Of a stretch of DNA of 64,000 nucleotides, positions 1 to 64,000 are shown piece after piece; positions within the stretch are counted from its first letter, which is position 1; the number at the start of each line of letters is the position of its first letter. The notes under the pieces are model-generated. The model saw nothing but the letters and a program-made list of their open reading frames with translations. It was not told where the DNA came from and made no database searches. The DNA is from Bacteroidales bacterium (lineage in GTDB: Bacteria > Bacteroidota > Bacteroidia > Bacteroidales > UBA932), in NCBI GenBank assembly GCA_016281315.1, contig JAEEIJ010000051.1, positions 1 to 64,000 on the forward strand, written 5' to 3'. The position numbers were made by a program, and so were the translations under genes.

Positions 1-729
1 GTCCAGTTTCTTGTCCATAAAGAAATAGACGATGGTCATTATGAGGGCGATGCACAGGAGCACCACGACGAAGGCCACGCTGCGGGACACGTCGATGTTG
101 CCGCCCAGCTTGGCGAAGAAGGGCGAGAAGATCATACAGGTAGCGACACCCAGGCGGGCCAGGGCCATCTCGGAGCCCATCGCGAGGGCCATCTCACGGC
201 CCTTGAACCACTTGACGATTCCCCTTGAAACCGTAATGCCGGCCATCTCGCAGCCGCAACCGAAGATCATAAAGCCGCAGGCGGCGAATTTGGCCGATGC
301 CGGCATCCCCCGGTAGAACGGGGACACGCCCAGCTCGTCAAACAGGGGAATGTAGTTGAGGTTGTTGTTGAACCAGGCTTCCAGGCCGCTGCCCATAAAG
401 GCTTCGCTCACGGCGAACCATTTGATGAGGGCGCCCGCCAGCATCACGCTGGCCGAGAGCACGGCCGTAAAGCGCACCCCCATCTTGTCCAGGATGATTC
501 CGGCGAAGATGAGGAAGAACACGAACACGTTCAGGAACACTTCCGAGCCCTGCATCGTGCCAAAAGCCGTGGAATCCCAGCCGCGGGTCTCCTGCATCAG
601 GTCCTTGATGGGCGAAAGGATGTCCATAAAAATATAGCTGCAGAACATCGCCAGTGCCAGCAGCAGCAGGGCGGTCCACCGCATTGCGGCCGAATCCCTG
701 AGAGTCGTCTTGATGGTTTCAGTTGACAT
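1..729 (-). CDS. MFS transporter, N-terminal part (runs off the left edge)
   Basis: This gene is absent from the ORF track because its stop lies outside the window. Reading leftward from the ATG at 729 gives 243 open codons starting MSTETIKTTLRDSAAMRW. Hydrophobic helices follow (WTALLLLALAMFCSYIF, VFLNVFVFFLIFAGIIL, AVLSASVMLAGALI), then the cytoplasmic-loop motif WFKGREMALAMGSEMALARLG, which resembles the MFSD1-like branch of the major facilitator superfamily. It should be an inner-membrane solute transporter; the substrate cannot be told from this half. The gene is divergent from the U32 peptidase gene. The DUF-like 338..679 ORF in the track is a shadow of it. Confidence 0.8.
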   Translation of the reverse strand, partial: MSTETIKTTLRDSAAMRWTALLLLALAMFCSYIFMDILSPIKDLMQETRGWDSTAFGTMQGSEVFLNVFVFFLIFAGIILDKMGVRFTAVLSASVMLAGALIKWFAVSEAFMGSGLEAWFNNNLNYIPLFDELGVSPFYRGMPASAKFAACGFMIFGCGCEMAGITVSRGIVKWFKGREMALAMGSEMALARLGVATCMIFSPFFAKLGGNIDVSRSVAFVVVLLCIALIMTIVYFFMDKKLD

Positions 730-830
730 AGTCATTATTCTTTTGAACCGCTAAATTAACCATTTTTTCCGGAATCGCCAATTCTGCCGCCCGCATCCGC
801 GCCCCCAGGAGCTCAAAATGTTTTTTTTCG

Positions 831-838
831 TACCTTTG
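831..838 (+). promoter_or_regulatory. Bacteroidota -7 box (TACCTTTG) for the U32 peptidase gene
   Basis: TACCTTTG matches the Bacteroidota housekeeping -7 consensus TAnnTTTG and ends 9 bp before the chosen ATG at 848. Its position supports starting the gene at MDRKEL rather than at the upstream ATG at 818, which would lie upstream of the expected transcript start. Confidence 0.6.
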
Positions 839-847
839 CGGATAGGT

Positions 848-2128
848 ATGGACCGCAAAGAGTTGGAAATAATGGCGCCGGCGGGCGGGTTCGACTGCCT
901 GCTGGCCGCGGCCGAAGGCGGGGCCGATTCCGTTTACTTCGGCGTGGGGAAACTCAATATGCGTTCGCATTCGGCCGGAAACTTCACCAAGGAAGACCTG
1001 CCGGAGGTGATGCGCCTTTGCCGCGCCTACGGGATGAGGGGCTACCTCACGCTGAACATCACCCTTTACGATGAGGAGTTGAATGACGCCCGCGAAACCC
1101 TGAAGATGGCCAAAGCCGCAGGGGTGGACGCCGTCATCGCCTCGGATATGGCGGCCATTCTCGCCGCACGTGCCGAAGGCCTGGAGGTACACATCTCCAC
1201 CCAGCTGAGCATCTCCAACGTCGAAGCGCTGAAATTCTATGCGCAGTGGGCCGATGTAGTGGTCCTGGCCCGCGAACTGAACCTCTCGCAGGTGAAAGCC
1301 ATCCACGAGGCCATCGGCCGCGACCATATTTCGGGCCCCTCCGGCCAGCCCGTAAGGATTGAAATGTTCGCCCACGGGGCTTTCTGTATGGCCGTTTCCG
1401 GGAAATGCTACCTGTCTCTTTCCGCCTATGGAGAGAGCGCCAACCGCGGTGAATGCCTCCAGGCCTGCAGGCGGGGCTATCTCCTCACCGACTACGAAAC
1501 CGGCGACGCCATCCACGTAGACAACAAGTACCTGATGTCCCCGAAGGACCTCTGCACCATCGGCTTCCTGGACAGATTCGTGGAGGCGGGCGTGAAAGTC
1601 TTCAAAATCGAAGGCCGTGCCCGCAGCGCGGATTATGTGAAACTCACCGCGGAAAAGTATAGGAAGGCGGCCGATATGGTAGCCGATGGCACCTACACCC
1701 CGGAGAAGGGAGAGGCGCTGAAAACGGACCTCGCCACGGTGTTCAACCGCGGCTTCTGGGACGGCTATTACCTGGGCGCAAAAATGGGCGAATGGAGTGC
1801 CGTCTATGGCAGCCAGGCCACCCGCCGCAAGATTTACGTGGGCTACGTAACCAACTGGTACGCAAAGATCGATGTTGTGGAGGTGCAGGTGGATGCCGTG
1901 CCCCTGCCCAAGGGGGCGGACCTTTTGTTCATCGGCCACAAGACCGGCCTCCTGGAAGTGAAGGCCGATGACCTCCGCGTGGACCTGGTCCAGGCCGATA
2001 TGGCCCCGCAGGGCTGCCGCTGCTCGATCGCCGTCCCCCCGGAAGCTCAGCCGGAGGATAAGCTCAACCCCGGCGAACGCATCCATCCCCGAAAAGGGGA
2101 CAAGGTCTATATCTGGAGCGCCTTGTGA
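848..2128 (+). CDS. U32 family peptidase-like protein (TrhP-like)
   Basis: A 426-residue protein starting MDRKELEIMAPAGG, the usual U32 opening. The U32 signature is visible as EMFAHGAFCMAVSGKCYLS, followed by two more conserved Cys (RGECLQAC); in characterised members such cysteines ligate an Fe-S cluster. The closest functional precedent is TrhP (YegQ), which takes part in prephenate-dependent 5-hydroxyuridine formation at tRNA position 34; single-copy proteins of this length are usually of that type. The ORF-track start at 818 adds 10 residues that overlap the promoter, so I start at 848. The 3' end overlaps the convergent S41 protease gene by 22 bp. Assignment to U32 is firm; the tRNA role is inferred from the family. 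Confidence 0.85.
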   Translation: MDRKELEIMAPAGGFDCLLAAAEGGADSVYFGVGKLNMRSHSAGNFTKEDLPEVMRLCRAYGMRGYLTLNITLYDEELNDARETLKMAKAAGVDAVIASDMAAILAARAEGLEVHISTQLSISNVEALKFYAQWADVVVLARELNLSQVKAIHEAIGRDHISGPSGQPVRIEMFAHGAFCMAVSGKCYLSLSAYGESANRGECLQACRRGYLLTDYETGDAIHVDNKYLMSPKDLCTIGFLDRFVEAGVKVFKIEGRARSADYVKLTAEKYRKAADMVADGTYTPEKGEALKTDLATVFNRGFWDGYYLGAKMGEWSAVYGSQATRRKIYVGYVTNWYAKIDVVEVQVDAVPLPKGADLLFIGHKTGLLEVKADDLRVDLVQADMAPQGCRCSIAVPPEAQPEDKLNPGERIHPRKGDKVYIWSAL

Positions 2129-3699
2129 AGCTGTTCGTCGTAACGCAGACGAACCTTGATGCCGGCTTCCTGGAAGTAATACCGCACCACGATTTCCTCT
2201 TCGATGAAGGGGATGATTTCATCCTTTTTCAGCCGCAGGAAGGTTTCCTTGTCCATTTCCAGTGACTTTTGCAGGGCGTCCAGTTCGGCCTCCATCACCT
2301 CGGTGAGTCCATCCTCTTCGAGGTGCTTTTTCATCTCGTCGAAGAAGGCGCGGGCGCTGGAGCGGTAGTCGAATTTCTTATCGGCCGCGAAGGCGATGAA
2401 GTCGTCATAATCCACAAAGTGGAAGTCCTCCACGGCGGGGATGCTTTCGTGCCCACGCACGTAATTCAGCGCATATTGTTCCACGATGCCGCTGTAAACC
2501 AGCGAATACGTGAGGCGGGAATACTTGTGGGCCTTCACCTCCACGTCCGGGGTGATGCCGCCGCCGTCCTTCACCGTTCGGCCGCCGGCCGTGGTGAAGC
2601 TGTGCGTGAGCGAGTCCGGAATAGCGCCTACGCTGCCGTCCTCGTTGCGGTGGGAGTAGTCGATGGCCTGGACGCATCGGCCCGAAGGCGTATAATACTT
2701 GGCTGTCGTCACTTTGAGCTGGCCGTTATAAGGCAGCGGACGGATGCTCTGGACGAGGCCCTTCCCGAAGGTGCGCGTGCCGGCGATGGTGGCGCGGTCG
2801 TAGTCCTGCAGGGCGCCGGAGACGATCTCCGAGGCCGATGCACTCCCGCTGTCCACGAGCACCAGAATGGGGAGCTCCGTGTCCACGGGATCCGACGTGG
2901 TTTTGTAGGTAGTATTGCTGCCGGCCGACCGGCCTTTAGCGGTAACGACCACCGAACCTTTCGGCACGAAGAGGCTCACGATATTCACCGCTTCGCCCAG
3001 CAGGCCGCCGCCGTTGCCGCGTAAATCCAGCACCAGGCGCTGCATCCCCTGTTTTTTCAGTTTGCCGATGGCGTCCCGGATGCCCTGGCTCACGCCTTCG
3101 GTGAACTTGTCCAGAAGCACGTAGCCGTCTTTGTCGTTGAGCATTCCCACGTAGGAGATGGAGGGCAGCTGGATGCGCTCGCGGGTAACCTTTACTTCCA
3201 CGGGTTCGGCTTGACGCAACTTTTTCACCCGAAACACCACGGTGGTGCCGGGCTTGCCGCGCATTTTTTCCGAACTCTCCTGGCTGGTGAGGCCGTGGGT
3301 GCTCTCGCCGTCGATGGACTCGATCTCATCGCCGCATTTGAGGCCCGCCTTTGCAGCCGGGGAGTTGGCGTAGGGCTCGTTGATGATCACGTTCCCGTCT
3401 TTGTCGGGTTTGTAAATGATGGCGCCGATGCCCCCGTAGGTATTGGACAACATCATCTGGAAATCTTCCTGCTCTTCTTCGGGCACGTATATGGTATAAG
3501 GATCCAGCGATTCCAGCATGGCGTCCACGGCTTCCCGCTGGATGCGGCCCACTTCCAGGGAATCCACATACGAACGGTTCAGCTCCTTCAGGATGGCGTT
3601 ATGCACCTCCACCCATTTCCCCAGGGTGAAGTTTTTGGACTGCGCCGCAGCGCTCAGAGTGACCGCCAGGGCGGCCACGGCAACAAAGAAACGTTTCAT
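2107..3699 (-). CDS. S41 family C-terminal processing protease with PDZ domain
   Basis: A 530-residue periplasmic serine protease. It has a Sec signal peptide (MKRFFVAVAALAVTLSAAAQ), a PDZ segment (GGIGAIIYKPD to PVEVKVTRE), and the S41 catalytic core: SGSASASEIVSGAL with the candidate nucleophile Ser near residue 286, and FGKGLVQ with the general-base Lys near 313. This Ser/Lys arrangement is typical of CtpA/Prc-type tail proteases that trim or degrade envelope proteins. The ORF track starts 44 residues earlier, but that extension is translation of the palindromic repeat at 3740-3841 and lies upstream of the TACCTTTG promoter box, so MKRFF is the start. It is a single-gene unit convergent with the U32 gene. 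Confidence 0.92.
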   Translation of the reverse strand: MKRFFVAVAALAVTLSAAAQSKNFTLGKWVEVHNAILKELNRSYVDSLEVGRIQREAVDAMLESLDPYTIYVPEEEQEDFQMMLSNTYGGIGAIIYKPDKDGNVIINEPYANSPAAKAGLKCGDEIESIDGESTHGLTSQESSEKMRGKPGTTVVFRVKKLRQAEPVEVKVTRERIQLPSISYVGMLNDKDGYVLLDKFTEGVSQGIRDAIGKLKKQGMQRLVLDLRGNGGGLLGEAVNIVSLFVPKGSVVVTAKGRSAGSNTTYKTTSDPVDTELPILVLVDSGSASASEIVSGALQDYDRATIAGTRTFGKGLVQSIRPLPYNGQLKVTTAKYYTPSGRCVQAIDYSHRNEDGSVGAIPDSLTHSFTTAGGRTVKDGGGITPDVEVKAHKYSRLTYSLVYSGIVEQYALNYVRGHESIPAVEDFHFVDYDDFIAFAADKKFDYRSSARAFFDEMKKHLEEDGLTEVMEAELDALQKSLEMDKETFLRLKKDEIIPFIEEEIVVRYYFQEAGIKVRLRYDEQLHKALQI

Positions 3700-3706
3700 A
3701 TGCTGA

Positions 3707-3714
3707 CAAAGGTA
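3707..3714 (-). promoter_or_regulatory. -7 box (TACCTTTG) for the S41 protease gene
   Basis: On the minus strand TACCTTTG lies 7 bp upstream of the ATG at 3699. This implies a very short leader and excludes the longer ORF-track start. Confidence 0.6.
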
Positions 3715-3739
3715 CAAAAAAAGCACCAAACGCTCCCCT

Positions 3740-3841
3740 GGTGGGTGAGTTTCGACAAAATCCCGCCTTTTTGTCCATTTTGAGCCACCGGTGGTGGCCG
3801 CGTTTTGACAAATTGCGGGGTTTTTGTCCATTTTGGGCTCC
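3740..3841. repeat. REP/BIME-like double-hairpin repeat, copy 1
   Basis: Two tandem units share the core TTTYGACAAA...TTTTTGTCCATTTTG. Unit a holds a perfect 7-bp stem GACAAAA/TTTTGTC around an 8-nt loop containing TCCCGCC. Unit b holds GACAAA/TTTGTC around a loop containing GCGGGG, so the two loops are complementary (CCCGC against GCGGG). The units meet at the palindrome CCACCGGTGG. The copy begins 41 bp upstream of the S41 gene and ends 25 bp past the RAYT stop. A second copy in the same orientation lies on the other side of the RAYT gene. Confidence 0.8.
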
Positions 3842-3866
3842 TAGGGCGTGGATGAAGGCGGCATCC

Positions 3867-4781
3867 CTATCGCAATTCTTTTGCGTTCAGCAGTTGCTGC
3901 ACAATCTCCTTCTTAATATAAATGGAGGTAGATATCTGGTAGGGATTCAGGCCGAACTCCCGGTTCAGAATGATGGCCAGTTTCCCCTTTTCCGTATCGG
4001 TCATACTCCTCAACGAGCGGCCTTCGAACCGCTTTTGGAGGGTCTGGGACACAATACTTTCCGTCTCTTCCTTATTGAAACGGGCCAGTTCTCCCAGGCG
4101 GCCCGCAATCTGATACTGCACCTCATAGTCTTTTACCAGCGCCGTCTGCAGGTCTTTGGCGGTGGGAAACAGGTCCAGTACCACGGAAGTATCCACAAAT
4201 GCATCCGGAAGCAGGCCCAGATAAGGGTGAAGACGCCAGTGAGAAGGTATTTCATCGGTGCCGCCAAGCAACTGAATCAATTGGCGCCTCGTGTATTTCC
4301 GGGCAGGATCAGCATTCAGCAGCTCGCAGAAACCCGAATGGTACAGCCATCCGGAGCTCCAGAGATAGCCTCCCACGATGCCCAGGTCTTCTTCCAGCGC
4401 ATTGCGCAGAACATATAGGATTTCACCCCGCATCTTTTCGGGCGTTTCAATCCTTTCCATAGCAAACCAGTAATCCTCCGGAAGCGGCCGGAACCCGTCT
4501 TTTCTAAGGCGGGCCGACAACTTCCGTCTCAGGAAATCGAAGGCCTCGAGACAATCCTCCCCCGTTCCGCTAAGGATAATATGAATGTGGTTGGGCATCA
4601 GCGTAAAAGCATATATCCGCAATGAGTGCCGGAGGCTGATGAGCCCCATCAGGATCATTCCGAAAGCATATTCTGCCGTATTATTGAAAAGTTTTCCGCC
4701 TTTCCAACCGTCCGTACAGAAATGGTAATATCCCTTACCCAGGGCACGCATTGCGAGTCGTTCTTTTTCCCTGTTTGTCAT
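3867..4781 (-). CDS. REP-associated tyrosine transposase (RAYT, Y1/HUH type)
   Basis: A 304-residue Y1-transposase-like protein. LMPNHIHIIL carries the HUH metal-binding pair (His65, His67). The catalytic tyrosine is most likely Tyr123 in ILYVLRNALEEDLG, matching the 'Y-x-x-x-N' segment of RAYTs. The C-terminal third (YQISTSIYIKKEIVQQLL) looks like a helix-turn-helix DNA-binding tail. RAYTs are domesticated single-strand transposases that process palindromic REP sequences. Here the gene is bracketed by two copies of a double-hairpin repeat, which strongly supports the assignment. I start at MTNREKERLAMRALG; the ORF track's 27 extra N-terminal residues lack family character. The gene has no partner transposition gene and its codon use resembles its neighbours. 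Confidence 0.85.
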   Translation of the reverse strand: MTNREKERLAMRALGKGYYHFCTDGWKGGKLFNNTAEYAFGMILMGLISLRHSLRIYAFTLMPNHIHIILSGTGEDCLEAFDFLRRKLSARLRKDGFRPLPEDYWFAMERIETPEKMRGEILYVLRNALEEDLGIVGGYLWSSGWLYHSGFCELLNADPARKYTRRQLIQLLGGTDEIPSHWRLHPYLGLLPDAFVDTSVVLDLFPTAKDLQTALVKDYEVQYQIAGRLGELARFNKEETESIVSQTLQKRFEGRSLRSMTDTEKGKLAIILNREFGLNPYQISTSIYIKKEIVQQLLNAKELR

Positions 4782-4805
4782 ATGGCAAAGGACGGAACAT
4801 TTATC

Positions 4806-4826
4806 CGTTTCAACAAAAATGAAACG
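4806..4826. promoter_or_regulatory. Inverted repeat CGTTTCA-N7-TGAAACG upstream of the RAYT gene
   Basis: A perfect 7-bp inverted repeat around ACAAAAA lies 25 bp upstream of the RAYT start. It is a candidate operator or leader hairpin. No function can be read from it, and it is unrelated to the REP-like units. Confidence 0.35.
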
Positions 4827-4926
4827 CTTAATTAACAAAATCCCTTCTTGACAACGCTCCACGTTCGTTTTCCCGTTTAAGATAAACCCGTTTCAGCGCC
4901 CAAAACCGTGCCCATCCTGAATCACT

Positions 4927-5020
4927 GGTGGGTGAGTTTCGACAGAATCCCGCCTTTTTGTCCATTTTGGGCCACCGGCGGTGGGTGAGTTTCGACAAAT
5001 TGCGGGGTTTTTGCCAATTT
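4927..5020. repeat. REP/BIME-like double-hairpin repeat, copy 2
   Basis: Same order and orientation as copy 1: GGTGGGTGAGTTTCGACA, the TCCCGCC-loop unit, a palindromic junction CCACCG-G-CGGTGG, then the GCGGGG-loop unit. The first stem carries one change (GACAGAA), and the last unit ends TTTTTGCCAATTTT instead of TTTTTGTCCATTTT. The copy ends 4 bp before the -7 box of rnr, so its final unit lies within the rnr promoter region. Confidence 0.8.
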
Positions 5021-5024
5021 TCAC

Positions 5025-5032
5025 TAACTTTG
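5025..5032 (+). promoter_or_regulatory. -7 box (TAACTTTG) for rnr
   Basis: TAACTTTG lies 19 bp upstream of the rnr ATG. The REP-like copy 2 ends immediately upstream, so any -33 element of this promoter is made of repeat sequence. Confidence 0.6.
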
Positions 5033-5051
5033 TGTCATAAACCACCCCCTT

Positions 5052-7184
5052 ATGTCCAAACGCAAGAACAGCCCCAACCGGAAAAACCATAAGAAGCACC
5101 GTGTGATTCCCGAATATGAGGGAAAGGTCCTGATGTCCCGCGAGGGATACATTTTCGTGCGGGTGGAGGGCCAGGAGGACGACATTTTCGTAAAGGCCTC
5201 CAAAACCCGCGGCGCCCTGCACGGGGATACGGTGCGGGTAGCGGTGACGCAGGAGAAAGTGGGACTGGCCAAGCGGCGCAGCGGCGAGGTGATCGCCGTT
5301 CTGGAGCGCTCCGACAAACCTTTCGTGGGCATCCTCCACATCGTGGGGAAACAGGCCTGGGTGCTGATGTCTTCCAAGACGATGCCCTACGACATCGCCG
5401 TGCCGGTGCCGGAAGGCGGGCAGCGCGGGATGAAGGTGGCGGCCGTGGTGGACGGCTGGGAGCGGGGCGCCGCCGGCCCGTACGGCCACGTGGTGGACGT
5501 GCTGGGAATGCCCGGCGAGAACGAAACCGAGATGCACGCCATCCTGGCGGAATTCGGCCTGCCCTATCGCTTCGAAAAGAACGTGGAGAATGCGGCCGAT
5601 ACCATCCCGGACACCATTACGGACGAGGACAGGGCTCATAGGCGGGATTTCCGGAAGGTGCTCACCTTCACCATCGACCCCACGGACGCCAAGGACTACG
5701 ACGACGCTCTCAGTTTCCGCAAACTCGACAATGGGAATTACGAGGTGGGCGTTCACATTGCCGATGTCACCTGGTACGTGCGTCCGGACACCCCGGTGGA
5801 CCGGGAGGCCCAGGCCCGCGGCACCTCCGTTTACCTGGTGGACCGCACCGTGCCGATGCTGCCGGAGAAACTCTCCAACAAGCTGTGCTCCCTAAGGCCC
5901 CACGAGGAGAAACTCACCTTCAGCGCAGTCTTTGAAATCACGCCCCAGGCCAAGGTCTTCAACCCCTGGTTCGGCCGCACGCATATCATTTCGGACTACC
6001 GATTCGACTACGAACTGGCGCAGCAGATCATCGACGCCGGCCCCAAGGCCCTGGAGCAGGAACTGGGCGAAGGCAGCGAATGCGGGATCGTACCGAACGA
6101 AATAAAAGAAGCCATCCTCACCCTCAACGACCTGGCCCTGAAGCTGCGCAAAAAGCGTTTCGCCGCCGGCGCCGTAAACTTCGAGCGGCCGGAAATGAAG
6201 GTGGAGGTGGACGAGACCGGAAAGCCCGTCTCCGTTCACCAGAAGTTCTCCAAGGAGGCCAACTGGCTCATCGAGGAGTTTATGCTGCTGGCCAACCGGA
6301 ACGTGGCCGAATACGTGGCCACCGACGGCAAGATGAACGGCAAGGGCCAGGCCAAGGCGAAGACCTTCGTCTACCGCGTGCACGACCTCCCGAACCCGGA
6401 CAAGTTGCACGGCCTGAGGGATTTCGTCGGCCACTTCGGCTATAAGATCGGGCCGATGGAAGGCGGCGAGGCGGCCCGGAGCCTGAACGAGCTGATGGCA
6501 TCGGCCGAAGGAAAACCGGAACTCCCCGCCATCCAGATCCTCGCTCTACGGGCGATGGCCAAGGCCTGCTACTCGACGGACAACATCGGCCATTACGGAC
6601 TCGCTTTCGACTTCTACACGCACTTCACCTCGCCCATCCGGCGCTACCCGGATATGATGGTGCACCGCCTGCTGGCCCGCTATCTCAAAGGCGGCGACAG
6701 CGCCAACGCGGATTTCTACGCCCTCCAGTGCAAGCACGCCTCCGAACGGGAGGTGGTGGCCGCCGAGGCCGAACGCGAAAGCATCAAGTACAAGCTGGTG
6801 GAGTTTATGCAGGACAAGATCGGCCAGGAATTTGACGGCCACATCTCCGGCATCACCGAATGGGGCATCTACGTGGAGATCGAGCCCACCAAGATCGAGG
6901 GAATGGTCCCTTACCGCACCATCCGCAGCGACTACTACATCTACGACGAGGAACGCTACCGGGCCGTGGGCCGGCGCACGCACCAAAGCCTGCGGCTGGG
7001 TGATGCAGTGCGCATCCGCGTGAAGGACACTTCCCTGGAGCAGAAACTCCTGGACTACGAACTGGTGGAAGACCTGCCCGCCGCTCCCGCGGAAGCTACG
7101 GAAGAGAATCCCGAGGAAGAAATGGAACGGGCGATGGCCCGGCGGGAACACCGGCCGCGGAAAGCGTCCGGGAAAAAACGCTAA
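5052..7184 (+). CDS. rnr: Ribonuclease R (VacB/RNB family 3'-5' exoribonuclease)
   Basis: A 710-residue processive exoribonuclease that degrades structured RNA. A basic N-terminus (MSKRKNSPNRKNHKKH) precedes cold-shock-type OB folds. The RNB catalytic domain starts around residue 200 with FTIDPTDAKDYDDALS, whose Asp cluster binds the catalytic metals, and contains HFTSPIRRYPDMMVHR. An S1 domain starts near residue 593 (GHISGITEWGIYVEIE). The C-terminus is acidic and then basic (RREHRPRKASGKKR), common in RNase R. It is preceded by its own -7 box and overlaps the convergent downstream gene by 4 bp. Confidence 0.95.
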   Translation: MSKRKNSPNRKNHKKHRVIPEYEGKVLMSREGYIFVRVEGQEDDIFVKASKTRGALHGDTVRVAVTQEKVGLAKRRSGEVIAVLERSDKPFVGILHIVGKQAWVLMSSKTMPYDIAVPVPEGGQRGMKVAAVVDGWERGAAGPYGHVVDVLGMPGENETEMHAILAEFGLPYRFEKNVENAADTIPDTITDEDRAHRRDFRKVLTFTIDPTDAKDYDDALSFRKLDNGNYEVGVHIADVTWYVRPDTPVDREAQARGTSVYLVDRTVPMLPEKLSNKLCSLRPHEEKLTFSAVFEITPQAKVFNPWFGRTHIISDYRFDYELAQQIIDAGPKALEQELGEGSECGIVPNEIKEAILTLNDLALKLRKKRFAAGAVNFERPEMKVEVDETGKPVSVHQKFSKEANWLIEEFMLLANRNVAEYVATDGKMNGKGQAKAKTFVYRVHDLPNPDKLHGLRDFVGHFGYKIGPMEGGEAARSLNELMASAEGKPELPAIQILALRAMAKACYSTDNIGHYGLAFDFYTHFTSPIRRYPDMMVHRLLARYLKGGDSANADFYALQCKHASEREVVAAEAERESIKYKLVEFMQDKIGQEFDGHISGITEWGIYVEIEPTKIEGMVPYRTIRSDYYIYDEERYRAVGRRTHQSLRLGDAVRIRVKDTSLEQKLLDYELVEDLPAAPAEATEENPEEEMERAMARREHRPRKASGKKR

Positions 7185-8317
7185 ATCAGCGAAATCAGCA
7201 GATACAGGAAATGGGCGATGACCCCGGCGCAGAGACCTGCGACGGCGTGGGCGCCGATGGCCTTAGAGATGACCTTGCGGTAACCCAGGCTGTCCAGCAT
7301 AGCGGTGTGGGTGGAAAGGAAACCGCTCCAACACATTCCGATGGCGGTGAACACCGCAATGGCGTTGCCGTCCAGGATGCCGGCTCCGTTGAAGGTGGGA
7401 AGCAGGCCCAGGGCCGCGCCCACGGCGCCGAGGGCGGTCATCGGGAAGGCGATGAGGCGCATATCGGAGAAGCCGAAGAGCCATTCGAAGACCCAGTGGA
7501 TTTTGTCGGCCAGCCAGGTGAGGACGGGAACGCCCTGGAAGGCCGATCCGTCATACCCGGAAGGGCCGGCGCCGAAGGTGACCATAATGACGGCGGTGGT
7601 GATAATCAGCACGCCCGGAATGATCTGGAGGCCTAGTTCCACGCCGTTCTTGCCGCCGTCCAGCACCGCATTCAGGAAACGCATAAAGATGCTGTCCTTC
7701 TTCTCGGATTCCTTCGTGATGGGACCCTCGTCTTCGGCCACCTCTTTCAGCACGGGGCTGTCCAGCTCAGGATAGGCCTTGAGGCAGCTGCGCTGCATAA
7801 TGCGGGTGGAGATGATGGAGCCGCAGAAGGCGCCGAACAGGCCCACCAGCGCGCCGGTCACCTGGCCGTAGCCGATCATCGTGACGATGACCACGAACCC
7901 CATTCCGAACGCCGTCCCGAAGTTGGTGAGCGAAATGAGCTGGTATTTCTTGAAATAGCCCGCGAAATTACGGTCCTTGGACAGGGCGATGATGGCCGGG
8001 TTGTCGCTTAAGAAAGTCATCACGGCTCCCAGCGCCGCCACGCCCGGAAGGTTGTAGAGCGGCTTCATCATCGGCCGGAGGAAACGCTCCAGCAGGTTCA
8101 CCACGCCGAACTCCGACATCAGCTTGGACAGCGCGCCCGTGAGCACGGTGATGCCCATCAGGTAGAAGACGGTGTTCAGCAGGAGGTCGTGGGCCGTGTT
8201 CATCACGGTCTTGATCATATTGCCTCCGCCCATCCGCACGCCCAGCAGGACGAAAACGAGGACCAGGACGGAGAGGAAGACCAGGGCTTCCACCGTAGTG
8301 CGACGCGGTTTTCTCAT
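7181..8317 (-). CDS. Nucleoside-recognition (Gate) domain membrane protein
   Basis: A 378-residue polytopic inner-membrane protein of the 'nucleoside recognition/Gate' superfamily, similar to the group annotated CD0519/CD1768. It has an N-terminal helix (VEALVFLSVLVLVFVLLGV), helices around SDNPAIIALSKDRNFAGYF and NFGTAFGMGFVVIVTMIGYG, and a second gate repeat around LGLLPTFNGAGILDGNAIAVF. A transport role is assumed for the superfamily but the substrate is unknown. It stands alone, convergent with rnr, with a TACCTTTG box directly upstream. Confidence 0.7.
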   Translation of the reverse strand: MRKPRRTTVEALVFLSVLVLVFVLLGVRMGGGNMIKTVMNTAHDLLLNTVFYLMGITVLTGALSKLMSEFGVVNLLERFLRPMMKPLYNLPGVAALGAVMTFLSDNPAIIALSKDRNFAGYFKKYQLISLTNFGTAFGMGFVVIVTMIGYGQVTGALVGLFGAFCGSIISTRIMQRSCLKAYPELDSPVLKEVAEDEGPITKESEKKDSIFMRFLNAVLDGGKNGVELGLQIIPGVLIITTAVIMVTFGAGPSGYDGSAFQGVPVLTWLADKIHWVFEWLFGFSDMRLIAFPMTALGAVGAALGLLPTFNGAGILDGNAIAVFTAIGMCWSGFLSTHTAMLDSLGYRKVISKAIGAHAVAGLCAGVIAHFLYLLISLI

Positions 8318-8325
8318 AGCAACGA

Positions 8326-8333
8326 CAAAGGTA
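8326..8333 (-). promoter_or_regulatory. -7 box (TACCTTTG) for the Gate-domain gene
   Basis: Minus-strand TACCTTTG lies 8 bp upstream of the ATG at 8317, in the 21-bp gap after the recO stop. This suggests separate transcription from rdgB-recO. Confidence 0.55.
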
Positions 8334-8338
8334 CGAAA

Positions 8339-8983
8339 TTATCGGTACAATTCCCGCAGGACGGCGAGGGATTTCACCTGGATGTTTGCGTCGGTGTGGA
8401 AGGAGAGGTATTTCAGGAGCGCCTCGCAGAGGGCGTTCCTGGCGGCTCCGGTGAGCGGGATGAGCATACTGGCCGAGAAATCCGGGCCGATGAATTCCTT
8501 CAGGGCCGGGAACTGATCCCCGGCGAAAGGCGCGATGTCCTCCGCGGACGGGCGGAAACCCAGGGCGCCGGCGAGTTCCACCAGCCAGCGCACGGGGAAA
8601 TTGGCGTAATCGGCCTCCAGGGCGTTCAGGGTGAGGACGCTGCCCACGCACCAGTCGTAGAGGCCGTCCTCCACGGCGCCGTCCCTGACGGTGCGAAGCA
8701 GCACTTCCGAAAGGAAAAGGGTCATTGTATTCTTGCGGAGGTCTCCGCGCACGTTCGTCAGGCCCTCTTTCAGGCTGATGCCGCGCAGGGTCCAGAGCTC
8801 GCTTTTGGGGTTTTCAATGACGTCCGCTTCAAGGATGTTCAGTGGCAGGAACAGCGTGGTGCCGGTCTTCCGGGCGCTGCGCACCAGGAAGCCCTTCCGC
8901 CCCCATTCGCGGGAGAGGGTGTGCACCACCAGGGCGTTGTCGCCCACCTTCGTGGTGGCCAGGACCAGCAGTTCGCTTGTCAT
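8339..8983 (-). CDS. recO: DNA repair protein RecO
   Basis: A 214-residue RecO. It opens with the family N-terminal OB fold (LLVLATTKVGDNALVVHTLSREWGRKGFLVRSARK) followed by the helical region (FLSEVLLRTVRDGAVEDGLYDW). RecO anneals SSB-coated DNA and loads RecA with RecR. No zinc-binding Cys cluster is seen, as in many Bacteroidota RecO. The start codon overlaps the rdgB stop as ATGA, so the two are translationally coupled and probably cotranscribed. Confidence 0.88.
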   Translation of the reverse strand: MTSELLVLATTKVGDNALVVHTLSREWGRKGFLVRSARKTGTTLFLPLNILEADVIENPKSELWTLRGISLKEGLTNVRGDLRKNTMTLFLSEVLLRTVRDGAVEDGLYDWCVGSVLTLNALEADYANFPVRWLVELAGALGFRPSAEDIAPFAGDQFPALKEFIGPDFSASMLIPLTGAARNALCEALLKYLSFHTDANIQVKSLAVLRELYR

Positions 8984-9558
8984 CCTTTAAGGAACTGAGC
9001 CATCTTACGGAGCGCCTTCCCACGGTGGGAAATGGCGTTTTTCACTTCTTCCCCCAGTTCGGCATTGGTCTGGGCGAACCCTTCAGGAATAAAGATGGGA
9101 TCGTAGCCGAAACCGCCCGAACCCGCTTTCTCGTGGCCGATGCGCCCTTCCATCACGCCGTCGAAAAAGTGCGGCTCGCCGCCCAGGATGAGCGTGACGC
9201 AGGTGCGGAAGCGCGCCGAGCGGGGCTCGCCGCCCCGGAGCGCCATTTCGTCGAGGAGTTTGGCGATGTTCTTCGCCGGTTCCTTGGAAGGGCCGGCATA
9301 CCGGGCCGTTTCCACGCCGGGGGCGCCGTCCAGTAAGTCTACTTCCAGGCCGGAATCATCGGCAAAACAGTCCATCCCGGTGCGCTCATAGATGTACTGC
9401 GCCTTCTGGAGGGAGTTTTCTTTCAGCGTGGAGCCCGTTTCGGGGATGTCTTCCGTAACGCCCAGGCTGGCGGCGGTCACGATTTGAATCCCGTCGCCCA
9501 GGATTTCCTGTGCCTCCCGGATTTTCCCGGGATTGCCGGTTGCGAATACCAGTTTCAT
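8980..9558 (-). CDS. rdgB: XTP/dITP diphosphatase (HAM1/RdgB family)
   Basis: A 192-residue nucleotide-pool sanitising enzyme that hydrolyses XTP and dITP. Motifs: MKLVFATGNPGKIREA at the start, FADDSGLEVDLLDGAPGVETARYAG, SGGFGYDPIFIPEG, and the C-terminal SHRGKALRKM. The ORF-track version starts 21 residues earlier, across the promoter box at 9565-9572; MKLVFATGNPGK is the conserved family start. First gene of the rdgB-recO pair, divergent from the polyprenyl synthetase gene. Confidence 0.93.
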   Translation of the reverse strand: MKLVFATGNPGKIREAQEILGDGIQIVTAASLGVTEDIPETGSTLKENSLQKAQYIYERTGMDCFADDSGLEVDLLDGAPGVETARYAGPSKEPAKNIAKLLDEMALRGGEPRSARFRTCVTLILGGEPHFFDGVMEGRIGHEKAGSGGFGYDPIFIPEGFAQTNAELGEEVKNAISHRGKALRKMAQFLKG

Positions 9559-9564
9559 AACGCA

Positions 9565-9572
9565 CAAAGATA
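9565..9572 (-). promoter_or_regulatory. -7 box (TATCTTTG) for rdgB-recO
   Basis: Minus-strand TATCTTTG is 6 bp upstream of the rdgB ATG. It is back-to-back with the plus-strand box at 9596. Confidence 0.6.
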
Positions 9573-9595
9573 CAAATTTATTCCGCCATTTTTTG

Positions 9596-9603
9596 TATAT
9601 TTG
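9596..9603 (+). promoter_or_regulatory. -7 box (TATATTTG) for the polyprenyl synthetase operon
   Basis: TATATTTG lies 20 bp upstream of the ATG at 9624 and forms a divergent promoter pair with that of rdgB. Confidence 0.6.
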
Positions 9604-9623
9604 CGAAGATATAGAGACCACGA

Positions 9624-10589
9624 ATGATTGCAGACACTATATTGGACCAGGCCGTAAAGGATCTGTTCGACGGCATCCGGTTCCAGGAAGGACCCGAGGG
9701 ACTGTATGACCCGCTGCGGTATATGATCGCCATCGGGGGGAAAAGGATCAGGCCGCGTTTGTGCCTGACCACCTACAGCATCTACAAACAGGCGCTCACG
9801 GAGGAGATCCTGCAGCCTGCGGCCGGCCTGGAAGTATTCCACACCTTCACCCTCATCCACGACGACATTATGGACCACAGTCCCCTGCGGCGGGGAAACC
9901 CCACCGTATGGAAGAAGTGGAGCGAAGACACCGCCATCCTGAGCGGGGACGTGATGAGCATCGATGCCTACAAACGCATCGCACAGGCGCCGGCCAGCAT
10001 TCTGCCCGAAGTACTGCAGCTGTTTTCCAAAACGGCTTCGGAGGTCTGCGACGGCCAGCAGCTGGATATGGACTTTGAAAAAAGAAACATCGTCCGGATG
10101 TCCGAATATATGCAGATGATCGGTCTCAAGACCGGCGTCCTTATCGCCTGCGCCGCCCGGATGGGGGCGCTCATCGGCGGGGCTTCCCGGGAAAGCCAGC
10201 AGCATCTGTACGACTATGGTTATCTCCTGGGCCTCGCCTTCCAGGTGGCCGATGACTACCTGGATGCCTACGGCGACGAGAAAGTGTTCGGCAAGCCCAT
10301 CGGCGGAGACATCCTGAACGGAAAGAAATCCTGGCTCACGGTGCGGGCCGTCGAATTGGGCGCAAAGGGGCTGGAAGAGGCCCTGGCGGACAACACCGCT
10401 GCGCCGGAAGAAAAAATCGCGCTCGTAAAGGCGCTCTATAACAGCGTAGGGGTGGCCGAAGAAGCCCGCAAGACCATCGGCGAACTCTCCGCGCAGGCCA
10501 TCGGCAAAGCCCGGGAGGCCGCCCTTCCCGAGGGCGGGCTGGAAGCCCTCGAACACTTCGCCCACGCCCTGGTGGGCCGCGTCAAATAG
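9624..10589 (+). CDS. Polyprenyl diphosphate synthase (trans-prenyltransferase)
   Basis: A 321-residue all-alpha prenyltransferase that condenses isopentenyl diphosphate onto allylic primers. GGKRIRP, the first Asp-rich motif DDIMD with its RRG follow-up (SPLRRGNPT), and the second motif DDYLD are all intact. It is one of two such enzymes in the window (the other is at 61558-62532). Chain length cannot be set from sequence; the more divergent FARM region fits the farnesyl/geranylgeranyl type. It heads a tight run with the beta-galactosidase and patatin genes. Confidence 0.88.
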   Translation: MIADTILDQAVKDLFDGIRFQEGPEGLYDPLRYMIAIGGKRIRPRLCLTTYSIYKQALTEEILQPAAGLEVFHTFTLIHDDIMDHSPLRRGNPTVWKKWSEDTAILSGDVMSIDAYKRIAQAPASILPEVLQLFSKTASEVCDGQQLDMDFEKRNIVRMSEYMQMIGLKTGVLIACAARMGALIGGASRESQQHLYDYGYLLGLAFQVADDYLDAYGDEKVFGKPIGGDILNGKKSWLTVRAVELGAKGLEEALADNTAAPEEKIALVKALYNSVGVAEEARKTIGELSAQAIGKAREAALPEGGLEALEHFAHALVGRVK

Positions 10590-10603
10590 GAAACATTTTT
10601 TAG

Positions 10604-14603
<4,000 letters not shown>

Positions 14604-14609
14604 TTTCCG

Positions 14610-14617
14610 TATCTTTG
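14610..14617 (+). promoter_or_regulatory. -7 box (TATCTTTG) for the SLBB exporter operon
   Basis: TATCTTTG lies 17 bp before the first ATG (14635) and just after the patatin stop, marking a new transcription unit. Confidence 0.6.
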
Positions 14618-14634
14618 TAGGCTATTTCGAAAAA

Positions 14635-17307
14635 ATGAAAAACTGCAATATGAAGAAAATCATCCTGACTCTTCTGTGCGTACTGCTCTCTGCGGCCGCT
14701 TTCGCCCAGTCTGCGGCCCTCATGAACATGGCACGGGAAGAACTGAACAAGAGAGGCCTTACGGAAGTTGAAGTCCGTGCCCGCCTGCTGCAGGAAGGCA
14801 TTGATGTAGACACCGTACCTCCCAGTGAATATGCCCAGTATCAGCCCCGCATCATGGCCATTCTGGACCAGATGCAGAATGAAAAAGTGGCAGGCGTAGC
14901 CGCGGCCGGCGAGAACATCCTGGTGGAAACCGCGGCCGATGCCCCCGTCACCACTACCGGGGAAGCCGTCGCCGAAGCCGAACTGAAGCAGGAACTGAAA
15001 GAGAACCACGTCTCCACGACCGAAGGAGACCACATCTACGGCCACAGTCTGTTCACGGGCAAGAGCTCGGAGGTGTTCCGCACCACCGACGGCGCCCAGG
15101 CCCCCGAGACCTATGTCCTGGGAGAAGGCGACGAAGTGCACATCTCCATCTTCGGCTCGTCCCAGACGGAAATCCATCAGCGCATCTCCTCCGACGGTTC
15201 CATCCAGCCCGCAGGTTCCTCGAAGATTTTCCTCAAGGGCCTCACCCTGGCCCAGGGCCGCAAACTCATCAAAACCCGGCTGGCCCAGCACTATTCCTTC
15301 CGGGAGGACCAGATTGCCGTCACCCTCAACACGGCCCGCACCCTTACTGTGAACATCTACGGTGAAGTGGGCGTTCAGGGCGGCTTCACCATCAGCGCCC
15401 TCAACACGGCTTTCAATGCCCTGGCGGCCGCCGGCGGTCCCACCGGCAAGGGTTCCATCCGCAACATCCAGCGCTCCCGCGGGGGCAAGACCACCCGCCT
15501 GGACCTGTATAAGTTCATCACCGGCGAAGAACCCGGAGAGGATTACAACCTCCAGAACAACGACATCCTCTTTGTCCCGGTGGCCGACAAAATCGTTCGC
15601 ATCGAAGGTGCCGTAAACCGTCCTATGAGTTATGAAATGGTGGACGGAGAAACCCTCCTGGATCTTCTCACCTATGCAGGCGGTCTCCGGAACGACGCCT
15701 ACCCCGAGTTCGTACAGATCGAGCGCTTCAAGGACGGGGAGAAGATTCTGGTGGAATACAACCTCTCGCAGGTGGTTGCCGGCTACAAACAGGTGGTATT
15801 GGAGGCCGGTGACATCATCCGCGTCAAAGACATCAACAAGCCGATGGAGAACTTCGTGAACATCGCCGGCGATGTCTACTACGGCGGGCAGTACAACTAC
15901 GACAACAACCGGAGCCTCCTGAAACTCCTGGAGGCCGCCCAGCCGCGCCGCACCGTCCGCAAGGAATACGTACTGGTGGAGCGCACCCGCCCGGACGACA
16001 CCGTGGAAGTGCTCTCGGTCCCCTACCCCGGAGAGAACGGCAATCCGGACTTCATCCTTCAGCCGCGCGACCGTGTGACCGTGCTGCGCCTGGCAGACTT
16101 CCGCGACGAAGCCACCATCAGCGTCCACGGCCAGGTGCGGGAGCCTTTCACCCGTGAATTCGGCGTGAACGACCGGATGAGCATCTCTCAGGCCATCGAA
16201 CTGGCCGGCGGCCTGAAGTCCAGCGTCTATCCCGTGGCCTATATCTTCCGGAAGGACCTTACCAACAGCGCCAAGATGGAATACATCCCCGTCAATATCG
16301 AAAGCGAAGGGGACACGCTCCTGCAGCCCGGTGACGAACTTCGCGTCTACGACAACAGCACCTACACCCGGATGGGCGAGGTGCGCGTGAGCGGCGCCAT
16401 CCACAACTCCCTCGCCATCACTTTCGATCCGTCCCTTACGGTTTATGACCTCATCACCATGGCCGGCGGCTTTACCCAGTTCGCCGCCACGGACCACGTG
16501 GAAGTATTCCGCCTGGATCTGAGCGACAAGACCGCCAAGCTGGACTGCATCACACTGCAGGTGGGTGAGGATTTCAAACCCCTGGATCCCAACTTCCAAC
16601 TTCAGCCCTATGACCACATCGTGGTGCGCCAGATTCCCAATATGGGCACGGACCGCATCGTGGAGCTGAACGGCCGCGTGAAGTATCCCGGCGTCTACGT
16701 CCTCAACACCGGACGCACCCAGCTCTCGGAAATTATCAAGATGGCCGGCGGCCTGATGGACGACGCCACGCCTTACTGCCGCCTCTTCCGCACCTACAAG
16801 GGACGCGGCAGCATCGGCCTGAACCTGAAGGAGGCCGAAAAACACAAGAACAGCGAGAAATACGATCCCATCCTGATGGGCGGCGACGTCATTAACATCG
16901 ACCGCGAGGAGAATACGGTGATCATCCGCGAGCACGGAACCCTGATGAGCCAGTATACGCCGCCGGAGTATTCCGTGGACGAGAAACTCATCGTCTATCA
17001 GGGCCCGAAGAGCGCAAAGTGGTACATCAACCACTTCGCCGGCGGATTCCAGAAATACGCGGACCGCAACAGCGTCACCGTCACGATGCCCAACAACCAG
17101 AGCGAAGGCACCAAGCACTTCCTCTTCTGGCGCATCTATCCCAAGGTGCAGCCCGGCGGCGTGATTACGATGCGGATGAACGCGGAGAAGAAGGAAAAGG
17201 ACGAAAAGCCCAAGGAGAAAGTCCACTGGGAGCAGGTGGCCGCGAGTTCGCTCAGCGCCCTCACCAGCATCGTCAGTATGATCCTGCTCGTCGAACGTCT
17301 TAACTAA
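14635..17307 (+). CDS. Polysaccharide biosynthesis/export protein with six SLBB domains (Wza-like)
   Basis: An 890-residue outer-membrane polysaccharide export protein. Signal peptide (MKKIILTLLCVLLSAAAFAQ; the ATG at 14650 is an alternative start), then a Poly_export domain near residue 160 (YVLGEGDEVHISIFG). Six SLBB repeats follow, starting near 242 (GEVGVQGGFTIS), 323 (EGAVNRPMSYEM), 411 (AGDVYYGGQYNY), 498 (HGQVREPFTREF), 586 (SGAIHNSLAITF) and 679 (NGRVKYPGVYVL). The C-terminal helix ASSLSALTSIVSMILL fits the membrane-spanning end of Wza-type proteins. More SLBB repeats than canonical Wza, typical of Bacteroidota. Pairs with the Wzz-like gene 5 bp downstream. Confidence 0.9.
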   Translation: MKNCNMKKIILTLLCVLLSAAAFAQSAALMNMAREELNKRGLTEVEVRARLLQEGIDVDTVPPSEYAQYQPRIMAILDQMQNEKVAGVAAAGENILVETAADAPVTTTGEAVAEAELKQELKENHVSTTEGDHIYGHSLFTGKSSEVFRTTDGAQAPETYVLGEGDEVHISIFGSSQTEIHQRISSDGSIQPAGSSKIFLKGLTLAQGRKLIKTRLAQHYSFREDQIAVTLNTARTLTVNIYGEVGVQGGFTISALNTAFNALAAAGGPTGKGSIRNIQRSRGGKTTRLDLYKFITGEEPGEDYNLQNNDILFVPVADKIVRIEGAVNRPMSYEMVDGETLLDLLTYAGGLRNDAYPEFVQIERFKDGEKILVEYNLSQVVAGYKQVVLEAGDIIRVKDINKPMENFVNIAGDVYYGGQYNYDNNRSLLKLLEAAQPRRTVRKEYVLVERTRPDDTVEVLSVPYPGENGNPDFILQPRDRVTVLRLADFRDEATISVHGQVREPFTREFGVNDRMSISQAIELAGGLKSSVYPVAYIFRKDLTNSAKMEYIPVNIESEGDTLLQPGDELRVYDNSTYTRMGEVRVSGAIHNSLAITFDPSLTVYDLITMAGGFTQFAATDHVEVFRLDLSDKTAKLDCITLQVGEDFKPLDPNFQLQPYDHIVVRQIPNMGTDRIVELNGRVKYPGVYVLNTGRTQLSEIIKMAGGLMDDATPYCRLFRTYKGRGSIGLNLKEAEKHKNSEKYDPILMGGDVINIDREENTVIIREHGTLMSQYTPPEYSVDEKLIVYQGPKSAKWYINHFAGGFQKYADRNSVTVTMPNNQSEGTKHFLFWRIYPKVQPGGVITMRMNAEKKEKDEKPKEKVHWEQVAASSLSALTSIVSMILLVERLN

Positions 17308-17312
17308 GGACT

Positions 17313-18464
17313 ATGGAAGAGAACCGCAACAACGCCCCCCAGGAGGAGGAAGGCATCGACTTTATCGCCCTGGCAAAAAGCCTCTGGGCCGGCCGCAAGA
17401 CCATCATCATCTGCACAGCCGTCTTTATGGCGCTGGGCCTGCTGGCCGCCCTTACGATGAAACGCACCTACACCGTTTCTTCAGTGATGGTGCCTCAGCT
17501 GGGCTCTTCCCGCAGCGCCTCCTCACTCCTGAGCCTGGTGGGCGGAACGGCGTTCGACATCGGCGCCCAGTCCGGCGGCCAGGATCTCTCCCCGCTTGTG
17601 TATCCCCAGATTGTGGGCAGCTCCACCTACCTCCTGGAGCTGGCCAATACGCCCCTGCACTATGCCAAGGCCGATACAGCCGTGAGTATGGCCACCTACG
17701 CCAAGGAGTACAGCAAACCCACAGTGATGGGGACCATTATGAAATACACCATCGGCCTGCCGGGTACGCTCATCGGCCTGCTGAAAAAAGACCAGCCGGA
17801 GCCTTTCGCGGACAGCACCCTTGCGGGCAATGTATTCCCTCTGAAGCCCGTCAAACTCACCAAGGATGAGGCCGCCATCGTGAAGGCAGTTAGCCAGTGC
17901 GTTTCCCTGTCGGTGGACAAGAAGGAGGGCTACCTGGTACTCACCGTAACGGGCTCGGAGCCGCTGCAGACCGCCGAACTGGGCGTGAAAGCCCAGCAGC
18001 TCCTGCAGGACGAGCTAACCCGTTTCCGCACGGAAAAGGCCCAGAAGCAGCTGGAGTATGTAGAAGGCCGATATAAAGAGATTAAGGCGGAAACGGAGTC
18101 CGTCCAGGCCGCCCTGGCCGCCGCTACGGACCGCGCACAGGGGATGACCACCACGCGCGCCCGCATCGAACACGACAGGCTGCAGACCCGATATGTGGTC
18201 CTGAGCTCCATTTATACGGAACTGGCCAAGCAGCTGGAACAGGCCAAGATGCAGGTGAAGCGCGACACCCCGGTGATGGCGGTTGTCCAGCCCATCACGG
18301 TGCCCCGTCAGCCGTCCAACAGCCGTGCCAAGAAACTTATCATCTGGACCTTCTTCGGCATCATCCTGGGCTGCGGCATCGTGCTCGGAAAGAGCTATCT
18401 TCCCAAGGTGAAGGAACTCATCGCTTCCGTGAAGGACGAGAAGAAAGAGGAAGAGGAGGCCTAA
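17313..18464 (+). CDS. Wzz/chain-length determinant family protein
   Basis: A 383-residue inner-membrane polysaccharide co-polymerase. The first helix is TIIICTAVFMALGLLAAL, followed by a large periplasmic domain with coiled-coil character (EYVEGRYKEIKAETESVQAALAAA). The Pro-rich segment before the second helix (ITVPRQPSN) precedes LIIWTFFGIILGCGIVLG and an acidic tail. No C-terminal BY-kinase is fused, so it is the Wzz rather than the Wzc form. Works with the SLBB exporter to control or export surface glycan; no glycosyltransferases are nearby. Overlaps the next, convergent gene by 4 bp. Confidence 0.88.
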   Translation: MEENRNNAPQEEEGIDFIALAKSLWAGRKTIIICTAVFMALGLLAALTMKRTYTVSSVMVPQLGSSRSASSLLSLVGGTAFDIGAQSGGQDLSPLVYPQIVGSSTYLLELANTPLHYAKADTAVSMATYAKEYSKPTVMGTIMKYTIGLPGTLIGLLKKDQPEPFADSTLAGNVFPLKPVKLTKDEAAIVKAVSQCVSLSVDKKEGYLVLTVTGSEPLQTAELGVKAQQLLQDELTRFRTEKAQKQLEYVEGRYKEIKAETESVQAALAAATDRAQGMTTTRARIEHDRLQTRYVVLSSIYTELAKQLEQAKMQVKRDTPVMAVVQPITVPRQPSNSRAKKLIIWTFFGIILGCGIVLGKSYLPKVKELIASVKDEKKEEEEA

Positions 18465-19339
18465 TTCAGGCGCTTATAGGTCCGCTCCATAAAATGGAAC
18501 GTATTCTCCCCGGAAATGGTGCAGTTGTCACTTTTCCCGTTCAGGGTTGTGGAGAGCGTATTCCCGTTTAAAGAATAGGTCCCCCGGTCGAAGATCATCT
18601 GCGTGCCGCTGTAAATCTGAACGCGGGAGAAAGAATGGTCTGTATCAAAGAGCATCAGCCCCGGAGAAGTACTGGTCCCCAATGTATAGTACCAAAAAGT
18701 GCCTACGAGGTCCGCGTCGCCTCCAGTGCCCTCCGGTTCAGGGAAGGTAACGTGCCAGCGTTTATCCAGCAGCATAATGTCTGAGAACAGCCAGGCAGTA
18801 TTGTCCCCAACAGTCCAAGTGTATTCCCGGGGCGTGAACTGCACATTTTGCACTTCCCAGGACAGCGGAACGCCTTCCTGATACCCGGTCACAACAAAGG
18901 AAGCCAAGGTGAGATGTTCCTCGTCCGGTAAATAATAGACATAGAGGTCTCCGTCGTTCACCCCCACCCAGACCGACTGCTCACGCTGTGAAGGCTTCTG
19001 TACCGTCAGACGGCCCATATCCTTGTTCTTGCTGTTTTTCAGATTGGAAAAAGTGCGGATGAGATTGAACTCCATCCCGTCCTCACAGGAGATGGTAGCC
19101 CTATGGCCGTCGCAGGTATAGGGCCCATGGTTTTCCTGAATGGCGCCCGTGGCAAGGTCCTTCTGCAGGACGCAGGCCGTGCCGTCCAGGTCGAAGTGAA
19201 TATAGGCCCGCTTGCCGTTCAGTTCATACACCCATTCCGTTCCCGGAAGATGAATGTAAAGAGGTTCCAGGAGTTTGCTGCAGGAGGCAAGCGAGGCGGC
19301 GGCCGCTATTATAATAATAAAGGTAAGGGCTCTTCTCAT
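18461..19339 (-). CDS. Hypothetical lipoprotein
   Basis: A 292-residue lipoprotein I do not recognise. SPII signal with lipobox LASC (MRRALTFIIIIAAAASLASCSK). Two similar beta-rich halves each read like a small lipocalin-type barrel: one begins LPGTEWVYELNGKRAYIHFD, the other LVGTFWYYTLGTSTSPGLMLFD, and both place GT-W-Y at the start. The same 'GTxW' opening in both halves suggests internal duplication. The ORF track adds 9 residues upstream, but MRRAL directly precedes the hydrophobic stretch. Divergent from the next gene, with back-to-back promoter boxes. Confidence 0.7.
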   Translation of the reverse strand: MRRALTFIIIIAAAASLASCSKLLEPLYIHLPGTEWVYELNGKRAYIHFDLDGTACVLQKDLATGAIQENHGPYTCDGHRATISCEDGMEFNLIRTFSNLKNSKNKDMGRLTVQKPSQREQSVWVGVNDGDLYVYYLPDEEHLTLASFVVTGYQEGVPLSWEVQNVQFTPREYTWTVGDNTAWLFSDIMLLDKRWHVTFPEPEGTGGDADLVGTFWYYTLGTSTSPGLMLFDTDHSFSRVQIYSGTQMIFDRGTYSLNGNTLSTTLNGKSDNCTISGENTFHFMERTYKRLN

Positions 19340-19365
19340 AGGGGCACGGATCTTGTTCCAAAGCA

Positions 19366-19373
19366 CAAAAGTA
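19366..19373 (-). promoter_or_regulatory. -7 box (TACTTTTG) for the hypothetical lipoprotein gene
   Basis: Minus-strand TACTTTTG is 26 bp upstream of the ATG at 19339. Paired with a plus-strand box at 19385. Confidence 0.5.
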
Positions 19374-19384
19374 CGAATTTTTTC

Positions 19385-19392
19385 GTAATTTT
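19385..19392 (+). promoter_or_regulatory. -7 box (TAATTTTG) for the 19411 gene
   Basis: TAATTTTG lies 18 bp upstream of the ATG at 19411. Confidence 0.5.
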
Positions 19393-19410
19393 GCCCGACA
19401 AACCCTTGCT

Positions 19411-20403
19411 ATGAGAAGAATCTTCGTCCTTACGCTGGCGCTTTGCGCGGTCCTTTCCGCCCCTGCCCAGACTATCCGCACCAACTACCGCTCCGGCGGC
19501 ATCACCCATATTTCCACCGCCTATGAAAGCCTCTCGCTGGACGGCATTCCGGCCGAAATGCGCGTGGAAAAGGCCGTTTTCCCGGATGGTGGGACCCTTT
19601 ACCTGCTGTACCTGAACCTCTGGCAGAAAACGGCCGTAAACGTCCCTAAAGGCGTTAAAATGGCCGTCAACCTGCAGGGCGGGAAGCTGGTGCGCCTGGA
19701 CCAGATGGGAAGCGACAAAGCCACCAAAAGCCGGATGGATAATGGATTGTATCTGAACCGGCTGAAATATGCGGCGGAGGCGGCCGATATGGAGAAAATG
19801 CTGACGGGCATCAAAAGCGTAGACATCATAACGGGCTGGGATCCGGACGATTATGTGCAGGCCAGTTTTACCGAGGATGAATTCGCCGCCCTGCTCCGTC
19901 GCCACTGCGAAGCCATCCAAAATGCGGCAGACAATACCATCGATCTGAAAGCCAGTCTTGCCGGCTATACGGAAAACCGGAACAGCACCCTTTCCTCTGC
20001 CAATCCGCTGGTAGCTCGCGGCAGCCGATACGACTACAATCTCATCCTCACCCACCTTTATTATAAAGGGACCAACAGCGAAGATCTGGACCTGGCCTTT
20101 GCCATCGGAAGCCCCGGCAACGAACGCTTCCATTTCACCTACGACGCGCCGGTGGTTTTCAAGCTCTGCGACGGGAGCGAACTCCGTCTTTTGCAGACCC
20201 GGGACGATGTGAATTTCGTCTGTGTTTACCCCACCTTGGAAGAGGTCTTCCGGCTGGCAAACGCAGGGGTAAAAAGCATTACGATTACCTGTGAAGACGG
20301 TAGCTTTACAGACGAATTTGCGCCCCGTGAAGACGGAGCGCTGAGCTTCTCGGACGCCGTTAACCAGGAGCTTCAACTGCTGCTTTCCCTCAGCCCCCGG
20401 TAG
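19411..20403 (+). CDS. Hypothetical secreted protein
   Basis: A 330-residue exported protein of unknown function. Signal peptide MRRIFVLTLALCAVLSAPAQ, then a mixed alpha/beta sequence with no catalytic motif I recognise. Two segments, GGTLYLLYLNLWQKTAVNVP near residue 55 and FHFTYDAPVVFKLCDGSELRL near 235, look like equivalent beta-sandwich strands, so an internal repeat is possible. A long middle segment is helical (DMEKMLTGIKSVDIITG). Single gene divergent from the lipoprotein gene and convergent with the OmpA-like gene. Confidence 0.65.
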   Translation: MRRIFVLTLALCAVLSAPAQTIRTNYRSGGITHISTAYESLSLDGIPAEMRVEKAVFPDGGTLYLLYLNLWQKTAVNVPKGVKMAVNLQGGKLVRLDQMGSDKATKSRMDNGLYLNRLKYAAEAADMEKMLTGIKSVDIITGWDPDDYVQASFTEDEFAALLRRHCEAIQNAADNTIDLKASLAGYTENRNSTLSSANPLVARGSRYDYNLILTHLYYKGTNSEDLDLAFAIGSPGNERFHFTYDAPVVFKLCDGSELRLLQTRDDVNFVCVYPTLEEVFRLANAGVKSITITCEDGSFTDEFAPREDGALSFSDAVNQELQLLLSLSPR

Positions 20404-20441
20404 TGGGCTTGTTTCAAAATTTAAATATTAGATTTTGATAC

Positions 20442-21797
20442 TTATCTACCCCCTGTACGCCTGTGGAGCGGATAAGTGAGGGAGCGGGAGAAGAGTCCAC
20501 CCACTCCGAGCTCGGCCGATGCGACCGGCGCCAGAGTCTCCTCTTTTACTTCAAGCGCTGCTTCAATTGGCGCCTCTTGTACCGGCTCAGTCACCGGCTC
20601 AACGGCAGGCTCTTCCTCCTTTACCTCAAGCGTTACTTCAGGTTCCGGTTGCTGCTCAACAACGGGTTCGGACTCGGGTTCGGGCTTCTGTTCAGCGACG
20701 GGTTCGGGCACCGGACCCGGTTCTATCTCCGGTGCCGCTTCTGGCTGCAGCTCCACTTCGGCTTGTTCCGCAGAACCTTCGAAGGAAACATCCACGGCGC
20801 AGAGGAGCGGCATCTGTTCTTTCTTGAGCTTTTGCCAGGTTTTTCCGCCGGCCAGCGCAAGCAGCGCGCGCTTTTTCTCCTGACCGGTCGAATTCTGGTC
20901 TGCGAGAATCTCGAGAACACGCCCTTTGTCGGCCCCGTAGTACGAATTCTCCACTGTGGCGGCGAATCCTTCCCAGTCTATCCCGCCGTTTTCCACCCGG
21001 ATGCGCTCCTGAGGAATCTTCAGCTCCCCTGCCAAATAATCCTGCACGCTACGGGCGCGCGCGAGCGAGAGTTTCTCATTCGCCGCTGCGCTTCCGTCCG
21101 GCGAAGCGTAACCGGTGAGGGTAATCGGCCCGTCGTATCCGCCCGCAAGTTTTTCCTCTACCGCCCGGAGAATCTCCGCATTCCCGGGATCGCCCTTCAC
21201 GAAACTCCGGTAACCGCTACGGAACAGGATCCGGTTGCCCGGCGCAGGGTCTCCTTCCAGCACCACCTGGATTTCGGTGCGGCGGAGACGGGGGAACGCA
21301 TTCTTGAGCAAGTCGTCCCAGGCCTCGCCCACCCAAAGGTCCTGAAGAAGCGGCTTGCGTTTGGCCGATGCACCCTTGACAATCTGGAGGGCTTCCTCCT
21401 TCCACCCTTTTTCGGAGCGAGTCAGATAATTCTCCACGCCCGCCCAGTCTTCCGCCAACGTCTTCACCACAAAAACGGAGTCGGGAAGCGAAGGGTAGCG
21501 CGCCTTCAGGAATTCCACCGCGAGGGAGGCCCGCTCTCCGGCAAGCCGACGGTTCGCGCCCAACGCGCCTTCCGGAGAGGAGACGCCCTTCACCTCGATC
21601 CGGACCACGGAGGCATCGGCCTGCAGGACCTCGTCCAACAGACGCAAGGCCTCGGGATTCCCCCTGAAGCTCTCGCTTACTCCGGTCTTCCCCTGCGGAT
21701 AAGAGAAGCGCGTTCCCACGGTCCGCTCCCGGGACGTCGCGTGCGCACCCAGGCAGGTGAACAGAAGCATCATCGGTATGAGGGTCCTCCACTTCAT
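20442..21797 (-). CDS. OmpA-like protein without C-terminal barrel (fimbrial-locus paralogue)
   Basis: A 451-residue envelope protein with signal peptide MKWRTLIPMMLLFTCLGAHA and two OmpA-like domains, each with the family loop (KGVSSPEGALGANRRLA near residue 70; GYASPDGSAAANEKLSLARA near 225). The arrangement matches the first 340 residues of the OmpA-DUF3575 protein at 25979, but here a Pro/Glu-rich linker (EPGPVPEPVAEQKPEPESEP) runs straight into a short tail, SRSLTYPLHRRTGGR, and the stop. The DUF3575 barrel is missing and only 38 bp separate the stop from the next gene. It starts directly after the stop of the upstream regulator gene and is probably cotranscribed with it. Confidence 0.75.
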   Translation of the reverse strand: MKWRTLIPMMLLFTCLGAHATSRERTVGTRFSYPQGKTGVSESFRGNPEALRLLDEVLQADASVVRIEVKGVSSPEGALGANRRLAGERASLAVEFLKARYPSLPDSVFVVKTLAEDWAGVENYLTRSEKGWKEEALQIVKGASAKRKPLLQDLWVGEAWDDLLKNAFPRLRRTEIQVVLEGDPAPGNRILFRSGYRSFVKGDPGNAEILRAVEEKLAGGYDGPITLTGYASPDGSAAANEKLSLARARSVQDYLAGELKIPQERIRVENGGIDWEGFAATVENSYYGADKGRVLEILADQNSTGQEKKRALLALAGGKTWQKLKKEQMPLLCAVDVSFEGSAEQAEVELQPEAAPEIEPGPVPEPVAEQKPEPESEPVVEQQPEPEVTLEVKEEEPAVEPVTEPVQEAPIEAALEVKEETLAPVASAELGVGGLFSRSLTYPLHRRTGGR

Positions 21798-22820
21798 CTA
21801 CGCAGGCTGGTTATGCTGAGAGAGGAACTCCGAAGGCGACTGATGGTAATAATCCTTGAAGGCCGTCGAGAAATAGGAGGCCGATGCAAACCCGCAGGCC
21901 TGGGCCACCTCGGCCACCGGCAGCTCCCCTTCCAAAAGGAGCTTCGAAGCGTGATTCATCCGGATGAACTTGAAGACAGCCGAAGGAGAGTAACCAGTCT
22001 CCGCCTTGAGTTTGCGGTTCACGTGGATGCGCGAGAGGTCGAGGTCGCGGGCGACCTCTTCCACACCATAAGCCGAATTGGAAAGATGGTCCACCAACAG
22101 ATCCCAGACCTGGCGGCCGAAGGGGGAACGCTGCAGCGCCTCTTCGATGCTGAGTTCCGGAGAATCTTCCGGAGTCGCAGCGATAACCGGGGCGGGCGCC
22201 GCGACCGGAGCAGGCTTCGGGGCCGGAGCCGGGGCGGCAGGCGCGGGCTTCGCGACGGGAGCCGGAACGACGGGAGCCGTCTTCTTCACCGGAACCACCT
22301 CCGATGATGCCTTCGCGCGCGTACGCATAAATAATAAAGTAGCCCCAACGCCCAGGAGCGCTCCAAGAACCAGCCACAGCCAGCCGGGGAAAGACCGGCC
22401 GCCGGAGGTAACCGGTTCTTCCGGGACAACCGAGACTTCCGGGGTTTCTATTTCGGAAGGTCCGAAAAAGGCCTCGGAAACAGAAACCGGCAGTTCAGCC
22501 TTTGAAACGGGAGTGAAACCATCCGTAGAACTGTAGCGGATAAGCACACCCTCTGCATCCAGCAGATAAAGTACGCCGGATGCATCAAAAGCCAAAGACG
22601 AAATCTGGTTGGAAGAAAGCTGCCCATCTTCCGCCGTATAGCGGATGGAACGGCCGTTACGGCCAAAGCGTAGGAGTCCTTCGGAAGACGTAGTCATCCA
22701 CACGGAACCGTCCACAGGGCTCACGGCAAAGTCATCTGCCAGGCAGGAATCCTGCGCCCAGAAGGTCAGAGAAATCAGTGCGGATATGACCAGTTTCCAA
22801 TTCAAAATCTGTACACCCAA
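21798..22820 (-). CDS. Membrane-anchored AraC-type regulator with periplasmic propeller blades (mini-HTCS)
   Basis: A 340-residue one-component transmembrane regulator. Order: signal/anchor segment, two Reg_prop-like propeller blades (VSPVDGSVWMTTSSEGLLRF; YTAEDGQLSSNQISSLAFD), one membrane helix at about 146-165 (GWLWLVLGALLGVGATLLFM), a Pro/Ala linker (PAPVAKPAPAAPAPAPKPAP), and an AraC HTH at about 240-335 (YGVEEVARDLDLSRIHVNRKL; VAEVAQACGFASASYFSTAF). Hybrid two-component sensors of Bacteroides share both ends, but the kinase and receiver domains are absent here. No in-frame ATG exists; the start is probably TTG at 22820 or 22805. The gene abuts the OmpA-like gene with no gap. Confidence 0.8.
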   Translation of the reverse strand: MGVQILNWKLVISALISLTFWAQDSCLADDFAVSPVDGSVWMTTSSEGLLRFGRNGRSIRYTAEDGQLSSNQISSLAFDASGVLYLLDAEGVLIRYSSTDGFTPVSKAELPVSVSEAFFGPSEIETPEVSVVPEEPVTSGGRSFPGWLWLVLGALLGVGATLLFMRTRAKASSEVVPVKKTAPVVPAPVAKPAPAAPAPAPKPAPVAAPAPVIAATPEDSPELSIEEALQRSPFGRQVWDLLVDHLSNSAYGVEEVARDLDLSRIHVNRKLKAETGYSPSAVFKFIRMNHASKLLLEGELPVAEVAQACGFASASYFSTAFKDYYHQSPSEFLSQHNQPA

Positions 22821-22831
22821 TGATGAGCATA

Positions 22832-22839
22832 CAAATTTA
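22832..22839 (-). promoter_or_regulatory. -7 box (TAAATTTG) for the mini-HTCS gene
   Basis: Minus-strand TAAATTTG lies 11 bp before the TTG at 22820 and 26 bp before the TTG at 22805. The second start gives a more normal leader. Confidence 0.5.
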
Positions 22840-23025
22840 AATTAATTTTTGTAACATCGCAATAGTTGCCAGAAAAAAATTACTGGTAAAGGGCTACTGA
22901 GGGGCCAAAATATTTAATTTTGAGGAAAAGACCCATATTGACGGGCTTGGTTGTTGGCATAAGTGACGGAATTCACGGCATCCTCAAACGAGGCGTAACC
23001 CAGGCCCTCCTGTATTATCCGGGAA
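22840..23025. other. Intergenic stretch with a short orphan reading frame
   Basis: Between the seven-helix AraC gene and the mini-HTCS gene. On the minus strand a 38-codon open stretch (22914-23030) reads SNSRIIQEGLGYASFEDAVNSV and then NNQARQYGSFPQN before a stop. It has no start codon of its own and is in the +1 frame relative to the AraC gene end. It may be chance or a remnant of a deleted gene. Confidence 0.3.
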
Positions 23026-24351
23026 TTACTGGCTGGCCAGCCACATCTTAGGCGTCATTCCCACAACCTTCTTGAAAATATTATTGAAGGACGAAGCGCT
23101 GAGAAATCCGCTTGCTTTTGCAATGTCGTCCTGCCGGGCTTCCCTGTGGGCCAAAAGGTACTCCTGCGCATAATCTATCCTGAGCGCATTCAGGAAGTCC
23201 GGGAAGCTCACGCCATAGGTGTTGTTTACGAGCTTGGAAATGTATGTTTTATTTGTGTGAAGACGGTCGGCCACATCTCCCAGGCTGAGGCTGGGCTGCA
23301 GGAACAGCTTGTCCCGCATCATAAGGGCCTGGAAACGGGCCATCAGGCTGTCGTCCCAGCTTCCCAGGACGGTCCCCTGAAGCTTTCCCTTGACGGTTTC
23401 TATGCTTGTCTGCGGCTTGAAGGAATTGATGCTGAGCGACTCGTCCAGCTTCTTCCTGAGACGGGCTTTCATCCCGAAGTCGCACTCGTCCAGCAACTCT
23501 TCCATCATAATCTCCACAATGGGACCCTTTATACGGTCATTGTAGTTGTAGAACATCACGTGACGGGCCTGGACGTGGGTGATGGTTTTCTTTTCCCCAA
23601 AAAGGCCGCAGTACATAAAACAGAAGTACCACGTTACGACAAGCAGTGACTGCGCCACACCCACCCAGGGATGGGCGTCAAAAATATCCTTGAAGAAGAA
23701 CACCTTTGAGAGGATATAGAGCGCCGCAAGAATCATCGTGGATAGCGAAAGCTCGATAACGCGGGCGCTTTCTCCCCTGCGGAAATACTTCCAAACCTGG
23801 ACTAGGGTGATCTTTTCCTTTACAACAAAATAAATGAAATAGATGAAGCCCACCGCGAACTCCGCGGCAACCACAATACGATATCCGAGCGACGCCCACA
23901 GGAAATAATCCCACTCCCACCGGCCCTTGTACTCCGCGGCAACCCCGGGGCCTTCCGTATACAGGCGCTGAAGGAATTGTGCGACGGATTCCCGTCCCAT
24001 CACGCCGGTGAGGGAAAGGGTGGCAAAAAGCAGGGAGAAGGGAATCAGGACCCAGATAAACTGAACTGGATGAAAGCGCGTGCGCCTGTTAAGCTTATAG
24101 TAATACAGCCAGAACAGCGGAATCACGCAAGGACCTGAAAAAATGGACACGAGGTGGCTGTATACGACTGTATCGGTGGATCTTCCCGGGGACACGTAAA
24201 TGGCGTCTGCGGTAAAATAAAGCATCAGGATGAACGACAGAGTCGTCAACATCCAGAAAGTGCTTGTGCGGCGGGAGATGAAAAAGTTAAGGACAATCCC
24301 CAGAAAGCAAGCCGTAGCAGGTAAGAAAAGCAGCGGTCTCAGGAAGTCCAT
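23026..24351 (-). CDS. Seven-helix membrane AraC-family regulator
   Basis: A 441-residue protein whose first 260 residues hold seven hydrophobic helices (PLLFLPATACFLGIVLNFFI; LTTLSFILMLYFTADAIYV; IFSGPCVIPLFWLYYY; FIWVLIPFSLLFATLSL; YRIVVAAEFAVGFIYFIYFV; LSTMILAALYILSKVFFF; AQSLLVVTWYFCFMYCGLF). The C-terminal 100 residues are an AraC HTH (SLGDVADRLHTNKTYISKLV; DDIAKASGFLSASSFNNIFKK). Transcription factor tethered to the inner membrane; the ligand is unknown. Paralogous to the protein at 40728-41984 through the linker and HTH (SLMARFQALM against SLVSRFQHIM). It follows a fimbrillin-like lipoprotein gene by 3 bp, so that lipoprotein is the likely partner or sensor input. Confidence 0.85.
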   Translation of the reverse strand: MDFLRPLLFLPATACFLGIVLNFFISRRTSTFWMLTTLSFILMLYFTADAIYVSPGRSTDTVVYSHLVSIFSGPCVIPLFWLYYYKLNRRTRFHPVQFIWVLIPFSLLFATLSLTGVMGRESVAQFLQRLYTEGPGVAAEYKGRWEWDYFLWASLGYRIVVAAEFAVGFIYFIYFVVKEKITLVQVWKYFRRGESARVIELSLSTMILAALYILSKVFFFKDIFDAHPWVGVAQSLLVVTWYFCFMYCGLFGEKKTITHVQARHVMFYNYNDRIKGPIVEIMMEELLDECDFGMKARLRKKLDESLSINSFKPQTSIETVKGKLQGTVLGSWDDSLMARFQALMMRDKLFLQPSLSLGDVADRLHTNKTYISKLVNNTYGVSFPDFLNALRIDYAQEYLLAHREARQDDIAKASGFLSASSFNNIFKKVVGMTPKMWLASQ

Positions 24352-24354
24352 AAC

Positions 24355-25425
24355 CTAGAATTTGTCGTTGTTCTCGAAGATTTTGGTTTCCCATCCGGAA
24401 ACGGACGGCGCAAAAGTGATCTCCGAATAAATGCTGCTCAAATCCAGCCCAAGATGGAAGGTGTACTGACGCCCGTATACAAAGACATTGTCCGGCAAGA
24501 GGCCGTACAGCATATACTTGGCGTGCTGCCACTCCAGCGGCGGATACTCGAAACCGTTCAGCGTGAAGCCTTCCACATCGAAGAAAACCTCTACGAACTG
24601 TTTCCCAACCTCTATTTCATCCGGGATTGAATAGTAACGGTGAGAATGGGCCAGACGGTCTTCCAGGGTATGGTAACCGATGAATTTTTCATTTTCCGAA
24701 CCGACTCCCACAACCGCATCTCCTTCAAAAACAACCACCTTGCGGTAGTAGCCCTGCCTGTGCCAGATGCCGTGGCTCAGGGCAATGTCATTCACAAAGA
24801 CGCCGGCCGAGGCGACATTATGGGCGACAACCTTTCTGAGGTGGATGAGACCCTGCAGATTGGGGTCTGGCGTAACATCACACACACAATAGCCTATGTC
24901 GTTTGTAATGTGCTGAAACTCAAGCGGAACGATATTGAGCTGCGCCACAGCCATCTCTACGGTTTTGGATACCATAGGGCCGGCGGAGGTCTCTTCTACG
25001 GCATAGGGAATGGAATAGGCTTCCAGCCCGTCTTCATATTTGATATCGCGCACGTACGGATAATAGGCACTGAAAGATACGTTCTGCGTGTTGAACTCGT
25101 CCCATACAAGCGCGTCGAAGAACAGATTGTAGTTCCCTCCGGAAGAGTAAACGATCTGATTGTCCACAACAACGGCATTGTGATCATAATCGATGCCCAC
25201 AAGGCCGAAAGGAAGCTCATCGGAATCCACAGAGCCCTTTGTGGCCGGGGACATGCTAGCCTGACGCTCGGGAGGAATGGCCTGGCCTTCGCGCGTAACC
25301 GCGACATCGAAGGAAACCCTCTGGGAAGACTTCACGCCGCCGGGAGACGGGATATTCTCCTTCATACAGGCGGAGCAGAGCGCTAAAACCAGCAGCAGCG
25401 CGTATTTTTGACGATTCAGAAACAT
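24355..25425 (-). CDS. Fimbrillin-like lipoprotein
   Basis: A 356-residue lipoprotein with SPII signal ending LALCSACMKEN. The C-terminus has the Mfa-like/fimbrillin closing pattern (GRQYTFHLGLDLSSIYSEITF, then VSGWET), the same 'Y-x-F/Y-x-L ... I-x-F-x-P-x-V-x-x-W' seen in the five fimbrillins of the rightward operon. It starts at MFLNRQKYALLL; the 22-residue ORF-track extension overlaps the promoter. First gene of the leftward unit, followed within 3 bp by the seven-helix AraC gene. It may be an accessory pilin or a surface sensor feeding that regulator. Confidence 0.75.
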   Translation of the reverse strand: MFLNRQKYALLLVLALCSACMKENIPSPGGVKSSQRVSFDVAVTREGQAIPPERQASMSPATKGSVDSDELPFGLVGIDYDHNAVVVDNQIVYSSGGNYNLFFDALVWDEFNTQNVSFSAYYPYVRDIKYEDGLEAYSIPYAVEETSAGPMVSKTVEMAVAQLNIVPLEFQHITNDIGYCVCDVTPDPNLQGLIHLRKVVAHNVASAGVFVNDIALSHGIWHRQGYYRKVVVFEGDAVVGVGSENEKFIGYHTLEDRLAHSHRYYSIPDEIEVGKQFVEVFFDVEGFTLNGFEYPPLEWQHAKYMLYGLLPDNVFVYGRQYTFHLGLDLSSIYSEITFAPSVSGWETKIFENNDKF

Positions 25426-25432
25426 TACGATG

Positions 25433-25440
25433 CAAAGGTA
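25433..25440 (-). promoter_or_regulatory. -7 box (TACCTTTG) for the leftward fimbrillin-like/AraC unit
   Basis: Minus-strand TACCTTTG lies 7 bp upstream of the ATG at 25425. Confidence 0.6.
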
Positions 25441-25690
25441 GTAATTATTTCCGGAACAACAAGAGAAAACGTAAAAATTATAAAAAATCACAAAATCGGG
25501 CTCTCAGCTGCCTACAAGGCCGTTTTTGGCGTCGAGAAAAGGAGGAATTTACAATTGTTAGTAATTTCTCAGTGAAAAAAAGACCCTATTTCTAAAAAAT
25601 TTAACGATTAAACGGTTTGTATTATAAAAGTTTTGAGAAACTTGATTTCTTTTTAAACATTGAAAAATTATTTTGATATCTTTAAAATAC

Positions 25691-25719
25691 GCGCCAGGTG
25701 TTACCAGGAGGCGCTTTTT
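25691..25719 (+). terminator. Rho-independent terminator-like hairpin in the fimbrial regulatory island
   Basis: GCGCC/GGCGC stem around a 14-nt loop, followed directly by TTTTT on the plus strand. No plus-strand gene precedes it, so it would act as an attenuator or as insulation for transcription entering from the left. Confidence 0.45.
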
Positions 25720-25884
25720 GCTGATTTGACCAAGTTTATATGCATCTCAACAATAGGCATCCCCTTCTGGAGCGCGCTGCGTGGCACTTTTTGCCTCGTT
25801 TCCCTTTAAGCGTAAATCCCACAATATTTTTTTGAAAAACTTACAAAAAAGTGAAATTTTTTTTGGAAACTAAAATTTTAGCAT

Positions 25885-25892
25885 TATCTTTG
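25885..25892 (+). promoter_or_regulatory. -7 box (TATCTTTG) for the fimbrial operon
   Basis: TATCTTTG lies 86 bp upstream of the ATG at 25979, giving an unusually long leader for this genome section, where most leaders are 10-25 nt. Confidence 0.6.
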
Positions 25893-25978
25893 CACGACTT
25901 TTCCGCGTATGCCACACGCACGCGATATTAATTGAATATAAGAAAACAGGGTCAAAGACAGAATTTAACCGGTTGAAA

Positions 25979-27727
25979 ATGAGAACATTAGCTCATATCC
26001 TCAAATCCCTCGCTGCAGCAAGCCCCAAGCTTGCCGTCTGCGGGGTGATGATGGTGGCTTTGAGCGTTTTTTCTTTACGCGCGCAGAATCACGGCGCGAG
26101 CGTAAAGGTTCTCTTCCCCTTCGACAACGCTTCCGTCAATGAAAATTACCTTGACAACGCATCTGCCCTCTCTGAAATTGCCAATCTTCTTGACGGAGAG
26201 ACGAACGCCAGCGTTGTCGTCACCACCTACTCTTCCCCCGAAGGCAACTGGTACTACAACAAAGATCTGTCGGAACGCCGCGCCGCTTCGATGAAGGCCT
26301 GGCTGGAAAACAAGTACCCCGCCGTTTCCGGCAGAATCGTTCTCAATACCGGAATTGAGGCCTGGGACGATCTTGCCGCCAAGGTCCGGGAAGATGCCCG
26401 TCTTTCAGACGCTTCCCGCAACGCGATCCTGGAAATCATCTCCGGTGATGAAGATCCGGACGTCAAAGAACGCAAACTCTCCGCTCAGGCCCAGTACAAG
26501 AGCCTCTACGCCAAATATTTCAGGTCTCTGCGCTTTGCGTCCATTTCGCTGAGAATCGCAAATTCCGCCGAATCTGACCGTTTGCACACGAATTCTGAAA
26601 TCTCGGAAACCGGCAAAACCCCCGCCGTCGTAAGGAAGACCGCAGCAGAAAACGGCCTTCCGGTGGTGTTCTACGCCGTTTCGGAGGATTTCATCCGTCC
26701 CTCCTATATGGGCAATGACGCCGCAATGAAGGAAATCATCCGTCTGATGAAAAGCGGAAAGGTGCGCAGTATGGTCCTGGAGGGCACCGCTTCCCCGGAG
26801 GGGAATGCAAAAGCGAACGAGCGCCTCGCCCAGAGCCGCGCGGAGAACCTCAAAAACTACATCGTGGGAATGTTCCCCGAGATGGAGAAGAACATTACGG
26901 TGGTGAACAAGGGCGTGGTCGAAGGAAGCGAAGAAGAGTATGCTTCGCTCCGTTGCGCACGCATCGCCCGGATGGATGTGGAAGAAGAAATTGACAACGT
27001 CCAGGTTGATACCGTCAAAGTCGATACTACCGTCAAGGTTGATACTACCGCCACGGTTGATACTGCCGCCACGGTGGTGGTGGACACCGTCAAAGTCGTG
27101 AAACCCGTCGAAACCCCTGAGGAGCCCCAGCGGATTCGCAAACCCCTGTTTGCCCTCACCACCAACCTCCTTTATGAAGCGGGCGGGGCCATCGCGACCG
27201 GTTTCCATACCGTGCCCCTCACCGTCGGATACGAAATCCCCATCGGCCGGCACTTCAGCATTCAGTCCAATTACACCGTCACCACTCCCTGGCATGCGTG
27301 GAACAGCAATGCGGAATGCGCGGAGCTCATGCACTGGGATCTGGGAGCCCGGTGGTACCCCGGCGGCAGCTTCAAAAAGCCCTTCACGCCAAAGGCAGGC
27401 AGAAGAGTCCTGGACGGGTGGTACGCTTCCCTCTCGGCCGGCATGGGTTATTACGACTTTGAACACAACGGCAAAGGGTACCAGGGTGAGGAAGCCCTGG
27501 CTTCGGTGGGTTTAGGCTACAGCCTCTGCCTGGACGACCACTGGAGCCTCAACTTCGGCCTGGGTGTGGGTCCCATGTACACCCGCTACCGCTATTACGA
27601 AGGCCGCTCCAACAACGAGCACCTGATGTACCGCTACGGCGGCACCTTCACATACTTTGGCCTCACCGATGCAAAGGTGACGCTCACCTATCTGTTTTAC
27701 TACAACAAGAAGCAGAACAGGAAATAA
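25979..27727 (+). CDS. OmpA-like/DUF3575 outer-membrane protein of the fimbrial locus
   Basis: A 582-residue envelope protein. After a signal sequence (VCGVMMVALSVFSLRAQ) come two OmpA-like domains (VVTTYSSPEGNWYYNKDLSE; EGTASPEGNAKANERLAQSRA), a VDTxKVDTT repeat linker near 345-375, and a C-terminal DUF3575 beta-barrel (FALTTNLLYEAGGAIATGF to VTLTYLFYYNKKQNRK). Proteins of this design open many Bacteroidales Mfa/Fim clusters; they probably fix the fimbrial base to peptidoglycan and outer membrane. The ORF track starts at a TTG two codons earlier; I use the ATG. The next gene begins directly after the stop. Confidence 0.85.
   Translation: MRTLAHILKSLAAASPKLAVCGVMMVALSVFSLRAQNHGASVKVLFPFDNASVNENYLDNASALSEIANLLDGETNASVVVTTYSSPEGNWYYNKDLSERRAASMKAWLENKYPAVSGRIVLNTGIEAWDDLAAKVREDARLSDASRNAILEIISGDEDPDVKERKLSAQAQYKSLYAKYFRSLRFASISLRIANSAESDRLHTNSEISETGKTPAVVRKTAAENGLPVVFYAVSEDFIRPSYMGNDAAMKEIIRLMKSGKVRSMVLEGTASPEGNAKANERLAQSRAENLKNYIVGMFPEMEKNITVVNKGVVEGSEEEYASLRCARIARMDVEEEIDNVQVDTVKVDTTVKVDTTATVDTAATVVVDTVKVVKPVETPEEPQRIRKPLFALTTNLLYEAGGAIATGFHTVPLTVGYEIPIGRHFSIQSNYTVTTPWHAWNSNAECAELMHWDLGARWYPGGSFKKPFTPKAGRRVLDGWYASLSAGMGYYDFEHNGKGYQGEEALASVGLGYSLCLDDHWSLNFGLGVGPMYTRYRYYEGRSNNEHLMYRYGGTFTYFGLTDAKVTLTYLFYYNKKQNRK
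27001..27110 (+). repeat. Short in-frame tandem repeat encoding VDTxKVDTT
   Basis: About six degenerate copies of an 18-bp unit like GTTGATACTACCGYCAAG encode the linker between the OmpA-like and DUF3575 domains. Copy number could vary between strains and set spacing between peptidoglycan-binding and barrel domains. Confidence 0.6.
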
Positions 27728-28756
27728 ATGAGAAGACGGCTTGTCATATTGATCTTTGCAGTGCTTACGATCCTCACGGGTTGCAAGCGCCGTGAGCTTG
27801 AATATGGCAGCGCCAACCTCAACCTCCGCCTCAATCTTAATCTGAACGTACGCGTAAACGGCCAGACGGAAGTTCTTCCCACGCCGGAAATGATGCGCGT
27901 GATGTTTTTCGATCCTGATACATATGATCTTGTAACCGAAAGCTACCTCCCTGCCACTGGCGGCCGTGTATCGCTTCCTCCGGGAAAATACAAGTTCATC
28001 GGTTACAATTTCGATACGGAAGCAACCCTCCTGAGGAACGACAGAAACTACTACTCCATCGAGGCCTACACCAACGAAGTATCCTCCTCGATGAAGGCCA
28101 GCATCCTCAACTCCATCCGTTACGGCCGTTCTGCCACCAAGTCCAATCCGGACGAAGACGCCTGGGAGGTCGCCCTCTCCAAGGTGCAGGAAAGCGCCAT
28201 CATCTATGAGCCGGACCACCTGTTCGTAAGTCACAAGGACATCGAGGTGCTCAACATCGCCGGAGACCAGACCATCGAGGCCGATGCGGAAACCATCATC
28301 GAGACCTGGCAGATCTCCGTCCGCATCAAGAACGAGCAGTATATGGCATCCGCCCGCGCGCTCCTGACCGGCCAGATCGCATCCAACTTCATCGGCCTGC
28401 CCAAGGAAGAGGGCAAGACGGATACCGACGTCACCCTTCTGTTCGATATGAGCGCCGGCTCCGATGCTGAAAACAACGATATCGTCGTGGGTAAATTCAA
28501 CACCTTCGGCAAGAACCCGTCCGTGATGAGCCGCCTGTGGCTCACCATCATCCTCAAGACCGTCGGCGGTGAAACCGTGGAATGGCACCGCGACATCACG
28601 GACGAATTTATGGACGAGGACAATCTGGAAGACCAGACCATTTACATCGAAGAAGAAATTGTAGTTCCCGAACCCCAGGGCGGCGGCAGCGGAGGCGGTG
28701 GCTTCCAGCCCGGCGTAGACGACTGGGAAGAGGAGAACGTACCCATAAACATTTAG
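27728..28756 (+). CDS. DUF5119 lipoprotein (fimbrial anchor/assembly candidate)
   Basis: A 342-residue lipoprotein with SPII signal (LVILIFAVLTILTGCKRRE). The body matches the DUF5119 style found beside DUF3575 and fimbrillin genes: an early NLNLRLNLNLNVRV strand, MMRVMFFDPDTYDLV, and LPPGKYKFIGYNFDTE. The C-terminus is Gly-rich (QGGGSGGGGFQPG) and acidic. By position it corresponds to the FimB/Mfa2 anchor slot of characterised type V fimbriae, but this is inference. No gap to the upstream gene. Confidence 0.7.
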   Translation: MRRRLVILIFAVLTILTGCKRRELEYGSANLNLRLNLNLNVRVNGQTEVLPTPEMMRVMFFDPDTYDLVTESYLPATGGRVSLPPGKYKFIGYNFDTEATLLRNDRNYYSIEAYTNEVSSSMKASILNSIRYGRSATKSNPDEDAWEVALSKVQESAIIYEPDHLFVSHKDIEVLNIAGDQTIEADAETIIETWQISVRIKNEQYMASARALLTGQIASNFIGLPKEEGKTDTDVTLLFDMSAGSDAENNDIVVGKFNTFGKNPSVMSRLWLTIILKTVGGETVEWHRDITDEFMDEDNLEDQTIYIEEEIVVPEPQGGGSGGGGFQPGVDDWEEENVPINI

Positions 28757-28796
28757 AAATCTTATGTTAAACCTTTTTATAAACAATCAAAACTTT

Positions 28797-29921
28797 ATGA
28801 AAACCAACCAATTGATTCTCGCCGCAGCGCTGGTAGCGCTCGCAGCTTGCAGCAAGGAAAACGTTGTTTCCAACGTCAACCTTGAGTCCAACGAGATCGG
28901 CTTCACCGCCGTTACCCGCAAGGCCACCAAGGCCAACAACGCCATCATCACCGGCACCACCTACGCCACCGACAACACTTTCAATGTTTGGGGCTGGCAG
29001 AGCGAAGCCGCCGACTACTCCGAGTTTGCAGAGGGTGACGCCTCCAACTTCATGTCCGGCATTACCATCTCCTGGACGGGTGGCCGTCTGAACCGCTCCG
29101 AAGCTTGGCGCAACGCCGACAACTACTACTACTGGCCTTTCACCGGAAAGATCAGCTTCCTGGCCGTTCACCCTTCGAGCGTAGCTCCTTCCACCACCGG
29201 TTGGGACGCTACCAATGACAAGCCCAAGGCTACGTTTGCCGATTACACCATCAGCAGCGCCAACAAGACCGTGGACCTGATGCTCGCAAACAACGACGGT
29301 TCCCGCCGTTCCGACGCTCTCCCCATGGTGTTCAACCACGCGCTCGCACAGATTCAGTTCCGCGCACGTACCAATGAGGATTATTCCAACGATGTCACCT
29401 TCACGCTCAAGAGCGTAAAGCTGAACAACATCGACCTCTCCGGCGACCTCGCCTATGCAAACAGCGCTTTCGCCTGGACAGATAACAACACCCAGACCGA
29501 AGAGTGGGCCTACTATACTGCTGATCAGGAGGTTGCCTATGCTGCCACCGATGCTGCCGCCGCCCTTTACGGAGACGCCAATGTGATGATCCCTCAGCCC
29601 GCCTACGTTCACGTAGACGCCGTGGGCGCCCCTGGTGATCCCGGTTATGTCGCCGAGGTTGAAGGCACCACCATCACCATCGGTTACACCATGGAGCAGA
29701 CCGGCAGCGCCCCCATCACCGGCACCGTTACCGTTCCCGCCCCTTGGACCAAGGTGAAGGAAGGTTCCACCGACTATAATCCGGCCGAGGCAATCTCCGC
29801 CTGGGAGCCTGGCAAGAAGTACAACTACACCCTCAACTTCAAGCTCAACGAAATCCTCTTCGATCCCACTGTCACCAACTGGGTGGAGGTTGAGATGTCC
29901 ACCATCAACATCATTGACTAA
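28797..29921 (+). CDS. Fimbrillin family lipoprotein 1 (candidate major pilin)
   Basis: A 374-residue Mfa-like fimbrillin. Lipobox LAAC (Cys18). The conserved mature N-terminal motif is TRKATKANNAIITGTTY (residues 40-56), and the C-terminal strand pattern is WEPGKKYNYTLNFKLNEILF, then VTNWVEVEM. In type V pili the N-terminal strand is removed by proteolysis at a basic residue so that the groove can accept the C-terminal strand of the next subunit; RK at 41-42 is a candidate site. Codons are strongly biased (ACC, AAC, AAG, GCC), as in highly expressed genes. Start at MKTNQ; the ORF track adds 11 residues. Confidence 0.85.
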   Translation: MKTNQLILAAALVALAACSKENVVSNVNLESNEIGFTAVTRKATKANNAIITGTTYATDNTFNVWGWQSEAADYSEFAEGDASNFMSGITISWTGGRLNRSEAWRNADNYYYWPFTGKISFLAVHPSSVAPSTTGWDATNDKPKATFADYTISSANKTVDLMLANNDGSRRSDALPMVFNHALAQIQFRARTNEDYSNDVTFTLKSVKLNNIDLSGDLAYANSAFAWTDNNTQTEEWAYYTADQEVAYAATDAAAALYGDANVMIPQPAYVHVDAVGAPGDPGYVAEVEGTTITIGYTMEQTGSAPITGTVTVPAPWTKVKEGSTDYNPAEAISAWEPGKKYNYTLNFKLNEILFDPTVTNWVEVEMSTINIID

Positions 29922-29959
29922 TCACAGAAATATGTAAAACAAAATAACAACAAACCATT

Positions 29960-31078
29960 ATGAAAAAGTTCTTCATCATCGCAGCTGCCGCGGTCGTAGC
30001 ACTCGCCGCCTGCACCAAGGACAACGCCGATAAGACCGCCTATGACAACAGCCGTCTTATCAACTTCAACACCGTAGCCATGAAGGCCACCAAGGCCCCC
30101 ATCGCAGGGACCACCTACGCCTACAATGCCCCCGCTTTCGGTGTATTCGCCTACTATCTGGCCGACGGCAACTGGAACACCTCCGGCGCCAACGCTTCGG
30201 CTGTCTCCTACATGGACGATGTAGAGGTCGCCTTCAATGACACCAAAGACATCTGGGCCCCCAGCGACACCTATTACTGGCCGCTGGAAGGTAAGCTCAC
30301 CTTCATCGCCTACTCTCCCAAGAGCGCAGCTACTGCGACCTTCAGCAACGCCGGTGTCCTGACCCTCACCGGTTTCACCGTGAACACCACCGTGGCCAAC
30401 CAGGTAGACCTGCTTTATTCCGCCATCGCGGCCGACAAAACGCAGAACGAGAGCTACTATACGGATTCCGGCAACTCCAAGAACAGCGAGACCGCCGAAG
30501 GTGACAAGGGCGTGAACATCCAGTTCAAGCACGCGCTTTCCCAGATTATCTTCAAGGCCAAGACCGCAGATGATGTCTATGACTCCGGTCTGAGCTTCAA
30601 GGTGGACGGCATCACCGTCAATGCTGCCAGCACTGCCACCAGCATGACTGTCACCAATCCCACCACCAGCCAGCTCGCTTCCGCCATCACCACCTGGAAC
30701 AGCCCTTCCACCAACGCCAACTTTGCTGTGAGCAGCACGGAATTCCCTGCCGCCGCCAACACCTATCTCACGAAGACCCTCTCCGACGCTATCGGCGATG
30801 CTCTTCTGATGATTCCTGTTACCGCTTTCGCCGGCACCGATCCTACCGTTACCATCAGCTACACCCTTTATCGCATCAGCGACAATCAGGACCTCGGTTC
30901 CAAGGAAGTAACCATCCACTTCGACGATATCGACGACGTGGTCACTGCCTGGGAAGCCGGTAAGAAGTACGAGTACGATCTCACCATCGACCTCCAGAAG
31001 ATTTACTTCACTCCTTCCATCGTCGACTGGGTCGACGGTGGCGCTCAGCCTGTTGACGTTCCCGATGACGCCAGCTAG
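29960..31078 (+). CDS. Fimbrillin family lipoprotein 2
   Basis: A 372-residue fimbrillin, paralogue of the preceding gene. SPII signal ending LAAC (Cys18), MKATKAPIAGTTYAY at residues 41-55, and closing pattern WEAGKKYEYDLTIDLQKIYF then IVDWVD. It shares the biased codon use of its neighbour, suggesting high expression. Lies 38 bp downstream in a leader rich in A (AAAACAAAATAACAACAAA), the usual Bacteroidota ribosome-landing context without a Shine-Dalgarno sequence. Confidence 0.83.
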   Translation: MKKFFIIAAAAVVALAACTKDNADKTAYDNSRLINFNTVAMKATKAPIAGTTYAYNAPAFGVFAYYLADGNWNTSGANASAVSYMDDVEVAFNDTKDIWAPSDTYYWPLEGKLTFIAYSPKSAATATFSNAGVLTLTGFTVNTTVANQVDLLYSAIAADKTQNESYYTDSGNSKNSETAEGDKGVNIQFKHALSQIIFKAKTADDVYDSGLSFKVDGITVNAASTATSMTVTNPTTSQLASAITTWNSPSTNANFAVSSTEFPAAANTYLTKTLSDAIGDALLMIPVTAFAGTDPTVTISYTLYRISDNQDLGSKEVTIHFDDIDDVVTAWEAGKKYEYDLTIDLQKIYFTPSIVDWVDGGAQPVDVPDDAS

Positions 31079-31112
31079 TTCAAGTTTAATGGTTTAAAAA
31101 TTGAAACATATC

Positions 31113-32201
31113 ATGAAAAAGACTATCGTTATCGCAGTGGCCGTTCTGGCCCTTGCAGCCTGCTCCAAGAGCGTTATCAACAGGCCCGAATCGGCCCCCA
31201 TCAGCTTCGCACCCAACGCCCTTCTCACCAAGGCCCTCATCCTCCCGGACAGCGATGCCCCCGAGCAGCTGGCTTTCCCTACCAGCGAGTCCTTCAACGT
31301 GTTCGCATACGCCGACCTTAACGACGGTAACGGCACCAACTATGCGACGCCCCTGATGAACGACGTGAACATCTCCTACCAGGGCGGTGACTGGAAAGCC
31401 ACTACCGGTACCTACCTCTGGCCCGCCACCGGCACGGTGGACTTCTATGCCTACTATCCCGGCAGCCTCACCGCCGAATTCAAGAGCGCAGAGAACCCCA
31501 AGGTCCTCGAGCTCACCGGCATCGAGCTCGGCACCTCCATCGGTAACCAGATCGACCCGCTCATCGGCTACACGCTGAGCCAGATCTCCAGCAACAAGCC
31601 CACGGTGAACCTGGTGTTCAAGCACATCACCAGCCAGATCGCCGTAACCGCCTACGACGCCACCAGCACCGTCTCCCTGCAGAACAAGATCTCCATCGAG
31701 AAGGTCGTGTTCAACAACATGAAGACCAGCGGTGACTACAAGGACGGCACCACCTCCGGCAAGGGTACTTGGAGCAACATCAACACCAATACCAACTTCA
31801 CTTCCTTCTCCGGTAGCGAAGTCCTCTCCACCACCGAGAGCTACCTCTCCTCCGGTTCCTTCATCGCTGCCATTGACAACAGCGCTGCATTCGTAGTGGT
31901 TCCCGACAACATCGTCACCGGCACCCCCGCCGATCAGAGCGTGGACGTCACCTACAGCATCGCCGCCTACTCCATCAACGGCTTCGATTATCCCGCTACG
32001 CCCAGCCAGACCGTTTCCATCCCCCTCTATGGCCGGATCAACGGCAACAAGCTCCAGAACGGCAAGCGCTATGTGTTCCATCTGGGCATCTCCCTGGACG
32101 GCGCCAACAACGAGATCATGTTCTCGCCTGTTGTCGAAGGCTGGGAAACCGTGGATGTGGACAACATCGTAGTTGACGCTGTCAACGCCACCCTGCTGTA
32201 A
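31113..32201 (+). CDS. Fimbrillin family lipoprotein 3
   Basis: A 362-residue fimbrillin with lipobox LAAC (Cys17). The motif reads LLTKALILPDSDAP, and the first beta segment is SESFNVFAYADLNDG. C-terminus GKRYVFHLGISLDGANNEIMF then VVEGWETVDV resembles the fimbrillin-like lipoprotein at 24355. The track starts at a TTG; the ATG four codons later gives a normal signal peptide (MKKTIVIAVAVLALAAC). High-expression codon use. Followed by a GC-rich hairpin that separates it from the less biased pilin genes. Confidence 0.83.
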   Translation: MKKTIVIAVAVLALAACSKSVINRPESAPISFAPNALLTKALILPDSDAPEQLAFPTSESFNVFAYADLNDGNGTNYATPLMNDVNISYQGGDWKATTGTYLWPATGTVDFYAYYPGSLTAEFKSAENPKVLELTGIELGTSIGNQIDPLIGYTLSQISSNKPTVNLVFKHITSQIAVTAYDATSTVSLQNKISIEKVVFNNMKTSGDYKDGTTSGKGTWSNINTNTNFTSFSGSEVLSTTESYLSSGSFIAAIDNSAAFVVVPDNIVTGTPADQSVDVTYSIAAYSINGFDYPATPSQTVSIPLYGRINGNKLQNGKRYVFHLGISLDGANNEIMFSPVVEGWETVDVDNIVVDAVNATLL

Positions 32202-32238
32202 TGGCTTCGGGAATCGATTGTTTATAATATTTCTCCAT

Positions 32239-32266
32239 CCGGGCGCGGCAACCCGGCCGCGCCCGG
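32239..32266 (+). promoter_or_regulatory. Perfect 10-bp GC hairpin between fimbrillin genes 3 and 4
   Basis: CCGGGCGCGG pairs perfectly with CCGCGCCCGG around an 8-nt loop, 37 bp after the stop of fimbrillin 3 and 23 bp before the next ATG. No T-tract follows, so it is not a classical terminator. It is positioned to protect the upstream mRNA from 3'-5' decay or to reduce read-through to the minor pilins. Confidence 0.6.
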
Positions 32267-32289
32267 GGAAGAGAAAGATTAGCGATTGA

Positions 32290-33333
32290 ATGAATAGCAG
32301 ACTGTTGAAATATTTACTCCTTGCAATGGTGCTCAGCTCCTGCGCCAAGAATGTCATTAATTCCGTTGACCCGGATCCCATGGTGTTCTCGGCCCTTGCG
32401 TCGCACTCTACCAAGGGTATCATAACAACCACAAGTTACCCGCTTGACGAGCCATTTGTGGTAAAGGCAGTCCACTATCCAAAGGGATTGGAAACGGCCG
32501 AGAGCACTGTTCTGATCAATCAGAAGACCGTACAATACGACTTTGACAACGGCCTCTGGAAAACCGACGACAATTATCTCTGGCCCTTACGCGGAAACGT
32601 CCGGTTCTTTGCCGGATCCCCCGTCATCCCGGAAATCCAGATCAGCGAACAAAACGGCGTTGTGGCCGATTGGACCATCGAGACCTATGACCAGACACAG
32701 ACAGACCTCTGCTTCGCGGAAGTGGATGAAAATTGCAGCATCCACTCGGCACTGGTTCCCATTGTGTTCAGTCACGCGCTCAGTCAGGTGTGTTTCAAGG
32801 CACGTACACTAAAGCAATACTCCTATTCCCGTGTAGACAACAACCTCATCCAGTCCAATATCATCTCCGTGGTACTGGATTCCATAAAGATAGGAGGCAT
32901 TGTCTCCAGGGGTCACTTCACCCAGAAGCCCCGGAAATGGGAATATGATCCCGGCCAAACTACCGAGTATGTCGTGTTCAAAAGCGACGAAGGCCTGGAA
33001 CTCAAGTGCGACCGCTACGACAGTCCAATCCTCACAAAACTTAACAACATGCTCCTTATCCCCCAGACTATCGGCTCAGGGGCCTATATCCGGGAGTGGC
33101 ATCACATGGTTGTCCGTACCAGCATCACAGACAAGACCACCGGAACAATCATTTCGGATATGACGTACAACATACCCAAAGACAAGATTATTCCGCTTGC
33201 CCTCTACGGCCGCGAATGGGAAACAGACTATAAATACACCTACCGCATAGCCGTAGGTTATGAAGAGCCGGAAGTGGCCATGGCCATCACCGACTGGACG
33301 GAGACCAAGGAGATAATTATTGGCGACGAATGA
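32290..33333 (+). CDS. Fimbrillin family lipoprotein 4 (candidate minor pilin)
   Basis: A 347-residue lipoprotein (LLLAMVLSSCAKN) with the fimbrillin layout: HSTKGIITTTSYPLDEPFVV near the mature N-terminus, FSHALSQVCFKARTL in the middle (the H-A-L-x-Q-V/I segment common to this family) and WETDYKYTYRIAVGY then ITDWTETK at the end. Codon use is less biased than in pilins 1-3, consistent with a minor subunit. Overlaps the next gene as ATGA. Confidence 0.8.
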   Translation: MNSRLLKYLLLAMVLSSCAKNVINSVDPDPMVFSALASHSTKGIITTTSYPLDEPFVVKAVHYPKGLETAESTVLINQKTVQYDFDNGLWKTDDNYLWPLRGNVRFFAGSPVIPEIQISEQNGVVADWTIETYDQTQTDLCFAEVDENCSIHSALVPIVFSHALSQVCFKARTLKQYSYSRVDNNLIQSNIISVVLDSIKIGGIVSRGHFTQKPRKWEYDPGQTTEYVVFKSDEGLELKCDRYDSPILTKLNNMLLIPQTIGSGAYIREWHHMVVRTSITDKTTGTIISDMTYNIPKDKIIPLALYGREWETDYKYTYRIAVGYEEPEVAMAITDWTETKEIIIGDE

Positions 33334-34292
33334 GAAATAGAGTCATCATATTCATATTGGGAGTTGCCCTGGGAGCCGCCTGCACGAAGTCCACGATAGA
33401 CTTCAAAGACAGGTCCATCTCCTTCGCGCCCGTTGCCTCCAAGACCACTAAGGCCATCATCGAGGGAACAAGCTATCCTACTACGGAATCCTTTAAGGTA
33501 AGCGCCTACCTTAACGGAAGCGACGTCTATTTCCAGAATCAAACCGCCGGATACTCTTCAGCATTAAACCTTTGGGAAACCCAGGAAAGCCAGTACTGGC
33601 CGCTCGAGGGCTCCCTTTCCTTCTACGCATATAGCCCTGCATCGGCCAGCGGCGTTTCCATGTCGGCCGATGGCTTCAGCGCAACGGACTATACCATACA
33701 GACCAACACGCAGATGACGACAGACCTCTGCTATGCATCTGCAACTGTGGCCGACTGCTCCGCCCATCCGGAGTCAGTGCCCCTGCAATTCACGCACGCC
33801 CTTGCGCAGGTCGTATTCCGCGTAAAGGCTGCCGGCTATTACAGCACGGCGCAAAACGCCGTTGCCCTCTCTTTGACATCGCTCTCCCTGAACGGGATCT
33901 ATTCCGTGGGGGATTTTGCGGGCGGTGCCTGGGAAAACCTGGAATCGGAGCATACATACACGCTCTCGAATTCCACCACCCAATTAACTTACGACCAGAG
34001 CAACAACCCCGAGACAACGGTTGTATGCTCCTATCTGTTCCTCCCTCAGGAGTTTGATTCGCATGCCACCCTCACTGTGGGTTACAGCGTCACACAAACC
34101 GTTTCAGGGACAGACGACACACTTGTAAATCCTCCGGTTTCCATTCCGCTGAGCGGTACCATTAGCCGATGGGAACCTGGCAAAAAATATATTTACACCC
34201 TTAATATCGGGATAAATAACGTCATCACTTTCACCGCATCGGCCGTGGGCTGGCAGGATGAAAGTCAAAACATAATAGTGGAGGAAAACTAG
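33330..34292 (+). CDS. Fimbrillin family lipoprotein 5 (candidate minor pilin)
   Basis: A 320-residue lipoprotein (FILGVALGAACTKS) with SKTTKAIIEGTSYPTTESFKV, FTHALAQVVFRVKAAGYY and closing WEPGKKYIYTLNIGINNVITF then VGWQDE. Translationally coupled to fimbrillin 4 through a 4-bp overlap, and one base separates it from the next gene. This suggests that the minor subunits are made in fixed proportion. Confidence 0.8.
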   Translation: MRNRVIIFILGVALGAACTKSTIDFKDRSISFAPVASKTTKAIIEGTSYPTTESFKVSAYLNGSDVYFQNQTAGYSSALNLWETQESQYWPLEGSLSFYAYSPASASGVSMSADGFSATDYTIQTNTQMTTDLCYASATVADCSAHPESVPLQFTHALAQVVFRVKAAGYYSTAQNAVALSLTSLSLNGIYSVGDFAGGAWENLESEHTYTLSNSTTQLTYDQSNNPETTVVCSYLFLPQEFDSHATLTVGYSVTQTVSGTDDTLVNPPVSIPLSGTISRWEPGKKYIYTLNIGINNVITFTASAVGWQDESQNIIVEEN

Positions 34293-34293
34293 T

Positions 34294-35766
34294 ATGAGAA
34301 AAGCTTTCCTTTATATATTGCTCATTTTTGCTGCGGCCGTTTCCTGCCGCAGACAGGATCCGCCGCACCAGGAGGGAGAGGCCATCCGCTTTGTCGCGGA
34401 GGAAGGCATCGCTCCTCAGGTGGCGGGTGCGCCTTCCAAGGCCATCCTCACGGACGGAACGCTTAAGACCAACGGGAACCGCATCCACGTCCTGGATGTG
34501 CTGTCCGGTTTTACCGGTGACGCATCCTGGATGGACGAAAACCTTTATATCGACGACGAAATCGTTTACAGCGGTGCAACCGTTTGGGGTTACTATTCCC
34601 AGCGCCTGTACCCCTGGACCACGGACGGTGTGCACCAATTCTTCTCCTGGCTCAGCTACGACACCGCGATGAATATGACGGCCGATACTTTCTTCGGCTC
34701 TTCCGTTGCGGCAGGCTTTGACGCCACCCAGCGCACGCTCACCCTTCCCGCCAAAGAACTGAATACGGAGTCGGCCCAGTTCGATTTCCTCTACGCCAAT
34801 ACGGCCAACTACATCATGCCGCGCACGGAGACTGCGCCGGTCCCGCTGGCCATGCAGCATCTGTTCAGTGCCGTAGGCATTCTCCTGCGAAATGAATCGC
34901 AGGATCAGATTCTGGTGCACAACGTCTCCATCGACGGCTTAAAGAACAAGAAAAGCGCCACCATCTCCTTTGTGGGAGACCCCACCACCACCAACCAGAC
35001 GGCCAGCGCCAGTTTTATCGACAACGCCCTTTACGCAGCACTGCCGGCAGCAACGCGTACGCTTGGCAACGGCAGCACCTATGACCTGCTGGCCCGCCGC
35101 TCGGGCGTGGAAGTCCCCGAATACCGCATCATCTGGCCCCAGACCGCCGCGGATCTGGCGCCCGCCGACGCAGAGAACTTCCTCACCTATCCCATCACGG
35201 TCCAGTACGAATACCTCAACGACGAAGAACACATCCAGCATACGGCCCATCTCCGTTTCCCCGAAGGCACCACCTTCAAAAGCGGATACCGCTATGCCTA
35301 TACCCTGCTCTTCACCCAGCGGCACATCCAGCTGAACTTTGTGGTGAACCCCTGGAACTACGACCTCAATGAGTGGTCCTTCACGGAGCAGTCCATCTCC
35401 GAGGTTACGGAACTGGATTTCAAGGGCAACGAAGGCTACGACAAGCCTAACAAGACTTGCCGCATCGTGGGCGGCAACTCCGTCAAAGGGACCTTCAGTA
35501 TCGTGAACCCGTCGGGCGCCGTCTGGTCCATCGAGCCTGTGGGAGATGTGGAATACTTCACCATCAGTCCCAACCAGGGAATCGTCGACAGCGATAATCC
35601 GGACTATGAGTTCAATGTTATACCCAACCTGGACCCGGCGCTGGACCGCTCTACGGACAAGAAGCTGAAATTCCGCTTCTACGTCCGCTTCACCGATGGC
35701 AGCGTCCACGACGCCAACACGGAAATCAACCGCGACAACTGGACCGTAATCCTTCCGAAGAACTAG
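34294..35766 (+). CDS. Large fimbrillin-like lipoprotein with Bacon-like C-terminal domain
   Basis: A 490-residue lipoprotein (FLYILLIFAAAVSCRRQ). The first about 370 residues follow the Mfa-like plan (PSKAILTDG near the N-terminus, MQHLFSAVGILLRNE in the middle, FKSGYRYAYTLLFTQRHIQLNF at the end). About 100 further residues (KGTFSIVNPSGAVWSIEPVG to TVILPKN) look like a BACON-type Ig domain, a carbohydrate- or mucin-associated module in Bacteroidota. It may be an accessory subunit near the tip. One base separates it from the following gene. Confidence 0.72.
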   Translation: MRKAFLYILLIFAAAVSCRRQDPPHQEGEAIRFVAEEGIAPQVAGAPSKAILTDGTLKTNGNRIHVLDVLSGFTGDASWMDENLYIDDEIVYSGATVWGYYSQRLYPWTTDGVHQFFSWLSYDTAMNMTADTFFGSSVAAGFDATQRTLTLPAKELNTESAQFDFLYANTANYIMPRTETAPVPLAMQHLFSAVGILLRNESQDQILVHNVSIDGLKNKKSATISFVGDPTTTNQTASASFIDNALYAALPAATRTLGNGSTYDLLARRSGVEVPEYRIIWPQTAADLAPADAENFLTYPITVQYEYLNDEEHIQHTAHLRFPEGTTFKSGYRYAYTLLFTQRHIQLNFVVNPWNYDLNEWSFTEQSISEVTELDFKGNEGYDKPNKTCRIVGGNSVKGTFSIVNPSGAVWSIEPVGDVEYFTISPNQGIVDSDNPDYEFNVIPNLDPALDRSTDKKLKFRFYVRFTDGSVHDANTEINRDNWTVILPKN

Positions 35767-35767
35767 T

Positions 35768-37915
35768 ATGAGAAAGAGACTGTTTACATATAGTGCGCTG
35801 GCCATCCTGATGATGGCTGCCTCCTGCCAGAAGGAAGTCTTTTCCGGGACTCCCGAGCTGGAAGGCGGCGGCGTGAAGCTCAATTTCATCTGCAATGTCC
35901 AGAATGCCAAAGCCACGATGGCGGGGGACGACAACTACAACGAGAACGCCCTCACCACCATCGACTATTTCCTCTATCCGGAAGGACAGACGGGCCGCAA
36001 CGCCTATCTCCACGGGCGCGTTACGATGAACGGCCGTACCAACTACAACGTCCTGGTGAACACCAGCCAGCTCAGCGCCCTGTTCAGCGGCGCGGCGGCC
36101 GGCAACCACTGCGACGTCTATGCCATCGCCAACTATCCCACGGAGATTTCATCGGCCGCAACGGACACCACCACCCTGCGCAACCTGGCGATGACCAATC
36201 ACTTCAACGGGTCCACCGTTCCCACGAATTTCGTGATGTGCGGCCATACCAAAGCCACCGTCATCAACAAGAACAAGACAAAGGCGGCCGAAGGAACCGT
36301 CACCCTTACCCGGGCCGCCTCCAAAGTCACCTTCGAGTGCCGGATTGCCGATCACGTGGATATCACCAATACCATCTCTTCCGGCGGAGAGGAGCTGACG
36401 CAGACCATCCGGTGGGTGCCCATCCTCTCCCAGATGAACGCCTACCTGGTAAACAGCCACTGCAGCGGCAAGGTTTCCGGGGAAGAAGTCACGGTGAACG
36501 ACGGGAACCTGGACCGCTATTCCCAGCGCCTGCTCACCGACGGCGACAGCGACGGGTGGTACACCTGCGCCCCGTTCTATTCCTATTCGCAGAGCTGGAA
36601 CGCCGGCGACGAACGCGAGCCCTTCATCAAGCTCGTCGTCCCGTGGGCCTATCTGAACCAGCAGGGACAACAGGCCGGCCAGAAGCAGTTCTATTACAAA
36701 GTCCCCTGCCCGGGCCTCGATATGAAAGCCAACTACTGGTACCATATCAAGTTGGACGTGGCCATCCTGGGCGGTGACGACTTCGAGGCCATGCTCACCG
36801 TCAGCGGCCAGTACTACGTGATGGACTGGAACACCCAGACCATCGTGCAGGCCGATGCCGAAATCAAGGATGCGCGCTACATCAGCGTGCCTTCCAACAC
36901 CTACACGATGTACAACACCACCCGTATGGATGCGCTCATCACCTCGTCGCACGATGCGGAAATCAATCTGAAGTCCGTCACCTACTACGACTATGTGAAC
37001 AAACGGAACACGGATTATACGGCCACGGCACGTACCAACCAGTGGATTACGTATGACGATGAAACGCGTCTTTTCACCATCAACCATACGCTGAACAACG
37101 ACGTCACCACCACCGGTTTCGACTCATCCCCGTACGTATTCACCTTTGAGATCCGCCACGCCGACGACAACACCTACACCACCGGGGATATCGTGGTCAC
37201 GCAGTATCCTGCCATGTACATCGAGGAACTGCAGTCCAACAAATATGTCTTCGTCAACAGTTATACCAACGGCAATACCGCCTACGACGACAGCCGCAAT
37301 TCCCTGGGATCCATCGCGAACCGCAGCGAAATCAACGACAGCGGAGACAACACGAACTCCCATATGTACCGCATCCACGTAACTTCCGTCGCCGGATTGG
37401 ATTACGTAATCGGAGATACACGGCTTTGGGGAAGCAGCAGTATTACCACCCTCAACAATCTGGGGAATGATTATATGCCCACAGCCAGCGTCAACGAGGA
37501 TATGATCGCTCCTGTGTTTATGGTAGCGTCCTCGGCCGGAAAGACCAGCGCCCTTTCTTATCAAATGGCCGAAACACGTTGCGCCGCCTATCAGGAAAAC
37601 GGCTTCCCCGCCGGGAGGTGGCGTCTGCCCACCAAGGCGGAGATCCTGTTCCTGATCCAACTTTCGGAGAAAGACAAGATCCCCACGCTGTTCACGCCCG
37701 ACTCCTCCTTGAGCGGCGGCGGTTACTGGTGCTCGTCCGGCGTTGTGTACCCCCTCACAAACGGGACGGTTACCTATCTTGATTTTAACGCCGCACAAGG
37801 ATATCACAGCAACACCAACTGGCCCCGCTGCATTTATGACACCTGGTATTGGGGAGACAATAATTACTCCCAGTATCTTACCACCTGGAGCGGCTACCAG
37901 ACAAGTGCCAATTAA
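35768..37915 (+). CDS. Fimbrial lipoprotein with C-terminal lectin-like domain (tip adhesin candidate)
   Basis: A 715-residue lipoprotein (FTYSALAILMMAASCQKE). The N-terminal half resembles fimbrial tip/accessory proteins (ALTTIDYFLYPEGQTGRNAY; TLTRAASKVTFECRI, the 'R-A-A-S-K-V' strand). A second beta-rich middle region follows (DYTATARTNQWITYDDET). Residues from about 598 on carry a DUF1566/Fib_succ_major-like C-type-lectin fold (MAETRCAAYQENGF, GRWRLPTKAEILFLIQLSEK, GGYWCSSGV, NWPRCIYD). A lectin-fold end domain on the largest late gene of a pilus operon suggests the binding tip. The lectin assignment is by pattern only; the ligand is unknown. Confidence 0.75.
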   Translation: MRKRLFTYSALAILMMAASCQKEVFSGTPELEGGGVKLNFICNVQNAKATMAGDDNYNENALTTIDYFLYPEGQTGRNAYLHGRVTMNGRTNYNVLVNTSQLSALFSGAAAGNHCDVYAIANYPTEISSAATDTTTLRNLAMTNHFNGSTVPTNFVMCGHTKATVINKNKTKAAEGTVTLTRAASKVTFECRIADHVDITNTISSGGEELTQTIRWVPILSQMNAYLVNSHCSGKVSGEEVTVNDGNLDRYSQRLLTDGDSDGWYTCAPFYSYSQSWNAGDEREPFIKLVVPWAYLNQQGQQAGQKQFYYKVPCPGLDMKANYWYHIKLDVAILGGDDFEAMLTVSGQYYVMDWNTQTIVQADAEIKDARYISVPSNTYTMYNTTRMDALITSSHDAEINLKSVTYYDYVNKRNTDYTATARTNQWITYDDETRLFTINHTLNNDVTTTGFDSSPYVFTFEIRHADDNTYTTGDIVVTQYPAMYIEELQSNKYVFVNSYTNGNTAYDDSRNSLGSIANRSEINDSGDNTNSHMYRIHVTSVAGLDYVIGDTRLWGSSSITTLNNLGNDYMPTASVNEDMIAPVFMVASSAGKTSALSYQMAETRCAAYQENGFPAGRWRLPTKAEILFLIQLSEKDKIPTLFTPDSSLSGGGYWCSSGVVYPLTNGTVTYLDFNAAQGYHSNTNWPRCIYDTWYWGDNNYSQYLTTWSGYQTSAN

Positions 37916-37926
37916 CCCTGAACGCT

Positions 37927-40728
37927 ATGAAAAGGATATTTTACATCATATTTGCATTGCTTGCCTTTTCCTGCGTAAAGGAACAGGATCCAGCCCGGCG
38001 TCCCGCAGTGGATTACGAGGGCCGGGAGGTGATGGTGTACTTCGGCGTGGAAATGCCGGAACCGCAGACCAAGGCAATGGGGGAGAATCCCGCCATCACA
38101 TCCCTTCACGTGGCCGTTTTCGGTAGTTCCGGTTATCTGAAGGAATACAAGCTGGCAGAGCCCGTGGACGGCTATGTATCTCAGGAGGGCGTTGCCAACG
38201 CCAAGGGATACCGTGTGTCGCTGTCCATCACCTCTTCGAAAGTCCGCGTGCACCTGATTGCCAACGGCCCGGCTTCGATGGACTTCGACTATGAGTCCAC
38301 CGTGATGGCCAAACTGTCCACTACCGGCGGGCAGGACGCCTACTGGCAGCGCATCCTGCTGGATCACGGCATCTATGCCGATACGGAGGCAGAGGGTTAC
38401 TACGACATACCTCCCGTCCTCACGATAGATCCGGACTTTGACCTGGATACGGATGGGACCACGCACAAGATGGCCCTCATCCCTCTTATTCGCAACTTTG
38501 CCAAACTGACTGTAGTGGCACTTCCGGTTGCGGAGTCCAACTTTACCGTCAATTCCTTCTGCGTGGTCAATGTGCCGGACAGAGGCTCCATCGCCCCCTA
38601 TAACAAGCTGGACGGCAGCTTCATTATGAATTATGAGGATTACCCCACGCTTGCTTCCTTATCGGCCATCTATCCCGGCAACCTGCCGGCCGAAGCCCAT
38701 ATCGACAAATCCTATCCGGACGAATCCGATTTTGCGAATCTTCAAAACGGCGTAGTCGCTGCCGGCAGCGCCGTCTATATGTACGAAAGGCCCGTGCCGG
38801 TGAGCGACGCTACCGTCCTTATCGTCAACGGCACCTATACAGACCCCGACAACGGAAATCAGTATACCGGTTACTACAAGATTGACCTGATGGACGGTGG
38901 AGACTATCTTCCCATCCTCAGGAATTTCCGTTACCAAATCAATATCCAGAAGGTGAACCGAAAGGGAAAATCGACCGTCTCCGGTGCCATCAACGGTGCA
39001 GGATCGGCGGATATATCGGCCGATATCAGCACGGCGTCGCAGACGGGTATCTCCGACGGTAAATCCTCCATCTCCGTCTCCTTCACCGAAGAGACGCTCC
39101 CTATCGGCGGAACCTACACGCTGGGCGTCACCTTCGTTCCGAACGTGAACGACGGCATCGTGGACAACTCCCTGGTCACCTGGCAGCTGCTGGAGCCGGA
39201 GGGAACTGCCGGCGCCGTGATCGCGAGTGAGGACGACATTTCCTTCGACCCCGCCACGGGAACCCTGACTTTCACGACGACAGAGGTGGATCCCTCTCAT
39301 ATGAAGAGCCAGAAGATCCGCGTCATCGGCACATCATCCTCCTCACGTCTCTACCGCGAGGTCACCATCCGCCTCCTGCCCCAGCAGATAATGACCGTCA
39401 GCTGTACCCCCATCATCGAGGCGGAACCGGGAACGGAGCAGACCATCACCATCACCATTCCCAAGGACCTTCCGCAGTCCATTTTCCCGCTGCAGTTCAA
39501 GGTGGAAATCGCCAATAAGACCCTTACGCCCAACGCCGGAGACCTCCCCGTGGAGCCCGGCGAGACCATCGTGGAAGGCGAAACCGGACAGTCTTTCCAG
39601 TTTGTGAAGACCGTTTCCTATTCCGACTACACGTCCCATTACTCCGGCAACTATTCCACCTTTACCTGCGAATTCAAGAGCATTATCGGGGTCAGCGACA
39701 GCGATGTCTATGTCGCCAATAAATACTTCGCAACAGGTTCCACGCACTTCAGCACCTTTGTGAAGCGCTATTTCTCCCAGCTCAGTTTCAACACGGCAGG
39801 AGCCATCAACGAGGATGATCCCGTTCAGTTCACCTTCGTGATGGACGCCGAGCACGAAACCGGAAAACTGATTCCGGAGACCGTGGATGTCTATCTCACC
39901 GGCCTCATCCCGGATTATGACAATCCGCTCTTCGACCCGGAAGTGCTTCAGAACGTGAGCGGCAACCATTATGTCTATGATGTTCCCAGCCCCGGCACCG
40001 GCACCCAGCGCCTGTACCTGCTCTCAACGGGAGAAACGGCCCAATATGCCGTTGCGCTCCACGCGGAGTACTATGAGGACAACAGCAAGACCAATGTACC
40101 TATGTCGTTCACCGGCCTTAATTTCAGCAGTACGGTGTATTACGGACTCGACTGGCCCACCAAGTTCCAGTTCACCATCCCGAACACCTATGAGATTCCG
40201 GCCGTGGGTTATATTGACATCGAACTCAATCTGACCAACCTGGTCCCTGGCACCGACTCCAATATTGTAACGAGCGGCGGTAAGTACTACTACCGGGCCA
40301 CCTCCACGGGCACGAAGACGATGAACCTCAAGACCGCCGGTTCCCAGACCGCCAGCGTGAGTGTAGAACTTATTCATGGAGACTTCCTCCCGGCTTCTGC
40401 CGCGCAGACCACCAGGTCGTACGTGAGTATCGCAGCTCAAAACATCACTTTCACGGGGAACAGAGCATCCGGATTCTATAACACAACTGTAAACTGCTAC
40501 TCAAACAGCAATTATTCGACACAGATCGGCAGTTTCAGCGGAACAAGGACTGGTTTCATCACCTATACTTATTACAACGGCGCATTTACATTTACCGGCA
40601 TAATCGATGCCACGGCTACCATATACATGCGGGCGCAGGATAACACGTACAATTATACAGCTTCCACTACCGCACTTAACATGTACAACGGAAACGTGTC
40701 GTGTGCCGTGTCAAGAGCAAGACGATAA
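37927..40728 (+). CDS. Very large fimbrial lipoprotein (933 residues)
   Basis: Lipoprotein (IFYIIFALLAFSCVKE) with an N-terminal FimB/Mfa2-like beta-sandwich region (ITSLHVAVFGSSGYLKEYKL; IRNFAKLTVVALPVAES; LRNFRYQINIQKVNRKG). Further Ig-like beta domains follow (ISVSFTEETLPIGGTYTLGV; IIEAEPGTEQTITITIPKDL; YEIPAVGYIDIELNLTNLV). No catalytic residues recognised. It could be the anchor, a stalk extender or a second adhesin. Its stop codon overlaps the start of the AraC regulator (TAATG), so regulator synthesis depends on translation through the end of the fimbrial operon. Confidence 0.72.
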   Translation: MKRIFYIIFALLAFSCVKEQDPARRPAVDYEGREVMVYFGVEMPEPQTKAMGENPAITSLHVAVFGSSGYLKEYKLAEPVDGYVSQEGVANAKGYRVSLSITSSKVRVHLIANGPASMDFDYESTVMAKLSTTGGQDAYWQRILLDHGIYADTEAEGYYDIPPVLTIDPDFDLDTDGTTHKMALIPLIRNFAKLTVVALPVAESNFTVNSFCVVNVPDRGSIAPYNKLDGSFIMNYEDYPTLASLSAIYPGNLPAEAHIDKSYPDESDFANLQNGVVAAGSAVYMYERPVPVSDATVLIVNGTYTDPDNGNQYTGYYKIDLMDGGDYLPILRNFRYQINIQKVNRKGKSTVSGAINGAGSADISADISTASQTGISDGKSSISVSFTEETLPIGGTYTLGVTFVPNVNDGIVDNSLVTWQLLEPEGTAGAVIASEDDISFDPATGTLTFTTTEVDPSHMKSQKIRVIGTSSSSRLYREVTIRLLPQQIMTVSCTPIIEAEPGTEQTITITIPKDLPQSIFPLQFKVEIANKTLTPNAGDLPVEPGETIVEGETGQSFQFVKTVSYSDYTSHYSGNYSTFTCEFKSIIGVSDSDVYVANKYFATGSTHFSTFVKRYFSQLSFNTAGAINEDDPVQFTFVMDAEHETGKLIPETVDVYLTGLIPDYDNPLFDPEVLQNVSGNHYVYDVPSPGTGTQRLYLLSTGETAQYAVALHAEYYEDNSKTNVPMSFTGLNFSSTVYYGLDWPTKFQFTIPNTYEIPAVGYIDIELNLTNLVPGTDSNIVTSGGKYYYRATSTGTKTMNLKTAGSQTASVSVELIHGDFLPASAAQTTRSYVSIAAQNITFTGNRASGFYNTTVNCYSNSNYSTQIGSFSGTRTGFITYTYYNGAFTFTGIIDATATIYMRAQDNTYNYTASTTALNMYNGNVSCAVSRARR

Positions 40729-41984
40729 TGCCTATGAACTCATACTTATCCCCCATATACATGGCCGTGCCGGTGGTTTGCCTCACGTGGATCATCGTGC
40801 ATTGCCTTATTGCATCACGGGTTAAGACATTCCCGGCCTTTATGGCCGTGCTCCTCGTGATCCTGGGGGTGAGTTTTGCCGATGAAATCCTGGGCAATGT
40901 TTATACGAGCCCGGCTGTCAGCATCGTCGTCCTGCGAACCTTGTCGCCCCTGCTCATCCCGTCGGCCTGCATTTACCTGCATCGCCTGAAAGCCGGCGTC
41001 GAGCGCAGTCTGCGGCATGATCTCCTCCTCCTTTTCCCCATCGGCCTCGTTACCGCCGGCATAGTCGTTACCAAGATGATGGGACTGGATATGGCCGACA
41101 CACTCTACAGCATTGTCCTGCTGACAGAGATCCTGTTTTTCTTCGGATACTGCACCCACACCTGGGCGACCCAGCACCTCAGCTTTAAGCGGGTATGGGC
41201 TTTCTGCACAAAGGGACAAGAGGCAAAACTGATCGAGATTCAGACGATGATTGCGCTTAACGGCACCACAGTCATCACCATCAAGGCCATCCTGCAGGAG
41301 TTTACTCCCTATGCCGCGGCTCCCTGGTTCCCGGTGCTTCTGGCCGGACTGTATGCCCTCATTGTCAACTTCTGGGCGTTCTTCGCCCTCTTCGGGACCA
41401 AGGAGTTCGTGGGCCGGAAAGACGTACGCACCGCCTTCAGGTTCAACTATTCGGACCATGACAAATCGGCCACGTCCGAACATATGATCCTGGACATGTC
41501 CCAAAACCTCAACGCACAGGATATGTCAAACGTGCTTGGACGCATCGGCACCCAGGGAGACATCGCCACGCTCAAGGAAGCCGGCAGACTGTCAGGCACT
41601 CCTTCGCTTGCATCCACCCTGTTCACCGCCGTATCCAACTCCTGGAAAGACCAGAGCCTGGTTTCCCGCTTTCAGCACATAATGATTGACGAGCAGGCCT
41701 TCCTGCAGCCCGGTCTCTCCATCGGAGACATCGCAGAACGGCTGCACACCAACAAGAACTACATCTCACGCATGGTGAACCAGACCTACAATATGGGTTT
41801 CCCGGAAGTGCTGAACATCCTCAGGATAGACTATGCCGAGCAGTTCATCGTCAACCACAAGGACATGAATCAGGATGAGATAGCTAAGGCCTGTGGCTTT
41901 GTGAGCGCCACCTACTTCAACAGCACCTTCAAGCGCATCACAGGATACACCCCTAAAGTCTGGGCGTCCAAGGGAACGAATTAA
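40728..41984 (+). CDS. Seven-helix membrane AraC-family regulator, coupled to the fimbrial operon
   Basis: A 418-residue paralogue of the 23026-24351 protein: membrane helices (YMAVPVVCLTWIIVHCLIA; FMAVLLVILGVSFADEIL; VVLRTLSPLLIPSACIYL; LLLLFPIGLVTAGIVVT; LYSIVLLTEILFFFGYC; ALNGTTVITIKAILQEF; WFPVLLAGLYALIVNFWAFFALF) then AraC HTH (SIGDIAERLHTNKNYISRMV; DEIAKACGFVSATYFNSTFKR). I start at the ATG at 40728, inside the TAATG overlap; the ATG at 40734 is equally possible, and the ORF-track start at 40701 would reach back into the upstream gene. Being last in the operon it is a natural feedback regulator. Confidence 0.85.
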   Translation: MPMNSYLSPIYMAVPVVCLTWIIVHCLIASRVKTFPAFMAVLLVILGVSFADEILGNVYTSPAVSIVVLRTLSPLLIPSACIYLHRLKAGVERSLRHDLLLLFPIGLVTAGIVVTKMMGLDMADTLYSIVLLTEILFFFGYCTHTWATQHLSFKRVWAFCTKGQEAKLIEIQTMIALNGTTVITIKAILQEFTPYAAAPWFPVLLAGLYALIVNFWAFFALFGTKEFVGRKDVRTAFRFNYSDHDKSATSEHMILDMSQNLNAQDMSNVLGRIGTQGDIATLKEAGRLSGTPSLASTLFTAVSNSWKDQSLVSRFQHIMIDEQAFLQPGLSIGDIAERLHTNKNYISRMVNQTYNMGFPEVLNILRIDYAEQFIVNHKDMNQDEIAKACGFVSATYFNSTFKRITGYTPKVWASKGTN

Positions 41985-41996
41985 AGAAAGGTCCCT

Positions 41997-43598
41997 TTAG
42001 AATGCCAAGAAGGGACGGACTTTCATAGGGAAGGCTTCCTTCCAGGTCCAGGTACTGACCTTGCTCTCCTTGTTGATTTTAATGGTAGTATAGTAAATAC
42101 TCCCCTTTTTCTCGACACTGCCGAAATTCAAACGGATGGCATTACTGGCATCATACTCTGAACTGCTCCAGTAGTTGTCGGAGAAATCGCTACCGACAGT
42201 CATTCCAAAGGAGTCATACGCACAGCCAAAATCGGTCTTAAGCACTTCCAGGCGGTCGTTCAGGGATTTAACCAGCAGGTTCTCGTTTGTGCTCCCGCTC
42301 TTTACGTAGATCAGGGAATTCCCGATGGAGCCACTGGTCGTCCATTGGGTATTACCGGAATTTTTCCATTGATCTACGGGATCCGCACCACCGAAACCAT
42401 GTTCACTGATGGCATAGGCCCATTGGCCGATGGAAGGAAGGAACCAGCCACTGTCATTCTGGTGGACGTCGTTTTCATTATTGCGGTAGTTCCGGGCATA
42501 ATTCGCAGCCGCGACATTCGTTTCCAGTTCCGTCGTATTGTTATAGCCGCTTACATTTGTCGTGGCGATAACCTGACTGGCCCGGGTAATACTTTCGGTA
42601 TGGAGCGTTTTCTCGCCCCACGCCACACCTTCGGCCGCATTGTGCAGTGCCATTACCAGGGCATGACCATAGCCGTAGCTATACTCTGTCAGCGCACGAG
42701 AGTCCTCGGTATCATCGTTGTTCACATACACTATAATGCCGACAACCTCCACTCCAGGGCGGTGTGAAATGCGTCCATAGGTGCCGTCGCTCCAGTAAGG
42801 ATCCCCCAGCTCGGGCTTGAAATCGTGCGAGCGGTTCATCGTGTAACGTTTATTGGCAACAAGGGTGACGGCCGATGCGCCTGCGTCACGCAGGGGCACA
42901 TCGCGGTCGCAAATCTCTATATAGTCGCTGTCCGTAATCGTGGTACTGCCGGGCAGCGCTATGAAGAAATGCGCCTTGTAATCGGCGGGCTCTCCCGAAG
43001 CCGCCACATTCTGCAGATTGGCCATACCGGAGGCAACGATGTCGCCGCCAATAATCACGTCCACAGGAGTTTCACCCGTTGGCATACTGCTGATCCCCAC
43101 CAAAGTGAAGGACACCGTAGTCTCCACAAAAGTAGCCTGCTGATACAGGGTAACAGGGGTCATGTCGCCATAAATGAGGCTGCCCGTGAGCAGACTCAGC
43201 CTTTCCGCGGCATCCTTCAGCGTGCTCACGCTCATCAACCCGTGGCCGTAGGTAGACTCGTCGTCATTATCCGCGTGAACGAGCGTAACCGTAAGGGCGG
43301 TAACGCCCTCCACCGGCTCGCCTTCCGATTCCAGATAACGGAGATTTCCCGTCCACTTGCCTTCACCGCTGTCGTAATCCAACACACCCGAGATGTCTTC
43401 CCGGGTGGCACCGCGAACGCTCAGTTTATCGCCGTCCTTACGGCTGTAGCCGGCATCATAGGAGACTTTCGTCACCTCAGCCTTTACACTGAAGGGGATC
43501 TCCACCCACACGGGTTCCTTCTCTTCCGGGCCCGTCTTCTGGCAGGAAACGAGGGCTGCCAGAGCAGCGGTCAAAATGAAGAATAAATGCTTTTTCAT
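41997..43598 (-). CDS. Lipoprotein with fimbrillin-like N-terminus and lectin-like C-terminus
   Basis: A 533-residue lipoprotein (MKKHLFFILTAALAALVSCQKT). The N-terminal half reads like a fimbrillin-type sandwich (FSVKAEVTKVSYDAGYSRKDGD; AVTLVANKRYTMNRSHDFKPE). The C-terminal half is a DUF1566-like C-type-lectin fold: VVGIIVYVN at the entrance, DSGWFLPSIGQWAYAISEHGF, NYWSSSEYDASNAIRLNFG, and MKVRPFLAF at the end. It shares domain logic with the tip candidate at 35768 and is encoded on the opposite strand directly after the fimbrial operon, behind a small ORF and its own promoter. The Shine-Dalgarno-like GGAGGAG before its start is unusual here. Confidence 0.78.
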   Translation of the reverse strand: MKKHLFFILTAALAALVSCQKTGPEEKEPVWVEIPFSVKAEVTKVSYDAGYSRKDGDKLSVRGATREDISGVLDYDSGEGKWTGNLRYLESEGEPVEGVTALTVTLVHADNDDESTYGHGLMSVSTLKDAAERLSLLTGSLIYGDMTPVTLYQQATFVETTVSFTLVGISSMPTGETPVDVIIGGDIVASGMANLQNVAASGEPADYKAHFFIALPGSTTITDSDYIEICDRDVPLRDAGASAVTLVANKRYTMNRSHDFKPELGDPYWSDGTYGRISHRPGVEVVGIIVYVNNDDTEDSRALTEYSYGYGHALVMALHNAAEGVAWGEKTLHTESITRASQVIATTNVSGYNNTTELETNVAAANYARNYRNNENDVHQNDSGWFLPSIGQWAYAISEHGFGGADPVDQWKNSGNTQWTTSGSIGNSLIYVKSGSTNENLLVKSLNDRLEVLKTDFGCAYDSFGMTVGSDFSDNYWSSSEYDASNAIRLNFGSVEKKGSIYYTTIKINKESKVSTWTWKEAFPMKVRPFLAF

Positions 43599-43610
43599 AA
43601 AACGCTCCTC

Positions 43611-43766
43611 CTATAATTCGCCACCATCTTCGATGGCACCGTCACCAAAATCAATCAATGAAATGGTCAATGCCGTTGAGGTGGGACTCCCGCTCAACAA
43701 GCTGTATGTTGTATCGAAAGATAACGGTTCGCACGAGGGCGAATGATAAAAATCCTTGGCAAACAT
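43611..43766 (-). CDS. Small ORF, 51 residues, LLSGSP-type peptide
   Basis: Too short for the ORF track. ATG at 43766 (complement) reads MFAKDFYHSPSCEPLSF... with the central SLLSGSP and the acidic Gly-rich end DFGDGAIEDGGEL, stop TAG at 43611. It lies 27 bp downstream of a TATATTTG box, and its stop is 12 bp before the lipoprotein ATG with GGAGGAG between. From memory, short Bacteroidales proteins with a 'Y..P' segment followed by LLxGS and a Gly/Asp/Glu-rich tail are widespread and undescribed; this one fits that pattern. It may be a peptide precursor, a leader peptide, or a secreted factor. Coding status is supported by promoter and operon position, not by similarity I can test. Confidence 0.6.
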   Translation of the reverse strand: MFAKDFYHSPSCEPLSFDTTYSLLSGSPTSTALTISLIDFGDGAIEDGGEL

Positions 43767-43792
43767 CACTCTAACCAATTTTTTTCGGGCCG

Positions 43793-43800
43793 CAAATATA
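43793..43800 (-). promoter_or_regulatory. -7 box (TATATTTG) for the small-ORF/lectin lipoprotein unit
   Basis: Minus-strand TATATTTG lies 26 bp upstream of the small-ORF ATG at 43766 and about 195 bp upstream of the lipoprotein start. The transcript therefore begins ahead of the small ORF. Confidence 0.6.
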
Positions 43801-43860
43801 CGACTTTTTTAAAAAACGGGAAATATTTTTCAACTATTATGCCATTTGAGAAATCTTCAC

Positions 43861-43868
43861 TAACTTTG
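43861..43868 (+). promoter_or_regulatory. -7 box (TAACTTTG) for tRNA-Arg
   Basis: TAACTTTG ends 17 bp upstream of the tRNA 5' end. Confidence 0.55.
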
Positions 43869-43885
43869 CATTCCCCATTGAGGAT

Positions 43886-43959
43886 GGTTCCGTAGCTCAG
43901 CTGGATAGAGCAACAGCCTTCTAAGCTGTGGGTCTCGGGTTCGAATCCCGACGGAATCA
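43886..43959 (+). tRNA. tRNA-Arg (anticodon TCT)
   Basis: A 74-nt cloverleaf. The acceptor stem GGTTCCG pairs with CGGAATC (one G-T), D arm GCTC/GAGC, anticodon stem ACAGC/GCTGT around CTTCTAA (anticodon TCT, reading AGA), T arm TCGGG-TTCGAAT-CCCGA, and discriminator A. CCA is not encoded; C43960 already belongs to the terminator stem. Confidence 0.96.
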
Positions 43960-43991
43960 CAAGAAAAGAGACCTTCCGGTCTCTTTTCTTG
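43960..43991 (+). terminator. Terminator hairpin of tRNA-Arg
   Basis: CAAGAAAAGAGACC pairs perfectly over 14 bp with GGTCTCTTTTCTTG around a TTCC loop. The descending arm carries the T-rich stretch. It begins at the base after the discriminator. Confidence 0.85.
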
Positions 43992-44024
43992 TAGATGGCC
44001 CGTGGCAGGGTCGGGGATTTGCAA

Positions 44025-44041
44025 AATCCCGACGGAATCAC
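44025..44041 (+). repeat. 17-bp duplicate of the tRNA-Arg 3' end
   Basis: AATCCCGACGGAATCAC at 44025-44041 is identical to 43944-43960 (end of the T arm, 3' acceptor strand, discriminator and next base). The preceding bases TCGGGGATTTGCAAA can still form a T-arm-like stem with it. It could be a remnant of a second tRNA or an attachment-site scar of an element that integrated at this tRNA. Confidence 0.7.
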
Positions 44042-44048
44042 GAAAGGC

Positions 44049-44081
44049 ACGGACGCCACGGTCGAAGACTGTGGCGTCCGT
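44049..44081. terminator. Hairpin after the tRNA 3' duplicate
   Basis: ACGGACGCCAC pairs perfectly with GTGGCGTCCGT over 11 bp around an 11-nt loop. It begins 7 bp after the duplicated tRNA end, as the real terminator does after the real tRNA, and sits 38 bp from the convergent dcuB stop, so it may end transcription from both sides. No clear T-tract. Confidence 0.5.
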
Positions 44082-44119
44082 TGTGCAAAGGGGGCTCCTC
44101 CCCGCCTGCGAACAACCCC

Positions 44120-45496
44120 TTACTGGATAAAACTCGCGAAATACCCCGGGAACAGCACGTTGGTGATGAGATAGCCCACCACGGTGGCCACCCATACGCT
44201 GATGAGGCCCGGCATCATAAAGCTGTGATTCAGGAGATATTTGCCGATGACTGTGGTGCCGCTGCGGTCGAAGTTCACCGTGGCGATGTCTGACGGGTAG
44301 TTCGGGATGAAGAAGTAGCCGTACACGCTGGGAAGCACGCCCAGCAGCACCGGTCCCGCAATGCCCAGTTTATAGGCGAGCGGCAGCATCGCCACCACCA
44401 CGGCGCCCTGGGAATTGATGAGCACCGAGACCAGGAAGAACACGAAGGCGATGGTCCAGGGGGCGCGGGCCACGAGGTCCGACAGCATTGCCTCCATTTC
44501 CTCGATATAGTTGCTGAAGTAGGTATCGGCCAGCCAGGCGATGCCGTAGATGGCGATGACGGCCACCATTCCCGATTTCCATACCGAGCCGGAGACGCAG
44601 TTCTTCAGGTCTACCTTACACAGCATAATGTTCAGCGCCGCCGCCACCAGCATAATAATCTGGATGCAGAGGTTCATCTTGGGAAGGTTGATGGCCTGGG
44701 CCACCGTGCGTCCGTCCGCGACGTGGAACATCTGGCAGAAGGCGAAGCCTACGATGACAAGAAGCGCCGTCAGGAAAATGTACACCGAGAGTTTGGCCGA
44801 TTTGGAAATCTCAAGATCCAGCGTGGTGGTCTTGTTCACGTACATATATTTGTAGATCTTCGGATCCGCCTTCCGCGCCTGGAATTCGGGGTCGTCGTCC
44901 AGGTCCTTGCCGCGTTTGTAGGAGGCCAGCGAAGCACACATCAGGCCGATGACGCAGGCCGGGATGGTGACCATCAGCACCTGCGGAATGCTCACCATAT
45001 AGCCGTTGGCGTTGGAAATGGTGACGAAGGCCACCACCGCCGCGGCGATGGGCGAGCAGGTGATGCCCACCTGCGAGGCCACCGAAGCCACGCCGCAGGG
45101 CCGCTCCGGACGGATGTTCTTCTTGAGGGCGATGTCGCAGATGATGGGCATAATGGTGTAAACCACGTGGCCGGTTCCCACCAGCACGGTGAGGAAGAAA
45201 GTCACCAGCGGGCCCAGGAAGGTGATGTGCTCGGGGTGTTTGCGAAGCAGCTTTTCCGCAATCTGGATCATCCAGTCCATACCGCCGGAAGCCTGCAGCG
45301 TACCGGCGCAGGTGACGGCGGCGATGATGATGTAGATGACGTCCGTGGGGGGCGTACCGGGCTTGAGGCCGAAGCCGAAGACCAGGATGGCCAGGCCGAT
45401 ACCGCTGATGGCGCCGAGCGCCAGGGAACCGTAACGGGAACCTACGTAAAGGGCTGCCAACACGATGAGCAGCTCGATGATCATAACGAAAGACAT
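44120..45496 (-). CDS. dcuB: Anaerobic C4-dicarboxylate transporter DcuB
   Basis: A 458-residue Dcu-family antiporter in the inner membrane that exchanges fumarate, malate or aspartate for succinate during fumarate respiration. Family hallmarks match E. coli DcuB closely: LAILVFGFGLKPGTPPTDVIYIIIA, TLQASGGMDWMIQIAEKLLR, GTGHVVYTIMPIICDIAL, IRPERPCGVASVASQ, AIYGIAWLADTYF, NYPSDIATVNFDRSGTTVIGKYLLNHSF. Ten or more helices are visible. It is a single gene divergent from nhaC, and its role fits succinate-producing fermentation in this order. Confidence 0.93.
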   Translation of the reverse strand: MSFVMIIELLIVLAALYVGSRYGSLALGAISGIGLAILVFGFGLKPGTPPTDVIYIIIAAVTCAGTLQASGGMDWMIQIAEKLLRKHPEHITFLGPLVTFFLTVLVGTGHVVYTIMPIICDIALKKNIRPERPCGVASVASQVGITCSPIAAAVVAFVTISNANGYMVSIPQVLMVTIPACVIGLMCASLASYKRGKDLDDDPEFQARKADPKIYKYMYVNKTTTLDLEISKSAKLSVYIFLTALLVIVGFAFCQMFHVADGRTVAQAINLPKMNLCIQIIMLVAAALNIMLCKVDLKNCVSGSVWKSGMVAVIAIYGIAWLADTYFSNYIEEMEAMLSDLVARAPWTIAFVFFLVSVLINSQGAVVVAMLPLAYKLGIAGPVLLGVLPSVYGYFFIPNYPSDIATVNFDRSGTTVIGKYLLNHSFMMPGLISVWVATVVGYLITNVLFPGYFASFIQ

Positions 45497-45520
45497 AGCG
45501 AAACTACGTGGTTAGTCATA

Positions 45521-45528
45521 CAAATATA
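45521..45528 (-). promoter_or_regulatory. -7 box (TATATTTG) for dcuB
   Basis: Minus-strand TATATTTG lies 24 bp upstream of the dcuB ATG. The divergent nhaC side has only a degenerate TAACTTCG at 45540-45547. Confidence 0.55.
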
Positions 45529-45552
45529 GCATTTTTTCGTAACTTCGCGGCT

Positions 45553-46989
45553 ATGAAAACGAACTGGAAAAGGATGCTGCTGGCACTTATCCCCCTCGTA
45601 GTGCTGGTACTGATGCTCTCCCTGGACATCTCCATTTTCGGGGCCGATTCCATCCTGGGCGCCTCCCAGGTGGCCCTGCTCGCGGCGGCCGGCATCGCCG
45701 TCGCCATCGGAATGTGGCTCTACAAGATTCCCTGGGAACGGTACGAGAAGGAACTGGGATCCAATATCGGCGGAGTGACATCGGCCATCGTCATCCTGCT
45801 CCTGATTGGCGCCATCTCCGGCACCTGGACGGTGAGCGGCGTGGTGCCCACCTTCATCTGCTACGGCCTCAAAATCATTCACCCGAAGGTGTTCCTCCTC
45901 ACCGCCTGCGTACTCTGCGCCCTGGTTTCGCTGATGACGGGATCCTCCTGGACCACCATCGCTACGGTGGGCGTCGCGCTCATCGGCATCGGCCGGGCCG
46001 AAGGTTTCTCAGACGCGATGACGGCCGGCGCCATCATTTCCGGCGCCTACTTCGGCGATAAGATTTCCCCGCTCTCGGACACCACCGTGCTGGCTTCGTC
46101 GGTGAACAAGGTGCCGCTTTTCGAGCACATCCATTATATGTATTATACCACGGTGCCGTCGTTCGCCCTCACGCTCATCGCGTTCACGGTGCTGGGGCTC
46201 ACCCACGGCGGCGCGCCCGCCCTGCCAGAGGAGCTGTATTCGGAGACGCTGCGCGCCAGCTTCCACATTTCACCCTGGCTGCTGCTGGTGCCGGCTTTTA
46301 CGGTTTTCCTGATCTGGCGGAAACTCCCGGCCATCGTGGTGCTGGCCCTCTCGGCCCTCTCGGCCGTGGTGGCGGCGGTTATCGCCCAGCCGGAACTCGT
46401 GCGTTCCATCGGCGCGGGCGTCACCTCAGGGTCTCCTTTCCGCGTGTATTTCGCCGGCGTGGTGGAGAGCATCTACAATTCCCTGCCCCTGGATACGGGT
46501 GTGGCCGAAGTGAACAAACTGGTGGCCACCCGCGGGATGCTGGGAATGCTCAACACGATATTCCTGATTATCTGCGCGATGTGCTTCGGCGCCACGATGC
46601 AGGCCTCCGGAATGATCCGGGACCTGTCCCTCATCCTGCAGCCGCTCACGCGTACGCGCACGGGCCTGGTGAGTTCTACGGTGGTCACCGGCACGGCCCT
46701 CAACGGCATCGTCTCGGACCAGTACCTGTCCATCCTTCTTACCTCTAATATTTATAAGGATACCTACGAGTCTCAGGGCTACGAAGGACGGCTACTGAGC
46801 CGCAGCGCGGAGGATTCGGCCACGGTCACTTCACCGCTTTTCCCCTGGTCCAGCTGCGGCATGACGCAGGCCACCATCCTCAGCGTTCCTACGCTGGTTT
46901 ATGCGCCCTTCTGTTTCTTCTGCCTCATCTCCCCGCTGATGTCCATCCTGGTGGCGGCCATCGGCTGGAAGATTGTCCGGCGTCCGTAG
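45553..46989 (+). CDS. nhaC: Na+/H+ antiporter NhaC family
   Basis: A 478-residue polytopic antiporter with NhaC signatures: VILLLIGAISGTWTVSGVVPTFICYGL, LMTGSSWTTIATVGVALIGIG, ISGAYFGDKISPLSDTTVLASSV, and LNGIVSDQYLSILL near the C-terminus. It exchanges Na+ for H+ across the inner membrane. The ORF-track N-terminal 15 residues overlap the promoter region, so MKTNWKRM is the start. The next genes are the Rnf complex; if Rnf pumps Na+, NhaC would convert or dissipate that gradient. Confidence 0.9.
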   Translation: MKTNWKRMLLALIPLVVLVLMLSLDISIFGADSILGASQVALLAAAGIAVAIGMWLYKIPWERYEKELGSNIGGVTSAIVILLLIGAISGTWTVSGVVPTFICYGLKIIHPKVFLLTACVLCALVSLMTGSSWTTIATVGVALIGIGRAEGFSDAMTAGAIISGAYFGDKISPLSDTTVLASSVNKVPLFEHIHYMYYTTVPSFALTLIAFTVLGLTHGGAPALPEELYSETLRASFHISPWLLLVPAFTVFLIWRKLPAIVVLALSALSAVVAAVIAQPELVRSIGAGVTSGSPFRVYFAGVVESIYNSLPLDTGVAEVNKLVATRGMLGMLNTIFLIICAMCFGATMQASGMIRDLSLILQPLTRTRTGLVSSTVVTGTALNGIVSDQYLSILLTSNIYKDTYESQGYEGRLLSRSAEDSATVTSPLFPWSSCGMTQATILSVPTLVYAPFCFFCLISPLMSILVAAIGWKIVRRP

Positions 46990-47002
46990 GCCTGAGGCAG
47001 CC

Positions 47003-47599
47003 TTACTTCACCATCCCGCTGAAGCCCATAAAGGCCAGCGCCAGGATTCCCACGCTGATGATGGCGATGGGAACGCCCTTGAACGCCTTGGGGACGTCGC
47101 AGAGGGCGAGGTGCTCGCGGATGCCCGCGAAGATGACCATCGCGAGGCCGTAGCCCAGCGAAGTGGCGAAGGCATAGACGAGGGACTGTCCCAGGTTCAG
47201 CATTCCGCCCGCGAAGGGGAATTCCTTGGTGACCACGTTGATCGCGACGCCCAGCACCGCGCAGTTGGTGGTAATCAGGGGCAGGAAGATGCCCAGGGCC
47301 TGATACAGCGACGGGGAAACCTTCTTCAGCACGATCTCCACCATCTGCACCAGTGCCGCAATCACCAGGATGAAGGCGATGGTCTGGAGGAACGTGAGGC
47401 CGAAGGGAACCAGCAGGTACTGGTTCACGAGATAGGTCACCAGCGTCGCAAGGGTGATCACGAAGCACACGGCCATGCTCATCCCCGTGGCGGTGGAAAG
47501 CCGGCTGGAGACTCCCAGGAAGGGGCAGATTCCCAGGAACTGGGCCAGGACGATGTTATTGACGAAAATCGCCGAAATGATGATCAGAAAGTATTCCAT
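47003..47599 (-). CDS. rnfA: RnfA, membrane subunit of the Rnf complex
   Basis: A 198-residue six-helix subunit ([31 protein letters not shown]), homologous to NqrE and to RnfE but inserted in opposite topology. The Cys in GICPF and in ITTNCAVLG are the conserved pair that ligates a cluster with RnfE. The last gene of the leftward rnf run, 3 bp after rnfE. Confidence 0.95.
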
Positions 47600-47602
47600 A
47601 GC

Positions 47603-48190
47603 CTAGTTCTTTTTCACGAATTTGTTAAACAGGACCATCAGGTAGCCCAGGCACAGGAAGGCGCCGGGAGCCATCACGAAGGCCAGCATCCCGTCGTTTC
47701 CGCCGATGAAGTTCCAGCCGAAGGCGCTGCCGCTGCCCAGAATCTCGCGGACGAGACCCAGCACGGTGAGCGAGGCGGTGAAGCCCAGGCCCACGCCGAT
47801 GCCGTCCAGGGCGCTTTCGCCAACGGAATGTTTGTTGGCGAAGGCTTCGGCCCGGCCCAGGACGATGCAGTTCACCACGATGAGCGGGATGAAGAGGCCC
47901 AGGGTCTCGTACATCGCCGGCGTATAGGCCTGCATCAGCAGCTGCAGCAGCGTCACGAAGGTGGCGATGACCACGATATAGACGGGGATGTGCACCTTGT
48001 CCGGCACGATGGGCGCGATGGCCGATATGGCCATATTGCTGAGCACCAGCACGAAGAGCGTCGCCAGGCCCATCGACAGGCCGTTGATGGCCGATGTGGT
48101 GGTGGCCAGCGTGGGGCACATACCCAGCAGGAGCACGAACGTGGGGTTGTTCTTGACAAGCCCGTCGGTAAGGAGTTTCAGTTTACTCAT
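47603..48190 (-). CDS. rnfE: RnfE, membrane subunit of the Rnf complex
   Basis: A 195-residue six-helix protein (LVKNNPTFVLLLGMCPTLATTTSAINGLSMG; IPLIVVNCIVLGRAEAFA) with conserved Cys in GMCP and VNC matching RnfA. Equivalent to NqrD. Overlaps rnfG by 8 bp. Confidence 0.95.
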   Translation of the reverse strand: MSKLKLLTDGLVKNNPTFVLLLGMCPTLATTTSAINGLSMGLATLFVLVLSNMAISAIAPIVPDKVHIPVYIVVIATFVTLLQLLMQAYTPAMYETLGLFIPLIVVNCIVLGRAEAFANKHSVGESALDGIGVGLGFTASLTVLGLVREILGSGSAFGWNFIGGNDGMLAFVMAPGAFLCLGYLMVLFNKFVKKN

Positions 48191-48725
48191 GGCTCAGCGT
48201 TTTAAAAGTGTTCAGCGCATTCTCTACGGCCATCGCATACGCGCGGGAGGTGATGGTGGAAGCGGTGATGGCATCTACGTCGCCGCCGTCCTTCTTGACG
48301 GAGAGTTTCTTCACGGAAGGATCGAAGCCCCTCCACTGGTCCATAAACTTCATATCCGTGGTGCATTTGGCGCCCAGGCCGGGCGTTTCCGCGTGCGAGA
48401 GGACGGAGGTATTGTAGACCACGCCGTCCGGGGTGACGCCCACCATCAGGGACAGGGGGCCGCCGAAGCCCACCACGGTGGACTCGATGGCGTAACCTAC
48501 CAGGTTTTCGCCGTCCAGGGCGGTGTAATAGTGTCCCTCGGCATCATAGGAAGCCTCGGTGAAATGCGGCAGCACCCGGGCGATGGCCTGCTGCGTTTTT
48601 GCAGCCGCAGCGGCCTCGATGGGCTCTTTGGTGAGGACGTAGGCGCCGCCCAGCAGGCCGGCGCACACGAGGCAGGTGAGCCCCAGCACGGCCACCATAT
48701 TGACAAGATTGGATTTTACGGCCAT
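48183..48725 (-). CDS. rnfG: RnfG, covalent-FMN electron-transfer subunit
   Basis: A 180-residue protein with one N-terminal helix (MVAVLGLTCLVCAGLLGGAYVL) and an FMN-binding domain outside the membrane (GFGGPLSLMVGVTPDGVV; SHAETPGLGAKC). The flavinylation segment DAITASTITS places the FMN-carrying residue at Thr157. The usual SGAT is ASTIT here, still with the attachment Thr. Flavin transferase ApbE is not encoded in the window. Overlaps rnfE by 8 bp. Confidence 0.94.
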   Translation of the reverse strand: MAVKSNLVNMVAVLGLTCLVCAGLLGGAYVLTKEPIEAAAAAKTQQAIARVLPHFTEASYDAEGHYYTALDGENLVGYAIESTVVGFGGPLSLMVGVTPDGVVYNTSVLSHAETPGLGAKCTTDMKFMDQWRGFDPSVKKLSVKKDGGDVDAITASTITSRAYAMAVENALNTFKTLSHE

Positions 48726-48727
48726 AG

Positions 48728-49705
48728 CTATTTCCTCCCGAATTTAGGCTGGTGGAACCAGCGGTTGAGCAGCGGCACCACCGAATTCATAATGAGGATG
48801 GCGAAGGAGACGCCCTCCGGATAGGAGCCGAAGTAACGGATCATCATCGTAAGGAAGCCGATTCCCACGCCGAAAATCACGCCGCCCCAGAGGGACATCG
48901 GCGAAGTGACGTAATCTGTCGCCATAAAGCAGGCGCCGAGGACCAGACCACCGGTGAGCAGGTTGAAGAGCGGGCCGGTGAAGCGGGAAGGATCGGCCAG
49001 GTTGAACACCAGGGCGGTGAGGGCCACCGTTGCGAAGATGCTCAGGGTAATCCACGGCTTGATGACCTTCCGGCAGCACAGGTACACGAATCCGGCGAGG
49101 AGCGCCAGGGCGCACACTTCACCGGCGCTGCCGCCCAGGTTCGCAAACAGCAGGTCCTTATAGTTGTAGGCCGATGTCAACTCCTGCACGGAACTGCCCT
49201 GCAGCAGGCCTTCCGCAATGGTGCCGAGAGGCGTTGCGCCGGAAACGGCATCCACGCCGAAGAGGCCCTGAGGGGCGCTCCAGCTGGTCATATAGGTAGG
49301 GAACGACACCAGCAGGAACACGCGGCCCACGAGGGCAGGGTTCCAGATGTTCTGGCCGATGCCGCCGAAGCTGAGCTTCGCGACCCCGATAGCGACGACT
49401 GCTCCGATGAATACCACCCACCAGGGCGTGGTGTAGGGCAGGTTCAGCGCCAGCAGGATACCCGTAATGACGGCGGAAAGGTCTCCGACGGTGGAGGGCG
49501 CTTTCATCCAGTATTTGGTGACGGCCCATTCCAGCAATACGCAGGAGGCCACGCTCACGCCCAGCACCAGCAGTTCCCGCCAGCCGTAGAAGACCACGGA
49601 GCAGATGACCGCCGGGATGAGGGCGATGATCACATCCAGCATCAGGGACCGGGTGGAGTCCTTGGAATGGATGTGGGGCGAAGGGGATATGATCAGGTTA
49701 CTCAT
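48728..49705 (-). CDS. rnfD: RnfD, covalent-FMN membrane subunit
   Basis: A 325-residue polytopic subunit (ISPSPHIHSKDSTRSLMLDVIIALIPA start typical of RnfD/NqrB). The flavinylation motif DAVSGATPLG carries Thr158 for covalent FMN. Helices around LSAVITGILLALNLP, GVAKLSFGGIGQNIWNPAL and LGACFMATDYVTSPMS form the ion pathway region. Two-bp gaps on both sides. Confidence 0.95.
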   Translation of the reverse strand: MSNLIISPSPHIHSKDSTRSLMLDVIIALIPAVICSVVFYGWRELLVLGVSVASCVLLEWAVTKYWMKAPSTVGDLSAVITGILLALNLPYTTPWWVVFIGAVVAIGVAKLSFGGIGQNIWNPALVGRVFLLVSFPTYMTSWSAPQGLFGVDAVSGATPLGTIAEGLLQGSSVQELTSAYNYKDLLFANLGGSAGEVCALALLAGFVYLCCRKVIKPWITLSIFATVALTALVFNLADPSRFTGPLFNLLTGGLVLGACFMATDYVTSPMSLWGGVIFGVGIGFLTMMIRYFGSYPEGVSFAILIMNSVVPLLNRWFHQPKFGRK

Positions 49706-49707
49706 AA

Positions 49708-51084
49708 TCAGTTGTTTTTAGCAGCTTCGGCGGCCGCTTTCGCGGCGGCGGCACGGGCCCGGATGGCCCCCAGGACGGCGCCTTTCCCCTGCCGGATGAT
49801 ATCCAGCAGCGGAATGTGCGCGGGACAGGAATACAGGCAGCAGCCGCATTCGATGCAGTCCTGCGCCGCATTGGCTTCCAACGCCTCCAGGTCCATATTC
49901 CGGGAAAGTTTGTTCAGCAGGAAGGGTTCCAGGCCCATCGGGCAGGCATCCGCGCACTTGCCGCAGCGGATGCAGTGGCTTTCAGGGGCGCGGCGCGTCT
50001 GGGCCGCCGTAAGGAAGAGCAGGGCGCCCGTTCCCTTCACGGTGGCGGCGTCCAGGTTCGCTACCGCACGGCCCATCATCGGCCCGCCGCTGATGATCTT
50101 GGCGGCATCGGCCGGTACACCGCCCAGATAGTCCACGATGTAGCGCAGGGGCGTTCCCACGCGCACCAGGAGGTTGGCCTGGCGGGGGAAGCACTCGCCC
50201 GTGACGGTGACCGAGTTGTCCACGATGGGCTTGTTCTTCTGGACGGCGTCGTACACGGCCAGGGCTGTGGCGACGTTCTGCACCACGGCGCCCACGCTGA
50301 TGGGAAGGGCGCCGGAGCCCACCTGGCGGTGCATCACCGCGTCGATGAGCTGCTTTTCGCCGCCCTGCGGGTAGCGCATTTTCATCGGCATCACCTCGAT
50401 ACCCTCATAGCCCAGTCGGGCGATGACTTCCTTGATGTGGGCGATGGCCTCGGGCTTGTTTTCCTCGATGGCGACGGTGCATGGGACGTTCCCCATCACC
50501 TGCTTCAGGATGGCGGCGCCGACGACCACCTGCTCGCCCTTTTCCAGCAGGGTGCGGAAATCGGAGGTGAGATAGGGCTCGCATTCGCAGCCGTTGATGA
50601 TGACGCGCTCGCACTTCGAGCCCGGAGGCGGGCTCAGTTTCACGTGCGTGGGGAAGGTGGCGCCGCCCAGACCGACGACACCGCCCTGGCGGATTTTCTC
50701 AATGATGGCCTTGTTGTCTTCGGGAATCTTCGTGACAAGCGTATCGCCGGTGTCGATTCCCTCCAGCCACTCGTCGCCCTCCACCTCGATCTCGATGTGG
50801 GTGGCGGGACGGCCGGCTAAATCGGCCCTGGGGCCGATGGATTTCACGGTTCCGCTCACGGAGGAATGGATGAAGGCGCTCACGAAGCCGCCCGGCTCCG
50901 CAATCACCTGTCCCACCTTCACTTTGTCTCCCACCTGCACGCAGGGCACGCTGGGCGCGCCGATGTGCTGGGCTACGGAGATGTAAACGACGGGCGCAAG
51001 GGGCAGCGGCTCGATGGCGCACCCTCTGGAAATCTTGCTGTCGTGGGGATGAACGCCCCCGATGGAGAATGTATGCTTACCCAT
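49708..51084 (-). CDS. rnfC: RnfC, NADH-side flavin/Fe-S subunit
   Basis: A 458-residue peripheral subunit that exchanges electrons with NAD. Contains the NuoF-like NAD/FMN-binding core (GGVVGLGGATFPTHVKL; NGCECEPYLTSDFRTLLEKGE) and two [4Fe-4S] motifs CIRCGKCADACPMG and CIECGCCLYSCPAHIP. The Ala-rich tail RARAAAAKAAAEAAKNN is short compared with enterobacterial RnfC. Overlaps rnfB by 8 bp. Confidence 0.95.
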   Translation of the reverse strand: MGKHTFSIGGVHPHDSKISRGCAIEPLPLAPVVYISVAQHIGAPSVPCVQVGDKVKVGQVIAEPGGFVSAFIHSSVSGTVKSIGPRADLAGRPATHIEIEVEGDEWLEGIDTGDTLVTKIPEDNKAIIEKIRQGGVVGLGGATFPTHVKLSPPPGSKCERVIINGCECEPYLTSDFRTLLEKGEQVVVGAAILKQVMGNVPCTVAIEENKPEAIAHIKEVIARLGYEGIEVMPMKMRYPQGGEKQLIDAVMHRQVGSGALPISVGAVVQNVATALAVYDAVQKNKPIVDNSVTVTGECFPRQANLLVRVGTPLRYIVDYLGGVPADAAKIISGGPMMGRAVANLDAATVKGTGALLFLTAAQTRRAPESHCIRCGKCADACPMGLEPFLLNKLSRNMDLEALEANAAQDCIECGCCLYSCPAHIPLLDIIRQGKGAVLGAIRARAAAAKAAAEAAKNN

Positions 51085-51949
51085 TTTGACGAGCCTTTAT
51101 ACGTTCTTTGATTGCTTCCTTGTCCAGGGCCTTCGGGAAGTTGACCCCGTGGATTGCGCCGGTGGGGCACATCGCCTCACACTCGCGGCAGAGCTTGCAC
51201 TTCGACGCGTCGATATAGGCCAGGTTGCCTTCCACGGTGATGGCTTCGTGCGTGCAGGTCTTCGCGCAGATGTTGCAGCCGATGCACGCGTTCGCGCAGG
51301 CCTTGCGGGCCACGGGGCCCTTATCCTTGTTCACGCAGGAGACGAACACCTTCATCCCGCGGGGGCCTTTGGGCCGGAGCTCGATGATTTTCTTCGGGCA
51401 GGCCTTCACACAGGCGCCGCAGGCGGTGCACTTTTCCTCGTCCACGACCGGAAGTCCGGTGACGGGATCCATCGTCAGGGCGCCGAACTGGCAGGCCGCG
51501 GCGCAGTCGCCGCAACCCAGGCAGCCGAAAGCGCAGCCGGTGTCTCCGGTGTAGAGGGCGGCTTTCACGGCGCAGGAGGCCATTCCGTCGTAGTCGCTCG
51601 TGCGGGGACGGGCCTCGCAGGTGCCGTTGCACCGGACCACGGCCACTTCCGGGGCCTTGGCTTTCAGCTCATAGCCCAGGATGGCCGCCACTTGGGCCAT
51701 CACTTCATTGCCGCCCACCGGGCAGAAATGGTTGTCCAGGTTGGGGGCCTTGACGGCCGATTCGGCGAAAGCGCGGCAGCCGGCGAAGCCGCAGCCGCCG
51801 CAGTTGGCGCCGGGCATCGCCTTTTCCACTTCGTCGATCCGCGGATCCTCCTCCACCTTGAACTTCTGCGCCACCAGGTACAGGACCAGGGCGAGCAGCA
51901 GGCCCAGGGCGGTAATTACCGCGACGGTTAAGAGTATCGTTTTAACCAT
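51077..51949 (-). CDS. rnfB: RnfB, ferredoxin-type Fe-S subunit
   Basis: A 290-residue subunit that accepts electrons from ferredoxin. N-terminal anchor helix (ILLTVAVITALGLLLALVLYLVA), a four-Cys Fe-S domain (MPGANCGGCGFAGCRAFAE...NHFCPVGG), then several 4Fe-4S ferredoxin motifs (CLGCGDCAAACQFG, CTACGACVKACP, CIGCNICAKTC, CKLCRECEAMCPTGAI). Full length for anaerobe RnfB. Start overlaps the rseC stop. Confidence 0.95.
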   Translation of the reverse strand: MVKTILLTVAVITALGLLLALVLYLVAQKFKVEEDPRIDEVEKAMPGANCGGCGFAGCRAFAESAVKAPNLDNHFCPVGGNEVMAQVAAILGYELKAKAPEVAVVRCNGTCEARPRTSDYDGMASCAVKAALYTGDTGCAFGCLGCGDCAAACQFGALTMDPVTGLPVVDEEKCTACGACVKACPKKIIELRPKGPRGMKVFVSCVNKDKGPVARKACANACIGCNICAKTCTHEAITVEGNLAYIDASKCKLCRECEAMCPTGAIHGVNFPKALDKEAIKERIKARQNG

Positions 51950-52362
51950 TATCGTTTGATTGTAAAGATATATTCATTCTGAAGTTTCCCGCGGAAAAGC
52001 CACAGCAGAAAATAATAGAGCGCCACGGCGCCGATACCGGCGAGCGCGGCGGCCACTTCCCCGACGCCCAGGGCCAAAAGGCCCAGGATAGCGGCGAGGA
52101 CCAGGAGGACCGGGATGAAATAGGCCAGCCATACGGCCTTGAATCCCATCGAGGCTTTCAGAAGCACCTCCACCTCATCCCCCACGGCATAATGCGCATA
52201 CGGGTCCGGGGCCACCTCAACGGTCTTTTCGGCCAGATCGGCCACCCCGCACAGGCCCGCCGCGTGACACTGCCCGCAGGCCGATGAAGATAAAATGACC
52301 ACCGTAGTTGCCTGCGGGGTCATTTTAATCACTTTTCCTTTATGGGATACGCTGCCTTTCAT
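51949..52362 (-). CDS. rseC: RseC/SoxR-reducing system family protein
   Basis: A 137-residue small membrane protein. An N-terminal cytoplasmic Cys cluster (SSACGQCHAAGLC) precedes two helices (WLAYFIPVLLVLAAILGLLAL; ALAGIGAVALYYFLLWLF). RseC proteins accompany rnf genes in many bacteria and participate with Rnf in reducing SoxR in E. coli; the Cys motif fits a redox or Fe-S function. Coupled to both neighbours through a 4-bp overlap upstream and a 1-bp overlap downstream. Confidence 0.88.
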   Translation of the reverse strand: MKGSVSHKGKVIKMTPQATTVVILSSSACGQCHAAGLCGVADLAEKTVEVAPDPYAHYAVGDEVEVLLKASMGFKAVWLAYFIPVLLVLAAILGLLALGVGEVAAALAGIGAVALYYFLLWLFRGKLQNEYIFTIKR

Positions 52363-53147
52363 TTACCTTCCTCCCAGTTCTTGAGCCAGCCCCACATCGT
52401 CCCCATCTTCAGGGGGACCATTACGGCGAGGGGCACGTGGTTGTCATCGGCCGAGAACCAGACCTGCATTTCCTGGTCCCCTTCGAAAAGGGCGCCGGCC
52501 ACCACCGTACAGGAGAAACGGATGGCGTTTTTCTTGCCGAGTTTGCGCACCTTGAAGACTTCCGGGCCGAAATAGGTGACGCTTAGTTCCGACACGGCGT
52601 CGTCGATGGCGAAGGGCACCGTGTAGGTCTTCCCCACCTCGGCGGCCTTCCAATCTACGTTGCGGAGGTGATAGATGAGCGAGACGATGTCATAGGACAT
52701 CCCCTTCATCTTCAGGTCCTTCTGCTGAGGCTCGCGGCCGTCGAAGCAGACATCGGCCTTGATCACCTTGTTGTTCCAGTCGTAGACGTAGTGATTGGTG
52801 GCGGTGTAGCTGTTCTGGATGGTGTTCCGGCGCGCCTCCAGGGGCCTGTGCTCATCCAGGGTGAACCAGGTCTGGAAATTCTCCCGCATCTTGTAGAAGA
52901 CGTCGAAGAAGGAGGCCGATTTCACCGCGCACACGGCGTGATGGACGGAGTCCTGCTGATAGGGGACGGTCTCCAGCTTGAGCGAAGCCTGGGCCACTTC
53001 CGTATTCACCGCGCCCCATTTGAACATAATACCCATACTGATGCGCTCCCCTGCCTTGAAGGGCGCTTCCTGGCAAAGGGGCAGTCCCTGCGCCCCGAGG
53101 GCCAGGGAAAGGAGCAGCGTGCATCCTGTCAGAAAAAGTTTGCGCAT
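52359..53147 (-). CDS. DUF3108 domain protein (secreted)
   Basis: A 262-residue exported protein with signal peptide MRKLFLTGCTLLLSLALGAQG. The DUF3108 pattern is visible: FKAGERISMGIMFKWGAVNTEVAQASL, TVPYQQDSVHHAVCAVKSAS, MRENFQTWFTLDEHRPLEARR, and the closing VWFSADDNHVPLAVMVPLKMGTMWGWL. The biochemical function is unknown; family members are periplasmic or outer-membrane-associated. Start at MRKLF; the track's 31 extra residues overlap dnaB. Lies 4 bp after dnaB and overlaps rseC by 4 bp. Confidence 0.8.
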   Translation of the reverse strand: MRKLFLTGCTLLLSLALGAQGLPLCQEAPFKAGERISMGIMFKWGAVNTEVAQASLKLETVPYQQDSVHHAVCAVKSASFFDVFYKMRENFQTWFTLDEHRPLEARRNTIQNSYTATNHYVYDWNNKVIKADVCFDGREPQQKDLKMKGMSYDIVSLIYHLRNVDWKAAEVGKTYTVPFAIDDAVSELSVTYFGPEVFKVRKLGKKNAIRFSCTVVAGALFEGDQEMQVWFSADDNHVPLAVMVPLKMGTMWGWLKNWEEGK

Positions 53148-53151
53148 ATCT

Positions 53152-54633
53152 TTAGAATCCGTTTTGGCTGTCGAAGTCTTCGTTCTGTCCCGGCGCGGCG
53201 GGCTCGTTGGCCCCGCTGGCCACCGGACCCTGGCTGGCATACATATCCAGGCTCTGGTCCGGCTGGACGAACTTGACTTGTCCGGCTTTATACTTCATCT
53301 CTATATCACAAACCTCGCCATTGCGGTGTTTTGCGATGACAATATATGCTTTTTCTTTGTCTTCGGGGTTTTCGCCCAGGCCCACGAAGTCCGGACGATG
53401 GATGAAAATGACCATATCGGCATCCTGCTCGATGGAGCCGGATTCACGCAGGTCGCTCAGCTGGGGCTTGCCCGTTCCGCCCGTGCGCTGGACCGCGTTG
53501 CGGCTCAGCTGCGACAGGGCGATGATGGGGATGTTGAGTTCCTTGGCGGTGGCCTTGAGGGTGCGGGAGATAGCCGCCACTTCCTGCTCGCGCAGGCCGC
53601 GGAGTTCCACCGGACCCTGCATCAGCTGCAGGTAGTCCACCACGATGAGGCGCACGCCCTTCTGCTTAACGAGGCGCTTCGCCTTGGTGCGGAATTCCAT
53701 AATGGGAATGCCGGGGGTGTCGTCGATGTAGAGCGGGGCCTTGGCAAGGCGCTTGAGGGTATTCTCCAGCTGCACCCACTCGTACTGCTCCAGTTTCACG
53801 CCGCCCTTGATTTTCTCGCCGGACAGTCCGCTTTCCGTGGTGATGAGGCGCTTGCCCAGCTGGTCTGCGCTCATTTCCAGGGAGAACACGGCGACGGGCA
53901 TATTGGCGTCCACGGCCGCGTTGCGGGCGATGTTGAGGGCGAAGGCGGTCTTACCCACCGACGGACGGGCCGCCAGGATGATAAGGTCGCTCTTCTGCCA
54001 GCCCTGGGTGATGCGGTCGATGTTCGGGTAGCCGGAAGGCACGCCGGACAGGCCGGTCTGCCCCTGCAGTTCCTGAAGGTTGTCCAGGACGGAGTTGATG
54101 ATGGAACCGATGTCCTGGACGTCGCGCTTGACGTTGTTCTGGATGGCGGCGAAGACCTTGGTCTGGGCGTTGTCGATGAGGTCGTCCACGTTGGTGGATT
54201 CGTCGAAGGACTGCTTCAGAATCTCATACGAGGCCGTGATGAGGTCCCGCTGGATGGTCTTCTGCTTGAGGATCTTGATGTAGTACTCGATGTGGGCCGC
54301 GGCGCCGATGTTCTGCGACAGGGACGCCAGCACCACCGGACCGCCGATGGCTTCGAGGTTCCCCTGCTGGCGCAGCTTTTCGCTCACCGTGACGAGGTCG
54401 ATGTTCGCGTGCTCGTTCACGAGGGCCGACATCGCCTCGAAGATCATCTTGTGCCGGGGCTCATAGAAGCACGACGGGGAGAGTTCCTCCATCGATTCGT
54501 CGATGGTGGCGGGCTCCACGAGCATCGCGCCCAGAACGGCCTCCTCCACATCCGGAGCCTGCGGGGGCTTGTTGCCCATCAGGGTCTCCAGATTGAGGGG
54601 CGCCTGCGTTTTCTTTCCTCTGGGCTCCGCCAT
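53152..54633 (-). CDS. dnaB: Replicative DNA helicase DnaB
   Basis: A 493-residue hexameric helicase of the replication fork. N-terminal domain (PQAPDVEEAVLGAMLVEPATIDE), linker, RecA-like motor with Walker A ARPSVGKTAFALNIARNAA, Walker B LIVVDYLQLM, and the DnaB motif SQLSRNAVQRTGGTGKPQLSDLRESGSIEQDAD. Uninterrupted, with no intein. Embedded in a run whose downstream genes form the Rnf complex. Confidence 0.97.
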   Translation of the reverse strand: MAEPRGKKTQAPLNLETLMGNKPPQAPDVEEAVLGAMLVEPATIDESMEELSPSCFYEPRHKMIFEAMSALVNEHANIDLVTVSEKLRQQGNLEAIGGPVVLASLSQNIGAAAHIEYYIKILKQKTIQRDLITASYEILKQSFDESTNVDDLIDNAQTKVFAAIQNNVKRDVQDIGSIINSVLDNLQELQGQTGLSGVPSGYPNIDRITQGWQKSDLIILAARPSVGKTAFALNIARNAAVDANMPVAVFSLEMSADQLGKRLITTESGLSGEKIKGGVKLEQYEWVQLENTLKRLAKAPLYIDDTPGIPIMEFRTKAKRLVKQKGVRLIVVDYLQLMQGPVELRGLREQEVAAISRTLKATAKELNIPIIALSQLSRNAVQRTGGTGKPQLSDLRESGSIEQDADMVIFIHRPDFVGLGENPEDKEKAYIVIAKHRNGEVCDIEMKYKAGQVKFVQPDQSLDMYASQGPVASGANEPAAPGQNEDFDSQNGF

Positions 54634-54639
54634 AAACGT

Positions 54640-55461
54640 TTACTCCTGGAAGTCCGGGTTGATGATGATGCGGCCGCAGTGCTCGCAGATGATGAGCTTG
54701 TGGTTGGAAGCAATCTCCATCCGGCGCTGGGGCGTGATGGTGTTGAAGCACCCGCCGCAGGAGTCTCCGTTGTAGATGCCCACCACGGCCAGGTGGTTGT
54801 TCACGCTGGCGCGGATGCGCTCATAGGCGCTCATCGTGCGCTCGTCGATCTTGGCGGCGCAGGCTTCGCGGCGCTCACGCAGGGCGGCCTCTTCCTTGGC
54901 GGTCTCCTCCACGATGTTCTCCAGCTCTTCCTTCTTGGCTTTGAGGTCTTCCTGACGGATGGTCAGGCGGTCCTTCAGTTCGTCCAGTTCGGCCTTCTTG
55001 GCACCTATCTCGAAACGGGTGTCGTTGATGGTCTTTTCCGCGATCTGGCGTAGCAACTCCTGGTTCTCGATTTCCTTGCTCAGGGAATCATACTCGCGGG
55101 AATTGGAGATATTCTCGCGCTGATGCTGGTATTTCTCGATGATGCCTGCGTGCTCCGCGATGGAGAGCTTGGCGTCCGCGATATTGCGGTTGAACTGGTC
55201 CAGGATGGCGGCGATGGAAGCGCTGCGCTCCTTCAGGCCGGCGATTTCCTCTTCCAGGGCCTCCACCTCCGCGGGAAGTTCACCGCGCAACTGGATGATT
55301 TTGTCGATTTCTGAATCCGCGGCCTGGAGCTGGTACAGCGTACGCAGTTTCTCATCTACGGGCATATCGGAATCCGCGAAACTCTTCTGGAGGGAAACGA
55401 AAGTCTCGTGCTGGTCGATAGGGGCCTGCTTGGGGGCGGCGGGAGTTTTCTTAGTTGCCAT
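54640..55461 (-). CDS. C4-type zinc ribbon/coiled-coil protein (DUF164-like)
   Basis: A 273-residue protein. A Lys/Ala/Pro-rich head is followed by a long antiparallel coiled coil (LPAEVEALEEEIAGLKERSAS to LKAKKEELENIVEETAKEEAALRERREAC) and a C-terminal zinc ribbon with two Cys pairs (DSCGGCFNTI, IICEHCGRIIINPD). The family is thought to bind nucleic acids, but its role is unsettled. Sits 20 bp after the Nif3 gene and 6 bp before dnaB, an arrangement seen repeatedly in Bacteroidota. Confidence 0.88.
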   Translation of the reverse strand: MATKKTPAAPKQAPIDQHETFVSLQKSFADSDMPVDEKLRTLYQLQAADSEIDKIIQLRGELPAEVEALEEEIAGLKERSASIAAILDQFNRNIADAKLSIAEHAGIIEKYQHQRENISNSREYDSLSKEIENQELLRQIAEKTINDTRFEIGAKKAELDELKDRLTIRQEDLKAKKEELENIVEETAKEEAALRERREACAAKIDERTMSAYERIRASVNNHLAVVGIYNGDSCGGCFNTITPQRRMEIASNHKLIICEHCGRIIINPDFQE

Positions 55462-55481
55462 ATAATTTTTGCTTGTATTTT

Positions 55482-56270
55482 TTAGACTACGAAGTAGTGG
55501 ACCGGATTGCTCCTGTCCAGCGCGCTGCTTTTGTAGCTTGCAAAGGTAGGAAATTTTTTCCGTATCTGAGCAACGAAAATGTCCACAATCTCCACTTCGC
55601 TTTCAAAATGGCCCACGTCCATCACCATAAAGCCTTCCGGGGTGAAGAAATTGTGGTAGGAAATATCGGCCGTGATGAACAGCTGCGCGCCTTTGGCCTG
55701 CGCCTGCGGGATCTCTCCCCCGCCGCTGCCGCCCAGGAGGGCCACCTTCCTGAAGGGCTTTTTGAGGGGCTTGGAGGAGCGGATGACCTTGAGGCCGAAC
55801 TTTTCCTGCACGTACTTCAGCGCTTCCTCGCCGGTCATCGGGGTGGGGAGGTCCCCCATACAGCCCAGGCCCACGGTTCCATCGGCCTCCGGAACCAGAA
55901 TGGAGACGTTCCTGAGCTCCAGCCGGCGGGCCATCGCCCCGCTTACGCCGGTGATCACTTTGTCCGCCGTGGTGTGGGCGGCATACACCGCCACGCCGCT
56001 GCGGATGGCCAGCATAATGGCCGCGCCCACCGGGTCCTTGCTGTCGATGCGGCGGATGCCTTTGAAGATGAGCGGATGGTGCGTCACCACCATATCGCAG
56101 CCCTTCCGGACGGCTTCCTCGATGAGGGCCGACGTGCAGTCGAACCCTACCATCACCCCGTGGACTTCATCCTCCGGACTGCCGATGATGAGCCCGCTGT
56201 TGTCCCAGCTTTCCTGTATGTAGAGCGGCGCAAACTCTTCCAGCACCGCCGTGATGTCACCGACTTTCAT
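55482..56270 (-). CDS. Nif3-like dinuclear metal centre protein
   Basis: A 262-residue Nif3/YbgI family protein, historically 'GTP cyclohydrolase 1 type 2 homologue'. Metal-site motifs: VTHHPLIFKGIRRID, VYAAHTTADKVITGV, and the C-terminal VMDVGHFESEVEIVDIF. Many Bacteroidota members have about 365 residues with a PII-like insert between the halves; this one has the short bacterial form. First gene of the run leading through dnaB to rnf. Confidence 0.88.
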   Translation of the reverse strand: MKVGDITAVLEEFAPLYIQESWDNSGLIIGSPEDEVHGVMVGFDCTSALIEEAVRKGCDMVVTHHPLIFKGIRRIDSKDPVGAAIMLAIRSGVAVYAAHTTADKVITGVSGAMARRLELRNVSILVPEADGTVGLGCMGDLPTPMTGEEALKYVQEKFGLKVIRSSKPLKKPFRKVALLGGSGGGEIPQAQAKGAQLFITADISYHNFFTPEGFMVMDVGHFESEVEIVDIFVAQIRKKFPTFASYKSSALDRSNPVHYFVV

Positions 56271-56290
56271 AGGCTAGAAGCATATCTATG

Positions 56291-56298
56291 CAAAGTTA
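56291..56298 (-). promoter_or_regulatory. -7 box (TAACTTTG) for the nif3-dnaB-rnf run
   Basis: Minus-strand TAACTTTG lies 20 bp upstream of the nif3 ATG. It is the only clear box ahead of the 11 leftward genes, back-to-back with the merR promoter. Confidence 0.55.
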
Positions 56299-56310
56299 AC
56301 ATTTTTTTGT

Positions 56311-56318
56311 TACCTTTG
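56311..56318 (+). promoter_or_regulatory. -7 box (TACCTTTG) for the merR unit
   Basis: TACCTTTG lies 7 bp upstream of the ATG at 56326. Confidence 0.6.
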
Positions 56319-56325
56319 TATCACT

Positions 56326-56643
56326 ATGGGAAAACTGCTTTATACGATGGGCGAAGTGGCGCAGGAGTTGGGCGAAAATGCCTCGGCCGTGCGCTACTGG
56401 AGCAACTATTTCGAAAAGTTCATCAAGCCCCAGCGCAACGCAAAGGGCAACCGGCTTTATCACCCGGAGGATATCGAAACCCTTCGGCAAATCCAGTATC
56501 TGATCAAGAACCAGGGGCTCACGCTTGAAGGCGTGGCGCACCGCCTGGGAGAAGACCGCCGCAGCGTGGAAAAGAGCGTGAAGGCCCTGGACCTGCTGAA
56601 AGGCATCCGCGAAGACCTGATCCAAGTCAAGAAAGCGCTATGA
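56326..56643 (+). CDS. MerR family transcriptional regulator (short form)
   Basis: A 105-residue protein containing the MerR winged helix (YTMGEVAQELGENASAVRYWSNYF; NRLYHPEDIETLRQIQYLIKNQGLTLEGVAHRLGED) and a short helical tail without an effector domain. This compact form is common in Bacteroidota. The inducer is unknown. Its stop overlaps the ATG of the next gene (ATGA). Confidence 0.88.
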   Translation: MGKLLYTMGEVAQELGENASAVRYWSNYFEKFIKPQRNAKGNRLYHPEDIETLRQIQYLIKNQGLTLEGVAHRLGEDRRSVEKSVKALDLLKGIREDLIQVKKAL

Positions 56644-57323
56644 AAAGAATCCTCCTGATCGTGGCCTCGCTGGCCCTTACCCTGAGCGCCGCAGCGCAGC
56701 AGCGCGAAGGCGTTTTCCTTGCCGAGTATTCCACGAAAGACATTGTGGCCACCTACGGCTGGTTTTTTCCCATCCGCACCAGTGAACGGGAGACGCCTGC
56801 GCTCCAGTACGCTTCCCTGGGCTACACCGCCAATTTCTGGCGGAACTTCGCCTGGAAGGCAGGGGTGCAGGTAAACACATTTAACACCTACAAATACGGC
56901 GTGGGCATCCCGCTGGGCATCGCCTGGCGGCCGGGTGTCCGCACCTGGGAAGAGAGCATCGCCGTGGGCCTGGAAAGCGGCCTCTCAAGTGCCGTCTACG
57001 ACGGAATCAACGGCCGCACCGACTGGCTCAAGGAGGACCTCGCCACCAGCCTTATCGCGATGCTGTTCCGCCGGACGGAGTTTTACGCAAGCCTCACTCC
57101 CGGCTACTGCCTCGGCCCTTACGAGTATGCCGGTTTTGAAGAGGAACGGCGGTTCTATCTCTTCGGCGACGTAGGGATGGTGCTGTCCATCCCCATCTGG
57201 CACATTACCGCGAATCTCGCCTTTGCCTATCACTATAATTTCATGCATAACGACCGAGGCCCCGCAGCGGGGGATCAGTTCCACTACTTTTCCATAGGCA
57301 TCGGCCTGGGCTGGCTGTTCTAA
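56640..57323 (+). CDS. Predicted outer-membrane beta-barrel protein
   Basis: A 227-residue protein with signal peptide MKRILLIVASLALTLSAAAQ and alternating amphipathic strands rich in Tyr/Trp/Phe (LQYASLGYTANFWRNFAWKAGVQ; RTEFYASLTPGYCLGPYEY; LFGDVGMVLSIPIWHITANLAFAYHYNF), ending in the aromatic IGIGLGWLF expected of BAM substrates. No family I can name. Coupled to merR, so its abundance may be controlled by that regulator. Confidence 0.68.
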   Translation: MKRILLIVASLALTLSAAAQQREGVFLAEYSTKDIVATYGWFFPIRTSERETPALQYASLGYTANFWRNFAWKAGVQVNTFNTYKYGVGIPLGIAWRPGVRTWEESIAVGLESGLSSAVYDGINGRTDWLKEDLATSLIAMLFRRTEFYASLTPGYCLGPYEYAGFEEERRFYLFGDVGMVLSIPIWHITANLAFAYHYNFMHNDRGPAAGDQFHYFSIGIGLGWLF

Positions 57324-57329
57324 GGATAT

Positions 57330-58118
57330 ATGAAAAAAGCATTAATAATCATCGCTCTGCTGGCTATTAGCTGTGGCCTGGCAGGCGCACAAGACTTGAT
57401 TACCAAGAATGACGGGACAGACATCAAGGCAAAAGTTCTGGAAGTATCTCCTACGGAGGTGAGGTACAAGATGTGGGATAACCAAGAGGGGCCCGTATTT
57501 GTGTTGAATGCGGCCGATATCCTCCTTATCCGCTTCGAGAATGGGGAGAATTACGTAATCGAGAAAAAAGAGGCGGCAAAAGCGGACGATCATCCCTTAT
57601 TTTTTACATCCGATGTATCCATTCTGGAGCAAAGCGGGCTCAAATACGAACAGTTAAAGGAAGTATACAATTCCGACGACTATGACCAACTCTATCGCCC
57701 CCGTTACAAACTGGGATATCCCTGGCTGAATCTGCTATTCCCCGGACTGGCCCAGTACTGTATGAGTGAACCCGGACTGGGAACCAGGTTTGTGCTGATA
57801 TACTTGGGTGGCGTCATCTTGAGTAATATCGGAAGTTCTATGTTGGGCTCCTACACAACCGACGGCCATTACGTAAGAAGCCCTTCTTACGGAGTGGGTA
57901 CCGCACTTGCACTCACTGGATGTGCGATTTTCGTCGGCACGGAAATCTGGTCCATCATCAATGCCTATGATGTGGCCAAAGTAAAGAGCCTCTACGTAGA
58001 AGATATACGAAATTATAACCGGAGCTATTCGTTCACGCTGGCTCCCACTGTAGTCTATTCTACAACGCCCGCGGGCATACGCCCCGCTCCGGGAATCGGG
58101 CTAAGGGTCACGTTCTGA
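57330..58118 (+). CDS. Hypothetical exported/membrane protein with SH3-like N-terminus
   Basis: A 262-residue protein. After a signal peptide (ALIIIALLAISCGLAGAQ) comes a short beta module ITKNDGTDIKAKVLEVSPTEVRYKMW...ILLIRFENGENYVIEK, a recurrent Bacteroidota segment. Two hydrophobic stretches follow (RFVLIYLGGVILSNIGSSML; VGTALALTGCAIFVGTEIW) and a C-terminal strand PAPGIGLRVTF. Codon use is less GC-biased than its neighbours. No function recognised. Converges with trmB (11-bp overlap). Confidence 0.65.
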   Translation: MKKALIIIALLAISCGLAGAQDLITKNDGTDIKAKVLEVSPTEVRYKMWDNQEGPVFVLNAADILLIRFENGENYVIEKKEAAKADDHPLFFTSDVSILEQSGLKYEQLKEVYNSDDYDQLYRPRYKLGYPWLNLLFPGLAQYCMSEPGLGTRFVLIYLGGVILSNIGSSMLGSYTTDGHYVRSPSYGVGTALALTGCAIFVGTEIWSIINAYDVAKVKSLYVEDIRNYNRSYSFTLAPTVVYSTTPAGIRPAPGIGLRVTF

Positions 58119-59040
58119 TTCCTTTCGAGGGCTGGTGAGAGAAACTGCGGCGGGGGCCTTCGGCCTCCAGCCAATACTCGTGGTCAAAGGCATCGCCGGG
58201 GTAGCGGTACGCGCCCTCGTGGCCGATGCCGAACGCCATATAGGTAATGGGCAGCCCCATCTCCAGAAACATCTTTTCGTAGAAGGTCTGGACCTCGGTA
58301 ACCGCACTTAAGTCCATCGGGAGGGCACACTCATCCCCAAATCGCCTTCGCTTCGCTTCGGCCCCTCCCACTGCGCCTTCGGCTTGTGGGCCCCTCCCTC
58401 TTACGTGGCCGAGGGTGGCCACGGATTTGGGGACGAGTGTGCCCTCCCGATAGACATCCGTGCTACAGATGTATACCGGCAACCCATTGACCTTACAAAC
58501 CGCCTGGGTGTATTCGTAGAGATAGCGGGAATCGGTTTTTAGATGAATCAGGCCCTCCGGCTTCAGGAACTTGCGGTAGCGCTCCAGAAAAAGAGGCGAG
58601 GAGAGGCGGGCGTTCTCGCTGCCGCGAAGCTGCGGATCCGAGAAGGTGAGCCAGATTTCCGAGACCTCGGAAGGGCCGAAGAAGGCTTCGATGAACTCGA
58701 TGCGGGTGCGCAGGAAAGCCACGTTCGGGAGAGCGTTCTCGGTGGCATACTTCGCCCCTTTCCAGAGCCGGGCGCCCTTGATGTCCACGCCGATGTAATT
58801 GATTTCCGGATGCCTTAACGCCAGGGCGATGGTGTAATCCCCTTTCCCACAGCCCAGTTCCAGCACGATGGGATGGTCGTTACCGAACATCTCGCGGCCC
58901 CATCGGCCTTTGATGGCGTGGTCCCGCACCCGGAGCGCCTTGCTGCCGGGCTCCTTGTCCAGGATGGCTTCGGCCGATGGCTGCAGCAGACAGCGGAAGG
59001 TCTCGTTCTCCGCGAATTTCTTCAGCTTGCCGTGTCCCAT
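58108..59040 (-). CDS. trmB: tRNA (guanine-N7-)-methyltransferase TrmB with in-frame palindromic insertion
   Basis: A 310-residue SAM-dependent enzyme that makes m7G46 in tRNA. SAM site VLELGCGKGDYTIALALRHPE, TFSDPQ near residue 135 (family TFPDPW-like segment), and LIHLKTDSRYLYEYT are intact, and the closing TFYEKMFLEMGLPITYMAF matches the C-terminal strand. Residues about 196-243 (VYREGTLVPK...RRRFGDECALPMD) have no counterpart in family members known to me and are encoded by a palindromic element (separate feature). The insertion is a multiple of three, so the frame is kept. Last gene of the trxA-to-trmB run, 2 bp after gldH. Confidence 0.88.
   Translation of the reverse strand: MGHGKLKKFAENETFRCLLQPSAEAILDKEPGSKALRVRDHAIKGRWGREMFGNDHPIVLELGCGKGDYTIALALRHPEINYIGVDIKGARLWKGAKYATENALPNVAFLRTRIEFIEAFFGPSEVSEIWLTFSDPQLRGSENARLSSPLFLERYRKFLKPEGLIHLKTDSRYLYEYTQAVCKVNGLPVYICSTDVYREGTLVPKSVATLGHVRGRGPQAEGAVGGAEAKRRRFGDECALPMDLSAVTEVQTFYEKMFLEMGLPITYMAFGIGHEGAYRYPGDAFDHEYWLEAEGPRRSFSHQPSKGIRT
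58312..58455. mobile_element. Palindromic (MITE-like) element inserted inside trmB
   Basis: The ends form a 32-bp inverted repeat (58312-58343 against 58424-58455) with 30 of 32 positions matching, core GGGAGGGCACACTC and TCCCCAAATC. The 80-bp interior holds CGTGGCC/GGCCACG around GAGGGT, a CCCAC/GTGGG pair, and a CTTCG repeat. Total length 144 bp, exactly 48 codons, read in frame in trmB. This resembles protein-embedded palindromic elements such as those of Rickettsia, but the sequence is different. Confidence 0.75.
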
Positions 59041-59042
59041 AA

Positions 59043-59447
59043 CTATTGCCTCTTCGTTACAACACCTACCCCCCGAAGCCCTGTCGGCGGCTCCACCGGG
59101 GTGACCGTGAGGGCCCAGACGCCGCGCTCGGAAGGCGCCACGCCGGAGCGGTACGGCACGCAGGCTTCGTGGGAGAAGAAAGAGGTCCCGGCCTGCAAAA
59201 GAAGATACACCGTTTCCGTAAAAACGGCCTCCGAGGGGGCTGTCCAGGTGACGTCCAGCGCCAGTTCCGCAGGCGCATCAAGGGCGTCTACGCGGCTGAA
59301 GAGGCTGATATCCCACACTGCCGTGCTGTCGCTCAGGTCGAGCGCAAAGGCGTACGGACCGGGAGCCGCGATGAACTGCTCCACCGAAGCGGGCTGCCGG
59401 CAGGCAAAGGCCAGAAAGACCAAAGTTATTAGGGGGAACCGTTTCAC
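59043..59447 (-). CDS. gldH: GldH-like lipoprotein
   Basis: A 134-residue lipoprotein (RFPLITLVFLAFACRQPAS). It is somewhat short for GldH but retains the plan: W-x-x-S/D strand (STAVWDISLFSRVDA), a beta-sandwich middle (ELALDVTWTAPSEAVF), and the closing ALTVTPVEPPTGLRGVGVV that mirrors the family end. The position directly after ricT and holB is the usual place of gldH in Bacteroidales, including non-gliding species, where its job is undefined. Overlaps ricT by 4 bp. Confidence 0.65.
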   Translation of the reverse strand: MKRFPLITLVFLAFACRQPASVEQFIAAPGPYAFALDLSDSTAVWDISLFSRVDALDAPAELALDVTWTAPSEAVFTETVYLLLQAGTSFFSHEACVPYRSGVAPSERGVWALTVTPVEPPTGLRGVGVVTKRQ

Positions 59448-60577
59448 TGTTTCTTCTTGCGCCGACGGTTCTTCCTGCGCTTTTCCGGATCGAAGCGGTT
59501 GATGGCGTCTTCGCCCTGGCCGGTGATGAACTCCGGCGTAGCCACCACTTCCTGCTTGAGCGTGGCGGGCTTTTCCCCGCGGCGGTTCATCGCCTGGATC
59601 TGACGCACTTCATCGGCCGACAAAGGGAACACCTGCGTCAGGGACCCTTTTTCGTAGGAGAAGTAGAGGGTTTCGGCCAGGATGTCGGTCTTGACGAGCC
59701 AGGCCTGTCCGTCCCCGAATTCCAGCGGCTCGCTCACCCGCGGAATGCGCGACTGGGCATCGAGATATGCCTCCACCTCATAGTTGAGGCAGCATTTGAG
59801 CTTGCCGCACTGCCCCGCCAGTTTCTGCGGGTTCAGCGACAGGTCCTGCGCCCGGGCGGCCGCCGTGGAGATGGACTTGAACTCCGTCACGTAGTTGGCG
59901 CAGCACAGTTCCCGGCCGCAGACGCCCAGGCCGCCGATGAGGCCGGCCTCCTGGCGCGCGCCAATCTGCTTCATCTCCACGCGGATGTGGAATTCCTCCG
60001 CGAAGTCCTTGATGAGCTGGCGGAAGTCCACGCGGCCATCGGCAATATAATAGAAGATGGCCTTGGTGCCGTCGCCCTGGAACTCCACGTCGCCGATTTT
60101 CATCTCCAGCCCCAGATTGGCGGCCAGGACGCGGGCGCGAATCATCGTTTCCTGCTCGCGGGCGATGGCTTCCTGCCAGCGCTGGATGTCGAAGGGACGG
60201 GCCTTGCGGTAGATCTTGCGCAGTTCCTGCTTCTCGGGGTCCACGCCCTTGCACTTCATCTGCCGGCCCACCACGGGACCTTCCAGGGTGACGATGCCCA
60301 GGTCGTGGCCGCTCGCGGCCTCCACCACCACCAGGTCCCCGGTCTTGATGCTCTGGCCGCTGGCGTTGATGTAAATTCCCTTGCGGGTGTTCTTGAAGCG
60401 GACTTCGTAGTAGTCGTTGAACTGCTCCTGGGCGATGCCCTTGAGCGTATCGTATACCTCCAGTTTGCAGCAGCCGTGCCGGTAGCGGATATCCTGCGCG
60501 CCGGTTTCCTCGTCCGTGGCTACCGAGCAGCCGCGGAAGCAGTCGAACTGGATGGATTCGTTGGAATAATCTGTCAT
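59444..60577 (-). CDS. ricT: PSP1 domain protein (RicT/YaaT-like)
   Basis: A 377-residue PSP1-family protein. The conserved core includes YEVRFKNTRKGIYINASGQSIKTGDLVVVEAASGHDLG, FYYIADGRVDFRQLIKDFAEEFHIRVEMKQIGARQEAGLIGGLGVCGRELCCANYV, and Cys motifs GQCGKLKCCLNYE. In Bacillus the RicT homologue forms an Fe-S-containing complex that influences RNA processing by RNase Y; the Bacteroidota version has a basic tail (KRRKNRRRKKKQ). Four-bp overlaps with holB and gldH indicate coupling. Confidence 0.9.
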   Translation of the reverse strand: MTDYSNESIQFDCFRGCSVATDEETGAQDIRYRHGCCKLEVYDTLKGIAQEQFNDYYEVRFKNTRKGIYINASGQSIKTGDLVVVEAASGHDLGIVTLEGPVVGRQMKCKGVDPEKQELRKIYRKARPFDIQRWQEAIAREQETMIRARVLAANLGLEMKIGDVEFQGDGTKAIFYYIADGRVDFRQLIKDFAEEFHIRVEMKQIGARQEAGLIGGLGVCGRELCCANYVTEFKSISTAAARAQDLSLNPQKLAGQCGKLKCCLNYEVEAYLDAQSRIPRVSEPLEFGDGQAWLVKTDILAETLYFSYEKGSLTQVFPLSADEVRQIQAMNRRGEKPATLKQEVVATPEFITGQGEDAINRFDPEKRRKNRRRKKKQ

Positions 60578-61557
60578 TGATTCTGGAATGTATATAATTG
60601 ATTCACCAGGTTGGTGAAGAGGATTTTCTGACTTACGTTGCGCTCGATCAGGAGCTGGGCGCGGTCCAGGGCGGCAAGGGCCTTCCGGGGGAAGGTGGGT
60701 TTCAAAGCCTGCGCCAGGGGCCGGTAATACCCTTCCGTCCCCTCCGGCATCCGGGCCAGGGACGGGTCTTTCTGCAGCATAAAGATGCGCCGGAGGTCCT
60801 CCCCGGCCAGTTTGCAGAACTGTTTCTGCTGTTCACGCACCTTCAGGTCCGCCAGGGCTTCGGCCGTTTCGAGGGCCTTCAGGAGATCCCTGGCCAGCAC
60901 GGCGTCCAGCACGTCGTGGAAGAGGTCCGAGAGGACCACGTTCCCCGCGGCTTCGGCGCTGTGGACGGCGGCATCGGCCTCCGGGGAAAGCGGCTGCACG
61001 CGGATGTGAAGGCAGCGCGAGGCGATGGTCACGAGCACCTTTTCCGGCGCGTGGGTGATGAGGAGGAAGAGCGTCTGCTGCGGGGGCTCCTCCACCATTT
61101 TCAGAAGGGCGTTCGCGGCTTGCGGATTCATCTTCTCCGGGAGATAGAGCACCACGGTGCGCCACCCGCCTTCCACGGCCGAAAGGGACAGCCGTTCCAG
61201 GATGCTGCGGGCCTCGTTAACGGAAATGTTGCTCTGCTTCCCTTCGATGCCGATGGCCGTGTAAAGCTCGTTTTCGAAGAAATAGGGATTCTCCAGGAGG
61301 AGTTCCCGGAAAGGGCCGATGAACTGGAGCGAGACGGGTTTGTCCGGCCCGGCCACCGGGAAGATGAAATGGATGTCCGGGTGGATGAGCTTCCCTACGC
61401 GGGGATTGCCGCCGTAGAGCTGCTCCAGGAAGTCGATGGCAATGGGGAAAGCCCCGCCGCCGTCGTCCTCGTGCAGGAGGATGGCGTGGGGCACGTGACC
61501 GCTCTGAGCCATCTGGTGGAAGGCCTTCACGATTTCCGTATTGCCGTAAATCTGCAT
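60574..61557 (-). CDS. holB: DNA polymerase III delta' subunit
   Basis: A 327-residue clamp-loader subunit. Starts with the family opening (YGNTEIVKAFHQMAQSGHVPHAILLHEDDGGG), lacks a functional Walker A as expected for delta', and keeps ALLKMVEEPPQQTLFLLITHAPEKVLVTIASRCLHIRVQPL, the region with the sensor-1 SRC motif. Stop overlaps ricT start (ATGA); start lies directly after the polyprenyl synthetase stop. Confidence 0.93.
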   Translation of the reverse strand: MQIYGNTEIVKAFHQMAQSGHVPHAILLHEDDGGGAFPIAIDFLEQLYGGNPRVGKLIHPDIHFIFPVAGPDKPVSLQFIGPFRELLLENPYFFENELYTAIGIEGKQSNISVNEARSILERLSLSAVEGGWRTVVLYLPEKMNPQAANALLKMVEEPPQQTLFLLITHAPEKVLVTIASRCLHIRVQPLSPEADAAVHSAEAAGNVVLSDLFHDVLDAVLARDLLKALETAEALADLKVREQQKQFCKLAGEDLRRIFMLQKDPSLARMPEGTEGYYRPLAQALKPTFPRKALAALDRAQLLIERNVSQKILFTNLVNQLYTFQNQ

Positions 61558-62532
61558 TTATCTGTCTCTCTGCCGTACGAAGGCGGCAAGTTCTGCAAGA
61601 TACGATTTTTCTTTGGATTCCGGAAGGGGTTCCAGACAGGAAACCGCCTTTTGCAGCCAGAAATCCATCTTTCCTATCGCGAGGGCCACGCCGTCCTTGG
61701 CCGCCACGAAGGCGCGGACCTCTTCCGCATTGCCGGGATTGGCCGCCATTCCGGCCACCAGGGAGCGGATGTGCGCAGCTTCATCAGCCGATGCCTTTTC
61801 CAGCGCACACAATAGCGGCTGGGTGATTTTCCCTTCCAGGAGATCGATGCCCACGGGCTTGCCGATTTCCTCGCCGGCGTAGTCCAGGATGTCGTCGGAG
61901 ATCTGGTAGGCGATGCCCATCGCCCGGGCGTACGGGCCCAGGGCCGATTCCGCCTCCTTCGAGCCGTTCACCGAAATGACCGCCGCCAGCGCCGCCGCCT
62001 CAAAGAGGGACGCCGTCTTGCAGAAGATGATGCGGAGGTAGTCCTCCTCGGTGGTATCGGCCGTGGAAGCCTTCTCCATCTGGAGCATCTCCCCTTCCGC
62101 GAGGTGACCCAGCGTCTCGGCCATAATGCGGAGAACCCGGTTCACGTCCGAATCCGATCCCAGCACCAGCTGCAGGCACTGGACCACCCAGTAGTCGCCG
62201 ATGAGCACCGACGCACTGCCGCTCAGCAGGGACGCCACCGTGGGGAGGCCGCGGCGTTCGGCCGCCCCGTCCACCACGTCGTCGTGCAGGAGGGTGGCAT
62301 TGTGGAGGAGTTCCGTGGCCGATGCATAGCGGACGGTGTCCTCCGTGGGTTTCCCGGCCGCGCCGGCGCAGAGAAGGCCCAGCATCGGGCGCAGCATCTT
62401 CCCGGGATGTTCCCGGAGCATCCGGTTCGTGCGGTCCAGGAGCGGGATATCGCTCGCAAGGACGCGCGCGATGCACGCGTCCACCTGTTCCAGCCCGGGG
62501 GCCAGATAGGCTTTGATCTCGTTCAGGTCCAT
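61558..62532 (-). CDS. Polyprenyl diphosphate synthase (long-chain type, IspB-like)
   Basis: A 324-residue trans-prenyltransferase with GKMLRPML, first Asp-rich motif LLHDDVVDGAAERRG, and second motif QISDDILDY followed by GKPVGIDLLEGKITQPLL. The DDVVD form with small residues before it is typical of octaprenyl/heptaprenyl synthases that make the menaquinone side chain. Second prenyltransferase of the window. No gap to the LOG and holB genes on either side. Confidence 0.88.
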   Translation of the reverse strand: MDLNEIKAYLAPGLEQVDACIARVLASDIPLLDRTNRMLREHPGKMLRPMLGLLCAGAAGKPTEDTVRYASATELLHNATLLHDDVVDGAAERRGLPTVASLLSGSASVLIGDYWVVQCLQLVLGSDSDVNRVLRIMAETLGHLAEGEMLQMEKASTADTTEEDYLRIIFCKTASLFEAAALAAVISVNGSKEAESALGPYARAMGIAYQISDDILDYAGEEIGKPVGIDLLEGKITQPLLCALEKASADEAAHIRSLVAGMAANPGNAEEVRAFVAAKDGVALAIGKMDFWLQKAVSCLEPLPESKEKSYLAELAAFVRQRDR

Positions 62533-63063
62533 TCAGTCAAAACAGGCGATGAGTTCCGCCACCGTGCGGGGGAAGAACACCAGGTCCCGGTCTTCCGGCT
62601 CCAGCATCCCCTCCTGCACCAGATGGTCCAGCAGGGCGATGAAAGGGTCGAAGAAGCCCTCATAGTTGAAGGCGAAAAGCTTCCCCTCGTAGCGGTGGAG
62701 CTTGACCAGCGTGTGGGTTTCGATGAGTTCGTCCAGCGTGCCGATTCCGCCCGGCAGGGCGATGGCGGCGCAGGTTCCTTCACGCATATATTCCTTGCGG
62801 GTGGACATACTCTCCGTAAAGACCACCTCCGTCACGTCGGGATTTTCCAGCCCCTTCATAAAGGAAGGAAGCACGCCGATGTGCCGGCCGCCGCAGCGCA
62901 CCGATTCGTCGGTGATGGCGCCCATCAGCCCCACCTTTCCGCCGCCGGAAAGGATGGTGTAATTTAAAGCGTGCAGCGCGCGAACTACTTCACGCGCTGC
63001 CGCATTGTACTTTTCGTCCACTTTCGTGCTCGCGGCACAAAAGATGGCTACCTTTTTATCCAT
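62533..63063 (-). CDS. LOG family protein (TIGR00730; nucleoside 5'-monophosphate phosphoribohydrolase-like)
   Basis: A 176-residue Rossmann-fold protein starting MDKKVAIFCAASTKVD. The LOG signature is LPGGIGTLDELIETHT with STRKEYM upstream, and SGGGKVGLMGAITDESV near the N-terminus. Characterised LOG enzymes release bases from nucleotide monophosphates, though bacterial substrates are often unknown. The ORF track adds 40 residues upstream that run into the neighbouring OMP gene; the ATG at 63063 overlaps the OMP stop (TAATG). Confidence 0.88.
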   Translation of the reverse strand: MDKKVAIFCAASTKVDEKYNAAAREVVRALHALNYTILSGGGKVGLMGAITDESVRCGGRHIGVLPSFMKGLENPDVTEVVFTESMSTRKEYMREGTCAAIALPGGIGTLDELIETHTLVKLHRYEGKLFAFNYEGFFDPFIALLDHLVQEGMLEPEDRDLVFFPRTVAELIACFD

Positions 63064-63656
63064 TAAAAGAAGAAGCCGACAGAGATCTTGATACCCTGAT
63101 AGTTGCCGTTCTTGATGGTTTCCTGAACGCCGTCCAGCGCCGTTGCATCGGCCGTGGCGAGGGCTCCCATATTCTTGAACCACTGGATCTTCACCTGGAA
63201 ATTCTGCAGGAAATCCACGCCGGCACCCACGCCGAAGCCATATTCCAGCTTATTCAGGACATCCTGGCGATTCTCCCAAGTTTCGTTACCGTATACCTGA
63301 TAGCCGATGAAAGGTTCGGCCACCACGAACGGGCGGGCGACCATCAGGTCCAGACCCAGCTGCAGGCCCACGGAGGCCTCTACGTAACCGGTCCTGTATT
63401 CGAGGGAATTGATGCCTTCCTTGTCCCAGACATTCGTGCCCTTCATATTGTAGGCCACGGCGGGCTGAACGGTGAGGGGACCGAAATCCATCTTATAAGC
63501 GACACCGGCGTGCCAGAGGCTGGCGGTCTTTACGTCTTCGATGGCACCCTGGGCGTTGGTAGCCGAGGAGGTGTAACCGGCAAAGATACCGATCTGGGCG
63601 TGGGCCATCGTGGCGGACACGACGACCGCGGCCAGTACAGTTAAAAGTTTTTTCAT
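63063..63656 (-). CDS. Porin-family outer-membrane beta-barrel protein
   Basis: A 197-residue protein with signal peptide MKKLLTVLAAVVVSATMAHAQ and the eight-strand small-barrel pattern (IGIFAGYTSSATNA; LWHAGVAYKMDFGPLTVQPAVAYNMKG; GYVEASVGLQLGLDL; FVVAEPFIGYQVYG; EYGFGVGAGVDFLQNFQVKIQWFKN), ending in IKISVGFFF with a terminal Phe for BAM recognition. 'PorT/OmpW-like' would be over-specific. Thirteen bp after trxA. Confidence 0.82.
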   Translation of the reverse strand: MKKLLTVLAAVVVSATMAHAQIGIFAGYTSSATNAQGAIEDVKTASLWHAGVAYKMDFGPLTVQPAVAYNMKGTNVWDKEGINSLEYRTGYVEASVGLQLGLDLMVARPFVVAEPFIGYQVYGNETWENRQDVLNKLEYGFGVGAGVDFLQNFQVKIQWFKNMGALATADATALDGVQETIKNGNYQGIKISVGFFF

Positions 63657-63669
63657 AATGTGATTGGGT

Positions 63670-63984
63670 TTATAAGTTAGCGTTAATCTTATCGACGAGA
63701 ACGTTCTTGGGCATCGCGCCCACGGTTTTGTCCACCAGTTCGCCGTTCTTGAAGAACAGCAGCGTGGGAATGCTCATAATGCGGTACTGGGCGGCGATTT
63801 CATCGGCGTCGTCCACGTTCACTTTCACCACCTGGATTTCATCCGGCATTTCTTCCTCTACCTCATCCAGAATGGGCGTGAGCATACGACACGGGCCGCA
63901 CCACGTGGCCCAGAAATCTACAATGACGAGTTTCTCGCTTTCGAGAAGCTCCGCGAAATTATCGTTGGATGCTACTTTTGCCAT
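63670..63984 (-). CDS. trxA: Thioredoxin
   Basis: A 104-residue cytoplasmic thioredoxin that reduces protein disulfides. Active site VIVDFWATWCGPCRMLTPIL, cis-Pro loop MSIPTLLFFKNGE, and the C-terminal helix NVLVDKINANL. Start MAKVASNDNFAE. It heads the leftward run down to trmB; any promoter lies at or beyond the right edge of the window. Confidence 0.96.
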   Translation of the reverse strand: MAKVASNDNFAELLESEKLVIVDFWATWCGPCRMLTPILDEVEEEMPDEIQVVKVNVDDADEIAAQYRIMSIPTLLFFKNGELVDKTVGAMPKNVLVDKINANL

Positions 63985-64000
63985 TATTTCAATGTATTAG

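What the first reader, a model, noticed from the sequence alone, without database searches (positions are those of the whole stretch)
3740..5020. RAYT gene bracketed by two copies of a paired-hairpin repeat with complementary loops
The HUH-type transposase (MPNHIHIIL, Tyr123) lies between two approximately 95-bp repeats in the same orientation. Each repeat has two tandem hairpins with nearly identical stems (GACAAA/TTTGTC) and flanks, but one loop contains TCCCGCC and the other GCGGGG. The loops can pair, so the unit could fold as two hairpins or as one large cruciform about the CCACCGGTGG centre. In known REP/BIME systems the two REPs are inverted copies; here the flanks are direct and only the loops are inverted, an unusual design.
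Basis: partly seen in the sequence, partly recalled or inferred. Interest (0 to 1): 0.8.

Follow-up and report, generated by a model that had tools for sequence, protein, structure and literature searches.

The report
Long RAYT bracketed by hairpin doublets
A single-strand-DNA-cutting enzyme gene of a gut Bacteroidales bacterium sits between two copies of a paired-hairpin repeat that it probably moves; this is a lineage-specific variant of the known RAYT/REP system rather than a new kind of element.

Summary
A 97-bp unit of two tandem hairpins lies on both sides of a RAYT-like HUH gene, in the same orientation and 91% identical. The gene runs 4781-3867 on the minus strand (304 aa; catalytic Tyr123). 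The protein core folds like E. coli RAYT, and both HUH histidines, the tyrosine and the Asn four residues after it are invariant in 45 relatives. It also carries a helical C-terminal extension of about 150 aa that full-length profile hits show only in its own genus.

The arrangement recurs. Of 56 loci of this long-RAYT family, 26 carry a gene-specific flank-to-flank repeat of 33 nt or more (21 direct, 5 inverted), against 2 of 663 mismatched pairs. Paired units beside RAYT genes are tandem direct, whereas known REPs and REPINs are inverted. Stems differ from gene to gene; a G/C loop core between A- and T-runs recurs.

Copy number is low: two copies plus one 73%-identical orphan doublet here, about 10 in some relatives, none in eight RAYT-less genomes.

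The complementary loops are real but peculiar to this family and not clearly beyond chance; the two-fold alternative was already proposed for REPINs. Verdict: new variant of a known kind (REPtron). A possible role as inversion breakpoints is suggestive only.

The parts
3738..3834 (+). Hairpin doublet copy 1 (3' side of the RAYT gene)
   Evidence: 97-nt direct repeat; z-score -3.3/-4.0 as one large hairpin
3740..3789 (+). Unit 1 of copy 1: outer stem GGTGG/CCACC, inner stem GACAAAA/TTTTGTC, loop with TCCCGCC
3790..3834 (+). Unit 2 of copy 1: inner stem GACAAA/TTTGTC, loop with TGCGGGG; right outer arm degenerate
3867..4781 (-). Long RAYT-like HUH (Y1) gene, 304 aa from ATG at 4781 (longest ORF 3867-4862): His65, His67, Tyr123, Asn127, with a lineage-specific C-terminal extension of about 150 aa carrying a predicted helix-turn-helix
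4806..4826 (-). Inverted repeat CGTTTCA-TTTTTGT-TGAAACG just upstream of the RAYT ATG; candidate operator
   Evidence: GTTTCA..TGAAA motif upstream of 25 of 63 family members vs 1.7 in shuffles
4925..5021 (+). Hairpin doublet copy 2 (5' side of the RAYT gene, between RAYT and rnr)
   Evidence: 91% identical to copy 1, same orientation
4927..4976 (+). Unit 1 of copy 2
4980..5021 (+). Unit 2 of copy 2 (starts with the same GGTGGGTGAGTTTCGACA as unit 1)

Best explanation
The locus is a REPtron of a long-RAYT lineage. The HUH/Tyr enzyme recognises its own family of two-tier hairpins (outer stem, symmetric internal loop, inner stem, A-run/GC-core/T-run loop) when the DNA is single-stranded, for example behind the replication fork. 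It cuts next to a hairpin pair through a 5'-phosphotyrosine and re-joins strands, so that doublets of about 90-100 nt are copied or moved at low frequency. The doublets on both sides of the gene are its resident substrates; orphan doublets elsewhere are non-autonomous copies. Shown: the fold and catalytic residues, the doublets, recurrence across the family, gene-specific sequences, low-copy orphans with the same boundaries. Inferred: single-strand recognition, cleavage, and RAYT-dependent copying.
For: HUH core: best structural hit is RAYT 4er8; 38 of 45 relatives match NCBIfam REP_Tyr_transpos, though weakly. H92, H94, Y150 and N154 are invariant in 45 sequences. Flank-to-flank repeats of 33 nt or more occur in 26 of 56 loci vs 2 of 663 mismatched pairs. 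In G021, eight doublets share 90-bp boundaries within 1 nt. Fourteen cognate doublets gave 78 matches, all in the owner genome. Flank similarity tracks protein identity: 28 of 29 pairs at 70% identity or more, 16 of 378 at 40-49%, 4 of 810 at 20-29%. Loop core: CGGC or GCCG in 26 of 98 loops vs 7.4 in shuffles, maximum 13. Short RAYTs elsewhere in the order are also mostly bracketed by palindromes.
Against: Copy number in the window's own genome is very low (2 flanking + 1 diverged orphan), unlike classical REPs with more than 100 copies. Thirty of 56 loci gave no clear flank-to-flank repeat with this method. The owner-genome specificity is confounded by the lack of intergenic conservation between species. 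No empty site was found and no activity was tested. The MAG is 87.5% complete in 97 contigs, so repeat copies may be missing.
Confidence: 0.72

Rival explanations
1. The gene plus its flanking doublets is itself a mobile insertion sequence (IS200/IS605-like), the doublets being its left and right ends, and orphan doublets are deletion scars left by recombination between the two direct copies.
For: Doublets at both ends, 91% identical; the neighbours S41 protease and RNase R do not flank any of the related RAYTs fetched; recombination between direct doublets would leave a solo doublet.
Against: No near-identical second copy of the gene in the genome; paralogs are 43%, 41% and 21% identical with different hairpins. 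IS200-type elements average 4.8 copies at 99.4% identity (PMC6006769, Table 1). No match in plasmids or phages. Close orthologs (80% identity or more) keep their position.
Confidence: 0.12
2. The doublets are primarily sites of DNA inversion: inverted copies around and between core genes recombine, directly through RAYT or by homologous recombination, and reshuffle the chromosome.
For: In six related loci (L110-L113, L115, L116) blocks carrying aroK-like, recJ-like, birA-like and parC-like genes are inverted or rearranged relative to each other, mostly with ~100-150-nt inverted doublet arrays at the block ends. In the window the rnr-spm-recO-xtp block is inverted relative to the S41-xtp order of G019 and G003, with the RAYT and its doublets at one breakpoint; G019 has an orphan doublet between recO and rnr.
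Against: The other window breakpoint has no doublet. MAG assemblies can misjoin at ~100-nt repeats. Any repeat can serve as a breakpoint.
Confidence: 0.1
3. A domesticated RAYT whose flanking hairpins act in cis, as terminators, mRNA stabilisers or autoregulatory sites, with no present mobility.
For: Low copy number; C-terminal helix-turn-helix signals; an operator-like inverted repeat in front of the gene.
Against: Orphan doublets occur far from RAYT genes with the same boundaries; the catalytic residues are invariant.
Confidence: 0.06

Closest known systems
RAYT/REP (REPtron), Nunvar 2010 (PMC2817692), Quentin 2018 (PMC6006769), TnpAREP biochemistry (PMC8266576)
   Same: HUH/Tyr Y1 core; gene flanked by its own hairpin family; hairpin sequence tracks the protein; several RAYTs per genome, each with its own hairpins.
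   Different: About 150-aa C-terminal extension; [quoted passage not shown] few dispersed copies; GT[AG]G foot not general.
REPIN, Bertels and Rainey 2011 (PMC3116915)
   Same: The doublet is the unit that disperses; about 90-100 nt; can fold as two hairpins or as one large hairpin.
   Different: In REPINs the two REPs are inverted; here the RAYT-flanking units are direct, with inverted arrangement seen in some orphans only.
TnpAY1 subclass 2.6 of Bacteroidetes (PMC6006769)
   Same: Bacteroidetes; genes flanked by atypical hairpins without the GT[AG]G consensus; copies found elsewhere in the genome. Short RAYTs of about 190 aa in this order, flanked by palindromes, look like this subclass.
   Different: Subclass 2.6 median is 179 aa; the window protein is 304 aa. 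The long subclasses 2.1 and 2.3 have no REPs.
IS200/IS605 transposons
   Same: Y1 HUH catalytic core and subterminal hairpins.
   Different: No multiple near-identical copies; the flanking doublets are near-identical to each other; extra C-terminal domain.

Membership tests
RAYT (TnpAREP) | HUH motif plus single catalytic Tyr with Asn four residues on | tested here: met
   H92, H94, Y150, N154 invariant in 45 members; fold hit 4er8
RAYT (TnpAREP) | Passes a curated family model (NCBIfam REP_Tyr_transpos, cut-off 80 bits; Pfam Y1_Tnp, cut-off 23 bits) | tested here: not met
   20.8 bits and 13.5 bits: homologous but divergent
RAYT (TnpAREP) | Gene flanked on both sides by its own hairpin repeats | tested here: met
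   recurs in 26 of 56 relatives
RAYT (TnpAREP) | The two flanking REPs are in inverted orientation (Nunvar 2010) | tested here: not met
   Direct in the window and in 21 of 26 relatives
RAYT (TnpAREP) | Cognate hairpins dispersed in high copy number | tested here: not met
   One 73%-identical orphan in own genome; up to about 10 in relatives; MAG incomplete
RAYT (TnpAREP) | GT[AG]G guide tetranucleotide at the hairpin foot | tested here: inconclusive
   GGTGG heads the window units, but as part of the outer stem; not seen in the unit sequences of other family members that were read. Absence is also known for subclass 2.6
RAYT (TnpAREP) | Single-strand cleavage and strand transfer at cognate REP | not testable with these tools
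   needs purified protein
REPIN | Doublet, not the single hairpin, is the dispersing unit | tested here: met
   Eight copies in G021 with the same 90-bp limits; G034 also has single hairpins, so not universal
REPIN | The two REPs of a doublet are inverted | tested here: not met
   Window doublets direct 76/74% vs inverted 58/58%; all RAYT-flank doublets tested direct; orphans mixed
IS200/IS605 element | Several near-identical genomic copies of the transposase | tested here: not met
   Paralogs 43%, 41%, 21%

The most novel reading that the evidence does not exclude
In this Bacteroidales lineage the expanded long RAYTs and their doublet arrays drive ongoing inversion of core-gene blocks: doublets are RAYT-cut or RAYT-promoted recombination sites at which segments flip, and the C-terminal helix-turn-helix domain couples hairpin recognition to autoregulation at the GTTTCA/TGAAAC operator.
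Probability: 0.1. Interest if true: 0.75.

Novelty: new variant of a known kind. Interest (0 to 1): 0.5.

Why it matters
RAYT/REP systems were defined mostly in proteobacteria, with inverted, high-copy REPs. Here a single Bacteroidales genus holds a large, diversified RAYT family whose hairpin sequences differ from gene to gene while the layout stays constant. In-genome paralogs and orthologs at 60-90% identity give a natural series for testing enzyme-hairpin co-evolution, which features (stems, loop core, spacing, orientation) are recognised, and what a C-terminal extension adds. The possible link to chromosomal inversions would be of wider interest if confirmed with long reads.

Tried and rejected
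Direct empty-site test: no genome examined has the S41 protease next to rnr without the RAYT, so the limits of any insertion could not be read. Inverted loops as a family rule: rejected, since loops are direct in most RAYT-flank doublets. Doublet at the second inversion breakpoint of the window: none seen at 9540-9900; the accompanying whole-window scan is uninformative, because it was too strict to find even the known doublets. Plasmid or phage carriage: no match. Identity of the C-terminal domain by fold search: nothing significant, only weak helix-turn-helix and sigma-region-4-like hits. Taxon name: not resolved beyond Bacteroidales; the named relatives are mostly MAGs whose isolate names give ruminant gut sources, and a literature search on their names found nothing.

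Full report
WHAT IS THERE. The window lies in a 2.1-Mb draft genome (97 contigs, 87.5% complete). Between an S41-type peptidase gene (ending 3699, minus strand; named from its sequence) and an RNase R-type gene (from 5052, plus strand) lies an ORF on the minus strand flanked by two 97-nt repeats, 3738-3834 and 4925-5021, 91% identical and in the same orientation. Each repeat holds two hairpins: GACAAAATCCCGCCTTTTTGTC and GACAAATTGCGGGGTTTTTGTC (one mismatch each in copy 2), neither expected by chance. Reading outward, unit 1 has a second stem GGTGG/CCACC separated by a symmetric internal loop, so it is a two-tier hairpin of 50 nt.

THE PROTEIN. The longest ORF has 331 codons. Matches to Pfam Y1_Tnp (13.5 bits) and NCBIfam REP_Tyr_transpos (20.8 bits) are below cut-off, but 38 of 45 relatives also match the latter. 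Both histidines, the tyrosine and the asparagine four residues after it are invariant in 45 relatives. AlphaFold2 gives a confident model (pLDDT 88) whose best match among solved structures is the E. coli RAYT bound to a REP hairpin, 4er8. The C-terminal extension of about 150 aa is all-helical at its end, with weak helix-turn-helix signals. A profile search of 198 genomes of the order finds this extension only in the same genus; elsewhere matches stop after the HUH core, in ORFs mostly of about 190-250 aa.

RECURRENCE. A search with the protein found relatives in 50 of 61 genomes of the genus and in none of 40 from elsewhere in the order; 35 named loci came from a species-level genome collection, about 30 of them full relatives in Bacteroidales MAGs. 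Of 56 non-redundant loci, 26 have a flank-to-flank repeat of at least 33 nt (21 direct, 5 inverted); mismatched flank pairs gave 2 of 663. The repeats differ completely in sequence between genes but keep the plan: hairpins in tandem at about 50-nt spacing. In all RAYT-flanking doublets compared, the two units are more alike directly than inverted; orphans are mixed. Flank similarity falls with protein identity: 28 of 29 pairs at 70% identity or more, 19 of 83 at 60-69%, 16 of 378 at 40-49%, 4 of 810 at 20-29%. Part of this is simple shared descent of the locus. Loops share a form, A-run, G/C core (often CGGC or GGCC), T-run: CGGC or GCCG in 26 of 98 against 7.4 expected.

COPIES ELSEWHERE. A tolerant search of the own genome finds the two flanking copies and one orphan doublet (C1:11711-11794, 73%), between what read as a guanylate kinase-like and a nadD-like gene, in inverted arrangement. 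Fourteen cognate doublets from 12 genomes, searched in those 12 and in eight genomes without a RAYT hit, gave 78 matches, every one in the doublet's own genome. Orphans number about 10 in G034, 6-7 in G021, three each in G028 and G045, one each in G001 and G000. In G021 eight copies have the same 90-bp limits, which marks the doublet as the moving unit; in G034 single hairpins also occur. Most orphans look intergenic; at least two (L178, L185) lie within a long open frame. Genomic counts are lower bounds because short-read MAGs lose repeats. The owner-genome pattern is expected in part simply because intergenic DNA is not conserved between these species.

THE LOOPS. In the window the loops are complementary (CCCGC/GCGGG), and the large single hairpin is favoured by about 5 kcal/mol over two hairpins in both copies, significantly so against shuffles only for copy 1. 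All three doublets of the window's family keep this, as do several G021 orphans, but most RAYT-flank doublets have loops in the same orientation and gain nothing from the large fold. A loop can be inverted by exchange between the arms of its own palindromic stem, so no special design is needed (inference). The two alternative folds were already discussed for REPINs (PMC3116915, legend of fig. S11).

REARRANGEMENTS. In loci L110-L113, L115 and L116 the RAYT, an aroK-like gene and neighbouring genes resembling recJ, birA and parC occur in different orders and orientations, with inverted doublet arrays of about 100-150 nt at most block ends. In the window the block rnr-spm-recO-xtp is inverted relative to the S41-xtp order of G019 and G003, with the RAYT and doublets at one breakpoint; G019 has an orphan doublet between recO and rnr. 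The second window breakpoint has none. This is suggestive and needs long reads.

COMPARISON. Nunvar 2010 (PMC2817692) defines RAYTs as always flanked by two inverted REPs that are abundant in the genome; Quentin 2018 (PMC6006769) describes a Bacteroidetes subclass (2.6, median 179 aa) with atypical hairpins, and long subclasses without REPs. Short RAYTs of other families in this order proved mostly to be flanked by palindromes too, so the window system is best read as the long branch of the Bacteroidales RAYTs. It works like a REPtron; it does not meet two features of the classical definition (inverted flanks, high copy number).

VERDICT. Observation confirmed; interpretation partly supported; new variant of a known kind. 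Mobility and recognition by this enzyme are inferred, not shown.

Noticed in passing
window 4806-4826; 25 of 63 family loci: An inverted repeat GTTTCA..TGAAAC lies just in front of many RAYT genes (1.7 expected in shuffles); a candidate operator, perhaps bound by the C-terminal domain.
   Followed up: partly
L110-L113, L115, L116 (contigs of RUG11406, Tb.RUG.384, RUG478, RUG722, RGIG7900, UBA4230): Blocks of core genes (aroK-, recJ-, birA-, parC-like) around the RAYT are inverted or reordered between related species, with inverted hairpin arrays at most block ends.
   Followed up: partly
window 818-9558 versus L188 (G019) and L191 (G003): Gene order around rnr, spm, recO, xtp, S41 and the U32-like peptidase is scrambled between species of the genus; the RAYT sits at one breakpoint in the window.
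   Followed up: partly
G019 (32 copies), G028 (19), G003 (9), G005 (7); none in G000: A separate dispersed palindrome GTCATGCCCGG(N3-12)CCGGGCATCT behaves like a higher-copy REP in some species of the genus; its mobiliser is unknown.
   Followed up: partly
L178 (G000:C72:49400-50700), about 50000-50084 of the contig; L185 (G001:C4): Orphan doublets that lie inside long open frames without breaking them; the first is a tandem-direct doublet of the L006 family.
   Followed up: no
L008 upstream; L098 and L099 flanks: A different short palindrome, TGGACCAGGTCCA, recurs next to several RAYT genes.
   Followed up: no
L167-L176 (G034): Orphan hairpins of G034 share a common 3' neighbourhood (GTCGGGCGGTCGCCTGCGGGCAGGGG...GGTACGCCCCTTCGGGGCTATC), suggesting they sit in a larger composite intergenic repeat.
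   Followed up: no
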